This document shows positions 1-47,743 of a DNA stretch of 47,743 nucleotides, piece by piece (positions within the stretch are counted from its first letter, which is position 1; every line of letters starts with the position of its first letter). The notes below the pieces were generated by a model. It saw nothing but the letters and a program-made list of their open reading frames with translations, did no database searches and was not told the DNA's origin. Origin of the DNA: a virus; IMG/VR virus record IMGVR_UViG_3300028025_001415, positions 1 through 47,743 of that record; one strand, 5' to 3'. The translations under genes were made by a program, and so were the position numbers.

Positions 1-1693
1 AGTAAGGAATAACTAGACTTACGAAACCACTTCTTGTTGTTGCATCGTTTTGGTCAAACAATACATTGTCTGCGGCTTGCCCGATTGTCTTTTGTAATTC
101 GATAAACAATCTACGAACGTTAACACGGTTCATTGAAGTGTTCTTCAATGTGAATGTCTTGTCACCAAACAAGATTGTACCACGACCAACTTGTGTGATA
201 ACTGGATTGATGGCTGCCTTGTACAATGTGTCTCTGTCAGCTTGCGTTGGATTGTAAGCTAAACGAACCAAGTTTTGAATACGACCATTGCTGAAACCAG
301 CTGGAGATAACCATGGCTCACGATTCAAATCGTTACGTGCCATGCAACCTGCTGTGTCAGCATTCAATGGAACATAAACATATGTGTCATTGTATTTGTC
401 GTACTGATATTTCCAACCGCTGTCTGCGACTGCGTATGTAGAACGAGAAACTGTGTCTGCCCATGTGCTGATAGCAGATGCTTCAGAACCAGCATTGTTA
501 ACAACGTTTGCTCTTAATGGAGAGATACAAACAACAACGTCTTTTCTAGTTTCAGCAACGTCAGCAATAATTCTGTTTGCTACTGTAGCAGTTGCTTGAC
601 CAGCTACGATAATAGATGCTGGAACTTCTTGCTTGTTTGCAAGCAATACGTAAGATGTTGCTCTATCGCCATCTGTCAATGCGTTACCATCAGAACCACC
701 AGCCAAAGAGTATGTCTTAGCTGTGTTTATTGCTGTGTAAGTTGTGCCAGCTAATGTGTTACCCCAATTAGAGCCAGCATTGTCGTGTGCAGTCCACCAA
801 ACATAGTTTGAACGGTCATTGATAGCATTCTTGTAGTAGTTGCTACCACCAGTATCTGCTTTAGCGTCAGAACCTTTAGAAAGGTAACCGAATTTCTCTA
901 AAACTGTATTTGCTGTACCAGTAATTGCACCTGTGAAGTCTTGGACAACAACGTGTAATTCATCATTAGTTGCGCCTAATGCGGCACCATTTGTAGATGT
1001 TCCTGGTGCAGAATCAAACTCACCAAAGAATTCCCAACGGCGTGTTGCAGTAGCACCAGAAGCGCCAGTTAAGTGTGCAGATTCGATAGTCAATGATGTT
1101 GCATTAGCAATAGCAGTAACTTTAGATGCACGACCAGACAATACAAGAATATCGCCAACTTGCAATTGTGTATTGGCAGCCGTTCCAGAACCAGTAACTG
1201 TTGTTGAACCTGCTGTTACGCTATATGTTCCGGTCAATGTGTTAGAGTATGCATTTGCACTTGGGCAAACAGAAACTCTAATTGCGTTTCCTAATGCACC
1301 AGAGTAACGAGCCGCCCATGGACCAACGTTCCAAGATGCTGTGTTAATGTATACATCATCGTTCTTAATAGATACGCCAGTACCTGCTGTGCCTGAACCA
1401 GTTGTTGCTTCTGCTGTAGCATTCAAAGCTGTGTTTGCGCTACGAACAACGAACAATGAACCAGAGTAGCCCAAGAAGTTGGCTGCCGACAAAAAGTCAA
1501 CGATGTTAGTTGCATTTGGTTTACCAAATTGAGTTACCAAAGCAGTTTCGTTTGTAACTTGTACTGCTTTATCGATAGGACCCCAACGGAACTGACCAGC
1601 AAAACCGCCAGATGTTGAAGATACTGCCTGTGAGGAAGACACCAAATCTGTTTCGGTAATCTTGATTCCTGGTGAAATTAGACTTATAGCCAT
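1..1693 (-). CDS. 18: Tail sheath protein gp18 (partial, C-terminus outside window)
   Basis: Contractile tail sheath subunit that polymerises around the tail tube and contracts at infection. The frame is open from the ATG at 1691-1693 to the left edge (about 564 codons). The N-terminus MAISLISPGIKITETD and the later region with LSPAGFSNGRI, RLAYNPTQADRDTLY and INPVITQVGRGTILFGDKT are typical of T4-type sheath proteins. AAGGAG lies about 7 bases before the ATG and a perfect late promoter (TATAAATA) lies 48 bp upstream, over the stop codon of the terminase gene. Residues about 154-211 (roughly 1060-1233) look like an inserted beta module of the kind TVTGSGT...VGDILVLSGRASKV...SLTIES, also found in the DUF4815 and gp7 proteins. 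Family assignment is firm; the C-terminus is not visible. Confidence 0.93.
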   Translation of the reverse strand, partial: MAISLISPGIKITETDLVSSSQAVSSTSGGFAGQFRWGPIDKAVQVTNETALVTQFGKPNATNIVDFLSAANFLGYSGSLFVVRSANTALNATAEATTGSGTAGTGVSIKNDDVYINTASWNVGPWAARYSGALGNAIRVSVCPSANAYSNTLTGTYSVTAGSTTVTGSGTAANTQLQVGDILVLSGRASKVTAIANATSLTIESAHLTGASGATATRRWEFFGEFDSAPGTSTNGAALGATNDELHVVVQDFTGAITGTANTVLEKFGYLSKGSDAKADTGGSNYYKNAINDRSNYVWWTAHDNAGSNWGNTLAGTTYTAINTAKTYSLAGGSDGNALTDGDRATSYVLLANKQEVPASIIVAGQATATVANRIIADVAETRKDVVVCISPLRANVVNNAGSEASAISTWADTVSRSTYAVADSGWKYQYDKYNDTYVYVPLNADTAGCMARNDLNREPWLSPAGFSNGRIQNLVRLAYNPTQADRDTLYKAAINPVITQVGRGTILFGDKTFTLKNTSMNRVNVRRLFIELQKTIGQAADNVLFDQNDATTRSGFVSLVIPY

Positions 1694-1741
1694 TGAATTC
1701 TCCTTGTTATAATGATGTTTTGTTGTTAGGTTTGTTTAATT

Positions 1742-1749
1742 TATTTATA
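1742..1749 (-). promoter_or_regulatory. Late promoter of gene 18 (TATAAATA)
   Basis: Perfect T4-type late promoter octamer on the minus strand, 48 bp before the gp18 start and overlapping the gp17 stop codon. T4 late promoters (TATAAATA) and T4-like cyanophage late promoters (NATAAATA) are read by gp55 with gp33 and the clamp. The position in a short gap in front of a highly expressed structural gene supports the call. Confidence 0.75.
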
Positions 1750-3373
1750 AAAAATCAGATTTGTGATAATTCTCTACCTGCCAGACCTGTCCACTTACAT
1801 CGACTAATTGATTTTCTTCTTCGCCATTATTTATGAAGCCAAAAGGTGTGATTTCCTCTTCAATCATTTTGATTCTAGCTTCGTACAATTCTTTTCTAAT
1901 ATTAATGTTTGTCAACTCCTTAAAATATGAGTTTGTTGTTAACCACGAAAATAGCACTAAAGGCATAACTAAGTCATCGTGATATCCTTCGTCAGCAGAA
2001 TAACTATTCTTTCTTTCAATGAATGTTGAAATTTCTGCTATAGTATCCGCATCTGTAATGATAAGTTTTTTCTCTTCAACCATTGACTTGAAGTTAGAAC
2101 AACCAATGCGTTTGACTTTCTTGTCTGTAATAACACCTAGTTGTGTCTTACCCCCACCAAATCCACCATTGACAACTTGTCCTTGGGGTGTTCTGCTAAC
2201 AGAGATAATATTTTCATACTCATACTCACCATAAAGAATCTCTGCGACTTGTTCTGAAGAGTTGATTTCAATTAGAACGTATGCCTCATTGTATTCTTTA
2301 CCCACTCTGTAAAGTACTGATGGATATAAAAGTGGACTGATTTGATTGTTTCTGTATTTACCAACAATCTTGTATGGCATCTGACTTATATCGATAATCT
2401 GAAACGCAGAGTAATCGCCACCTACACCTTTAGCGGTGTCTGCAACTATGCAATATGCGTGATCCTTCTCGACCTTTTCATAAATGTCAAGTCCATCTTT
2501 CTGATACATGATAGGTTTAGCGGACATTTGTGCAATAGAATCAGAAGCAATTAGCGTAAGACTAGAACCCAAGAAGTTACATAAAACCTCTTGATTAAAC
2601 TTTAACTCACCTAGTAGTTTGCGCTGTGTGTCTGCCCACTTCTCATCACGTCCAGGAATCTCCCAGTATGGAATGAATAGATTGACGAACCCGTTTCTAT
2701 CGTTCTCTGCATCATTCCAGAACTTCCAGAAGTGGTTGTATCCTAGTGGGGTAGAACTTAACAGAATCTTTGTTGTTTCACCAGCAGAAATCGTAGGATA
2801 AACTGAGGTGAAGAATTGTTCTGCTACATTGTTCGGTATGATAGCGGCTTCGTCAACGTACAATAAGTTAACTGACTTACCACGAATACCTGATGCGCTT
2901 GTTGCGGCTGTGAATACGATTGATCCATTCTCTAAAGCAATGTCACCCTTGTTCCATGTAGTGACACCTTGTTGAAGCCATGTAGGAAGATTTTCATACA
3001 TGATTTGATAACGATATAAAACTTCTCTAGCGGCAGATGCTTTATTCGCTAGAATTGCTACAGTCTTGCTTCCTTGAAACAATGTGTACCAAAGAATATA
3101 TGCCGCAGATGTTGTTGTCTTACCTTGCTGTCGCCCTTCCATAAGAATAACTTTACGATTCTCATGGATAATCTTTACTTTGTTCTTCTGGCAGTCATAA
3201 AGTTTGAATGCCTGAAGCCCGTGGTCTAGCGTGACAATCTTACAATAATTCTCAATGAAATATATCGGATCGTCAGCACATTTGACATACTCTTCAATTT
3301 CTTCTTTTGTAAAATTGAGTGGTACGCCAGATGCTTTTAGATTAGAATTTCCTAAGTAGGATTTCGCTGTCAT
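1745..3373 (-). CDS. 17: Terminase large subunit gp17
   Basis: ATP-driven DNA packaging motor and headful nuclease, acting at the prohead portal. The ATPase has the deviant Walker A GRQQGKTT at residues 80-87, the form seen in T4 gp17, and a Walker B LLYVDEAA at 170-177 (D174, E175). SSTPLGYN at about 206-213 fits the coupling motif. The RNase H-like nuclease carries acidic residues at D312 (IVADTAKG), D320 (GGDYSA) and D466-D467 (GYHDDLVM). At 542 residues it is slightly shorter than T4 gp17 (610). The start overlaps the gp16 stop by four bases (ATGA), suggesting translational coupling. No intein or frameshift is seen. Confidence 0.96.
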   Translation of the reverse strand: MTAKSYLGNSNLKASGVPLNFTKEEIEEYVKCADDPIYFIENYCKIVTLDHGLQAFKLYDCQKNKVKIIHENRKVILMEGRQQGKTTTSAAYILWYTLFQGSKTVAILANKASAAREVLYRYQIMYENLPTWLQQGVTTWNKGDIALENGSIVFTAATSASGIRGKSVNLLYVDEAAIIPNNVAEQFFTSVYPTISAGETTKILLSSTPLGYNHFWKFWNDAENDRNGFVNLFIPYWEIPGRDEKWADTQRKLLGELKFNQEVLCNFLGSSLTLIASDSIAQMSAKPIMYQKDGLDIYEKVEKDHAYCIVADTAKGVGGDYSAFQIIDISQMPYKIVGKYRNNQISPLLYPSVLYRVGKEYNEAYVLIEINSSEQVAEILYGEYEYENIISVSRTPQGQVVNGGFGGGKTQLGVITDKKVKRIGCSNFKSMVEEKKLIITDADTIAEISTFIERKNSYSADEGYHDDLVMPLVLFSWLTTNSYFKELTNINIRKELYEARIKMIEEEITPFGFINNGEEENQLVDVSGQVWQVENYHKSDFL

Positions 3374-3798
3374 CTCTTACCAATTAGTTTCTGTAACTCT
3401 GCTGTGCTACCAACAAACAACGCATTCGTTACATGCTGTGGTTGTTGTGTATCATCTTTCTTACTCTTCAAGTCTTTTACTTTTTTACCCAAGTCTAACA
3501 AATCTTTGTTCGTGTCTGACAATGTTTTAATCAACTGACCAACAACTTCATATGCTCTTGGAGACTCACCTTCTTTGGCTAAGAAGATAATGTTTTCCAT
3601 AGCAACTTTACCTTGCTCAATGAATAGTTTTAGATTTTCTCTCGCATATTCATAGTCTGCGTCAATAGACTCATCATTTGGTGCGCCAGTAGGAACAGGT
3701 TCTTTAGTTTGTTCTGCTACTGCGGGTAGTGCATGTTCAACAATCTTACCTTGCACATCAAATATGTCATTCAACTTATCATCAACAGTTTTTTTCAT
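3370..3798 (-). CDS. 16: Terminase small subunit gp16
   Basis: Small packaging subunit that recognises DNA and regulates the gp17 motor, normally as a ring. The protein has 142 residues (T4 gp16 has 164). The motif DADYEYARENLKLFIEQGKV followed by a helical region AMENIIFLAKEGESPRAYEVVGQLIKTL is characteristic of the T4 gp16 family. It lies directly before gp17 with ATGA overlap and directly after gp15, the T4-like order. The charged N-terminal 45 residues look disordered. Confidence 0.9.
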   Translation of the reverse strand: MKKTVDDKLNDIFDVQGKIVEHALPAVAEQTKEPVPTGAPNDESIDADYEYARENLKLFIEQGKVAMENIIFLAKEGESPRAYEVVGQLIKTLSDTNKDLLDLGKKVKDLKSKKDDTQQPQHVTNALFVGSTAELQKLIGKR

Positions 3799-4550
3799 TA
3801 TGGTTTATATCCATTGTCATTAGTTTGTGTTTCGGTTATCTCGAACTCAGAGTTTCCAGTGAACGTTTGCGTGGAAATAATTGCTCTATCAATTGATCCA
3901 TCTAAAATAAGATTAACATCATCTTTGATAATGTACTTGAACTTATTGATTGGTCCGAATAGATATCCTTTAATGATAAAATCTAATTGCCACGTTTGAA
4001 TTCTACGTGATTCAAAATCACCTTCATAAGAATCGTCCGCTGTTATAGATTGTAACTCAATCGGAACGTCCATATTTAAACTTAACTCAGGTACCATCTT
4101 CATAGTAACAGTAAAGTCTGGCGTAAAGAATGGTACAATTTGTTCTACAATTTGTGTGCCGTCTTCAGTATTTCTGACAAGCACATGCAAAGAAAAGTTA
4201 AAGTCATATGGAACTGGTGAGTACATGTAGTTAAAATCAATACCGCCAGTGTTAACGCCCTTAGTTATCTTATGCCCTGTGTTTAGTTTACGGCTTGGTG
4301 CATATGACATACCAGTAAACTCAAAACCTAGTCGTGGCAGAGTAGCGGCAATCTCACGATTCAACGTAGGGTCGCTTACAACTCTTTGAATGAATTTCTG
4401 TTTTGGTCCATATTCAATAGGAACATTCAACGTTTGAATTTTAGTTCCCGTGTCGTTATATCTGTCAACTTGAATTTCGTTAAACAGATTACCAAACATA
4501 ATTACGTAACGTCTTAGCGTTCCGTGATAAAAGTCGTGTCCAAACATCAT
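3798..4550 (-). CDS. 15: Tail sheath stabilizer/completion protein gp15
   Basis: Forms the hexameric terminator on top of the tail sheath and the joining surface to the neck. The N-terminal region MFGHDFYHGTLRRYVIMFGNLFNEIQVDR matches the T4 gp15 pattern (FY..S.RRY..L.GDLF..I), and VPIEYGPKQKF follows as expected. At 250 residues it is close to T4 gp15 (272). The first codon is doubled (ATGATG); T4 gp15 begins MFG, so the true start may be the second ATG at 4547. It sits between gp14 and gp16, overlapping the gp16 start by one base. Confidence 0.92.
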   Translation of the reverse strand: MMFGHDFYHGTLRRYVIMFGNLFNEIQVDRYNDTGTKIQTLNVPIEYGPKQKFIQRVVSDPTLNREIAATLPRLGFEFTGMSYAPSRKLNTGHKITKGVNTGGIDFNYMYSPVPYDFNFSLHVLVRNTEDGTQIVEQIVPFFTPDFTVTMKMVPELSLNMDVPIELQSITADDSYEGDFESRRIQTWQLDFIIKGYLFGPINKFKYIIKDDVNLILDGSIDRAIISTQTFTGNSEFEITETQTNDNGYKP

Positions 4551-4551
4551 A

Positions 4552-5364
4552 TTAGAAAGTCCTTGTCGATGCGAATGGGTTTTGTTCTGAGAAGTCTAGA
4601 ATATCATCATCGATAATTTTCTGTCCAATTGCTTCATTGTCTGCGGCAACTTCGAATGCAACAACAACATCTGCTTCATTGATGATGAATGTGCCATCTT
4701 CGAGTAATAACAAGAAGTTTTCTTCGTCAATCAGTTTTTCATCATTTGCTGTTGTCATGCTGTACTGAGATTCGATATTATCAATGTCAGTAACTTCGGT
4801 ATCAAGACGTTCACTAGAGTATTCGAATCTATCACAACGCATTTCGTATGTGTATAGTTTACCTAATTGAAAGAAGTTTTCAATGTTCTCTGTGAATTTA
4901 ATTTCGTACATGTAACCAAGCATAGGAATCCAAATTAAGTCTCCCTCTCTTGGTCTTAGAATACTTGCATAGTCATATGATTGTTCGTCTAACAGATATT
5001 CACCATCTTCGTTCTTAAAATTATATCCATACTCAGTTATGAATGATGGCTTCAATGATTGTGTGAAACGTTTCTGTGCAACAACGAATGTGATTGATTC
5101 GTCAATTTGCAAACCAAACTTTGAAAGAAAGTCTTCTTGTCCTTGAAATCCATCAAAACTCTTAATGTATAACTCTAACTCAAGTGCATCATCAAAAATC
5201 ATAGACGCATCTTCACCGTAAATCGTATCTAAATTTACGTGCGTTCTTGGTAAATAATAACCATCTACACCATAAATCTTAATAGATTCTATGACCAAAT
5301 CTTCAACAAGATTTTGTTCCTGTTTGACAGGAGTGTACTGATTAAAATAACGATTACGTGCCAT
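4552..5364 (-). CDS. 14: Neck protein gp14 (head completion)
   Basis: Neck protein that with gp13 closes the packaged head and provides the site for tail attachment. The N-terminus MARNRYFNQYTPVKQEQNLVEDLVIESIKIYGVDGYYLPRT and the following DTIYGEDASMIFDDALELELYIKS are typical of T4-like gp14 proteins. Length 270 (T4 256). It follows gp13 by four bases and precedes gp15, keeping the T4 order 13-14-15. Confidence 0.93.
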   Translation of the reverse strand: MARNRYFNQYTPVKQEQNLVEDLVIESIKIYGVDGYYLPRTHVNLDTIYGEDASMIFDDALELELYIKSFDGFQGQEDFLSKFGLQIDESITFVVAQKRFTQSLKPSFITEYGYNFKNEDGEYLLDEQSYDYASILRPREGDLIWIPMLGYMYEIKFTENIENFFQLGKLYTYEMRCDRFEYSSERLDTEVTDIDNIESQYSMTTANDEKLIDEENFLLLLEDGTFIINEADVVVAFEVAADNEAIGQKIIDDDILDFSEQNPFASTRTF

Positions 5365-5368
5365 GTGA

Positions 5369-6118
5369 TTAGCCTAACATATCAGTAACAGGTAAAGAGT
5401 ATGTGCTAATCATTTCAGCTTCCATAGCTTGAATTTCATCTGTAGCTTCGTCATATATCTTTTGCCCGTTAAATGTAACTCCTCCTGGCATAGAAAGCCC
5501 TTCAAACTTTTTCAAGTTTTCGCCCCATTGCTTTTTGATTTGTGATGTGCAATATCTTTGTAGCCATCTATCGTTATACATGTCTGTGTATGTGTCTGGA
5601 TCAATTTTCTGATACGCTTCAATCAGCATATATTCTCCCAACACAATCTTTTCACCCCAAGCAATATCCACATATAACTTGTTTGAGTGTCTTTGAAATC
5701 TGATACCTTGTTTACCAACGAACAATTCTTCAGCTAAAGCAACGTTTTGCAATGCCATGTAATATGGTGCAAATGGTCCTGTATTGAAAGCAAACAAATC
5801 GTTAAGCGCAATCTGATATCTCAAATTGAATAGATTGTTTGTTGAATAGCTATTACCAATAGGAAGAATATTGACGATACCAATAACGGAGTCTTCAATA
5901 GACAGGTATTTGTTATCAATGTCGGTTTGTGTAACTTGTCGTGCTAGATAGACTTTCTCTGTTGCGTCATAGTGATAATCGTAGTAATATGAAAACGCAA
6001 TCTCTATGCAGTCTTCAACTTGTTCGTCAGCTACGTTTATCTCTAAGAGAGGCGCACCTAGTCTTCTAAGACAGAATTGTTTGAATTCTTCTCTTGATGC
6101 TGGTTTGCTTGTACTCAT
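5369..6118 (-). CDS. 13: Neck protein gp13 (head completion)
   Basis: Head-completion protein that binds the portal vertex after packaging. The stretch ASREEFKQFCLRRLGAPLLEINVADEQVEDCIEIAFSYYYDYHYD is the conserved gp13 N-terminal block. It has 249 residues against 309 in T4. It is the first gene of the 13-14-15-16-17 operon. AAGGGG lies about 9 bases before the ATG, and a perfect late promoter lies 30 bp upstream, immediately behind the terminator of the adhesin gene. Confidence 0.92.
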   Translation of the reverse strand: MSTSKPASREEFKQFCLRRLGAPLLEINVADEQVEDCIEIAFSYYYDYHYDATEKVYLARQVTQTDIDNKYLSIEDSVIGIVNILPIGNSYSTNNLFNLRYQIALNDLFAFNTGPFAPYYMALQNVALAEELFVGKQGIRFQRHSNKLYVDIAWGEKIVLGEYMLIEAYQKIDPDTYTDMYNDRWLQRYCTSQIKKQWGENLKKFEGLSMPGGVTFNGQKIYDEATDEIQAMEAEMISTYSLPVTDMLG

Positions 6119-6148
6119 TTACTTTTGCCCCTTATGAATTTCATCTTC

Positions 6149-6156
6149 TATTTATA
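6149..6156 (-). promoter_or_regulatory. Late promoter of the gp13-gp17 operon (TATAAATA)
   Basis: Perfect TATAAATA on the minus strand, 30 bp before the gp13 start and just downstream of a strong terminator (6171-6197). Terminator followed by promoter marks an operon boundary. The bases after the octamer read GAAGA; GAA also follows NATAAATA at 28051 and 28256. Confidence 0.8.
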
Positions 6157-6170
6157 ATAAGATAGAAAAT

Positions 6171-6197
6171 AAAAAACCCACCGAGTTGGTGGGTTTT
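6171..6197 (-). terminator. Rho-independent terminator after the adhesin gene
   Basis: Perfect 10-bp stem: AAAACCCACC (6173-6182) pairs with GGTGGGTTTT (6188-6197) around a 5-base loop. On the minus strand a run of six T residues follows. It lies 22 bp after the adhesin stop codon (6219). The A and T tracts on both sides allow bidirectional action, but no plus-strand gene ends here. Confidence 0.9.
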
Positions 6198-6218
6198 AGA
6201 TTATAATTTAAAAAATTA

Positions 6219-7541
6219 TTAAAGTTGAGTAATAATTACGCTACCACCACCCGACTTAGCCCTATAAGTAGAAACGGTGTTTGTGCCAAAGTTGACAGAG
6301 CCACCGCCACCGCCACACGTTCTGGGACTGTCAGAGCCAGCACCGCCGCCGCCGTAACCGCCACCGCCACCTGAACATCCATACCAACCACCACCAGCAC
6401 CACCACCTCCGAAACCGCCTTCACGATTTCCGGGCGAACCGCCGTTGCCATCGGCCGAGCCGTTAGAATTATTGTATCCGCCTTCTGCATTATTTTTTAT
6501 TGCTTTACCCCAAGGACCAGTGCCCGGACCTCCACCATCACTACCTTCTTGTTCGCCTGATGTTTTAAATCCTCCTCCTGCTCCGGGAGTGTTGTTTGTG
6601 CTGCCGCTGTATGCAAGCGACCCGCCATTGCCGTCGGTTCCACCTTCGGCACCGCTTCTTACTGCTCCGGAGGAGTTGTCATCGCTAGTGCCACCTCGAC
6701 CGGAGGCGCTGATTGATGCATGAATATTCCATTGGCGTCCGGCCGGGTTGCCCGATGCGTTGGATCCATCTTGGTTAACATCGTCCCAATCAAAATCTGT
6801 TTGTCCACCACCACCACCAGCGACAACTAATGGCTCTGTGTCGGAACCTTTTATCCAAACTGCACTAGCACCTCCTCCACCAGTACTCGTTCTTGCCTGT
6901 GTGCCCGAGTCATCGCCCTTCTGACCAACAACAATTCGTAAAACTTGACCATAAGTGAGAGAATGGTCGCCCTGCATTCGTGCGCCCCAACCACCATTAC
7001 CACTCGATTGACCCGCCTTTCCACCTTGCGCCCCATAACAATTTATTCTATATGTTCCCGTTTTCGGAACAGTCCACTCTTGAATGCCATTTATTTCCAT
7101 AGCAAAATAAGAAGCATACCAGTTTTCAGAACTATATCCCGAAGAACCAAGTTGGGTCCTGGTAGGCCCGACTCTTCCTTGCAAGCCGGCATTAGTAAAA
7201 GTAAAAGTAGTAAATACAAATAATTCTGGATTTACTGGCGTAACAGAACTACTTGCGCTTGATGCATCTGACGTTCCAATTGGATTAGTTGCAGTAACAG
7301 TAAATGTATATGCAGTTCCATTAGTCAATCCAGTAACTGTAATTGGTGATGAACTACCAGTTGCGGTAGCACCACCAGGACTTGCAGTTACTGTATAACT
7401 AGTAATTGCAAGTCCACCATTATCTGATGGCGCACTAAATGAAACTACTACTTGGGCATTTCCAGCCGTGCCACTTACTCCTGTTGGTGGATCAGGGCGT
7501 CTAGCACCCGCACCACCAATCATCATGTTTCGTATAGACAT
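6219..7541 (-). CDS. Fibronectin III plus glycine-rich tail adhesin (receptor-binding candidate)
   Basis: Probably the distal tail-fiber adhesin that contacts the host surface. Residues about 14-100 form a fibronectin type III domain (PDPPTGVSGTAGNAQVVVSF, with ITSYTVTASPGG and GLTNGTAYTFTVTATNPIGTS). Residues about 150-440 are extremely glycine-rich, starting with GTYRINCYGAQGGKAGQSSG, which resembles glycine-rich receptor-type domains, and continuing with GGGGGYGGGGAGSDSPRTCGGGGG and the ending VIITQL. Glycine-rich runs are typical of phage adhesins such as T-even gp38 and of host-range loops. The 6250-6800 stretch is visibly richer in G and C than its neighbours. It is last in the gp8-DUF4815-coiled coil-fiber operon. 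Function is inferred from architecture and position. Confidence 0.72.
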   Translation of the reverse strand: MSIRNMMIGGAGARRPDPPTGVSGTAGNAQVVVSFSAPSDNGGLAITSYTVTASPGGATATGSSSPITVTGLTNGTAYTFTVTATNPIGTSDASSASSSVTPVNPELFVFTTFTFTNAGLQGRVGPTRTQLGSSGYSSENWYASYFAMEINGIQEWTVPKTGTYRINCYGAQGGKAGQSSGNGGWGARMQGDHSLTYGQVLRIVVGQKGDDSGTQARTSTGGGGASAVWIKGSDTEPLVVAGGGGGQTDFDWDDVNQDGSNASGNPAGRQWNIHASISASGRGGTSDDNSSGAVRSGAEGGTDGNGGSLAYSGSTNNTPGAGGGFKTSGEQEGSDGGGPGTGPWGKAIKNNAEGGYNNSNGSADGNGGSPGNREGGFGGGGAGGGWYGCSGGGGGYGGGGAGSDSPRTCGGGGGSVNFGTNTVSTYRAKSGGGSVIITQL

Positions 7542-7542
7542 A

Positions 7543-9213
7543 TTAAGTTAAACCTCCACCATTGATTACGAACTCATTAGAAGCAACGCATAGAACAGTA
7601 CATACGCCTCTCAATGCAAGACTTCTATTACCTGTGTTTGATGTGCCAGCTTGTCTCAATGTTACACCACCACCTTGAGTGATAGTGATTGTAGACCCTG
7701 AGTTATTATAGATTGTAACGTTATCGCCAACTGAGAATGTTCCAGATGGTACTGTAACGCCTGCTGTTGTATTAACGAATCTACCAACGTCAGCCGCTAC
7801 TAATGAATATGAACCAGACTGTGCATTCTGTGGCAATGCTCTCAAGTTACCATATCCGTCATAGACATAAGTGCCAGCATATATGTTACCTGCTACACCA
7901 AGGCCACCCGCAACTGTCAACGCACCAGTCGTAGAACTAGATGCCGCTGTAGTGTTTGCAACGTTAGCTGAACCAACAACTAATGGTGCAAAAGTTAATC
8001 CAGCTGTGCTGAAGTTAACTGTGTTACCGGGCAAAGCAGTCAAGTCTGAGAACAATTTGTAAATTTTGTCTGTTGCGTCACGCACAATACCAGTATACTT
8101 TATTGTTGCGCCTTCTTTATACTCACCAACTGTACCTAAGTCAAGAATGTCGGCCGCATTGTTTGCGCCAAGAAAGACGATAGGGTTTGTAACAGAAAGT
8201 GAAGATGTTGAAACTGTATTGCCAGAACCTTGCAAGCTAATCGCACCAGTAATTGTAACGTTACCACCAACGTTCAAGTTACCTTGCATACCAACACCAC
8301 CATTAATAACTAGCGCACCTGTTGTTGTGCTAGAAGAGTTTGTTGGAATGTTGATGTAAACTCTAGTGTCTGGTTGAATTTCCATCTGAGTATTACCAGT
8401 TGCGAAACCACCAGCACCGAAAATAATCTTTCTAGATGTACCAGCCGAACCTGTCGCAATAACTAAGTCACCAGTACCAACAGAACCTGCTGGTGCTTCG
8501 TAAAGAATATATGCGTCATCTTTCTTTGTCAATGCGAAATCTGGATCATTATAGTTAGAACTATTAACACCCATTGAAACCCAACCAGAGTCTGTGTTAC
8601 CCCTGTCGTTCATCGCAATGAATTCTGAGTACGCTAATGTACCTGGTGATTGGTTAATAACAGCTAAGTCAATCGCATCGTTAGATGTTTCTGCACCAAT
8701 GAATGTGTGCTTTGCTTCTTCAGAACCAGTCTCTGTCAACCAACCAGCAACACCTGAACCTGAGTGAACACGTGTATTAGCGTGAACGTGAGACACATAA
8801 ACGTTTGCAGATGTACCAGAGATTGTTCCGTTAGCCGCTGTGATTGTCAACTTGTCAGTATTGACTGTAATATTTCCAGTCAACGCTGATGTTCCACTAA
8901 CAGCTAAATTACCAGATGTAAGTGTGTTCGTAGATGTGTTATATGTTAAACCATCATCATCTATTATTCTGCCGCTTCCGCCTGCAAGAGCAACTCTGCC
9001 CGAAGTCAATGTGCTGATAAGAACGTTTGTTGCGGATACTGATGGTGATGATATTGTATTAGCATTCACAGAATTCACATAAATGCCATCAGTCGAATAT
9101 TGGCCAACACTTCCTGCTGGACCCACAATTGCATTTACGGTGTTGCTAATTTCATTAACGGTGCTTCTAAACTCGTTAAACGTATTTGATAACGCTACTT
9201 GTGAAATTGTCAT
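7543..9213 (-). CDS. Tail fiber protein
   Basis: A 556-residue structural protein of low complexity rich in S, T, N, G and V, with many short beta repeats (NTISSPSVSATNVLIS, TGNITVNTDKL, TGALVINGGVGMQGNLNVGG, TGALTVAGGLGVAGNIYAG). The repeat TTGAL.(I/V).GG.G..GN(L/I) occurs twice and is common in beta-helical or triple-stranded fiber shafts. The C-terminal about 100 residues (SYSLVAADVGRFVNTT, VPSGTFSVGDNVTIYNNSGS, ending EFVINGGGLT) form a separate end domain found in many phage fibers. No intramolecular chaperone (S74) domain is visible. The next gene encodes the glycine-rich adhesin, so this may be the shaft that carries it. Confidence 0.75.
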   Translation of the reverse strand: MTISQVALSNTFNEFRSTVNEISNTVNAIVGPAGSVGQYSTDGIYVNSVNANTISSPSVSATNVLISTLTSGRVALAGGSGRIIDDDGLTYNTSTNTLTSGNLAVSGTSALTGNITVNTDKLTITAANGTISGTSANVYVSHVHANTRVHSGSGVAGWLTETGSEEAKHTFIGAETSNDAIDLAVINQSPGTLAYSEFIAMNDRGNTDSGWVSMGVNSSNYNDPDFALTKKDDAYILYEAPAGSVGTGDLVIATGSAGTSRKIIFGAGGFATGNTQMEIQPDTRVYINIPTNSSSTTTGALVINGGVGMQGNLNVGGNVTITGAISLQGSGNTVSTSSLSVTNPIVFLGANNAADILDLGTVGEYKEGATIKYTGIVRDATDKIYKLFSDLTALPGNTVNFSTAGLTFAPLVVGSANVANTTAASSSTTGALTVAGGLGVAGNIYAGTYVYDGYGNLRALPQNAQSGSYSLVAADVGRFVNTTAGVTVPSGTFSVGDNVTIYNNSGSTITITQGGGVTLRQAGTSNTGNRSLALRGVCTVLCVASNEFVINGGGLT

Positions 9214-9215
9214 AG

Positions 9216-9464
9216 TTATTCTCTCTCTTTAGTAATTTTTAATAATAGATGTTTGATTTCGCTGAGTTCCGACTTGATATTGTCTACTTCTCCACGAATC
9301 AATGCGATTTCGTTCGTACTCTTATTTATGTCAGAAATTTTTCTTTTCTGAATTTTATACTTTAAGAGAGAATCAATATCCGTATTTAGAATTGCTTTAG
9401 AATTCCTGTCTCTCTCTGTGAACCCACGGACAGGTTCGGCAATTTTAATCTTTTCTACTATCAT
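9216..9464 (-). CDS. Small coiled-coil protein, unknown function
   Basis: An 82-residue charged protein. Residues about 30-80 (LLKYKIQKRKISDINKSTNEIALIRGEVDNIKSELSEIKHLLLKI) show heptad spacing of I and L and are probably coiled coil. The start overlaps the DUF4815 stop by four bases and the stop lies 2 bp before the fiber start, so it belongs to this operon and may be a small connector or assembly factor for the fibers. I do not recognise a family. Confidence 0.7.
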   Translation of the reverse strand: MIVEKIKIAEPVRGFTERDRNSKAILNTDIDSLLKYKIQKRKISDINKSTNEIALIRGEVDNIKSELSEIKHLLLKITKERE

Positions 9465-12400
9465 GCTAGTGCAATTCCTCTTAAATCTTTAACTTTCGGA
9501 GCATAACTCGGATTGCTAGACAAGAAAACAATCTTAATTGCGAAGTACTTGTACCCTTGGAATGTTCTTCCATCAGGTGTCGTATATGCAACTACGTTAT
9601 TTAGAACACGGAAAATGTCCTGTCCAGAAGCAACTGTAGAGAATGCAGATTCAACTGTCAATGATGTGTTATTTGCAATCGTAGAAACCACACGTTCTGT
9701 TCTAGCCGTACCAACTGCAATTATGTCACCAATCTTTAAGTCTTCAATGAAGCGAGTAGATGTACCAATGACTGTTGTTGATACGTTCGAGATTGCAACT
9801 GTACCAGCAAGCAATTCTGAACCACCAGTTTTTGCTACAGACGGAACAACAAACTTCTCTTCTTTGTACTCATTCTGATTTAGTGTAAACGTTTCTGTTC
9901 CAACTAATTCCATAGGAGTATAGAATTTATCGTCAAACGCATCTGTGTCGTTTTCGTTTAATAGCTTACAGTAAACTTTAACTGAAGTTCCTGGTGGACG
10001 ATTAATTCTCAAGTAAGTGACCAAATCAGACGCTTCAAATCCGTCATTCAACGTCACAACTTTAGTGATGTATCTAGATTGTGAAGAATACGGTCCTGTT
10101 GGATTCTCTTCATTACGAATAGTCATTGTTTGACTTTCCGCATTGGCTGTCGTAAAGTTAGTTGTAACAGTCAAATATGTATTATTTGATACTGAAGCAA
10201 TTCTACGATACTCATCACCGAAGTAAGCATATTCACCAGGAAATACTTCCGAAGTAAAACTTGTACCAGAACCAATAACAATGTTATTGCTTGATCCGTA
10301 TGTAATTGTTCCAGTTACACCTGTCTCAGAAGAGTTATTGATAACGTTCTTATCAAAGTGAAAGATAATGTTCTCATCATCGATATATGGAGTAATATAC
10401 TTGTTCGTTGTGGACAATGTTGCTCTTACTTGTAGAGACTTAAATCCATTTGTAGTCTCTGCTGAAGTCGCAGAGATTTGTTTTCTAGAACGAAGTATCA
10501 ATCTCTCATAATTCTTGATTGTTGTGTAATCAGAATCAACTGCAAATGTACTGTCGGCAGTCTTAATGTCATATGTAATATCTGTTCCAGGAAGAATCTG
10601 GTCACTAATAGCAGGAGTCAATGCATCGTATGTGAATGCTGTTGATACTGGAATATTAGTCCAATACGCAAGTTTAGCAGAAGTATTAAACTGAGCAACT
10701 CTCATTGTAAACTTCATATCAGTATTTTGTTTTGCAGTCCATGTTCTGTCGGTAGAAGATGTGAATAGCAATCCACTATTGTATGCCTGTTCAATTCGTG
10801 TTTGTTTATCTGGTTCTGTTACATCAATTGCACCCAATTCAGCAACCCAAATTGCAAAGTCTGGATCATTGTTTTCAGGTTTAACCGCAAAGCAATATTC
10901 ATTACCAGAATTTAAGTAAATAGGATTCTTGAACGTGAATTTTGTTGCCGCTGATGCATTATCGCTAACATTGATATTTCTATTATTAACAAGCGCAATG
11001 TCGCCATCACTCACGAATTGTGGTGATGGATATCCATTTTCGAGTTCACGAATTTCAATACTAACGTTTCTGTTGTCATCTTGTGATTTTGTTTTGAAGA
11101 ACAAATCAATAGAAGTCAAATAGAATCCTTTTGGATACGTATCTGGATCAACATAAAAACTCTGAGACAATGGATCAGTACTTCTTACTGGTGGCGGAGG
11201 AATTGGCACACTTGCAGTTTCAACACGTTGAGAAGAAACAACTTTTCTACCCAAGTTTGTGATGTTGTCTGTATTGTTAAATGATACGTTGAACGGGCGA
11301 GAGTTAATTGTAACTGTACCAGTTTTCTGTATAATACCTTGTGCAAATACGCTATTTCTTGCGCTAGTTAATGTTGTGCCTTCAGAATTCGTTGGGCTGT
11401 CTGTGACTTTGAATTCACGCTGTCCTGTATAGAATTTCTTAGAAGGAACTTCAAACAACAAATAAATTTGATTGTTCTTAACAATGAGTGGTTGTGATGT
11501 GTTTGCGCCATCAGCAATTACTCGCCAAGTAACGTTTTCATCACCTAGTGTTCCATTGCTATTGAATTTAGAATTTAACGTTTGTAATGTAGTAGAAGCG
11601 CCAATCAATTCAATTTGATAGCAATTTGCAGTAACGTTAACACCATCAAAGAATGCATAAACTCTAGAATTGTTTTTCAAACCTCTAGCCTGAATAGCGA
11701 ATTCACGCTGACGCATCCAAAGTGCGGCTTCAACTTGAACAACTCTGTCAAATTTAACGTCTTGTGTAGAAGCAGTTGATTGATTACCAGATGCTAATTG
11801 ATTGTATGCAACTTGAGTCGTTTGCTGTAATGCAGTAGTGACGTTGAAGTTACCGACTTGTGTTGTTTGATCCGTTCCAGCAACAATTGCAGTCTGTTGA
11901 GTGCCACCAAGCCATTTTTGATTTAGTGGAGCAACCTCTGTATTCCATGCGTTAATTAGAGCCTTCCAGTTGTCTGCACCTTGGTCATCATTGTACACAA
12001 CCGCTTGTGTCGGATCATTTACAACATCAAAGAAATTATCAGTAAATGGCATGACAGACAATTCACCAGTCCAAACAAAGTTCAATTCCTCTGCAAGTCT
12101 TAATTGCTTAGAAGCATATTGTTGTTTTAATCCAGGTGCTTCAACTTCAGTATACGGCAACATAATTTTGTTGCCAGAATTTATTGTTGTTGTTGATGCT
12201 GTTGTGGAGTAACGAAGTCCAACTGTGTTTGCATTGTCTTGTAAGCAAGTTAAGAATTTATTTTTCTTATCGATAGAACAATCTTTACCATCATTGGATG
12301 TAGATGCTACAGCCCAACCAGTAAATGGATCCACAAGAATACCATTCTTGAATCTGTCTAAACCATCAGCATCTAATTCTGTCGTATCTGTTGCTTGTTT

Positions 12401-15400
12401 TTCTAAGAAACTCAATGCAGTAAAGTACTCAAGTCTTTCAAGTCTTTCATTCATTCTTGCAACATCACGCATTGTAAATCGTTTGTTTTTCAACAATTTA
12501 ATTTTAACGTCTGCTGGCAATGATGGATATGCTGGAATAACTAATTCTGCAATCTCCAATGTATCAGGTTTTGTTGGTGGAGATTCTGCTCTTTGATTAC
12601 CAGCTTGTGCAGGAACACCATCGTTAATACCGAACACACCACGATTGTTAATGTATACTTTAGCAATTCTGCCTTTGTAGTAAATCAAATCTGCGTCAAA
12701 GTCGGAACCAGATTCCGGAACACGAAGTCCAAATGTTGGAACTTGATATGTACCAACATCAATTGGATTTAAAGATGTGTTCGCAGTCTTAATTGGCCTA
12801 AAGTCAATACAATCACGCAACTTATAGAATGCCTTGGTTGTCGGACTTGTAAAGTTAGGAATATCACCAGTCGTAATTGTCGTGTTCGATGATACAGTAT
12901 CATTAATTGGATAAGAATCAACTGACGCATAACCAACACCTTGAGATGTATCGTGCGTAAAGTTATCGAAAACTGCTAACAATCTTCCAGTTGGAACGTA
13001 ACCAGCAACTGGTGTAATTGTTCCATGCTCATATGAATAATCACGCTGTCCGTTATCTAATGTGTAGTACTGAGTTACATTTGTATTAGATGTAGATGCC
13101 GCAACGTTAAATGATGATGATTGATAAACAGCATGTAGCTGATAGATATCACCATAACCTAAACCAAACGGTCCAGAAATTCCATTGATGTGTGTATTTG
13201 GATTGATGTTTGCTTGAGTATGGAAGTTTAATGTCTTAACTTTCTCTCTAGCACTTGCTCTGTCCATAGATACAAGAACTTCAGCAGTAAATGTTGCATT
13301 TTCTTGAACATCAATTTGTGCAGTACCTGGAGAAGTAACGTTAACACTTCTTGTGCTTCCTTTTCCGCCATTTGCAGAAAGAGATAGGATTGTTCCTGAT
13401 GGAATAATTTTAGTATGTGCAACGCCAGTAGCACCAGCACCATGCGCCGTTGCCAAAGTTAATGATGTAGCACTTGTAATAGATGCAATTCTATGTGTAG
13501 TAGTTGATCCGATTTTAATTAAATCGCCAACATTGTATTGTGATGTGAATAGTGTGCCACTACCAGTAACAGCAGTATTTGATGCACCTACAGTAACGGT
13601 ACCAGTCAACGCAGAAGTCTCTACGTTTGCACCAGCATTATTAACGACAACCATGTAGTAGTCATTTTTCTGAGTAGCATTTAATACATCCGTACCAACG
13701 AATGTTTCCGTAACAACGTCAGTCGCAACAGTCGCAACACCAGATGAGAATGAAACGCTAAATTTCTTTTTAAATCTAAATGCAGTTTCAACGTTTTCTG
13801 AAGAGTCACGTACAGTTCTAATTGCGTCATATGGCAATGGAAAAATCATCGTGTTAAACGATGTTTCTTGTAATACTGCGCCAGCGGTAGTTGTTACAAT
13901 ATCAGCAAAACGTTTTGGTGTTGCAGAATCATAAACAGCACGAACGTCAGCGAAGTTCTTACCTGAAAGCATTTCAATTTCGTACAAGTACAAATAGTAT
14001 CTTGCATCGGCAGTACCTTTAGTGCCACTCACATATTCAATTGAACGCACTCTTGCAGTACCAATCGCATTACCAGCAACTGTTGCTGTTGAGTGCGCTA
14101 AGTTTGTAATAACTTGTTGTGGTGTATCATACAAATCAACCAATGTCGATTCCATAATGTCCCAACCACCAACAACTTCTTTTACTTCAATGTACTGGCC
14201 ATAATTGATTTGAGTCTTAGTCTGTTGCACATATGCTGTGCTAAGACCTTTTTGAAACTCAATTGGAGTTTTTGTAATAATTTGATTTCTATAACCAGAC
14301 ACATAAGATGTGAATGGATCAACTTCAACTAAAAGCAAATCTGAGTTACCGCCTTCGGTAGATACGTATCTACCTCCGTTGTCGCCATTCAATAAATGCT
14401 CACGAACAGTAACGATTGGATCAGACAATGTATAATTACCGGATTCTTCATTTGTTCGTTTTGCTAAAACATCTTCCACTTTACTGTCAACAGTAATTGT
14501 TTTTCTTTTTCTAGCAACGCCAGTATCAATTTCTGTGATTGTGATAAATTCATTTTCATCAGTAGTAGCGTTTAATCCAACTTTGGTTAAAGTTGTATCA
14601 ATTTTTAATCTATCAGCACCCGGTGCTTGTGCGTTAGGTGTTCCCTGTGCATTGTCAACAAGTGATTGGTCTTCGATGTAATCGACAAAAGACCTTGATG
14701 GAACTAAACCAATCTTATAAGATGGTTCGTTCGAATATTTGTCAAGTAAAATTGTTTGTGTAGAATGTTTAACGAAATGGTCAGCAACATAAACAACGCC
14801 TTCAGAAACAGTAATCTTAGAACCGTAGTTATAGATTCGCTCTGTAGCTAAACCTTCATCAACAACATTACGTATTGCATTTGTTGTTGCGGCTGATGCA
14901 TAATTTCTGCCTGTTACTGTTGACGTAAAGATTGTCTCTGAGTTTGCAAACACAGTATTGGCACGAAAATCAGTAACAGCAGTAACATTAAGTACTTGAT
15001 TTGCACCAGTAGATAATATCGTATTTGCTGATGTTGCTGTTAATATACCGCTTGTGTTCGAAACAAAAATCTTATTTACACCGCTAATTGGATCAACGTA
15101 CCAAGATTCAATTGTACCAGTATTACCCGTTGAGAAAGTAATAGTGTTTCCAGTTTGAAGCGTAGATGGCGCAACGTTTACTGTAAGAACTTGCGTTCCA
15201 TTTGTCGCATAGCTAATAAACAATGTCTTAGGATCATCTCCATCAATATCTGTAACTAGTCCACAATATGCTTTGATGCCGCTGTTTGCGCCATAGATTA
15301 CGCTACCAACAAAATTCGCAACTGCAACCGTGCTACCATTGTAGGTAGGTTGAAGTTTAACGAAACTTAAATTTAAGTCTAGATTTTGTTCGCAACCATC

Positions 15401-15601
15401 GACTAATGCGCCTTGCTTGAAAAAATATTCAGCAAAGCGTCTAGTCTGCACTTGTTGAAGAGTTTGTGCTTGTGTAAGTTCTCTAGCCTGAACAGCACGT
15501 CCAGGACGATAGAGAACTCTTACAAACTTCTTATCTTCATCATAATCATCAAAGTATGGACTGGTGTTTAAGTCTATACCACCAGGGTTTGTATTTGCCA
15601 T
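9461..15601 (-). CDS. Giant DUF4815-type baseplate/tail structural protein
   Basis: A 2046-residue virion protein. The N-terminus GGIDLNTSPYFDDYDEDKKFVRVLYRPGRAVQARELTQAQTLQQVQTRRFAEYFFKQGALVDG is the signature of the DUF4815 family found in T4-like marine phages. The family is virion-associated and probably baseplate or fiber-related. The region DPLSQSFYVDPDTYPKGFYLTSIDLFFKTK begins a C-terminal beta-rich part. At least three copies of a beta module of about 60 residues occur (plus-strand positions about 13430-13610, 10120-10325 and 9608-9815). T4 gp9, gp10 and gp11 are not seen in this window, so this protein may fill part of their place; that is inference. It follows gp8 directly. Confidence 0.85.
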   Translation of the reverse strand: MANTNPGGIDLNTSPYFDDYDEDKKFVRVLYRPGRAVQARELTQAQTLQQVQTRRFAEYFFKQGALVDGCEQNLDLNLSFVKLQPTYNGSTVAVANFVGSVIYGANSGIKAYCGLVTDIDGDDPKTLFISYATNGTQVLTVNVAPSTLQTGNTITFSTGNTGTIESWYVDPISGVNKIFVSNTSGILTATSANTILSTGANQVLNVTAVTDFRANTVFANSETIFTSTVTGRNYASAATTNAIRNVVDEGLATERIYNYGSKITVSEGVVYVADHFVKHSTQTILLDKYSNEPSYKIGLVPSRSFVDYIEDQSLVDNAQGTPNAQAPGADRLKIDTTLTKVGLNATTDENEFITITEIDTGVARKRKTITVDSKVEDVLAKRTNEESGNYTLSDPIVTVREHLLNGDNGGRYVSTEGGNSDLLLVEVDPFTSYVSGYRNQIITKTPIEFQKGLSTAYVQQTKTQINYGQYIEVKEVVGGWDIMESTLVDLYDTPQQVITNLAHSTATVAGNAIGTARVRSIEYVSGTKGTADARYYLYLYEIEMLSGKNFADVRAVYDSATPKRFADIVTTTAGAVLQETSFNTMIFPLPYDAIRTVRDSSENVETAFRFKKKFSVSFSSGVATVATDVVTETFVGTDVLNATQKNDYYMVVVNNAGANVETSALTGTVTVGASNTAVTGSGTLFTSQYNVGDLIKIGSTTTHRIASITSATSLTLATAHGAGATGVAHTKIIPSGTILSLSANGGKGSTRSVNVTSPGTAQIDVQENATFTAEVLVSMDRASAREKVKTLNFHTQANINPNTHINGISGPFGLGYGDIYQLHAVYQSSSFNVAASTSNTNVTQYYTLDNGQRDYSYEHGTITPVAGYVPTGRLLAVFDNFTHDTSQGVGYASVDSYPINDTVSSNTTITTGDIPNFTSPTTKAFYKLRDCIDFRPIKTANTSLNPIDVGTYQVPTFGLRVPESGSDFDADLIYYKGRIAKVYINNRGVFGINDGVPAQAGNQRAESPPTKPDTLEIAELVIPAYPSLPADVKIKLLKNKRFTMRDVARMNERLERLEYFTALSFLEKQATDTTELDADGLDRFKNGILVDPFTGWAVASTSNDGKDCSIDKKNKFLTCLQDNANTVGLRYSTTASTTTINSGNKIMLPYTEVEAPGLKQQYASKQLRLAEELNFVWTGELSVMPFTDNFFDVVNDPTQAVVYNDDQGADNWKALINAWNTEVAPLNQKWLGGTQQTAIVAGTDQTTQVGNFNVTTALQQTTQVAYNQLASGNQSTASTQDVKFDRVVQVEAALWMRQREFAIQARGLKNNSRVYAFFDGVNVTANCYQIELIGASTTLQTLNSKFNSNGTLGDENVTWRVIADGANTSQPLIVKNNQIYLLFEVPSKKFYTGQREFKVTDSPTNSEGTTLTSARNSVFAQGIIQKTGTVTINSRPFNVSFNNTDNITNLGRKVVSSQRVETASVPIPPPPVRSTDPLSQSFYVDPDTYPKGFYLTSIDLFFKTKSQDDNRNVSIEIRELENGYPSPQFVSDGDIALVNNRNINVSDNASAATKFTFKNPIYLNSGNEYCFAVKPENNDPDFAIWVAELGAIDVTEPDKQTRIEQAYNSGLLFTSSTDRTWTAKQNTDMKFTMRVAQFNTSAKLAYWTNIPVSTAFTYDALTPAISDQILPGTDITYDIKTADSTFAVDSDYTTIKNYERLILRSRKQISATSAETTNGFKSLQVRATLSTTNKYITPYIDDENIIFHFDKNVINNSSETGVTGTITYGSSNNIVIGSGTSFTSEVFPGEYAYFGDEYRRIASVSNNTYLTVTTNFTTANAESQTMTIRNEENPTGPYSSQSRYITKVVTLNDGFEASDLVTYLRINRPPGTSVKVYCKLLNENDTDAFDDKFYTPMELVGTETFTLNQNEYKEEKFVVPSVAKTGGSELLAGTVAISNVSTTVIGTSTRFIEDLKIGDIIAVGTARTERVVSTIANNTSLTVESAFSTVASGQDIFRVLNNVVAYTTPDGRTFQGYKYFAIKIVFLSSNPSYAPKVKDLRGIALA

Positions 15602-15630
15602 TTATTTTTCAAGCCTACGTTTTTTTTAAA

Positions 15631-16911
15631 TTAGAATTGAATGATTAGTTTAACGTCTTCAATTTGGTCAGCCGCTCTAGAGATTGGCACACGATTTTCA
15701 ACATAGATAATGTCGCCTGTGTATGGCTGTAAGCCTGGAGTTGTAATAACTGCAATTGTTCCAGAAGCACCAGATGTTCCACCAGTTACGCTTGCTGAGT
15801 TAGCAAATGCACGGTGAACTGGCAATGTAGTGTACAAGTTTGGAGTTGTCCACTCAACAACAGAAGCTGTGTTAGAACCGCTAGTAACAGTCTCGTCTAA
15901 TGAGAATGTGCCAGATGGGCTAGACAATTGATACTTGAATGATTGTCTGTAAGAAGAAGCAACCGCTCTAGTAGTTGTGCCATACAAATATGGGTCACGA
16001 ACGATACCAACTTGACGGAATTCGTTAGCTGTAGAGAATGTATTAGATTCTGTACCATCCAAACGAACGTTAATCATAATGTACTTACCACCAAGTTCTT
16101 CAACTGCGTTAGCACCATGACCACCTTTTGGTGAAATGATTGCTGTAGCGGCTGCGGAACCAGATGCGAATGTGACTGTTGCTCTTGTGTAACCTGTACC
16201 AGCCGCAGTAATTGTAACTGCTGTAACTGCGCCAGCAGTAATTGTTGAGTTGGCTGTAGCGCCTGTACCGTCACCAGTAATAGTAACTGCTGGAGCAGAA
16301 CCGTAACCAGAACCACCAGATGTTACTTTAACAACGTGAACACCGCCATCAACTGCGGCCGCTTGAACGTCCCACTGGTCTGTACCATCGTCACCATCTA
16401 ATGTTTGAACTGGAATGTAATCATTCGTCAAGAATTTCAACGCTTTAGCAGTAGTAACTGTATACATGTATTTCCAAATGTATCCGTCTGCTGTCGTAAA
16501 TGGTGATGTGCTTACGCCTGTTGGCTTTGTAGTAGAAGCCGCACCACCAGCATTCCACAAGCACTTGTAAACGTTATAGTCTTCTGTAATCACAAAGAAA
16601 GAGTCAGATTCGATTAAGTTTGTATCTGTATCATCATAGTATGTGTATACATCGCCAGAAGTCCAATCGTGTCTTGGAACTGCGTGTGTTACGTCCGCTG
16701 TAGTAATGCGTTTTGCGGCATACATATCACGCCATGGAGTATATTCAACGTTAGCTGTTGAATTTACTGGTGTTGGTGGTGCATTATCGTCTGGAAATGC
16801 TGTGTTTTTGCCGATGAACAAATACATAATGGTATTTGCTGTTTCAGAAAATGCTTCTGCGAATTGCTGTGCATTGTGTACTCTGAATTTTGTAGTTACA
16901 ATTGATGCCAT
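15631..16911 (-). CDS. 8: Baseplate wedge protein gp8
   Basis: Baseplate wedge subunit that binds gp7 and gp10 in T4. The N-terminus (IVTTKFRVHNAQQFAEAF), the motif HAVPRHDWTSGDVYTYYDD, VYKCLWNAGG, DGYIWKYMYTV and the C-terminus VENRVPISRAADQIEDVKLIIQF match T4 gp8 in order. It is longer than T4 gp8 (426 against 334). The extra length includes two GxGY modules (GSGYGSAPAVTITGDGTGA and GTGYTRATVTF) and a segment with GTSGASGTIAV, kinds of module also seen in the upstream gp7. AAGGAG precedes the ATG, and a TATAAATA late promoter lies 49 bp upstream. Confidence 0.9.
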   Translation of the reverse strand: MASIVTTKFRVHNAQQFAEAFSETANTIMYLFIGKNTAFPDDNAPPTPVNSTANVEYTPWRDMYAAKRITTADVTHAVPRHDWTSGDVYTYYDDTDTNLIESDSFFVITEDYNVYKCLWNAGGAASTTKPTGVSTSPFTTADGYIWKYMYTVTTAKALKFLTNDYIPVQTLDGDDGTDQWDVQAAAVDGGVHVVKVTSGGSGYGSAPAVTITGDGTGATANSTITAGAVTAVTITAAGTGYTRATVTFASGSAAATAIISPKGGHGANAVEELGGKYIMINVRLDGTESNTFSTANEFRQVGIVRDPYLYGTTTRAVASSYRQSFKYQLSSPSGTFSLDETVTSGSNTASVVEWTTPNLYTTLPVHRAFANSASVTGGTSGASGTIAVITTPGLQPYTGDIIYVENRVPISRAADQIEDVKLIIQF

Positions 16912-16960
16912 GTGGTTTTCTCCTTTTGAATACTGTACTTAAAGTTGTTTTTCATTTACT

Positions 16961-16968
16961 TATTTATA
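16961..16968 (-). promoter_or_regulatory. Late promoter of the gp8-DUF4815-fiber operon (TATAAATA)
   Basis: Perfect TATAAATA on the minus strand in the 69-bp gap between gp7 and gp8, 49 bp before the gp8 start. No terminator hairpin is seen in this gap, so gp7 transcripts may read through. Confidence 0.75.
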
Positions 16969-16980
16969 CAAAGTTTTTAT

Positions 16981-19900
16981 CTAAATTGACTGTTTATATG
17001 CAAAAACATTTGTAAATGTGCTTGCTGGTAATCTATCAACAACCATAAACGTGGTGTTTGCTATACTCTCTACCTCAAAATACTCATTGTTTGCAATAAA
17101 TTTGCTACCCAAACTAAAGTCTGAAACAAAATTAGTTCCAGAACCAATCACTATCGGAACCAAGTCTGAAAGTAGCGAATCATCAATCACATCGATTGCA
17201 GTTGTGCTAAATGTCGAAAGCTGTAAAGTAGAGAATCCTGCATTAGCAGAAGAAACTGTTCCTGCAATCTTTGCGTATGATGTATAGTCTGATGCAGTAT
17301 ATAGTGACGGATAAGTTGTGCCAAATGTCTCTGCACTTAATTGCCTGTCATATAGCGTACCCGATATAGCAAGGGCTTCTAGTGTAGAAATTGGTAAGTC
17401 ACCATATGGTAATGCATATCCATCAGATGCACTTTGAATATCAACCCGTATTTCATTTCTGAATATATCTGTTGGATTTCTTCTTGCAGATTGTCCGCCA
17501 CTATATGGTGAAGTTGTCGCTTTGATAGTAACATCGTATGTTGTAGTGCCAAGATTTGTATCGAATGTAAAATCCGCTAATGTAGATATTGGCGATGTTT
17601 CATAATCTGACAATAACAAGTCATCGTAAATTGTATATTTAAATCCGTTACCCTCAGAGCGAACGACAATCTCTCTATTTACAGATAAATTATTGAGTTC
17701 AGTACTAGTTACAGGAAGTACTTTAATGTACTCTTGATATTGTTTTGGCTGTACAGTATATATGGACTCAAACGTTGAAGTTTCATATGCGGTTGACGTT
17801 CCCTCATACAAACTCTGTGGCAATAAATCTGTGAATGTTTCATCAACAACTTCAGCTATTGAAACATCACCCAAGTTAATTCTATATAAGTAAACAAGAT
17901 TTTGTGCGGATGCAAATTTTTGTGGTGCAACAGTAGAATATATGAAGTCGGCTTCAACATTCATGTCAGCTAAACTTGATGCTGATTGTATGAAGTCATC
18001 AAATGCTACGTTTGCTACATCAGAAATTAATACGGATTCATAATCTGATAGCAATATAGAACCATATTTTCTAAGTCTAGTAGCATGACCAGTTAGTTTG
18101 TATTCTTTACTTGCAGTTAATGTTGAAGTCTCTACAATCAATACAGGCAACTCACGATTCATTTCGGTGAATGATACTACAGAAACATCATTAACTTGAA
18201 GTATGATAGGAATTTCGGGTCTAATTATTAATGGCTGTGGAATTGTAATAATTGACTCTGCAAGTGGTACTGTTCCACTAACAGCAAACGTTTCGTACTT
18301 AAGTCTTGTTGTAGTTGACAACGTAGAAACATCAATCGTATTATCAATGAACAAATTCAATATAGATTGATATGCTGGATTCTCACTATACAAATCATTA
18401 AATCTTACATCTTGTAAAACTGAAATTGGTGTTGAACCAAAGTCATCACCATAAACGCCACCTGTTGAAACTATTTGTAAATCGCCATAAGTATTTTGCC
18501 CGTAGCCAGAGACAATATCAAATTTAGACACTACAAACTTTGTAGTCGGCAATGTTGCAGACGTTGAAGTAACATCAAGTTCAAACGGAGTCTGAATAAT
18601 GAATGAATGTCTTGCGGCACCTTGATTAATTACAACGCCAACGTCAGTAATTCCAGTTTCTTCATCACCCTCAGGCACCAAGTGAATAACGTATTCTTGA
18701 ACATCCAACAAGTCCGTATCAAGTCTGAGAACAGGTGCTTCAACTTTGATAGTCCATGTGATGTTTGAATATTCATAATCACCACCAACATAAATTTGTG
18801 CCAATATCTGCACAAGCATTCTGCTAATTTCTTCATTATTAATCAATTCGGCAGCAACATCAAGGTTGTTGAGGATGCTAATCTCACCAAAATACGTCAA
18901 ACCAGCAGGGTGAATAATTGATTTTAGTGTGTTAGAATATGTCTGAAACGTTAAGCCGCTCTTAATAACATAAGAGTAATCTTGATAGTAGTATGAGTCT
19001 TGAATAATCTTGTAATCAATTTTACCATCATCATCTAACCAAACGCCCTGTTTAATTCCAAGACCCGAAATAACTGGAGTTAATATTGCGTTACCATCAC
19101 CAACAGCAGATGCAGATGCATTTGCGGCACTATAGTTAATACCAAAATTTGTGATTTCAACTGAACGAATAGAACCAATACCTGTGATATTGTTCGCAGT
19201 ATCTACACTAAGGGTCGAACTCTTACCTTGAATATTTGTTGCAACTAAATTTGCACTCGAACCAGTTGTTGTAGAGATTGAAATTGAAGGTAGATTTGCA
19301 GAACTATATCCAGTACCAAAGTTAGTTAACTCAATACGCTTGATTGGTCCTTTTACCGACCAATCTTCATTTTTAATGATATCATAATAACTGCCATCAG
19401 CCTTCATTTGAAAGCCATCTTCAAATAGAAGGTCGAATGTCGTTGATTCTACAACAGATGCAATTTGTCCGGCTGCATTTGCGCCGGCGCCACCAGTAAA
19501 GATTAATGTGTTTCCAACTCCATAGTTAGAACCAGCATTGTTGATAGTAATCAACTTATCGGACAACAATCCTAAAGATACAATTGCGGTATCTTGTAAT
19601 GTAATAGAAGGTCTTTTGAAATAACCTTCACCTCTATTGATAATAGAAACTTGAGATACTTCACCGACAGTATATGTGTTCGCACCAGACGTTACACTAT
19701 ACGTGTTTGCTAGTTCTGTGACTTTAACAATAAAGCCAGAACCACCAGTACCAGTATTGTCGATTGTCGCAAAAGTATTTAATTGATAGCCATGTCCAAT
19801 TGTGTTTATGTTTAATGCACTAATTGGAGATTCTTTAATAGAAGAAACTTTAGCTTGTGCTTCAGAGCCATCACCAGAAATGGTAACAACATCTCCTTCT

Positions 19901-20814
19901 TCATATCCAGAACCACCATCAATAATCGTTACGCCGGATATGATACCATAAATTGTTGTGACGAGGTTACTATCGTCAATGTCAACAACGTCTTCGCCAG
20001 CAGTAAAAGTACCGCTGACAAGTTTCAATGTCATTTCAGCGACTTCTCTGGAACCAATAAAGAATTTCTTAATGTCAACTACGTTTGCAAGAAACCCTGA
20101 AGACTGCCCACGAATAGTTTTATTTAAGAATAAGAAAATATCTCTATCGTATGGTGCACCTAAAGAGTCTATGCCAGTAGCAACAGCAACTGTTCTAATA
20201 ATTTGAGTCTTTTCAAAATTACCATCAGACACACGTAAAACGTCAGTTCCAGGATAGTAAAAATCAATATCTTCATCATATAGAAGTTTGAATAAGAATC
20301 TATATGACTGTTCATTACTCTTTGATTCATAAAAATCTTTGAAGTATTGCGCTACAAGTCTTTTGTCACCATAGTACGTTGAAGGTATGCTAGGATACAA
20401 TTCTTCTCTAAGATAATCAACGTACTTATCAACAGAAGTTTCTAGCGTCTTATAGTTTAGAACATTTCCAGTAGCACGTCCTACGTTATCTTTAGTGATA
20501 TTGACAGTTGCAGTTGCGTTTGACGTTTGCCCCTCAACAACTTCACTATAGTTAAATACAGTTCTTGTTGTCAACTTAACAATGATAGAATCTGTTTTGA
20601 CTTCTTTGATAATCGCAGTTGCGCCTGAAGTTGCGCCCACAACTGTTTCTCCAACTACAAACGTTCCAGTTTTACTAGTTAACGTTATGGTTGTTGATTG
20701 CATCCATTCATAGTAGGCTTGCATGAACAGCAAGAATCTTTCCGTATCAACGGAAGAGTTCTCACCGACAAATGAGCCTACATTTAATGAAGGCTTGAAA
20801 AATGCATCATTCAT
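16981..20814 (-). CDS. 7: Baseplate wedge protein gp7-like
   Basis: A 1277-residue protein between gp6 and gp8, the position of the wedge initiator gp7 in T4 (1032 residues). The N-terminal 200 residues (FLLFMQAYYEWMQ, DKYVDYLREELYPSIPSTYYGDKRLVAQYFKDFYESKSNEQSYRFLFKLLYDEDIDFYYPGTDVLRVSDG) are a conserved helical block of T4-like wedge proteins. The middle has about six GxGY modules (GSGYEEGD, GHGYQLNT, GEGYFKRP, GSNYGVGN, GTGYSSAN, GINYSAAN). The C-terminal half has about four spaced repeats with (L/P)(L/I)S...ISTL or similar (STPISVLQD, LLSDYESVLIS, LLSDYETSPISTLAD, DLPISTLEA). The last about 60 residues resemble the module in the sheath. The gp7 name rests on position and the N-terminal block. 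Confidence 0.82.
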   Translation of the reverse strand: MNDAFFKPSLNVGSFVGENSSVDTERFLLFMQAYYEWMQSTTITLTSKTGTFVVGETVVGATSGATAIIKEVKTDSIIVKLTTRTVFNYSEVVEGQTSNATATVNITKDNVGRATGNVLNYKTLETSVDKYVDYLREELYPSIPSTYYGDKRLVAQYFKDFYESKSNEQSYRFLFKLLYDEDIDFYYPGTDVLRVSDGNFEKTQIIRTVAVATGIDSLGAPYDRDIFLFLNKTIRGQSSGFLANVVDIKKFFIGSREVAEMTLKLVSGTFTAGEDVVDIDDSNLVTTIYGIISGVTIIDGGSGYEEGDVVTISGDGSEAQAKVSSIKESPISALNINTIGHGYQLNTFATIDNTGTGGSGFIVKVTELANTYSVTSGANTYTVGEVSQVSIINRGEGYFKRPSITLQDTAIVSLGLLSDKLITINNAGSNYGVGNTLIFTGGAGANAAGQIASVVESTTFDLLFEDGFQMKADGSYYDIIKNEDWSVKGPIKRIELTNFGTGYSSANLPSISISTTTGSSANLVATNIQGKSSTLSVDTANNITGIGSIRSVEITNFGINYSAANASASAVGDGNAILTPVISGLGIKQGVWLDDDGKIDYKIIQDSYYYQDYSYVIKSGLTFQTYSNTLKSIIHPAGLTYFGEISILNNLDVAAELINNEEISRMLVQILAQIYVGGDYEYSNITWTIKVEAPVLRLDTDLLDVQEYVIHLVPEGDEETGITDVGVVINQGAARHSFIIQTPFELDVTSTSATLPTTKFVVSKFDIVSGYGQNTYGDLQIVSTGGVYGDDFGSTPISVLQDVRFNDLYSENPAYQSILNLFIDNTIDVSTLSTTTRLKYETFAVSGTVPLAESIITIPQPLIIRPEIPIILQVNDVSVVSFTEMNRELPVLIVETSTLTASKEYKLTGHATRLRKYGSILLSDYESVLISDVANVAFDDFIQSASSLADMNVEADFIYSTVAPQKFASAQNLVYLYRINLGDVSIAEVVDETFTDLLPQSLYEGTSTAYETSTFESIYTVQPKQYQEYIKVLPVTSTELNNLSVNREIVVRSEGNGFKYTIYDDLLLSDYETSPISTLADFTFDTNLGTTTYDVTIKATTSPYSGGQSARRNPTDIFRNEIRVDIQSASDGYALPYGDLPISTLEALAISGTLYDRQLSAETFGTTYPSLYTASDYTSYAKIAGTVSSANAGFSTLQLSTFSTTAIDVIDDSLLSDLVPIVIGSGTNFVSDFSLGSKFIANNEYFEVESIANTTFMVVDRLPASTFTNVFAYKQSI

Positions 20815-20816
20815 TT

Positions 20817-22634
20817 TTATCTATTGACCAAGCTAATTGATTTATCGTCAAGCATTGTAACTGAAATATCAGCATCTCTAATAGAAATGATTTGACTTCT
20901 TAATGGAAGAATATCTTTATCTTGCGGAACTGCTGTAACTTTCAATGTTGTACTGCCATCGTTAAATGCAGTTGGTGCAAAGTTTGTTAACACAATTTTA
21001 CCAGTTGTATAATTGATTGTTCCTGCATTGATAGAAACCGCAATGTTATCTAAGCCTAAAACTCTGTAGATACGAATCAAACCATTGTTATCTTCTAAGA
21101 AGCAGTTTGAGTATCCACCAAATGTAAATGCATTTGATGTTAATTTATTTCCAACACCATACGCTGAAGTTGTTGGTCTGCCATTTGTTGCATTGTCAAT
21201 TGCATTTGAGAAACTAATCTCATATCGTGTACTAACGCCCAATTGAACGTCTACTTCTTTTCTCATTCGTGCGGACATAACGTTACTTAGAATTGACCTT
21301 TCAGTAGTATCAATCAGTCTCGATAATTTTGAATATCTAAAATACTTTGAGAATTGATTAATTTCATCTGTGTTATACGTCTTGATTGTATCAATCACAA
21401 GCTGTTTGATTTCAGCGGCACTCATAATGGTAGAGTCGGATAAGTACTTTACTGTTGCATCTATAATGATGTATGTGTACTCAGGGTCAACAATTTCTGA
21501 TGTTACAGTCAAAATCTTTTTAGGATTGATTACAGAATTGATTAAGTTTAATTTTTCAGTCGCAGTTAATACATCACCAACTTTAGGCTTGACTGCAATG
21601 AATACTTTACCATACGTTGGTGGATCATTGTCTTCACCGCCCCAAACAACGCAAGAGTCTACTGTTGCTTGTTGTAGCATCAATGTTTTATAGTCATCGG
21701 CTGTCACAACACGATTTTGTGCTTCATATGCTTTTGGTGCATTGAATTTAATTTGATTGATAGATTCTCTGTCTGCACCACCGGCTGCCGGATCAGTCGA
21801 AACAAAACTAATTGTTGTTACTCCAGCAATTGCGTCAGCATATGTCAACGTTTGAATGTCGTTTGCTGAAGTTCCGTTAGACACAAGATATTCAAGCACA
21901 ACAATATTGCCAGCGTCTAGTGCAACACCAAATACACCATCACCAAATTTGAGTTCGTATTGTCCATCTTCAACTTCTTCTATGTAATACACTCTAGTCG
22001 TAGAAGCAACTTCAACTAAGCTGGTAACTTTAGAGAATGTTCTTACTGTGCTATCTGTAGAAGAATTTAAAACGCTAACAGTCAAAGTCGATGTATCAAC
22101 ATTTTTATTCGGAATTAAAAATCTTTGGTCAGGATCGTTTAAGTTTACTGTATATCTTCTATTGATATAACGTCCTTCTTTAAGCGACATAGCAGAACTA
22201 TACACACCACTTACTGGCGTAATAATTACAGGAGTAGTGTTTAAGAAGTTATATGTTACTCCATCTACAGAACCTGTGAAAGAAGTGTATGCTGGAATAG
22301 TGACGTTAGTTGGAGAACCAGTAACCGTTAGAGTTGCAGTTCCGCTAATAGATGCGGATGTGACTGAACGTGGCGTATAGTTTAATGACTTAGCCAAGTT
22401 GACAACTGAATTTCTTTTCTGTGCTGTTGGCAAGAATGCTTCAGCGGCTACCATGTTTAGGTAGAATGAATTGTAGTATGTGTTATAAGCTAACAAGTCT
22501 AATAGAACATTAAGTCCAGAACCCTCAAAGTTATAATCTCTGAATTGATCCTGTGCTTGTAGATAAGATTTAAAGTTAGTTTTGATTCCCTGAAAATCTA
22601 ATGCATCTATTTTTAAATTATTGTCCGATGCCAT
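20817..22634 (-). CDS. 6: Baseplate wedge protein gp6
   Basis: Core wedge protein that joins wedges into the baseplate inner ring. The N-terminus has ALDFQGIKTNFKSYLQAQDQFRDYNFEGSGLNVLLDLLAYNTYYNSFYLNMVAAEAFLPTAQKRNSVVNLAKSLNYTPRS, the strongly conserved gp6 block, and the centre has the baseplate J-like region DRESINQIKFNAPKAYEAQNRVVTADDYKTLM. At 605 residues it is close to T4 gp6 (660). It shares one base with the gp25 stop, as expected for a coupled 25-6-7 operon. Confidence 0.95.
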   Translation of the reverse strand: MASDNNLKIDALDFQGIKTNFKSYLQAQDQFRDYNFEGSGLNVLLDLLAYNTYYNSFYLNMVAAEAFLPTAQKRNSVVNLAKSLNYTPRSVTSASISGTATLTVTGSPTNVTIPAYTSFTGSVDGVTYNFLNTTPVIITPVSGVYSSAMSLKEGRYINRRYTVNLNDPDQRFLIPNKNVDTSTLTVSVLNSSTDSTVRTFSKVTSLVEVASTTRVYYIEEVEDGQYELKFGDGVFGVALDAGNIVVLEYLVSNGTSANDIQTLTYADAIAGVTTISFVSTDPAAGGADRESINQIKFNAPKAYEAQNRVVTADDYKTLMLQQATVDSCVVWGGEDNDPPTYGKVFIAVKPKVGDVLTATEKLNLINSVINPKKILTVTSEIVDPEYTYIIIDATVKYLSDSTIMSAAEIKQLVIDTIKTYNTDEINQFSKYFRYSKLSRLIDTTERSILSNVMSARMRKEVDVQLGVSTRYEISFSNAIDNATNGRPTTSAYGVGNKLTSNAFTFGGYSNCFLEDNNGLIRIYRVLGLDNIAVSINAGTINYTTGKIVLTNFAPTAFNDGSTTLKVTAVPQDKDILPLRSQIISIRDADISVTMLDDKSISLVNR

Positions 22635-23017
22635 TATGCTGTCCTTTTGACTGTTGTTTGTAGACTTGCAATGCCAGAGGCATTTTTAATTACATACTCT
22701 AATTTGATATCAAACCCGTCATCCGAATAATCTATCTTTATGTCTCTTAGTGAAATGCGCTGTTCATACTTTTCAATGTCTCTCTTAAGACTATTCTTAA
22801 GTTCATACAATGTAAATGCGCCGTTTCTAGAGAACAAATAATTTTTGACGCTACTACCATAATCAGGCAAGAACGGGCGTGAGCCTTTTGTTGTATTGAT
22901 TAAATTGGACAAAGAACGTCTAACCGCAACCTCATTTGTAATGGGACGAACGTCACCAGTCACAGGATGAGGTGTGAAGTCTAATGGTAAATCTTTGTAA
23001 AAATTAATAGTAGCCAT
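22634..23017 (-). CDS. 25: Baseplate wedge protein gp25 (lysozyme-fold family)
   Basis: Small wedge protein that connects sheath and baseplate and helps trigger contraction. At 127 residues it is close to T4 gp25 (132). Conserved features include INFYKDLPLDFTPHPVTGDVRPITNEVAVRRSLSNLINTTKGSRPFLPDYGSSVKNYLF and the C-terminal RDIKIDYSDDGFDIKLEYVI. It is first in the 25-6-7 operon. A CATAAATA motif lies only 9 bp before the ATG, and the leader has only a weak A-rich Shine-Dalgarno region. Confidence 0.95.
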   Translation of the reverse strand: MATINFYKDLPLDFTPHPVTGDVRPITNEVAVRRSLSNLINTTKGSRPFLPDYGSSVKNYLFSRNGAFTLYELKNSLKRDIEKYEQRISLRDIKIDYSDDGFDIKLEYVIKNASGIASLQTTVKRTA

Positions 23018-23026
23018 TTTTTCTTT

Positions 23027-23034
23027 TATTTATG
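23027..23034 (-). promoter_or_regulatory. Possible late promoter of gp25-gp6-gp7 (CATAAATA)
   Basis: CATAAATA on the minus strand fits the NATAAATA late motif of T4-like cyanophages and lies in the 21-bp gap before gp25. It ends 9 bases before the ATG, so a transcript starting here would be almost leaderless. The spacing is an outlier among the sites in this window. Confidence 0.4.
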
Positions 23035-23038
23035 TCTG

Positions 23039-23215
23039 TTATTCTGCCGTTTTGGCGTCTTGAATTTCTTTTCTTCGTTCTTTTGCGGTTTTTGTAAACT
23101 CTGCTAATGCTTTTCTTGCTCTAGTTCCGGCCGCTTTGTTTCCCTTTTCGTCAAACTTCGCACTCTCTGCAAGATATGATTCAAATAAATTTACTAAATT
23201 TTCATGGTTTGTCAT
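23039..23215 (-). CDS. Histone H1-like (Hc1 family) DNA-binding protein
   Basis: A 58-residue basic helical protein. The core FDEKGNKAAGTRARKALAEFTKTAKERRKEI corresponds to the N-terminal part of the chlamydial Hc1 family (consensus type GNKAAAQRVR...L.K.AK..RKE). The lysine-rich C-terminal tail of Hc1 is missing. I chose the ATG at 23215 (MTNHENLVNLFESYLAES) over an upstream start at 23254, because AAGGA lies about 10 bases before it and the upstream extension is not conserved-looking. It sits between gp5 and gp25 with its own sigma70-like promoter. A role in compacting or binding DNA is inferred from the family. Confidence 0.7.
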   Translation of the reverse strand: MTNHENLVNLFESYLAESAKFDEKGNKAAGTRARKALAEFTKTAKERRKEIQDAKTAE

Positions 23216-23225
23216 GGTAATGATC

Positions 23226-23254
23226 CTTATAAATGTTGACAAAAGGCTTGACAA
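23226..23254 (-). promoter_or_regulatory. Sigma70-like promoter before the Hc1-like gene
   Basis: On the minus strand TTGTCA (23249-23254) and TATAAG (23226-23231) are separated by 17 bp, each one base off consensus. The ATG lies 10 bp after the -10, so the transcript would be nearly leaderless and the AAGGA would fall partly before the start site. Upstream is an inverted repeat TACAC-TACT-GTGTA (23260-23273), operator-like in position. Confidence 0.45.
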
Positions 23255-23283
23255 TGTGTTACACTACTGTGTAGCCTATGATA

Positions 23284-23955
23284 TTACGTATTAGGTACCG
23301 GTAAGGTAGCCGCCACAGCAATTGCGATATCTTGCAATACATCTTTATCTTCTAGGGCTTTTATCCTAGCAAGAATTTGTGCAAGAGTTGTTGTATTCAC
23401 GCTATCGGAAAAAATTAAATTATTACTTCCGTTCAGCGTTAAATTAGTATTTGAAGTAACGACACTATTATTAGAAGACTGAATCAAAAAATCATTACCA
23501 TCAATAGTAATGTTATTTGACGAATCTATCGTTACATTGCTTGTATTTGCAATTCTAATTGTAGCATTGTTTACTTCCCAAAGAACATCGTTTTTATTAA
23601 CGACACTCGCAAAGTTTCTAGTTAGACTGGGTGTTGTCCCAAAATACTCTGCGGCTTGTTGCGGAATTGCAGGAAGATATCCTAAAATTGCAGGCTCTTG
23701 TGCAGACAATGAATCTAAGAAGAATCCAAAAACCCATTCACCTACTCTAGGTGTTCCATAAAGGTTTGGTGTATTTAGGGGGTGAATAGTTAGCGCCCAA
23801 GGCAAGTCTTCAGTTGGAACTTGATTAGTTGACTTTGCAGGATGATATCCAAAGCATCTCACTTTGCATCTGCCTAGTGTCAACGGGTCGTTGATATCTT
23901 CAACAATTCCAATCCACCAAATAAAACCATCATGCCCTAAAAAATTTCTCATCAC
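23284..23955 (-). CDS. 5: Baseplate hub protein gp5-like, without lysozyme domain
   Basis: Central hub/spike protein under the tail tube. The N-terminal OB-fold region (WWIGIVEDINDPLTLGRCKVRCFGYHP, then DLPWALTIHPL and GEWVFGFFLDS) matches T4 gp5 and other gp5/VgrG proteins. The C-terminal part has short alternating repeats (NVTIDSSNNITIDGNDF, SNTNLTLNGSNN) of the gp5 beta-helix needle type. The protein has 223 residues against 575 in T4: the lysozyme domain between OB fold and helix is absent, as in several marine T4-like phages. It belongs to the operon with gp27. Confidence 0.85.
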   Translation of the reverse strand: MMRNFLGHDGFIWWIGIVEDINDPLTLGRCKVRCFGYHPAKSTNQVPTEDLPWALTIHPLNTPNLYGTPRVGEWVFGFFLDSLSAQEPAILGYLPAIPQQAAEYFGTTPSLTRNFASVVNKNDVLWEVNNATIRIANTSNVTIDSSNNITIDGNDFLIQSSNNSVVTSNTNLTLNGSNNLIFSDSVNTTTLAQILARIKALEDKDVLQDIAIAVAATLPVPNT

Positions 23956-24189
23956 TTATCCCACATGTTTAAAGTATTGAATCTGTCTTTCTTGGTCTGC
24001 AACCCATTCATCTGATGGCTTACCTTCACCTTTGTAGTATCGCAATGGCTTACCTGTCTTCTTAGAGACTAACGCCCACTTGCCGTCTACTTGTTTAAGT
24101 GTCTCAATTAATTCTGGACCAAAAACTTCTTCTTCCCACTCTTCTTGCGAAAGTGTGGTGCCTTGTATAAACTGTTTGAATTTTTTCAT
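23956..24189 (-). CDS. Small conserved phage protein, unknown function
   Basis: A 77-residue charged protein with an acidic N-terminal half (EEWEEEVFGPELIETL) and a block WALVSKKTGKPLRYYKGEGKPSDEWV. The pattern W.LVSK.TGK.L.Y is familiar from short proteins of T4-like phages, but I cannot attach a function. The start overlaps the P-loop protein stop by four bases and the stop abuts the gp5 start, so it is coupled within the hub operon and could be an assembly factor or hub component. Confidence 0.7.
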   Translation of the reverse strand: MKKFKQFIQGTTLSQEEWEEEVFGPELIETLKQVDGKWALVSKKTGKPLRYYKGEGKPSDEWVADQERQIQYFKHVG

Positions 24190-25136
24190 AACTTGTCTAA
24201 CTCTGATGTGTCTACTGCGCCTGGAGGAACATTATCTCTAATCCAAGTCAGTAATTGTTTTTTCACATCAAGTTCTTTCTTAGCAGGTTTTCCTGGTTCT
24301 TTGAGTGTCAAATACTTAAAGTCTTTAATGACAGGATTACCTTTCTTGTCTTTGTATGCTTTATTTGTTTTTGGGTCGACAATGAAAATTGTATTCTCTG
24401 GATTATTTAGAATGACATAAACACCGCCTTGAACAGTTGGTGGCATAGCTGTTGTCACTAAATTATATACAGTCTGTGCCGCACCAGCATGAGTAGCAAG
24501 TAGAATATCTTCTGGCACAACTCTTGCTCTTGATTTATTGTTTTTTATTGCAATCTGATAATTAGTCAGAACCCAAGATACGTGAATGTTCTTCGGTTCA
24601 TATCCAGCTTCAAATAGTTTTGGCAGAACATCTGTCATGTCTTCAACTTCTTTGAATGTGCTGTCGAAAATAAGATTCGGCAATTGCCCTTTTTCAGCGC
24701 CAGCAAGCATCAAATCTAATGTCTTGTTTTTTACGTCAGTTGCACGAACTAGAACGTGTAAGATGTAAACATGAGTTGGAGTTTTCAAGTCCAATTGATT
24801 CATTCTCAACTTCTTATCAATTAATTCTTTTTTGATAAGGTCTTTGTCTCTCTCAGAAATTTTGTCTCCATACTTGTCAAGTAAGTCCTGAGTCGTGAAT
24901 TTGCCAAGTGCATCTAACTTTTGAAACGCAATCTTTAATTCATCAACGTCACGTATTTTAAATTCAGACCCTTGCATGAAGTGCTGAACAGCAAAGCCTT
25001 TACCCGAACCTGCACCACCAGCAAGGAACACAATCTGCCCATACTTTGCGCCATTGTTGTAAAGTATTTGTTTCTCTACAAGTTGAGTTGCTTTGTAGTC
25101 TTTTAAATCTACATACTCTGAAAATTTGAGTTTCAT
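24186..25136 (-). CDS. P-loop kinase-like protein in hub operon
   Basis: A 316-residue protein with a Walker A motif GGAGSGKG at residues 40-47 (K46) and an aspartate motif LIFDSTFK about residue 160, like zeta-toxin and related small-molecule kinases. The N-terminus MKLKFSEYVDLKD is shared with other short proteins in such phages. The start at 25136 gives an ATGA overlap with the gp27 stop; an upstream codon at 25157 would overlap more. Location between gp27 and gp5 corresponds to gp28 in some T4-like orders, but no similarity to gp28 is visible. Substrate unknown. Confidence 0.72.
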   Translation of the reverse strand: MKLKFSEYVDLKDYKATQLVEKQILYNNGAKYGQIVFLAGGAGSGKGFAVQHFMQGSEFKIRDVDELKIAFQKLDALGKFTTQDLLDKYGDKISERDKDLIKKELIDKKLRMNQLDLKTPTHVYILHVLVRATDVKNKTLDLMLAGAEKGQLPNLIFDSTFKEVEDMTDVLPKLFEAGYEPKNIHVSWVLTNYQIAIKNNKSRARVVPEDILLATHAGAAQTVYNLVTTAMPPTVQGGVYVILNNPENTIFIVDPKTNKAYKDKKGNPVIKDFKYLTLKEPGKPAKKELDVKKQLLTWIRDNVPPGAVDTSELDKL

Positions 25137-26635
25137 GGTACTAAACCTTTTCTCCAATATCTATTCACTATTGTTGTTGAATCTGTGTTGTCTTGATAAC
25201 GTCTATTTGGCAATGCCGCTTCTATAGTTGGTGTGCCAACTCCAGTATTGAAGTCATATGGAATAGTTGCTCTGCCTAGTTCTAATGATTTCGAGTATGT
25301 GCCCATTCTGATTCTATGATGAACAGACATAACAAAATATCTACCCGAATGAATTCTGTCGTTAGGTATACTTGGGTTTGTTGGGTCTGCTAATTTCTCG
25401 AAAGCACTAGGAACGATGAAGTTGACGATATGTCCAACACCAATGTTATTTTTGCCACCCTCAATCTCTACGCCAATCTGAAATAAGTTCTTAGTCAAGT
25501 GTCCGTAAATGTTATTTGTTAGCCACTCATCTCTGTTCACAGAATCATTTAGTGAAGATGCAATTAACTTTCTTCCTGGAGTTTGTCCTGCAATATCGTC
25601 AAATCTTGAAAATATGTTTGAATTGTCAATCGTTTTAAATGAATAAAAATCAGTCGATTCATTCTGCCCATTTGCGTATGACAACTTTCGCATTGCGTGA
25701 GTTCTTGATATTGGGTCAATCGATGTGACTGTTGTATTATACAAACCTAATAGCATTGCATTCAAATGATTAAAGTTTTCTCTTCTTTCAAATTTTAAAG
25801 TTCTTAGAGTTGCATCTTCTTTATTCGCTACAGTTTTTTGTGCAAATTTAATATCATGCACACCATATTGTGCCGCATCTCTAATTAGCTTATTCAGACT
25901 GCCAAAATAGTATGATGAAGTAAATGGTTCATCTGTTCTAGTGTTAGTCGCAAATACTGGATTGAATCTTTCAAAGAACACATAGAAGTCACCTTTTGCA
26001 CATGCACGATGTGTCATTGCTTCAATCGCTTTATGTGGCATAAGTCCAGTAGAGATGAATGGTTTCTCTAATGTAATTTTAGGGTCTTCTAAAACCAAAT
26101 CATTTGCTCCACCCATTTCAGAGAACATAGATGTTACTGCGTCTCCAATCGACATGTTCTTATAACTTTTAAACAAACACTTTTTAGTAGAATTAATATA
26201 AGTTCTTGATGTAAATTGTAATTGATATGCGCTATGCAAAGTTGTTTGTTCTACTGAACTTTCACTAATCTTATGTACAACTAAATCTTGTCGCCAAATA
26301 ATAACTTCACCATTTCCAGGCTTTGCAATTTTCAATCCGATTAGTTCTCCACCACGTAGTGCAAATTTTTCTAAACCACCACCAGAATCGTCAATCGTAA
26401 TTACGCCCTCAATAGATGCGGAGAACATGTCTTCAATAATTTCAAGGTCTCTAAACACACCCATCAAGTCTACCTTCTCACCATATTGTGTGAGTAAATA
26501 AACTTCTTTAACGTCAACGTCTGAACCAAAGCCAGGAACAATTGATGGGTCTTGCGATACTTTTATATCCGAATTCTGCCCAATGTCAGGCGAAAACTTA
26601 GTAAACGCTGAAAAATTATTATTAGTAGTAGCCAT
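25133..26635 (-). CDS. 27: Baseplate hub protein gp27
   Basis: Trimeric hub protein that binds gp5 and adapts its threefold symmetry to the sixfold tube. The N-terminal region VYLLTQYGEKVDLMGVFRDLEIIEDMFSASIEGVITIDDSGGGLEKFALRGGELIGL is typical of T4-type gp27 tube domains. At 500 residues it is longer than T4 gp27 (391). It shares one base with the gp53 stop and is followed by the kinase-like gene and gp5, consistent with a hub operon. Confidence 0.88.
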   Translation of the reverse strand: MATTNNNFSAFTKFSPDIGQNSDIKVSQDPSIVPGFGSDVDVKEVYLLTQYGEKVDLMGVFRDLEIIEDMFSASIEGVITIDDSGGGLEKFALRGGELIGLKIAKPGNGEVIIWRQDLVVHKISESSVEQTTLHSAYQLQFTSRTYINSTKKCLFKSYKNMSIGDAVTSMFSEMGGANDLVLEDPKITLEKPFISTGLMPHKAIEAMTHRACAKGDFYVFFERFNPVFATNTRTDEPFTSSYYFGSLNKLIRDAAQYGVHDIKFAQKTVANKEDATLRTLKFERRENFNHLNAMLLGLYNTTVTSIDPISRTHAMRKLSYANGQNESTDFYSFKTIDNSNIFSRFDDIAGQTPGRKLIASSLNDSVNRDEWLTNNIYGHLTKNLFQIGVEIEGGKNNIGVGHIVNFIVPSAFEKLADPTNPSIPNDRIHSGRYFVMSVHHRIRMGTYSKSLELGRATIPYDFNTGVGTPTIEAALPNRRYQDNTDSTTIVNRYWRKGLVP

Positions 26636-27165
26636 TACGTAACTGGTTTCTTAGTGATAGAATTCAAATCAGAAGTAATTGCATTGATTAAACTTTTTCT
26701 AATGACTTTTATCTTTGATTTATTCGAGTTAACTCTTAATTCATATTCATATTCAGTTTCAGACGTTCTCTCATTTATCGGAAGACTATTATATGTTGTT
26801 TGGTCTACAATATCTCGACTTGCATTATAGTAATATTTTACATTAGACATAGCCGATGCAAGACTACCATACTTTTCGGTAATGTATGATTCTAAGTCTA
26901 CAGAATTCTTTGGCCAGTCATCATACAAACTGTGAATATCATTAGCAAGCAAAATAATCCAATCGTAATCTGTACTGCCATAAAGTTTGTACGATACGTA
27001 ATCTGGACGTTCACCATCTTGTACTAGATATGGTGTGTACAAAAGTCCTCTGTAGCTTTTTAAATAATCTTTTACTTTTAAAGATGATGTGATATCGATT
27101 GCAGTAAGTGAATCGTAGTCATCAACTTTATAAGTTATTTTTGGGTAGAATTTATATATTGACAT
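26635..27165 (-). CDS. 53: Baseplate wedge protein gp53
   Basis: Wedge protein that completes the baseplate inner ring with gp6 and gp25. The signature block RPDYVSYKLYGSTDYDWIILLANDI, followed by the D.WP..S..LE.YI..KYG pattern, identifies gp53 (the T4 equivalent reads YWVLLMCND). Length 176 (T4 196). It lies between gp48 and gp27. Confidence 0.92.
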   Translation of the reverse strand: MSIYKFYPKITYKVDDYDSLTAIDITSSLKVKDYLKSYRGLLYTPYLVQDGERPDYVSYKLYGSTDYDWIILLANDIHSLYDDWPKNSVDLESYITEKYGSLASAMSNVKYYYNASRDIVDQTTYNSLPINERTSETEYEYELRVNSNKSKIKVIRKSLINAITSDLNSITKKPVT

Positions 27166-27166
27166 A

Positions 27167-28225
27167 TTAGAATATTGTTCGACCTGATGTTTTGTGTTCT
27201 GCTGTTGCGTAGTCTGCTGTAATCAATACGCTCTCTCTTAATGCAATTGTCATGTTAACTTCAGACGCAAAATATTCTCCATCTGTGGCAGATGCGGGAT
27301 TTGAAAGAAATACCATTTTGTTTTGTGCGCCATAGTCTAAACCAATATTCTCAATCATACAAAAATCAGAAATAAACAATGAAACAATCTCACTATTTGT
27401 GCCATTCTTTTTATAGAGAATCAATTCCAATTCACACATGTCTGGATATCCAAATGTCAATGGTGCTTTAGATGCTTCTACGATTGCAGTACCTTCATTT
27501 TCATTAAATTGCTCCAGTGTCAATTCTGTTAATCGTATTTGTTTTTCTGCATCCGGTAATGCATTGATGGCTTCTTGCTCTTCAACACTCAATGTAGAAT
27601 TTGCAAGTGCTTCTGGATCAATTGGTGTCAATGTATCATTCAAATTTCCTCTAGGTGAAGATGCGACACGAAACGTGTGAATAATATCACGCATTATTTT
27701 TGCTTCTTCATAACTAGTCGGCTTCATATTAAATGGTAATTGAAAAGACCTGTATCGTGGTCCCTGATAAATCAATTGTTGAAAACTGTTGAATAGCTTT
27801 CTTGTTAAGAATTCTGTTTGATTTTTTCCTGATTGTCCAGCACTAGCAATGAAACCAACGCCAGCACCAAGAGCATTCATCAAGCCTTTTTGAATTGCTT
27901 CTAAACCGCTACCCTTAACTCTACCCAATAGTTCTGTCATATCTTTCATAGTAGCATTACTAGTTTGTCCCGGTTCAATGCTACCAAATATGCCTGTGGC
28001 TTCCGTATATCCTTGACCTAGTTGTGTGCTGAACGTGCCTCCGAGTCGTATATAAATAGAAGGCGCATTCGAATCGGCTCCCGTTGCATCATAGAATTTA
28101 AATCTAGCCATGGGAATAACAAATTCTGAGTGTGCGAAGTCGCTACCGAATATCAATTCAGTTTCTGGTCCGCTAGGATATTCAAATCCAGATGTTGTTA
28201 TTGTGAATGGTGTTCTTGCCGTCAT
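27167..28225 (-). CDS. 48: Baseplate tail tube cap gp48-like
   Basis: Probable gp48, which caps the hub and starts the tail tube. The centre has RKLFNSFQQLIYQGPRYRSFQLPFNMKPTSYEEAKIMRDIIHTF, the pattern of the gp48/gp54 tube-like domain, and the C-terminus has MTIALRESVLITADY, parallel to the T4 gp48 ending (MREIITLNRASLY). Length 352 (T4 364). A hydrophobic helix GLMNALGAGVGFIASAG lies about residue 116-132. First gene of the operon; AAGGGA lies about 12 bases before the ATG and a CATAAATA motif lies 30 bp upstream. Confidence 0.8.
   Translation of the reverse strand: MTARTPFTITTSGFEYPSGPETELIFGSDFAHSEFVIPMARFKFYDATGADSNAPSIYIRLGGTFSTQLGQGYTEATGIFGSIEPGQTSNATMKDMTELLGRVKGSGLEAIQKGLMNALGAGVGFIASAGQSGKNQTEFLTRKLFNSFQQLIYQGPRYRSFQLPFNMKPTSYEEAKIMRDIIHTFRVASSPRGNLNDTLTPIDPEALANSTLSVEEQEAINALPDAEKQIRLTELTLEQFNENEGTAIVEASKAPLTFGYPDMCELELILYKKNGTNSEIVSLFISDFCMIENIGLDYGAQNKMVFLSNPASATDGEYFASEVNMTIALRESVLITADYATAEHKTSGRTIF
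28051..28058 (+). promoter_or_regulatory. Candidate late promoter for the plus-strand operon (TATAAATA)
   Basis: Perfect TATAAATA on the plus strand, followed by GAAGG, inside the 5' part of the minus-strand gp48 gene and 202 bp before gp4. No closer plus-strand late motif exists ahead of gp4. A single octamer in AT-rich DNA can arise by chance, so confidence is limited. Confidence 0.4.
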
Positions 28226-28255
28226 TTGGCTTTCCCTTATATTAATTCATTATTC

Positions 28256-28263
28256 TATTTATG
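28256..28263 (-). promoter_or_regulatory. Late promoter of the gp48-gp5 operon (CATAAATA)
   Basis: CATAAATA on the minus strand, 30 bp before the gp48 start, the same distance as at gp13. It overlaps the start codon of the divergent gp4 gene: the same bases read TATTTATG on the plus strand. Confidence 0.6.
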
Positions 28264-28704
28264 TCATACAAAGGTAAATTTAAGCCTAAAAACTATCAAA
28301 AGTACAAAGGCAACCCAACTAATATTACATATCGTAGTCTACTAGAACGTAGATTCATGGTGTATTGTGATGAAACTCCATCTATCTTAGAGTGGTCTTC
28401 TGAAGAAGTTGTTGTGCCTTATGTGTCTCCTGTTGACAATCGGTATCATAGATATTTTGTTGATTTTTGGATGAAATACAAAGATAGAAACGGTGATATC
28501 AAATCTGTTTTGATTGAAGTCAAGCCAGACATACAAACACGACCACCTGTTAGAAAAAACACACCCAATGGTAAACCTACTAGAAGATTCATCAATGAAG
28601 TAATGACATGGGGCGTGAATCAAGCAAAATGGGAAGCGGCAACAAAGTACTCAATTGAAAGAAATTGGGAATTTAAAATCATAACCGACAAAGATTTGAG
28701 ATAA
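28261..28704 (+). CDS. 4: Head completion protein gp4
   Basis: Head-completion protein that acts after DNA packaging. The N-terminus SYKGKFKPKNYQKYKGNPTNITYRSLLERRFMVYCDE, then WSSEEVVVPYVSPVDNRYHRYFVDFWMK, IEVKP and NEVMTWGVNQAKWEAATKY, follow T4 gp4 closely in order and spacing. The layout VPY...DFWMK...IEVKP resembles a PD-(D/E)XK nuclease fold (D in VDFW, E and K in IEVK). Length 147 (T4 150). No Shine-Dalgarno sequence is visible before the ATG. First gene of the plus-strand operon. Confidence 0.93.
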   Translation: MSYKGKFKPKNYQKYKGNPTNITYRSLLERRFMVYCDETPSILEWSSEEVVVPYVSPVDNRYHRYFVDFWMKYKDRNGDIKSVLIEVKPDIQTRPPVRKNTPNGKPTRRFINEVMTWGVNQAKWEAATKYSIERNWEFKIITDKDLR

Positions 28705-28712
28705 ATAGAAGT

Positions 28713-29309
28713 ATGATATTCGATAACATACTCATTCAAGGCGCTAGACAAGGCATCATTCCTGCAAGAACAGTTGCGGCAAGGGATTGGTACAGGCAAG
28801 CGGCTGGTAAATTAACATCAAACATAACTGCTGGTGCGTTTGAAAAAAGAACAGACTCCGCAAGAAAAGTTTCTACGATGGAGTATGGGTATATGTATGC
28901 ATTCAGATACGACCCGAAAATGAAAAAAGAGTTGCCGTACTACGATACGTTTCCTTTAATCTTTCCAGTAAAGATGGAAGAAGACGGATTCTTAGGAATC
29001 AACTTTCACTATTTGCCTCCAGTGCTACGTGCAAAGCTAATGAATGCATTGTACTCTACATTGACAAATAAAAAATATGATGATTCGACAAGAGTGAGAA
29101 TTTCATATTCTATTCTACAATCTGCATCTAAGTACAGATACTTTAAGCCAATGCTAAAGAAATATCTAAGAAATCATGTGCGTTCACAATTCTTAGAGAT
29201 ACAAGTAAACGAATGGGATATGGCTATTTTTCTACCAACAGAATCTTTCAGAAAAGCAGACACAGGACGTGTTTGGGAAGAGTCTCGCAAACAATTAGGA
29301 AAGTCATAA
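28713..29309 (+). CDS. Conserved T4-like virion protein (possible gp2-like head factor)
   Basis: A 198-residue basic protein. The block FRYDPKMKKELPYYDTFPLIFPVKMEEDGFLGINFHYLPPVLRAKLMNALY is strongly reminiscent of a conserved protein next to gp4 in T4-like cyanophages, where neighbours include the DNA end protector gp2. I cannot confirm gp2 homology from sequence alone. The last region YKP-like helices and KYLRNHVRSQFLEIQVNEWDMAIFLPTESF are well folded in appearance. It follows gp4 by 8 bp, so a head-completion or DNA-end function is plausible. Confidence 0.65.
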   Translation: MIFDNILIQGARQGIIPARTVAARDWYRQAAGKLTSNITAGAFEKRTDSARKVSTMEYGYMYAFRYDPKMKKELPYYDTFPLIFPVKMEEDGFLGINFHYLPPVLRAKLMNALYSTLTNKKYDDSTRVRISYSILQSASKYRYFKPMLKKYLRNHVRSQFLEIQVNEWDMAIFLPTESFRKADTGRVWEESRKQLGKS

Positions 29310-29310
29310 A

Positions 29311-29943
29311 ATGGCAACAGATTTAGGAACAGTTACTGTGACAGCATCAAGAGAAAATCCTTTTAGTATATCCAACTTCAAGACTGCTATTGGTAAACCA
29401 GTTCGCCCTAACCTATTTCGTGCAATATTGCGTGGGTGGGATTCCAATGAAGTTCTAACCGCAACGATGGATCAATATGGAGTTTCAGATATTGACGATT
29501 TTGTTTTTAGATGTGAGAAGGCTGAGTTGCCTGGTCGCTCTATTGCTACGTCAGATGATACTGGAGGTGGTGGTCCCGCATTAAAACTTCCATATGATGT
29601 AACATATAGTGACCTTCAAATTTCTGTCATTTGTTCTGCCGACATGAAAGAGCGTGTGTTCTTTGAGTCTTGGATTGATTCTATTGTTGGTCCAGCTGGA
29701 GATGCAGATGGTGCATCGAATGGTGGCTTAGTTTCTTACTTTCAAGATTACGCCAGAAATGTTACATTAGAAGTTCAGCAACTAGATGAAGCAGGCAACG
29801 TTCTTATTTCATATCAATTGAACGATGTTTATCCTACAGTAATATCACCCATGAATGCGACATGGGAAGAAGTAAATTCTTATCAACGTTTTGGCGTCAC
29901 ATTGTTTTATCGCTATCACAAATTTAAACTCGAAAAATTTTAA
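29311..29943 (+). CDS. Tail tube-like protein (gp19/gp54 family)
   Basis: A 210-residue protein with the tail tube fold pattern: RPNLFRAIL, FVFRCEKAELPG, LPYDVTYSDLQISVICSADMKERVFFESWIDSIVGP, VSYFQDYARNVTLEVQQLDEAG and VISPMNATWEEVNSYQRFGVTLFYRYH. These match the T4 gp19 order (RPNLF, FxCxAxxLP, V.VMND...FVDWQ, Y.....YARDA.T..IEI.G.WP). The main tube gene gp19 is expected next to gp18 outside the window, so this copy is more likely the tube initiator gp54 or a baseplate-proximal tube protein. It precedes gp26. Confidence 0.75.
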   Translation: MATDLGTVTVTASRENPFSISNFKTAIGKPVRPNLFRAILRGWDSNEVLTATMDQYGVSDIDDFVFRCEKAELPGRSIATSDDTGGGGPALKLPYDVTYSDLQISVICSADMKERVFFESWIDSIVGPAGDADGASNGGLVSYFQDYARNVTLEVQQLDEAGNVLISYQLNDVYPTVISPMNATWEEVNSYQRFGVTLFYRYHKFKLEKF

Positions 29944-29967
29944 TCATTACACCTTTGGAGGTATATC

Positions 29968-30705
29968 ATGGCTTTGCCTAAAATTAACACACCTATCTTT
30001 GAATTGACTTTATCATCATCTGGTCAAGCAGTACAATATCGTCCTTTCTTAATGAAAGAACAAAAGATTCTTTTACTCGCTTTAGAGAGTGGAGAACCTA
30101 AATCGATTATGACAGCGGTAAAGCAGATTATCAATAACTGCGCTATCACTAAAATTGATGTAGAAAAATTGCCGACATTTGATTTGGAATATTTCTTCAT
30201 GCGTTTGCGTGGTAAATCTATTGGTGAAACAGTAGACTTACAGATGCGTCATCCCACAGGATTAAACTCTAAAGAAGAAGAGTGTCAGCACGTAACTAAG
30301 TTTCCATTTAACATCATGGAAGTTGAAGTTGAGAAAACTATTAGTCATACAGACAAGATTACAATTGACGAAACCACTGGCTTGGGTATTAAGTTAAAGT
30401 ATCCGACAGCAGACTTTACTGAAATGGATACTAACGATTTGAGTCAATTAGATGTTGCAGTTAAGATGTTAATTGCATGTATTGATTACATTTACGATAA
30501 AGATGAAGTATACAAGAAAGAAGATTCTACAGCAAAAGAATTAGAAGAATTTGTAGATAGTCTCTCACAAGAACAGTTTAAATCTGTAATGAACTTCTTT
30601 GAAACAATGCCTAAATTAAAGCACACCATTAAATGGAGATGTACTGGTTGCGGTTGTGATGATGAAGTTACATTGGAGGGTATGGGAAATTTTTTCGCAT
30701 TGTGA
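29968..30705 (+). CDS. 26: Baseplate hub subunit gp26-like
   Basis: T4 baseplate family protein (gp26 type) needed for hub assembly. The N-terminus PKINTPIFELTLSSSGQAVQYRPFLMKEQKILLLALESGE and the ending WRCTGCGCDDEVTLEGMGNFFAL, with a CxxCGC zinc-ribbon-like segment, are characteristic. Length 245 (T4 208). A strong GGAGG precedes the ATG by 7 bases. The final codons GGA AAT TTT TTC form two overlapping -1 slippery heptamers in the correct phase, and the -1 frame runs into gp51; see separate entry. This arrangement resembles tail assembly chaperone pairs that precede tape measure genes. Confidence 0.86.
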   Translation: MALPKINTPIFELTLSSSGQAVQYRPFLMKEQKILLLALESGEPKSIMTAVKQIINNCAITKIDVEKLPTFDLEYFFMRLRGKSIGETVDLQMRHPTGLNSKEEECQHVTKFPFNIMEVEVEKTISHTDKITIDETTGLGIKLKYPTADFTEMDTNDLSQLDVAVKMLIACIDYIYDKDEVYKKEDSTAKELEEFVDSLSQEQFKSVMNFFETMPKLKHTIKWRCTGCGCDDEVTLEGMGNFFAL

Positions 30706-30733
30706 TGGGGCATGATAGTTTAGCAAACTATTA
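30666..30733 (+). promoter_or_regulatory. Candidate -1 programmed frameshift site, gp26 to gp51
   Basis: Slippery heptamers A_AAT_TTT (30687-30693) and T_TTT_TTC (30690-30696) lie in the gp26 reading frame, four codons before its stop. GGAGGG (30675-30680) lies upstream like the stimulator in dnaX. The -1 frame is open from 30666 and is the gp51 frame, giving a predicted fusion of 309 residues. Downstream TGATAGTTT (30713-30721) pairs with AAACTATTA (30725-30733) around a 3-base loop, with one G-T pair; the 21-base spacing is longer than usual. Confidence 0.55.
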
Positions 30734-30896
30734 TAAGACCAATTTTGCTTTGATGCAACATCATAAATACAATTTGAGTGATTTGGAAGACATGATTCCT
30801 TTTGAGCGTGATATTTACATAATGTTATTAAGTCAACATATCGAAGAAGAAAATGACAGAATACAACAACAAAATCAAGCGCAAAGAAGGGGTTAA
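30705..30896 (+). CDS. 51: Baseplate hub assembly protein gp51-like
   Basis: A 63-residue helical protein: LANYYKTNFALMQHHKYNLSDLEDMIPFERDIYIMLLSQHIEEENDRIQQQ. The LEDMIPFERDIY..ML..HIEEEN pattern is that of gp51-like proteins and of small tail assembly proteins after gp26, matching the T4 order 26-51. The ATG at 30705 overlaps the gp26 stop (TGATG); a GTG at 30702 is in frame just before. No well-placed Shine-Dalgarno site is seen, so expression probably depends on coupling or on -1 frameshifting from gp26. Confidence 0.72.
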   Translation: MGHDSLANYYKTNFALMQHHKYNLSDLEDMIPFERDIYIMLLSQHIEEENDRIQQQNQAQRRG

Positions 30897-31423
30897 TGAC
30901 AATGACTACGCAAAAAGAATATGCTAAGTTGAGCGATAGCGAAAAGAAAAAAGAAGATTGGATGAATGCAAAATGGCGTCCGATGATGGGTTGGATTTAT
31001 ATGCTAACCTGTGTGACTGACTTTATTATCTTTCCTGTATTATGGTCTATATTACAAGCCTCTCTGAAACAACCTGTGACTGCATGGCAACCAATCACCT
31101 TGCAAGGCGCAGGTTTATTCCATCTCTCTATGGGTGCTATTATTGGTGTTGCGGCTTTTGGACGTACACAAGAAAAACTAGCCGGAGCAAATAATGGCGG
31201 AATGCAACCCGTGGCACAAAGCGTCACAACAACATATGGCTCTCCGTCAGCAGGCGGATTCGGAGCGTCCAGTAGTTTTGGTTCACCAACATCAAACAGC
31301 TTTGGTAGCAGTCCAGGCTTTGGAGCATCAACGTCTAGCTTTGGCGCAACATCAAAACCAGCAACTGGAAAATCAGCAAGATTCGCAGAAGCAGACCCAG
31401 ACTCTGTATTCGACAGAGGATAA
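30896..31423 (+). CDS. Holin-like membrane protein with FG-repeat tail
   Basis: A 175-residue protein. WMNAKWRPMMGWIYMLTCVTDFIIFPVLWSIL followed by a second hydrophobic stretch (GAGLFHLSMGAIIGVAAFG) resembles phage holins of the type with a WRP.GW motif (GTA-holin-like). After about residue 95 the protein is low complexity, with FG units (GGFGASSSFGSPTSNSFGSSPGFGASTSSFGATS) and a charged end RFAEADPDSVFDRG. AAGGGG precedes the start, which overlaps the gp51 stop by one base. It is next to the M23 tape-measure gene. Holin function is likely but not certain: a tail-associated membrane protein is the alternative. Confidence 0.62.
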   Translation: MTMTTQKEYAKLSDSEKKKEDWMNAKWRPMMGWIYMLTCVTDFIIFPVLWSILQASLKQPVTAWQPITLQGAGLFHLSMGAIIGVAAFGRTQEKLAGANNGGMQPVAQSVTTTYGSPSAGGFGASSSFGSPTSNSFGSSPGFGASTSSFGATSKPATGKSARFAEADPDSVFDRG

Positions 31424-31429
31424 TCAATA

Positions 31430-34400
31430 ATGGCAACAATAGGCAATTACGGAGCCGCACTAGGAGACACGCTTAAGCAGTCTGCTGGTGGTATAGTTAA
31501 GGGCTTTGGTTATGGACTCAAGGGGGCTGCCCTTTCTGAGATGCCAGGACTTGTTGCCGGCTTTGGTGCATTCTCTGCACTAAGCAAAAAAGCAAATAGT
31601 ATTGGGCAAGCAAAGGCGGCTTTAGCACAGGGGTCTTCAAAGACTCCAACATCATCTTCATCAGTAGGTGGAAATCCATTTGCACAAATGGTTCAACAGT
31701 TAGCACAGATTAATGCTAATACTGCCGCAACCGCTAATGTTGCAAAAGCAACTGCAAAAGCTGAACAATATAAAATGATGTTTGATGAAGAAAAGGCTAG
31801 AGAACAAGCACAACAAAATCAAGCACTCATTGATGCAATTAAGAATTCGGGGATGGGTGGAAGTGTCGCTGGCGCTGAAGGTAAAGCTGGCGCAGGTGGT
31901 GGCCTATTGTCAAGCATACTGGGAAATGCTTTAGGTGGAATGTTAGGCACAGTCGTTATGGGCGCATTGCTAGGACTTAGAAAAAAACTAGCCGCATTCA
32001 TTGCACAGTTAGTATTATCTGCGGCTCTATTATTTGGAGGACCTGGAGGTAAGTTAGGAAAACTTGGAGGTGCCGCTTGGGCTGGCGCAAAGATTGCAGG
32101 TAAAGTAGGCGCACGATTTATACCTTACGTTGGTTGGGCATTGCTAGCCGCAGACGTTGCTGAAGCTGGTGTTGCAATTGCAGGATCCGCAGATAAGTCT
32201 GCAAAACAAAATGCTAACACACCTAACCCTCCTATGCAGTATGATGCAATGGGCAACCCAACGGGCGTTGGTCCAGATGCACCAGAAGATAGAAAAGGTA
32301 ATACAAATTCTCCAACAGCGCAAAGAACGTCTGCAAGTAAAACATCAGGACTTCAATGGAGAGTTCCACTTACAGTTCCATATAGAGTTACTTCTGAGTT
32401 TGGAGAAAAGTCCTCAATAAGAGGAATGAAAGAACACAATGGTATTGACTTAGCGGCACCAGCAGGCAACTTTATTGTAGCCGCTGCCGATGGTATGGTT
32501 GTTGCTAAGAGTCAAAACGAACTTTCAGGTATATACGTTATTGTCGACCACTTGAATGGCATGACAACAACGTATTGTCACTTAGCATTTGCATATGAAA
32601 AAGTAGGACAAAAAGTAAAAATTGGTGAGCCAATCGGTGTGATTGGAAGCACAGGACGTTCTACTGGTGTTCATTTACACTTCATGCTTAAGCGTGGAAA
32701 CACACCAGTCAATCCAAGAACAGTAATTAATTTTGGTGCGTTAAACAAAGAGACTGCACCTTCAGCACCTACTACTGCACCTAGTGGTGCACCTAGTGGT
32801 GACGGCAAGCGAGGTAATTTTGACCCTAGAAGAGCGCAACTTGTTCCTGGCTTTGCGGCACAAGCAAATAAGAAATTAACAGACAATGCAGTAACAGCGT
32901 ATTACAAAGCATTGAAAGAAGGTAAGACTGAAGAAGAAGCAAGAGCAATTGCAAGTAAAGTTGCTGGTGACAATCCTACAGCTAAAGCAACTCTCGAAAA
33001 ACTTTCAGCACGTTCTGCAAGTGTTACACCAGCATTTACCCCATTGATTGAAATGGGTGACGCATCTGTAGCAGAGTCATACGCAACAAAGCGTGATAAC
33101 GAAAATAATAAAAAAGAAGTTGTCAAGCAATTAAAGTCAATTAAAGAAAATACTGGCATTAGTGCAAAAGCAGTTAAAGACAATAGAATCACTATGTCTA
33201 GAGGTAAATTTGCTAGACCTGAAGACATATTAGCTAGAGTAAATAAACAATTCACGGATAGTCTACAGAGACAGTTGACTAGAACTATCTCTGGAACGTT
33301 GATGAAAGCATTGTATCCAGGCGGATATAAAAACGTAAGTCAGCGAACAGCATCTGGACAAATGTATAGAGGCGAACAGCTTAATAAACTGTTAGGTCTA
33401 ACACCAAAACTTACTCAGCTTGGCACATCAATATTCGGTAAGCAGTATGGTCCTGCATTCGGACAAATCTTCAGTAAAGCCGCAACAGGCTATATGGAAG
33501 TTGGCGCTAGGTCTGTAGCACAAGGCATCTTTGGTTCGATGGGAATGAATTCCGACCAAGCAAATATTCTTGGTGGACAGATTTTAGGTAATCTTGCTAA
33601 AGGTACAAAGCAAGGTAAGTTAACTGCACTTGAACAAATTCTTTATGGCGTGAGTGGAGGTACTGTTGCATTAGGACCAGAAACTATATTTGCGAAATAT
33701 GGTTTTGCATCACCACAAGATGGCATTAATTACATGGCGAATGTACTAGGCTCATCAATGATGGGACCTGTTAATAGTGGATTAGGAACTACACCACTCA
33801 ACATGCGTAACATGGACCCACGCATGAGAACGATGGGTGCGTTCGGTGGTTATGATGGACAGTATGGTAACATGCCTACTGGAATGCCTTCAGCAGGAAC
33901 GTTGCAGGCGGCCGCACAAAATAATCCATACATGCAAGTGACTAAAGAAGGCATGGTTGTTATTGCAGATAACGTGCCACAGCTAACAAAAGACACAGCA
34001 GACCAACTCAATGTAGCAAAGCAAGCAGAGAGAGATGCACAACAGAGATTCTTAGATGCTGAAGCTGGTAGTCAAGAAAGAGCCATTGCACAAAAGATGG
34101 TTAGTGAAGCGCAGTATGAACAGCAGATATTGACTAATAGACTTCTCGCATCTAGAGCAACATCTGGTAGTGGAACAAACATATCTATTGGCGGTGGTGG
34201 CGGTGGTGGCGGATTCTTTAGCGGAGGTGGACCTCTTGCTGAAGTCGGTAACATGGCTCTCGACTTAGGTAAGTCTGCTATCACACAAAAAGCTGTTCAG
34301 TCTTTGGGTATTAAAAATCCATACATGGCTATGCTTGCATCATTCGCAATAAACAAAGGCGTATCATACCTTGGTGGTAAAGCATTTGATTTATTCAAAG

Positions 34401-35854
34401 GCACGGAACTAGGGCAAACTGTTACTGGTGCATTTTCTAATATAGGAAATACTGTTGCTAATGCTTGGGGAACATACGCACCAACATGGGCTGGTGGCTA
34501 TGATGCCGCAACAATGGCTGATTTGGAATTAGGTAGAGCCATGACTGCAAACGCAGGCGGAACTGCCGCATCAAGTCCATTAATTCCTGGCTTTGAAACG
34601 TTTGCACCATATTTACCTTACATACCAGCAGTACTTGCGCTTGCAAAAGGTGATGTTGGAGCGGCCGCCGGCTTAGCGGCTGGAGCATATGCGGGAACCG
34701 TAATTGGTAGCGCAGTAAGTGCTGGTGCGCTTGGTGCAGAAATTGGAGCCTTTGGTGGACCAATCGGCATCGTTGCAGGTTTTGTTATTGGATCGTTCTT
34801 AGGTAGTATATTTGGTGGTGGCGGTAGCAGACCTCCAGAACCTAATCCAGCAATCTGGCGTGTTATTCGCACTAGAGGAAACAATGACATTAATGGTATC
34901 GTAGATTTACAGCCGCCAAGAGAAGCAACACCTAAAGGTTGGCCTGAGTTTGCAGACGCTTTAATTAGGGTTGCATTTAATGCAACTAAAGAAGCTGAAG
35001 TTCAAACAAAAGAACAATCACCATTCGACTTTGTTGTATGTTGGATAGATAAAAATAATATTGTTGTTAGTCTTAGAACAGGCGACCCAAATTCTGGCGG
35101 TAATGATTTGAATTTAGGTAAGCCTGGAGAGAAGAGTTTTGATTCTGGCAAAGCGGCTTCACAAATTGTTAAACATGTCTCTGATGCATTCAAAGCCGCA
35201 TATGCCGCTAAAGCAGATGCAGTAGACAAAGCATCTAAAGTATTAAACTCTCTCACATTTGGTAAAGTGTCAACTGCACTAATCAAAGACTTGACTACTG
35301 GTGCAAATAAAATTGACACATCAATAACCAAAGGTGTGTATGGTGGAACTACAGCAGAAGATTTAGTGATAACAACTGGTATGGCTAATAAACCTCAAGC
35401 GGCAACTAGTGGAGACGAATATAGTTCAGGCACACCACCTATGGTGTATAGTATGAAAGAAGGTAAGTATGTTGAGGCGCCATTCAAAGAAGAAACTATA
35501 ACACAAGTTGGTGAAGATGGAGCATATCAAGTTAAACGTAAAGTGTATGACACTAGCGTATTGATGTATGATAAGGATGGAAATCCAATATACGATAAGA
35601 ATAAGAGCGGTGGCATCGACTTAGCCGATATTGTAAAACCAACATTGACAACAACTTCAGGAACTATTACTGGTGGCACAACTGTCGCAACATCTACTAC
35701 AGGAACAGGAACAACAGGTAACGTGAATGTTGTTACTAATGCAGATAACAGTCAGACAAACAATCAATCTGTTAACACATACTACACAAGTCTGTTAAGC
35801 AAATCTAGAAACGCTATTAGAGATGCTAGTGTGAATACTGCATTGCCTGCATAA
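31430..35854 (+). CDS. Tape-measure-like tail protein with M23 peptidase domain
   Basis: A 1474-residue protein following the gp26-gp51 pair, where the tape measure gene is expected. Residues about 308-430 form an M23 (LytM-type) zinc endopeptidase domain: HxxxD at H336/D340 (HNGIDLA) and HxH at H415/H417 (VHLHF), with GIYVIVDHLNG and TTYCHLA between. Hydrophobic alanine- and glycine-rich segments occur at about 155-200, near 225-245, and in the last third (AAGLAAGAYAGTVIGSAVSAGALGAEIGAFGGPIGIVAGFVIGSFLG), as in tape measure proteins. A run of glycines lies near residue 923. The peptidase would cut peptide cross-links in the wall at entry. This likely compensates for gp5 lacking lysozyme. Confidence 0.82.
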   Translation: MATIGNYGAALGDTLKQSAGGIVKGFGYGLKGAALSEMPGLVAGFGAFSALSKKANSIGQAKAALAQGSSKTPTSSSSVGGNPFAQMVQQLAQINANTAATANVAKATAKAEQYKMMFDEEKAREQAQQNQALIDAIKNSGMGGSVAGAEGKAGAGGGLLSSILGNALGGMLGTVVMGALLGLRKKLAAFIAQLVLSAALLFGGPGGKLGKLGGAAWAGAKIAGKVGARFIPYVGWALLAADVAEAGVAIAGSADKSAKQNANTPNPPMQYDAMGNPTGVGPDAPEDRKGNTNSPTAQRTSASKTSGLQWRVPLTVPYRVTSEFGEKSSIRGMKEHNGIDLAAPAGNFIVAAADGMVVAKSQNELSGIYVIVDHLNGMTTTYCHLAFAYEKVGQKVKIGEPIGVIGSTGRSTGVHLHFMLKRGNTPVNPRTVINFGALNKETAPSAPTTAPSGAPSGDGKRGNFDPRRAQLVPGFAAQANKKLTDNAVTAYYKALKEGKTEEEARAIASKVAGDNPTAKATLEKLSARSASVTPAFTPLIEMGDASVAESYATKRDNENNKKEVVKQLKSIKENTGISAKAVKDNRITMSRGKFARPEDILARVNKQFTDSLQRQLTRTISGTLMKALYPGGYKNVSQRTASGQMYRGEQLNKLLGLTPKLTQLGTSIFGKQYGPAFGQIFSKAATGYMEVGARSVAQGIFGSMGMNSDQANILGGQILGNLAKGTKQGKLTALEQILYGVSGGTVALGPETIFAKYGFASPQDGINYMANVLGSSMMGPVNSGLGTTPLNMRNMDPRMRTMGAFGGYDGQYGNMPTGMPSAGTLQAAAQNNPYMQVTKEGMVVIADNVPQLTKDTADQLNVAKQAERDAQQRFLDAEAGSQERAIAQKMVSEAQYEQQILTNRLLASRATSGSGTNISIGGGGGGGGFFSGGGPLAEVGNMALDLGKSAITQKAVQSLGIKNPYMAMLASFAINKGVSYLGGKAFDLFKGTELGQTVTGAFSNIGNTVANAWGTYAPTWAGGYDAATMADLELGRAMTANAGGTAASSPLIPGFETFAPYLPYIPAVLALAKGDVGAAAGLAAGAYAGTVIGSAVSAGALGAEIGAFGGPIGIVAGFVIGSFLGSIFGGGGSRPPEPNPAIWRVIRTRGNNDINGIVDLQPPREATPKGWPEFADALIRVAFNATKEAEVQTKEQSPFDFVVCWIDKNNIVVSLRTGDPNSGGNDLNLGKPGEKSFDSGKAASQIVKHVSDAFKAAYAAKADAVDKASKVLNSLTFGKVSTALIKDLTTGANKIDTSITKGVYGGTTAEDLVITTGMANKPQAATSGDEYSSGTPPMVYSMKEGKYVEAPFKEETITQVGEDGAYQVKRKVYDTSVLMYDKDGNPIYDKNKSGGIDLADIVKPTLTTTSGTITGGTTVATSTTGTGTTGNVNVVTNADNSQTNNQSVNTYYTSLLSKSRNAIRDASVNTALPA

Positions 35855-35882
35855 AAAAGGGGAAGCATTTTACTGCTTCCCC
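35853..35882 (-). terminator. 32: Rho-independent terminator after gp32
   Basis: GGGGAAGCA (35859-35867) pairs perfectly with TGCTTCCCC (35874-35882) around a 6-base loop. On the minus strand the hairpin is followed by six T residues (35858-35853), 28 bp after the gp32 stop. On the plus strand no T run follows, so it would stop the tape-measure transcript only weakly, although it lies right at its stop codon. Confidence 0.88.
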
Positions 35883-35910
35883 AAAGTCACAAAGGAGAGA
35901 TTACGAAAGA

Positions 35911-36822
35911 TTAGTCTTCAGCTAGTTTCTCAAAATAACTCAAATCTTCATCATCATCAACTGAGTCTGCAACTGTAGTTTTCTTAGCAGGTGCTGTCTC
36001 AGGTTTAGCTGAAGCTGTAGTTGGCACATTAGGCTTAGTGGAGTAATAATTATCTCCAGCAGAACCATCTTCAAGACCAAGCACTTTATTCAAACGTGCT
36101 TTCAATTCATCATAAGACTTAAAGTTCTTCTCACTCAAGAATTCAGACAAGCTAAACTCTTGCTTCCAAATGCGTTCCAAGTCATCTTCATCGCCAGACA
36201 AAGGTGCTGGTGATTCAAACTCAGACTTATCATAGTTCTGATAACCTTCAACCTTACGAATCTTCAATTTGAAGTTCGCACCTTCCCAAAGGTCGAATGG
36301 GTTGACAGGAGTTTCATCTTCAAACTCGGGATTCATCAAGTCATTCAACTTGTCAAAAATCTTCTTACCGAATTTGAATAATTTAACTGTTCCGTCATTG
36401 TCAGGATTTGCAGGATCCTTGACAATATAGATGTTTGCGATATACTGCAACTTACGCTTTTGCTTACGTGCAATATCTTTGTTAGCATCAGAACCAGAGT
36501 TCCAAAGGATGCTATTGTGTTCAGACACAGGGTCTTTCTTGTTGAGTGTAGTCAACGAATTTTCAATGTACCATCCACCAGGACCTTGGAATGAATGATT
36601 GAAAACTTGAACCCAAGGTACATCTTCGCCTGCGGGTGCGGGAAGAAAACGGATCGTTGCGAAACCGTTACCTGCTTTGTCTACTGTGGGTTTCCAGAAT
36701 CGGGTGTCTTCATAAGACTTCTTACCTTCTTCTTTGTTTGTGAGTTTGGAAACTGCGTCTGTGAGTTTTTCCAAATCTTTGGTGCGTGACTTTTTCAAAT
36801 CTGCGAATGATGTTGATGCCAT
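35911..36822 (-). CDS. 32: Single-stranded DNA-binding protein gp32
   Basis: Cooperative ssDNA-binding protein of replication, recombination and repair. Features in order: basic N-terminal segment, WKPTVDKAGNGFATIRFLPAP, HSFQGPGGWYIENSLTTL, KRKLQYIANIYIVKDPANPDNDGTVKLFKFGKKIFDKLNDLM, WEGANFKLKIRKVEGYQNYDKSEF and an acidic C-terminus (DSVDDDEDLSYFEKLAED) that in T4 binds partner proteins. Length 303 (T4 301). The protein contains no cysteine: the T4 zinc ligands C77, C87 and C90 are replaced, although the histidine remains. It is last in the 33-59-32 cluster and has its own promoter-like sequence. Confidence 0.95.
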   Translation of the reverse strand: MASTSFADLKKSRTKDLEKLTDAVSKLTNKEEGKKSYEDTRFWKPTVDKAGNGFATIRFLPAPAGEDVPWVQVFNHSFQGPGGWYIENSLTTLNKKDPVSEHNSILWNSGSDANKDIARKQKRKLQYIANIYIVKDPANPDNDGTVKLFKFGKKIFDKLNDLMNPEFEDETPVNPFDLWEGANFKLKIRKVEGYQNYDKSEFESPAPLSGDEDDLERIWKQEFSLSEFLSEKNFKSYDELKARLNKVLGLEDGSAGDNYYSTKPNVPTTASAKPETAPAKKTTVADSVDDDEDLSYFEKLAED

Positions 36823-36842
36823 ATTAGTATATTCCTCGTATG

Positions 36843-37046
36843 TTAAGTATTAAATGTATGTTTTGCTTGTCCACTTTTATCATAATCTACTATAGTATAT
36901 AGTCTATCACAATTCTCTTTTCGTGTCAATAAGCGGCAAACCTTACTAGGTTTACGCATTACTGCCACTACGTCACCACTAGTTCTCTGAGTGACTTTTT
37001 CATCCGTGCCGTATCGTAATTTAAAAAGGGCTGGTACTTTTTGCAT
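36843..37046 (-). CDS. Small basic ORF between gp59 and gp32, unknown function
   Basis: A 67-residue basic protein (LFKLRYGTDEKVTQRTSGDVVAVMRKPSKVCRLLTRKENCDRLYTIVDYDKSGQ). Its first 79 bases overlap the end of gp59 in another frame. GAGGTAAG lies about 7 bases before the ATG, a reasonable ribosome site. The stop lies 20 bp before gp32. No family recognised. Small beta-rich pattern (VVAVMRKPSKVCRLL, RLYTIVDYDK) looks like a folded domain. It could be a real gene or a translated leader for gp32. Confidence 0.5.
   Translation of the reverse strand: MQKVPALFKLRYGTDEKVTQRTSGDVVAVMRKPSKVCRLLTRKENCDRLYTIVDYDKSGQAKHTFNT
36901..36929 (-). promoter_or_regulatory. Sigma70-like promoter before gp32
   Basis: On the minus strand TTGACA (36924-36929, consensus) and TAGACT (36901-36906, four of six) are 17 bp apart, inside the 67-residue ORF. 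A transcript would have a leader of about 70 bases before gp32, room for the translational control known for T4 gp32. Confidence 0.45.
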
Positions 37047-37564
37047 AACTTGCTTACCTCTTTGTAGATTGGATCATGTATCATTGTATCATATCGTTTG
37101 ACAAAATGCAATAGTGAATTCAATATTGCTAATGTCTCCAGACTGATTTCTCCTCTTAAGTATTTCTTTATGATTGGTGGATGGTCGCCACCTTTAGCAT
37201 CAAAAAATTCATTCAGTTCGTTGGCTGACCAACCAGAGATAAAATCCATCTCATTCTTAAATACATACGTCAAAGATTCTTGCCTACGTTTCCATTCTTT
37301 GTAGCGTTCTTCACACTCTTCAGACAGAAGTTCTCCGACCCACATTTTTGTGTCGTGCATGAAATTAGAAACTAAAAACTCTTCTAAGTAAGCGTCTTTA
37401 CGATTGCCAAGTTTAGCAAAAAAGATTTTGTCTTTACGTTTCAAAAAAGAATCGTATGTGACATTGACCTTCTTGTTATACTTGAACCAATCGTAACTGT
37501 CTAACGTAAAATGATTTTTAATTCCTAAGTAAACTTTGTATGCGTCTATAGCATCCATCTTCAT
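36968..37564 (-). CDS. 59: Loader of gp41 helicase, gp59
   Basis: Loads the replicative helicase onto gp32-coated forks and recombination intermediates. The N-terminus DAIDAYKVYLGIKNHFTLDSYDWFKYNKKVNVTYDSFLKRKDKIFFAKLGNR is the conserved gp59 block. The C-terminal helical domain contains PPIIKKYLRGEISLETLAILNSLLHFV. Length 198 (T4 217). The start overlaps the gp33 stop by one base (TAATG). The order 33-59-32 is the same as in T4. Confidence 0.93.
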   Translation of the reverse strand: MKMDAIDAYKVYLGIKNHFTLDSYDWFKYNKKVNVTYDSFLKRKDKIFFAKLGNRKDAYLEEFLVSNFMHDTKMWVGELLSEECEERYKEWKRRQESLTYVFKNEMDFISGWSANELNEFFDAKGGDHPPIIKKYLRGEISLETLAILNSLLHFVKRYDTMIHDPIYKEVSKLCKKYQPFLNYDTARMKKSLRELVVT

Positions 37565-37803
37565 TACTCATCCACCTCAATAGGCAATCTTGCTTTTGGT
37601 GCAATCATTTTTAACTTCATCGCTTCGCCTTCAATAGCAGACTTCATGCGAGGTGTAATTAAAGATGCCGCAGTTTCAACTTCAACGTTTTTGATTGTGC
37701 AGTATTCTAAAATTGCGTCAATCATTGTAATCGGAAACTTATCACGTTGAATCTGTTTAATCTCTGCCTCAAATTCTTTTTGAGTTAAGATTTTAAGATT
37801 CAT
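37564..37803 (-). CDS. 33: Late transcription coactivator gp33
   Basis: Links RNA polymerase to the sliding clamp for late promoter activation together with gp55. The region FPITMIDAILEYCTIKNVEVETAASLITPRMKSAIEGEAMKLKMI follows the T4 gp33 helical core pattern (IEKMVEEFGMSYLEATTAFLEE...IIEKIQSEA). It lies next to gp59 as in T4. I chose the ATG at 37803 (MNLKILTQKEF), which overlaps the previous stop by 11 bases; longer forms from 37830 or a TTG at 37845 are possible. Length 79 (T4 112). Its presence agrees with the NATAAATA promoters seen in front of structural operons. Confidence 0.8.
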   Translation of the reverse strand: MNLKILTQKEFEAEIKQIQRDKFPITMIDAILEYCTIKNVEVETAASLITPRMKSAIEGEAMKLKMIAPKARLPIEVDE

Positions 37804-37984
37804 GGAATCGTACCGAGGTGATTCGACCATTTCGGAAATGCCCAAATTGTGTTGGAGTGACTGCTGGTTTAGCAGAGCGAAACTTAGGATTAGTTATCTC
37901 AGATTCAGACGCATAGTAACCTGGAGGATAACCACCTTTACGTTGATACGTTTTCATTTCAATTTTCTTTTTCATAATATTCAT
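37793..37984 (-). CDS. Small basic protein, unknown function
   Basis: A 63-residue basic protein starting MNIMKKKIEMKTYQRKGGYPPGYYASESEITNPKFRSAKPAV. No family recognised. The start at 37984 is preceded by AAAAGGA at about 9 bases; a longer open frame back to 38080 overlaps the endolysin gene and looks like a shadow. It lies between the endolysin and gp33 and overlaps the gp33 start, so it is coupled to this early/middle operon. Confidence 0.6.
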   Translation of the reverse strand: MNIMKKKIEMKTYQRKGGYPPGYYASESEITNPKFRSAKPAVTPTQFGHFRNGRITSVRFHES

Positions 37985-37997
37985 ATCAAAGTTCCTT

Positions 37998-38501
37998 TTA
38001 CATTCTATAAAAAATATGTCCCTCAATAGTCGCAATTTTTGTCTTTCGTGCCGCCCATGCTGGCTTAACACTAACTGCATGAAAGTGTGTTGCGCCTTCT
38101 AAGAGTTTAATTATATCATTTCCAATACTCTTTGTCAATAGCATCTTTGCTACTTCATAAGACTCTCTCCAACGTTTGTTATCTGCTGGTGGAGTATTTG
38201 CGGTCTTGGTATTATACCAAGAAAATTGTTGTGGTTCTGTCACAACATCACGAATGTTTTTTGGAAATCTGCTATCACGTAATCTGTTGAGTGTGACTGC
38301 ACCTACTGCTATTTTACCTATTAAAGGTTCACTACCTGCTTCGTAATAGATGTTCATTGCCATCCAGTACAGGTCTGATTTGCTAGAGTTTTTTGGTGCG
38401 GATGCTGATTCTGATATTTCCTTTAGCGTTGGCATTGATGCCATTGTATGCGTTGAAAATAAAGCCAATACAAATACTACAGCCGTTATTAGTGCTTTCA
38501 T
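37998..38501 (-). CDS. SleB-type cell wall hydrolase (endolysin) with signal peptide
   Basis: Peptidoglycan hydrolase of the SleB/Hydrolase_2 family. Residues 1-21 (basic start, then a hydrophobic core and THTMA) form a signal peptide or anchor, so export may use the host Sec pathway. The catalytic domain starts at DLYWMAMNIYYEAGSEP (E54 is the likely acid) and continues with GKIAVGAVTLNRLRDSRFPKNIRDVV, QFSWY and GATHFHAVSVKPAWA. Length 167. It is the first gene after a near-consensus sigma70 promoter and shares the operon with gp33, gp59 and gp32. Endolysin is the most likely role; wall remodelling is possible. Confidence 0.85.
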   Translation of the reverse strand: MKALITAVVFVLALFSTHTMASMPTLKEISESASAPKNSSKSDLYWMAMNIYYEAGSEPLIGKIAVGAVTLNRLRDSRFPKNIRDVVTEPQQFSWYNTKTANTPPADNKRWRESYEVAKMLLTKSIGNDIIKLLEGATHFHAVSVKPAWAARKTKIATIEGHIFYRM

Positions 38502-38522
38502 ATTTTTCCTTTCTTTATTGTG

Positions 38523-38542
38523 CCCACAATTTTTTTAGTGGG
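38523..38542 (-). promoter_or_regulatory. Hairpin in the endolysin mRNA leader
   Basis: CCCAC (38523-38527) and GTGGG (38538-38542) can pair around a 10-base A/T-rich loop, between the promoter and the ribosome site of the endolysin gene. No T run follows on the minus strand, so it is not a terminator for the upstream cassette. It could affect mRNA stability or translation. A plus-strand reading is followed by TCTTTTATTT, but no plus-strand gene ends here. Confidence 0.3.
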
Positions 38543-38563
38543 TCTTTTATTTAGTATACTTGA

Positions 38564-38592
38564 ATTATACTATCTTTTTCTGAAATAGTCAA
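38564..38592 (-). promoter_or_regulatory. Sigma70-like promoter of the endolysin-33-59-32 operon
   Basis: On the minus strand TTGACT (38587-38592) and TATAAT (38564-38569) are separated by 17 bp: a perfect -10 and a -35 with one mismatch. The -35 lies over the end of the GDPD-like gene and the -10 just after it. The next gene starts 62 bp downstream. This is the best host-type promoter in the window. Confidence 0.75.
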
Positions 38593-39025
38593 TAGCCCCT
38601 ACGTAATCAGAACATATGCCATAGATTGGCAGATTGAATGCGTATTCTAAACTAATTCCTTGATTTTCTGGCATAAGACACACACTCTTTGCCATGAGTG
38701 GTTGATTTGGGTATGCCCACACTATTCCATGGCTGGTTAGTGTATATGAATCTTTATCATGCCAAAAGTAATGTAATTGTGTGTCTGAGAGCCATTCTAG
38801 TGCTTCCCAGTTCTTAGCGTGAATCCATAGTCCTTTTTTGTGTAAAAACTCAGGATCAATTTCATACGTTGGTTCATCATGTCCCAAAAAGAATTTGTCA
38901 TTGACAATTCTAAAATCTACTTCAGCATCAAATCCTTTATCTAATGCAGATTCAATTTGATATGGTGCATTTTCGTTTGTCTTGTCAGAACCAAACATCA
39001 ATCCTCTATGTGCAATCAGCTTCAT
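38570..39025 (-). CDS. Short glycerophosphodiester phosphodiesterase-like protein
   Basis: PI-PLC-like/GDPD fold. Motifs: LIAHRG at residues 3-8, EVDFR (about 35-39) and FLGHDEP, which correspond to the HRG, ExD and H positions of GDPD catalytic sites. At 151 residues it is much shorter than usual GDPDs (about 240), retaining the active-site half. I chose the ATG at 39025; a GTG three codons earlier is possible. It overlaps the cupin gene by about 20 bp and is last in the sugar cassette. Such short forms occur in polysaccharide clusters; substrate unknown. Confidence 0.68.
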   Translation of the reverse strand: MKLIAHRGLMFGSDKTNENAPYQIESALDKGFDAEVDFRIVNDKFFLGHDEPTYEIDPEFLHKKGLWIHAKNWEALEWLSDTQLHYFWHDKDSYTLTSHGIVWAYPNQPLMAKSVCLMPENQGISLEYAFNLPIYGICSDYVGAIDYFRKR

Positions 39026-39335
39026 ATTTGTCACTCGGTATGCTAGGCCATCGAATCACTATCAATTCAACGTCAGTTAAAAATTCTACAGCAGAAACTT
39101 CGTTCTTCTCATACGTCCACATATCACCTTCTTTGAGATGTTTACCTGACGCAATAAGTTCTCCTCGGACGATGTAATTTAGTTCTGTTGTAACCTTATG
39201 AAAGTGCGGAAATGTCTCCTCACCCTTTTTATGTTTATGATGCCCAATCTCAAAGAATGGGTTCTTAAACAAAGATGGATTGAAGTCACCAACAAACCAT
39301 CCCTTCACATAATCATTTATGTTTGATACATTCAT
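39006..39335 (-). CDS. Small cupin protein of sugar cassette
   Basis: A 109-residue single cupin: HHKHKKGEETFPHFHKVTTELNYIVRGELIASGKHLKEGDMWTYEKNEV. The HFH...E...GE pattern is cupin motif 1, and EGDMW with the following strand is close to motif 2. It could be a sugar epimerase/isomerase-like or binding protein. It overlaps the preceding gene by four bases. Specific substrate cannot be told. Confidence 0.72.
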   Translation of the reverse strand: MNVSNINDYVKGWFVGDFNPSLFKNPFFEIGHHKHKKGEETFPHFHKVTTELNYIVRGELIASGKHLKEGDMWTYEKNEVSAVEFLTDVELIVIRWPSIPSDKYEADCT

Positions 39336-40486
39336 TCAAGTTCCTGAATTCGCAACTGATGTCTACCACCATCGAATGTGTGTTGATATCCTAGTCTTAC
39401 GTATTCGTGTAGATTCTCTAGGTTTGCATTCATTGCTGGAATAGCAAAGAAGTTTGCACAGTTGTGGCGCACTGCCATTTCCATTGCATTGTTATCATAG
39501 ATTAGTGCAGAACGAATGCCTTTGTATTTGTTAGCACACATGTTAACGCCTTGTCCTGTTCTACAGAAACTAAACGCATAATCACAATCGCCATCTTCAA
39601 TACCCTTGACTGCTTGACTGATAAAGTCTTTGTAATTGCAATCACGATTGACAACTGTGCCATAGTCAATGTATTTTTTACCAAGACCTTTCAGTACTGA
39701 CTTGAATAATTCTTTTGCTTCATATCCAGAATGGTCACAGCACAATGCAAATGGCTTATCACCAAAACGCTTAACAACATTCTTTTTATAGAAGTTAAAT
39801 TCATCTGGTGTTCCAAACACATGCATCTTGTCTACTGGATGCGTAATAATTTTAAGTCCATCTTCAATCAGCAGATTATACAATGGTGCAATATAGAATT
39901 CGTTGTTTGTGCGAATGTCATCGGCAATCATTTTCTTTGCATACTTGCAGAAATCAGAACCACGTTTGAACCCATAGATACCAACACATGCGTCAGAACT
40001 AATTGCTTTTTTCTCAGCAGTTTCAGACACATAGTTTTCATCATCGCACTTAGCATAACTGTAGTTTGCGCTATTTGATTTGAATGTCAATAGAACACCA
40101 TCGGCTAAAAGACTGCCGACAATCTTAGGATCAAACACTGGCGCAAACTCAATGTCTAGCGTATGAATAACAAGCGGTGCATCATTGTCGATATACTCAG
40201 ATGCATACAAACAACTCTCAACTGAACCTCTAGTCAAATGGTCTAGCACAACAACTTTGATATCATCACCAAACTTCATACGTAGAATTTCATCCATTCT
40301 AAAATTGTATACGTGTTCATCACGAATAATGAAAATTAAGTTACAGTCTTTTGTATCTAGGCAATCAAGCGAGATATCAATCAACTGTTTGTCTTTGATG
40401 TTAATCAATTGTTTAGGTACAGTAAAGCCTTCTTTCAGAAAGCGGCTACCTAAGCCTGCCATAGGCACCAATACGTTTGTCTTCAT
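39332..40486 (-). CDS. Fusion: sugar nucleotidyltransferase and RpiB-type isomerase
   Basis: Two-domain enzyme of 384 residues. Residues 1-235 are a nucleotidyltransferase of the GT-A type: VPMAGLGSRFLKEGFTVPKQLI at about 7-28 (G11, G13, R15, K25) and an aspartate near D111 (HTLDIEF). Residues 245-384 are a complete RpiB/LacAB isomerase: CCDHSGYEAKE (250-259), FCRTGQGVNMCANKYKGIRSAL (C308 as likely base), RHN (340-342) and GGRHQLRI (373-380). The domains normally occur as separate proteins. The fusion suggests a sugar phosphate is isomerised and activated on one protein. It overlaps the PfkB gene by four bases. Activities are inferred from motifs. Confidence 0.88.
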   Translation of the reverse strand: MKTNVLVPMAGLGSRFLKEGFTVPKQLINIKDKQLIDISLDCLDTKDCNLIFIIRDEHVYNFRMDEILRMKFGDDIKVVVLDHLTRGSVESCLYASEYIDNDAPLVIHTLDIEFAPVFDPKIVGSLLADGVLLTFKSNSANYSYAKCDDENYVSETAEKKAISSDACVGIYGFKRGSDFCKYAKKMIADDIRTNNEFYIAPLYNLLIEDGLKIITHPVDKMHVFGTPDEFNFYKKNVVKRFGDKPFALCCDHSGYEAKELFKSVLKGLGKKYIDYGTVVNRDCNYKDFISQAVKGIEDGDCDYAFSFCRTGQGVNMCANKYKGIRSALIYDNNAMEMAVRHNCANFFAIPAMNANLENLHEYVRLGYQHTFDGGRHQLRIQELE

Positions 40487-41139
40487 ACTTTTTCTTTTAA
40501 ATGATTTGTTGTTAAATTATGCGATAGCTTCATACACTCAAAATCTAATCGTGTGTTCAACTTTCCATACATAAAGCAAGCGGCATAGAAGTCGCCTGCA
40601 CCCAATACGTTCGCACCTTTTATATATTGTTCTTCGCCTATGCTGAACGTTTCACCTTTGCTATTATAACTTGTCATGGGTGAATGCGTAATGACTGTAC
40701 CTTTGAATTCTTCAACATCTCTCAACAAATGCTTGTCTTCTTCAGAGACAAAGATATAGTTCAAATACTTATACGCTTCTTTGTTTATCTCTCTACCAGA
40801 ACAGATATCGGCAAAGATTAAACCTGTCATATCTTTTAGAAAACTCAAATCGTCAATCTCATTAATATAAGCAATGTGACTAATCAATGCTGGTTGAACT
40901 CTAACGTCAACACCAATTGCATTTAATTTAGATTCGCTTGTTCTCTGACTATTATCTTTATCAATTGTGATAGTCGATGTTCCGATATTAGATGGACAAA
41001 CATAAATGTCTAACGTTGGGTCCATGTTTTTCAATGCACGCCACACGTTGACAATACCACCAATGTCGTGTTTTGTTTTTGGGTTTTCTTTTATCGTATC
41101 AAATACTAGGTGCCCATACAATGCTATATCATACATCAA
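40483..41139 (-). CDS. PfkB-family sugar kinase (short)
   Basis: Carbohydrate kinase of the ribokinase/PfkB type. GGIVNVWRAL (27-36) fits the N-terminal sugar-binding motif GG...N.A and GANVLGAGDFYAACFMYG (175-192) contains the GAGD signature with catalytic D183. It has 218 residues against about 300 usually; central segments are reduced. Among known families it is closest in logic to the kinase half of HldE, but substrate is unknown. It overlaps both neighbours by four bases (ATGA) and lies between the phosphatase and the isomerase-nucleotidyltransferase. Confidence 0.85.
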   Translation of the reverse strand: MMYDIALYGHLVFDTIKENPKTKHDIGGIVNVWRALKNMDPTLDIYVCPSNIGTSTITIDKDNSQRTSESKLNAIGVDVRVQPALISHIAYINEIDDLSFLKDMTGLIFADICSGREINKEAYKYLNYIFVSEEDKHLLRDVEEFKGTVITHSPMTSYNSKGETFSIGEEQYIKGANVLGAGDFYAACFMYGKLNTRLDFECMKLSHNLTTNHLKEKV

Positions 41140-41672
41140 AATTTTTCCTTTTCATCTAACGTATATACACTATCTAAGTGTTCATCAAAATAATAATTAG
41201 GAAGCAATTCTCTTGATTGCAGTTCTTCAAATAGAGCCATAACAACATTCTCACCAGCACGTTGTGTTAACATCGAACAAACGTTTATCATTTCAACTGT
41301 TGCATCGCTAGGGCAAAATGCAAGTCCAACTGCGTTTGCAATTCGCACATCAAAGATATCATCACCAACATAAACAACTTCGTCAGGAGTTACACTAAAG
41401 TCTCTACATATCTCATCTAAGAAATCTACTTTGTCTGTGTGTGTGCCGTTGCTTCTGTTTAGATAGAATGGTAAGTTTCGATTGTTTGCAATGTTTGCGT
41501 TGAAGCCATCACCAGAAAGAAAAGCAACTTCAATGCCTAACGCACGAAATCGCTTGATTGCAGTCCAGTCTTTATCGCAAAATGTTTTAAGTCTAACGGT
41601 GCCTTCTTTGTCATAGTATTTTCTACCATCTGTCATCACACCATCAATGTCAAGAAGAATAAGTTTAATCAT
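41136..41672 (-). CDS. KdsC-like HAD phosphatase
   Basis: HAD-superfamily phosphatase of the KDO-8-phosphate phosphatase (KdsC) type, lacking a cap domain. Motif I is LLDIDGVMTDG (nucleophile D8, acid D10), motif II AFLSGDG, the lysine lies in TDKVDFL, and motif III is VYVGDDIFDVRIANAVGLAF. Start at 41672 (MIKLILLD) because the longer frame overlaps WavE. Length 178, as in KdsC. In the cassette it could remove a phosphate from a sugar phosphate, for KDO-like or heptose-like sugars. Confidence 0.87.
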   Translation of the reverse strand: MIKLILLDIDGVMTDGRKYYDKEGTVRLKTFCDKDWTAIKRFRALGIEVAFLSGDGFNANIANNRNLPFYLNRSNGTHTDKVDFLDEICRDFSVTPDEVVYVGDDIFDVRIANAVGLAFCPSDATVEMINVCSMLTQRAGENVVMALFEELQSRELLPNYYFDEHLDSVYTLDEKEKF

Positions 41673-41673
41673 T

Positions 41674-42393
41674 TCAATTCGCCCAATACTCAGTATATGC
41701 TGTACCAACATGATAGTGATATTCGTTCAATCCGTGCTTAGGCCATGACATGCTTACTCTAGGAAAAGGAACGAAAACTCTATCTCTAATTTTATAATCT
41801 TTTTCAAGTGCTTCGTGTCTTCTTTCGCCACGGTCAACTAAAAACGTGAGTGGATCGTTTATATGTTCCCATATAGATGAATCAAATCTCGCATAGTAAT
41901 ACTGTCCGATATAAGTTTCTGCTCTTGTGTTATATGTATAATCTTGATTTGAGCCTCTTTCAATATCAAACGGAATATCAAACACTTTGACTACATCTTC
42001 TGTTCTACCCCAAAACACATGGTCTCTTGGATGATATGGAAACGCTTTGTACATTCCCATAACAAATACTTTACCATCTTCACGTTTATCGTTCTTCCAA
42101 TACTCATACATCAATGGCATGTCTCTAATGAGTTGGTCTGTTCTCATCTTAATGCAATACTTACTTTGCACTAACGCAAGCCCGTTCTTTGATGTATTGA
42201 TTTGAAGATTACGATTGCCTAATCCTCTAGGAGAAACTAGTTCGTTGAAGATAACGTTTACGTCATCTGGTATGTGTGAGTTTTCGTATGTAGAAAGTAT
42301 AATGTTTTCTACGAATGGAAGTTTTCTATATTCTTCAATGATTGTATTAGTGAATGGAGTGCATTCGCCTTGTAATACAATGTCAAATTTCAT
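41674..42393 (-). CDS. WavE-family polysaccharide synthesis protein
   Basis: Family named for Vibrio cholerae WavE of LPS core synthesis; probably a glycosyltransferase. Key parts: MKFDIVLQGECTPFTNTII, NIILSTYENSHIP, SPRGLGNRNLQINTSKNGLALVQSKYCIKMRTDQLI and MGMYKAFPYHPRDHVFWGRTEDVVKVF. The RTDQ segment may act like the DxD metal site. I chose the start at 42393 (MKFDIVL), which overlaps the upstream gene by 11 bp; the longer frame has a non-conserved extension. Length 239. Confidence 0.85.
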   Translation of the reverse strand: MKFDIVLQGECTPFTNTIIEEYRKLPFVENIILSTYENSHIPDDVNVIFNELVSPRGLGNRNLQINTSKNGLALVQSKYCIKMRTDQLIRDMPLMYEYWKNDKREDGKVFVMGMYKAFPYHPRDHVFWGRTEDVVKVFDIPFDIERGSNQDYTYNTRAETYIGQYYYARFDSSIWEHINDPLTFLVDRGERRHEALEKDYKIRDRVFVPFPRVSMSWPKHGLNEYHYHVGTAYTEYWAN

Positions 42394-43312
42394 CCACGAT
42401 TCGTTCATAGAATGACAATACAGTTTCTGCATTCCACTTGTCGTAGAATTCATTCAGAGGTTCAGCGCCAGCGGCAATGATATCTTTGATTGGAGTCTTA
42501 GTCAAATCGTTGAAGTCTCTACGCATATGCTTTAGAAAACTAGAATCATTTACACCAAATGGTTTACGTGATGCTAACGCTCTGTCTAGTGAACTGCTTA
42601 CACCATAAACGCTTGATGTTGAATACCAATAGAGATTGATATCGTTACCATTCAACCAACGAATCAAATCTTCTTTATCTAAGAATTCTTGATTGACATT
42701 GATTTGCACGTTTGGATTAGCAAGACTATGACACTCTTCAATCAATGAAGCGGAGAGTCTTCCACTAGCGTCAACAAATGCACCATTAGATACGTGCAGA
42801 TTCAGAATAACATCTTCAGTAAATTGTTCGTTGATTAGTTTAATAATCGCAGGCAGATTCTTTGTGACGTTACCAATACCACTTGTTCCAATCTTAATTG
42901 TTCCATTTGGCTTACTATATTGAATGTCATCATAGTACATAACTGGAGGTAATCCAGCATACTCATGCTCTTCAACTTTCATAGTTGGGTCAGTATACAC
43001 ATAAGAATCGATACCAGTAAACTTATCTACGTGTTCATGTCCAAATAAAACAATCTGTTTAATGCTTGTGTCATTTTTAATTGGGCGAGTGATACCATTG
43101 TTCAACCAACGTAGCGTTGCCGGATGATGATTGTAGATAATCGCATGTGGATTGCACATTTTAATCCAATCATCAAATTCTGTTTCATCATTTGTTGGAA
43201 GAAACTCGAATTGATATTTATTAGACGTTTTCAGAATGTCATAGAGTGATTCTGCATATTGATAGATGCCACACTCTTTTGTTGCACCTGTAACTAGAAG
43301 TACTTTTTTCAT
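42383..43312 (-). CDS. Putative GT-B glycosyltransferase
   Basis: A 309-residue protein with an N-terminal strand and glycine loop (KKVLLVTGATKECGIYQYAESLYDIL) and a C-terminal half resembling group 1 transferases: TIKIGTSGIGNVTKNLPAIIKLI, ILNLHVSNG, ININLYWY-like strand with SSVYGVSSSLDRALASRKPFGVNDSSFLKHM. The pattern of a Rossmann-like second domain and a final ALA.RKP.GV fits GT-B enzymes. Start at 43312 gives ATGA overlap with the gene before. Donor and acceptor unknown. Confidence 0.7.
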   Translation of the reverse strand: MKKVLLVTGATKECGIYQYAESLYDILKTSNKYQFEFLPTNDETEFDDWIKMCNPHAIIYNHHPATLRWLNNGITRPIKNDTSIKQIVLFGHEHVDKFTGIDSYVYTDPTMKVEEHEYAGLPPVMYYDDIQYSKPNGTIKIGTSGIGNVTKNLPAIIKLINEQFTEDVILNLHVSNGAFVDASGRLSASLIEECHSLANPNVQINVNQEFLDKEDLIRWLNGNDINLYWYSTSSVYGVSSSLDRALASRKPFGVNDSSFLKHMRRDFNDLTKTPIKDIIAAGAEPLNEFYDKWNAETVLSFYERIVDEI

Positions 43313-44295
43313 GTTGATTGTTTTGCCCAAGTCATTTGAAATTCTCTTGTTGGTTTTTTGTTGCCCGAAGAAAGTTCAAGTTCAGTATTAATTAGTGAAT
43401 TCAGAATACGAATTGCAATATCATTGTCTAGTGTATCGCTAAAATATGAATCGGCATAATATTCACCTTCACCCATCAAACAGTCTTTTAGTTTATGACT
43501 GAAACACATGAATGTTTTATTCGGATCGCCCATATTGAATTTAGTGTGTGCATATGTGAATGGACCACTATTCTTACCGACAATCAATTCTGCATGTTGA
43601 CTGATATATGAAATCTTGTTTAGACTACCAACAATCATAGGACCAAAGATAACATTACTTGCGTTCATGTCTCTAGTCTTTGTGCCACAGTATGTCACGT
43701 TAGGTAAATCAAAATCTAATTCATCAGTAACTAAGAATTCACAATCGTTATGCTCTGTTGCAAGTTGATAGATGATATCTCGCATGTCGCCCATGCTACT
43801 TTGTTCGCTTTGTTGTGGGCTATTGCAGAACAAGAACAGTCGTTTGTTATCAATACGTTTTAGATATTCGTCACATTCAGACAAGTCATAATGCTCCCAT
43901 TTAATCTGAGGCAAGTAATCTTCGAATGATTCACCAATCTCAACGTTCAATGCTTGATAAATTTCACGCCACAGGTTGTGCAACAACTTAAAGTTAGCAT
44001 GATCCTTTTCGCCCATGTACTTCGGAATCAAACATCCAGCCCATGTATTGATATAGATTGTTCTACCACCATCAACTTCTGGAACAACATCAACTAGAGT
44101 AAACATTCCTTTGCGAGGAATTTCATCTAGTGTCATGTGCTTGATTTTTAAGTCGCCAATGATATCTGGAAAGTTATTGTGTGCATAAGCAAATTCAATG
44201 TCAGGAAACATTTTAACAATTTCTCTGACATATTCTTTGCCTATGAAGCAATCACCATTTCTCCATTGATTGAAGAAAATTACTTTAGTTTTCAT
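43309..44295 (-). CDS. Putative heptosyltransferase-like (GT9-like) protein
   Basis: A 328-residue protein. KVIFFNQWRNGDCFIGKEYVREIVKMFPDIEFAYAH at the N-terminus is a Rossmann-type start where GT9 enzymes have a glycine-rich GDxL loop. The second half has RLFLFCNSPQQSEQSSMGDMRDIIYQLA, DCEFLVTD and KISYISQHAELIVGKNSGPFTYAHTKFN, close to the GT9 pattern of a nucleotide-sugar site (D.......S GP.H.A). It overlaps both neighbours by four bases. It may transfer a heptose or related sugar; this is inference. Confidence 0.6.
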   Translation of the reverse strand: MKTKVIFFNQWRNGDCFIGKEYVREIVKMFPDIEFAYAHNNFPDIIGDLKIKHMTLDEIPRKGMFTLVDVVPEVDGGRTIYINTWAGCLIPKYMGEKDHANFKLLHNLWREIYQALNVEIGESFEDYLPQIKWEHYDLSECDEYLKRIDNKRLFLFCNSPQQSEQSSMGDMRDIIYQLATEHNDCEFLVTDELDFDLPNVTYCGTKTRDMNASNVIFGPMIVGSLNKISYISQHAELIVGKNSGPFTYAHTKFNMGDPNKTFMCFSHKLKDCLMGEGEYYADSYFSDTLDNDIAIRILNSLINTELELSSGNKKPTREFQMTWAKQST

Positions 44296-45509
44296 TTAGA
44301 GATAATCTTAAATTCTGGACAAGGAACGATGAATGCACCACCACTATTCAAAAAGTCTTGTTCACGCTTTTCGAATTCATCAATGAAGTGCCATGGAAGA
44401 ACCAAAAGATAATCTGGCTTTGCTTTACGCATTTCGTCTTCGCTGATAATTGGAATGTTTGTGCCGATAGTCTTAAGACCAAACTTGTATGGGCTACGTT
44501 CTGCAATCGCAGTAATGTCTTTGCTATCTAATCCAAAGAATTGCAATAGTGTATTACCTTTAGTGCTTGCACCATAGCCATATACTGTCTTACCTTTTGA
44601 AACTGCATCTCTAACAAAAGAAACAACTTTAACTTTCAATGCATGTAAGTCTGCACCGAATCGTTCCCATGTCTCTGGATCAGAAATATCATTCTCTACT
44701 TTCTCATAGTACAAAATGCTATTGATTCTGAAGTCGCATACATCACGCAATGGTGCTGTTGCAAAGCTAGAAACTTCTGCAATGTCTTTCTGCAAATAGA
44801 TTCTGAAGCTACCGCCATTTGTATCATTCAAACTGCAATCAACAATTCTAAAACCATGCTGACCAAATAAAGTCTGAATGCTATTCAAGTCATAGTAGTA
44901 AACGTGTTCGTGACAGATGTTATCAAACGCCATCTGTTTAATCATTAACGGAGTATAACTCATCTGCAATACGAGAGTACCGTTGTCATGCAATACGTTG
45001 TATAAGTCTTTGACAAATGGATGTGGATCATCTAAGTCATAGAACATCGCAATGCAACTAATCACTTTTGCTTTCTTGTCGCCGTATCCAGTTTTCTTCC
45101 AAGCATCATAACTGAAATAGTCTTGAACAACTTTCGTTGCAACTTTAGAACTTTCTGCAAGATACGTATCATCTGCCGGATCAATACCAATCTTAATTAG
45201 ATTGTCTGGTACGTTACGCAATAGAGTACCATCATTACATGCAATATCAAGCCAAATGTCATTGTCTTTTAATTTAACTCTTGAAGTCACTTCAGCAACA
45301 ATGCCTTGTAACTCTTTAGTCATGCTTGCATTGATGCCGCTACGATACCAATACTGTCCCCACATTGTATCTGCTGGCGCTAGTCCATGAAGTCTAACTG
45401 CACCTAGTTTATTATCTAAGTGCAAGTCTAAACTGTATTTTTTTCGGGCTTCGCTTTCATCTTTAATGAAGTCGCTTACGTAGTGGTCACCAATTTCAAG
45501 TACTCTCAT
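44292..45509 (-). CDS. NDP-sugar C-methyltransferase-like protein
   Basis: SAM-dependent methyltransferase of the TylC3/Methyltransf_13-14 group. The SAM motif is DIWLDIACNDGTLL (about 84-97), followed by IGIDPADD. NICHEHVYYYDLNSIQTLF and NGGSFRIYL are typical of this family, and the C-terminal domain VYGYGASTKGNTLLQFFGL...ITAIAERSPYKFGLKTIGTNIPIIS is the characteristic Rossmann domain of sugar C-methyltransferases. The N-terminal zinc-binding CxxC part is absent. Length 405. Together with gmd, this suggests a branched or methylated deoxysugar. Confidence 0.85.
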   Translation of the reverse strand: MRVLEIGDHYVSDFIKDESEARKKYSLDLHLDNKLGAVRLHGLAPADTMWGQYWYRSGINASMTKELQGIVAEVTSRVKLKDNDIWLDIACNDGTLLRNVPDNLIKIGIDPADDTYLAESSKVATKVVQDYFSYDAWKKTGYGDKKAKVISCIAMFYDLDDPHPFVKDLYNVLHDNGTLVLQMSYTPLMIKQMAFDNICHEHVYYYDLNSIQTLFGQHGFRIVDCSLNDTNGGSFRIYLQKDIAEVSSFATAPLRDVCDFRINSILYYEKVENDISDPETWERFGADLHALKVKVVSFVRDAVSKGKTVYGYGASTKGNTLLQFFGLDSKDITAIAERSPYKFGLKTIGTNIPIISEDEMRKAKPDYLLVLPWHFIDEFEKREQDFLNSGGAFIVPCPEFKIISK

Positions 45510-45511
45510 AT

Positions 45512-45889
45512 TTAATCCTCATGTGATTTTTCTTCAACTAGTGCAGAATTGCAAAGAATGTTTATTTCTTTTTTGATTCTGCTTCTTTCATCATTCGTTT
45601 TATATATCTTTCTTGCAACATCAATAAATGCTGATTCAAAAAAGTTAGTCTTTTCGTAATGTCTAATGTCTTCTTCAAGAAACCATAAACGCAAATTGAC
45701 TTCCATCAATTGCTGTTGTTGTTCTAGCACATCTTTTTGTATTCTAACATATTCTATCAAAGAAGTCAATGCATCATGTTCTCTTTGAACATTAACTAGT
45801 TTTTCTTTGTCTTTAATCTGAGTGAGTTTGATTTTGAGAATGGTAATCTTATCTACAAGTTCACCAACACTTACTGGTATATTAATCAT
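45512..45889 (-). CDS. DUF6165-like protein of polysaccharide clusters
   Basis: A 125-residue protein beginning MINIPVSVGELVDKITILKIKLTQIKD, which matches a small family (DUF6165 type) usually found beside LPS or capsule genes. It has a long helix (LVNVQREHDALTSLIEYVRIQKDVLEQQQQLMEVNLRLWFLEEDIRHYE). The start at 45889 gives an ATGA overlap with the upstream gene; the longer open frame to 45916 is less likely. Biochemical role unknown. Confidence 0.75.
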   Translation of the reverse strand: MINIPVSVGELVDKITILKIKLTQIKDKEKLVNVQREHDALTSLIEYVRIQKDVLEQQQQLMEVNLRLWFLEEDIRHYEKTNFFESAFIDVARKIYKTNDERSRIKKEINILCNSALVEEKSHED

Positions 45890-46653
45890 CGTCTTAGAAT
45901 ATCCATCTCTGAACATTCCTCTCCATATTGAAGTTCAATCAATTTCAGCATCTCATTCGTATCGTTAGAGAGTCTGTGCCATTTTTCTTTTGGAATCCAA
46001 ATGTCTTCGTGTTCACCAAACACACCAACTAGCTTTTCAATCCCATCGTTAGAAGTATGTAGTGTCGCATAACCTTCAGCAACAAACCAAAACTCAGAAC
46101 GTTTCTCATGTTTCTGCATACTCAATGATTTGCCAGGCTCAACGTTTAACTCTTTTACTTTTAGAGTCTTACCTGTTTCATGTAGCACACGATAGTTGCC
46201 CCATTGTCTGTCTGTCTTTGGTGCTTTCCACTCTTCAAGAATCCATCGACTACTGTTTTGCTTATTCTGTCCGCCGACACCAAATACAAACTTCACTCTT
46301 GGATCATTTGCGTATGCATCTTGTTCAGGCACATTGGTGTGATTTCTATCTCCACCATTTGCAAAAATAATTTCGTCATTGGGATTTTCTTCTAGCAGAA
46401 TACGAATACAATCAACGCTATTGTTAGTGTCATCATTAAATGATAACGCTTCACTTACCATTGAAAGATTTGATATGATTGCAATGCGTTCTTGAATAGG
46501 CATAAATGCACGACCCTTCTTGCGAGAGAGCCATGCATCGCTATTCAAGCCGACAACTAATCTGTCGCCTAGTTGAGCCGCATCTTGAAAGTAAGAGATA
46601 TGTCCAGAATGTAGTGGATCAAATCCACCTGTTGCTAAAACAAGTTTTGTCAT
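45886..46653 (-). CDS. Fusion: cytidylyltransferase-like domain and mannose-6-phosphate isomerase II-type cupin
   Basis: Two-domain protein of 255 residues. Residues 1-140 are a nucleotidyltransferase of the HldE C-terminal/GCT type: ATGGFDPLHSGHISYF with HxGH at 15-18, GLNSDAWLSRKKGRAFMPIQERIAII and SSRWIL (134-139). Residues 148-255 are a cupin of the type found in ManC/AlgA C-termini: WGNYRVLHET, then QKHEKRSEFWFVAEGYA (H182, R185, E187). In ManC the partner is a GT-A nucleotidyltransferase, and HldE has a kinase, so this pairing is unusual. It lies between gmd and DUF6165. Confidence 0.88.
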   Translation of the reverse strand: MTKLVLATGGFDPLHSGHISYFQDAAQLGDRLVVGLNSDAWLSRKKGRAFMPIQERIAIISNLSMVSEALSFNDDTNNSVDCIRILLEENPNDEIIFANGGDRNHTNVPEQDAYANDPRVKFVFGVGGQNKQNSSRWILEEWKAPKTDRQWGNYRVLHETGKTLKVKELNVEPGKSLSMQKHEKRSEFWFVAEGYATLHTSNDGIEKLVGVFGEHEDIWIPKEKWHRLSNDTNEMLKLIELQYGEECSEMDILRR

Positions 46654-46655
46654 AA

Positions 46656-47672
46656 TTAATAATAATTTTCGTTATATTCAATACTACACATTTCGTGTAC
46701 TAAGTCTTTGAAAGAATATTTAGGCACCCAATTTAATGTCTGCTTTGCTTTTGTGCAGTCGCCAAGCAATGTGTTCACTTCAGCAGGACGATAGAATTCT
46801 TCAGACACCTCAATAAGTGTTTCACCAGTCTTCATATTGATACCAACTTCATCCAAGCCTTCGCCTAGCCATTCGATTTGAACACCAAGATAATCTGCAA
46901 CCATATCGCAGAAGTCTCTGACTGAATGTTGTTCACCACTAGAGATAACATAGTCATCTGATACATCCTGTTGCACTAAAAGATACATTGCTTCTACGTA
47001 ATCTTTAGCATGACCCCAATCTCTGAGTGCATCTAAGTTACCTAAACGTAATGGCTTTCTATCTCCCATCCATGCATTCATAAGCCCTTGTACAATTTTG
47101 CGTGTAACAAATTCAGGACCTCTACGTGGACTTTCGTGATTGAATAGAATACCATTGGATGCGTGAATGTCATAGCTTTCACGATAGTTAACAGTAATCC
47201 AATATGCATATAGTTTTGCAATTGCATATGGGCTACGTGGATAGAACGGAGTTTTTTCTGTTTGTGGTACTTGCTGAACCATGCCATACAATTCACTTGT
47301 TGATGCTTGATAAAATTTACATCTCTTATCTAAACTTCGGATTGTTTCTAACATAGTGAGTACGCTAATACCATTTACTTGTCCAGTAAATTCGGGCATT
47401 TGAAAACTTACGCCAACGTGTGACTGTGCGGCTAAGTTATATACTTCATCTGGTTGTGTTTTTACAATGATGTTTCGAACATTTGCAGTATCAGTTAAAT
47501 CGCTAACATGCAATTTGATATCATCTTTGATGTGTTCAATGTTTGTAGTATTGAAACCTGTGCTGAGTCTACGTGCAAGTCCATGAACTTCGTAGCCTTT
47601 ACTTAATAGAAGTTCCGCTAAGTAACTTCCATCTTGTCCTGTGATTCCCGTAATCAACGCAACTTTACTCAT
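46656..47672 (-). CDS. gmd: GDP-mannose 4,6-dehydratase
   Basis: Converts GDP-D-mannose to GDP-4-keto-6-deoxy-D-mannose, precursor of fucose, rhamnose, colitose and perosamine. Extended SDR: NADP site [15 protein letters not shown] (9-23), [29 protein letters not shown] (active T/S and E) and [15 protein letters not shown] with the YxxxK pair, plus [12 protein letters not shown] and FVTRKI of Gmd. Length 338 is usual (about 340-370). It overlaps the end of an upstream frame by 8 bases. First complete gene of the cassette in this window. Confidence 0.95.
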
Positions 47673-47743
47673 ATATTCTTAAACTTTCATCAAATTCCCA
47701 AATTGTCATTATTAAATTTGTAGTATCAGATAGCACAAATCTG
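47665..47743 (-). CDS. C-terminal end of an upstream ORF (partial)
   Basis: A minus-strand frame enters from the right edge and ends at a TAA overlapping the gmd start (ATGAGTAA arrangement). The visible 25 residues end ...[18 protein letters not shown]. The overlap fits the coupled style of this cassette, but the stretch is short and an open frame of this length can occur by chance. Identity cannot be assigned. Confidence 0.4.

Follow-up and report, generated by a model that had tools for sequence, protein, structure and literature searches.

The lambda tail assembly chaperone pair G/GT is decoded through the heptamer G_GGA_AAG. Another bacterial -1 frameshift, that of E. coli dnaX, takes place on A_AAA_AAG, with an internal Shine-Dalgarno sequence upstream of the heptamer acting as a stimulator together with a stable downstream hairpin. 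For T4-like phages, the abstract of Vladimirov, Gautam and Davidson (2022) reportedly describes gp26/gp51 chaperones, a poly-T -1 site and short and long forms. Two later papers likewise credit that work (Virology 566:9-15), as they recount it, with identifying tail assembly chaperones and poly-T frameshifting in T4-like phages (PMC10885494, PMC12846349). The PRFect paper adds that in some T4-like phages a short chaperone gene and a second, long fused one take the place of frameshifting (PMC10885494), and the paper on phage Adele cites the 2022 work for poly-T slippery sequences in T4-like TAC-N genes (PMC12846349). Additionally, a cyanophage comparison from 2010 found that cyanophage gp51 is only about 20% as long as gp51 proteins elsewhere, with the first ~200 residues missing (PMC3037559), a shortness that a frameshift fusion would explain.

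The window analysed here is a 47,743-nt stretch of DNA (IMG/VR record IMGVR_UViG_3300028025_001415) from a T4-like phage whose large terminase has its nearest counterparts (about 50%) in Methylophilales phage Melnitz and in Synechococcus phages. Judging from sequence comparison, gp26 and gp51 are almost certainly one chaperone gene read in two frames, connected by a -1 slip on T_TTT_TTC. The features of the locus are as follows:

29311-29943: tail tube-like gene, upstream of gp26
29968-30705, + strand: gp26, putative short form (TAC-N-like), 245 aa; Pfam T4_baseplate PF12322 (E 5e-61), phrog_150 (E 2e-68)
30666-30896, + strand: open -1 frame; codons 30696-30893 are the gp51 segment (TAC-C-like), stop at 30894-30896
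30676-30681, + strand: GGAGGG, internal Shine-Dalgarno-like element, separated from the T heptamer by 8 nt
30684-30690, + strand: G_GGA_AAT, the third overlapping in-phase heptamer
30687-30693, + strand: A_AAT_TTT, overlapping and in phase, present here but not conserved
30690-30696, + strand: T_TTT_TTC, slippery heptamer in phase with gp26 and conserved in relatives, the putative -1 site
30703-30707, + strand: TGATG, the gp26 stop overlapping an in-frame gp51 ATG (GTG at 30702); possible minor reinitiation start
30712-30734, + strand: local hairpin, 10 bp with a 3-nt loop
30896-31423, + strand: membrane/holin-like gene, 175 aa; PF11351 GTA_holin_3TM (E 2e-6), phrog_3427
31430-35854, + strand: large tape-measure-like protein, 1474 aa; PF01551, M23 peptidase (E 4e-27)

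The gene order (tail tube-like gene, gp26/gp51, one membrane gene, 1474-aa gene) is the tube-to-tape-measure location expected of a T4-like chaperone. An earlier note on this DNA had placed gp26/gp51 ahead of the tape-measure gene; the order holds, but the PF11351 membrane/holin-like gene, also present in L012, intervenes. The 1474-aa protein matches tape-measure families at the domain level, via the peptidase. Its M23 peptidase domain spans approximately residues 335-429. Elsewhere in the window, a protein with a P-loop motif (GGAGSGKG) is encoded at 24186-25157 on the minus strand, adjoining baseplate genes.

Among the genes of the window, 39 of 12,984 codon pairs hold an in-phase X XXY YYZ heptamer, and three of these are stacked at the end of gp26, more than chance would give. 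The earlier note had correctly located A_AAT_TTT and T_TTT_TTC in the gp26 phase; G_GGA_AAT is there as well. Its further claims, that the -1 frame open from 30666 is the gp51 frame and that the long form would have 309 residues, also agree with our analysis: the frame stays open up to its stop at 30894-30896, the gp51 segment matches phrog_634 (E 2e-31), and decoding via T_TTT_TTC gives 243 + 66 = 309 residues. The segment also matches the C-terminus of phrog_150 (E 1e-8, positions 227-279 of 282), which means that in part of the gp26 family gp51 is continuous with the rest of the protein. An in-phase T_TTT_TTA near the 3′ end of the terminase gene (1745-3373, minus strand) was rejected as a frameshift candidate, as the -1 frame closes immediately.

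In the mechanism that we propose, most ribosomes would stop at 30703 and release gp26. A minority, held back by GGAGGG, would slip by -1 on T_TTT_TTC, with both the P-site and A-site Phe tRNAs re-pairing on TTT TTT. The slipped ribosomes would then read the gp51 segment and produce a gp26-gp51 fusion. As in lambda G/GT, by analogy, the two forms may coat and guide the tape-measure protein during tail assembly.

Relatives of gp26 were gathered by gp26 homology alone, ignoring the junction. The sets comprised 80 close and intermediate contigs, 80 obtained via alignment and more seeded by L085, S-PM2 and nt-1. At 80% nucleotide identity these fell into 93 clusters, or 92 after the removal of an unconvincing homologue (L201). 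The earlier note had staked its reading on conservation of the slippery site and its phase in relatives, and T TTT TTN was found in phase in 202 of 203 distinct junctions (TTC 178, TTT 21, TTA 3) and in 92/92 clusters, reaching down to 27-32% gp26 identity. In 81 of the 93 clusters the P-site codon and the stop are 9 nt apart. Elsewhere in the gp26 genes of the 92 relatives the motif occupies only 20 of 19,964 codon pairs, compared with 92/92 at the junctions; these clusters share kinship and are not independent trials.

The heptamer is kept in the distant phages W14, ACP17, Bhz51 and OLIVR5. It is found in annotated phages of Pseudomonas, Acidovorax, Agrobacterium, Stenotrophomonas, Delftia, Sinorhizobium, Vibrio, Aeromonas and cyanobacteria, as well as in Melnitz-2, and the hosts also span Methylophilales and rhizobia.

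This breadth bears on the possibility that a sequencing error in the homopolymer created the frame break and that the gene is simply an in-frame fusion. Homopolymers are indeed error-prone in sequencing. However, the same -1 relation recurs in more than 200 distinct contigs and many separately sequenced phage genomes, and the A-site codon varies between TTC, TTT and TTA, so that this explanation, already refuted by breadth, is vanishingly improbable.

The codon before the heptamer is AGT in 33 clusters, TCT in 23, AAT in 21, GAT in 10 and another in 5 (n = 92; the types also include GCT, GGT and TTT). It ends in T in 92/92 while its amino acid varies (S/N/D/A/G/F). The earlier note's second candidate, A_AAT_TTT, is therefore not conserved, and it was rejected as the operative slip site.

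The conserved heptamer and the open -1 frame could still be accompanied by a separate gp51 protein, translated by termination-reinitiation at TGATG (or at GTG 30702) with no fusion made. The TGATG overlap itself, an in-frame ATG near the slip site in 41/92 clusters and database records that annotate two separate CDS all speak for such a route. The earlier note had stated that gp51 lacks a well-placed ribosome site; this is correct insofar as there is no Shine-Dalgarno sequence at the right distance from the ATG, but the claim left out TGATG, which would allow coupled reinitiation.

In the relatives, though, start codons are often lacking. Between the upstream stop and 15 codons past the slip, the -1 frame contains no ATG, GTG or TTG in 24/92 clusters; 9 further clusters have no start codon near the heptamer, and in 33 of the 41 clusters with an ATG it lacks a Shine-Dalgarno sequence. 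A start codon is absent at the TGATG offsets in 70/92 clusters, and most relatives have no such overlap. Additionally, the -1-frame segment is conserved from the slip site onward, and in a few clusters a -1-frame stop codon lies immediately 5′ of the heptamer, which means that -1 reading can begin only at the heptamer itself.

The third -1-frame codon encodes Arg in 71/92 clusters, by means of CGG, CGC, CGT, CGA, AGG or AGA, while the overlapping residue in the gp26 frame varies (G/A/V/T/E/S). This indicates selection on the -1 codons that lie after the heptamer but ahead of any plausible start. The same holds upstream of the candidate starts in the ATG-bearing clusters, 34/41 of which have the Arg. 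Taken together, the 24 start-free clusters and the selection on Arg imply that translation must pass through the slip site. Reinitiation without fusion, which would also leave the invariant heptamer and the fused T4 gp51 unexplained, is thus very improbable.

A combination of both routes, in which the frameshifted fusion is accompanied by minor amounts of free gp51 from reinitiation in the window's clade, is unlikely, but distinctly less so. Much of that clade retains the TGATG arrangement. On the other hand, the ATG falls at a hydrophobic position (Met/Leu/Phe) and can be explained by the protein alone, and it has no correctly spaced Shine-Dalgarno sequence.

The arrangement also goes with irregularities in annotation. 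In every annotated record examined that has such an arrangement, gp51 is given as a separate gene, truncated or missed. Its start in Melnitz-2 (L299) is annotated 53 nt too late, and in ACG-2014d (L295) and S-CAM1 (L296) it is not annotated at all, apparently because a start codon does not exist.

As to what might promote slipping, GGAGGG lies just upstream of the heptamer, as the earlier note had seen, and in the relatives an SD-like GAGGG some 8 nt ahead of the slip site is preferred more strongly than codon usage would predict. Pairing with the anti-Shine-Dalgarno sequence (16S 3′ end) has a sharp maximum right before the heptamer, where 77% of clusters fall below -4 kcal/mol. Within the conserved Leu-Glu-Gly, the Glu codons GAG and GAA stand at 45:26, whereas at other gp26 positions the ratio is 459:1326 (p 8e-11); Leu codons ending in G are commoner as well (p 0.003). 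The excess of GAG over codon usage suggests that the SD-like signal reflects more than the protein sequence, with the reservation that the clusters are related. GGAGGG is thus likely to stimulate slipping.

These data also bear on polymerase slippage on the T6 run, by which an extra U in the mRNA would create the fusion. The T6-T7 homopolymer is compatible with this, and an inserted U would likewise lead into the -1 frame. However, the run usually consists of six T followed by C, which is short for transcriptional slippage; moreover, the exact X XXY YYZ phase is kept and the SD-like element is selected at the distance typical of a ribosomal stimulator. We therefore give this explanation hardly any credence, and prefer ribosomal frameshifting.

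The stem with a 3-base loop that the earlier note had described (7-9 bp) is real as a local fold, with 10 bp at 30712-30734 and a z of -3.1 for a chosen 36-nt segment, but as a conserved stimulator it is not supported. In the relatives, 73.5% of cells were paired compared with 72.6% in shuffles, and there was no covariation signal; since pairing is at shuffle level, the hairpin was rejected as a conserved stimulator for the window's own clade. The 50 nt downstream of the heptamer fold slightly better than shuffles (mean z -1.21 over the 92 clusters, against about 0 upstream), which suggests that RNA structure may serve some lineages.

Comparison with T4 offers a view of the long form as a ready-made protein. 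T4 gp51 (249 aa) matches phrog_150 end to end, with T4_baseplate PF12322 covering residues 1-201 and gp51 families the C-terminus, and phrog_634 matches both this C-terminus and our -1-frame segment. A profile of the segment aligns to T4 gp51 200-245 (E 4e-7, shuffled controls), beginning at the second residue of the slip site, that is, at the same joint. The same is seen in phiAS4. The T4 gp26 gene ends in TTC TTT GAG TTA CTA TAA, without a slippery site. It follows that T4-type phages encode the short form and the long form in two genes, while in the window's relatives they are very probably one gene in two frames. This supports the view of T4 genes 26 and 51 as a duplicated substitute for the frameshift, and makes the T4-like pair a clean test case for the phages' need of a fixed short-to-long ratio.

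The sole exception among the 203 junctions is Escherichia phage PhaxI (Ackermannviridae). In Kuja (L287), K444 (L288), Kamild (L294), PhaxI (L004) and GR28A (L290), the gp26/-1 junction lies at the same distance from the stop, with CTT TTT, ATT TTC or GCT TTC instead of TTT TTY. Vibrio phage K444 is unclassified in its record; the other four are Ackermannviridae. Such codons are possibly a weaker slippery site, on which only the A-site tRNA would fully re-pair.

We tentatively suggest, at somewhat less than even odds, that a slippery junction is common to almost the whole gp26 superfamily, Ackermannviridae and their allies having it in the weaker N_NNT_TTY form. If this is true, among such phages "gene 51" would be a separate gene only in the T4-type lineages where it was split off, and slipping would be stimulated mainly by the internal Shine-Dalgarno sequence, not by RNA structure.

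The chaperone role of gp26/gp51 is suggested by where the genes lie, by the short/long design and by the assignment in the literature. None of the solved structures significantly matched the confident AlphaFold model of gp26 (pLDDT 94); in Foldseek the HK97 tail assembly chaperone 2ob9 ranked sixth, below significance (E 2.0, prob 0.21), so that likeness to the HK97 chaperone fold is suggestive only. When solved structures were searched by sequence, gp26 had no match, and gp51, which is predicted to be helical, had only helical matches attributable to chance. The idea that gp26/gp51 is the T4-like equivalent of G/GT nevertheless gains support from gene position, from the PHROG and Pfam evidence on T4 gp51 and from the published work as recounted by its citing papers (PMC10885494, PMC12846349).

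Across the relatives, our comparison documents the site, its phase, the open -1 frame, selection in that frame and, in many of them, the lack of alternative starts. Slipping in the present phage, its efficiency, the role of the stimulator and the chaperone function are what we infer. For a phage group that ranks among the most abundant in marine and fresh waters, the comparison settles the route to the chaperone pair, which is very probably a frameshift.

Set beside known systems, the locus resembles E. coli dnaX in its upstream Shine-Dalgarno element, but a conserved hairpin was not found here. The myovirus chaperones of Vandenendeviridae and Andersonviridae, such as phage Adele, likewise have a poly-T -1 site that is conserved, GTTTTT (PMC12846349); the heptamer type differs and the families are separate. 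With lambda G/GT and other siphophage chaperones the locus shares a short form, a -1 frameshifted long form and the tube-to-tape-measure position; it differs in having T_TTT_TTC and a membrane gene before the tape measure gene, and no sequence homology was shown. Closest are the T4-like gp26/gp51 systems of Vladimirov et al., insofar as these are described in the sources cited: the genes, the poly-T type of -1 site and the short and long forms are the same, with T4 having separate genes, while the present phage is an uncultivated T4-like virus. The probable frameshift described here is a further case of this already proposed mechanism; to the account in the citing papers it adds breadth, clusters devoid of start codons, the test on Arg codons and the signal of an internal Shine-Dalgarno sequence.
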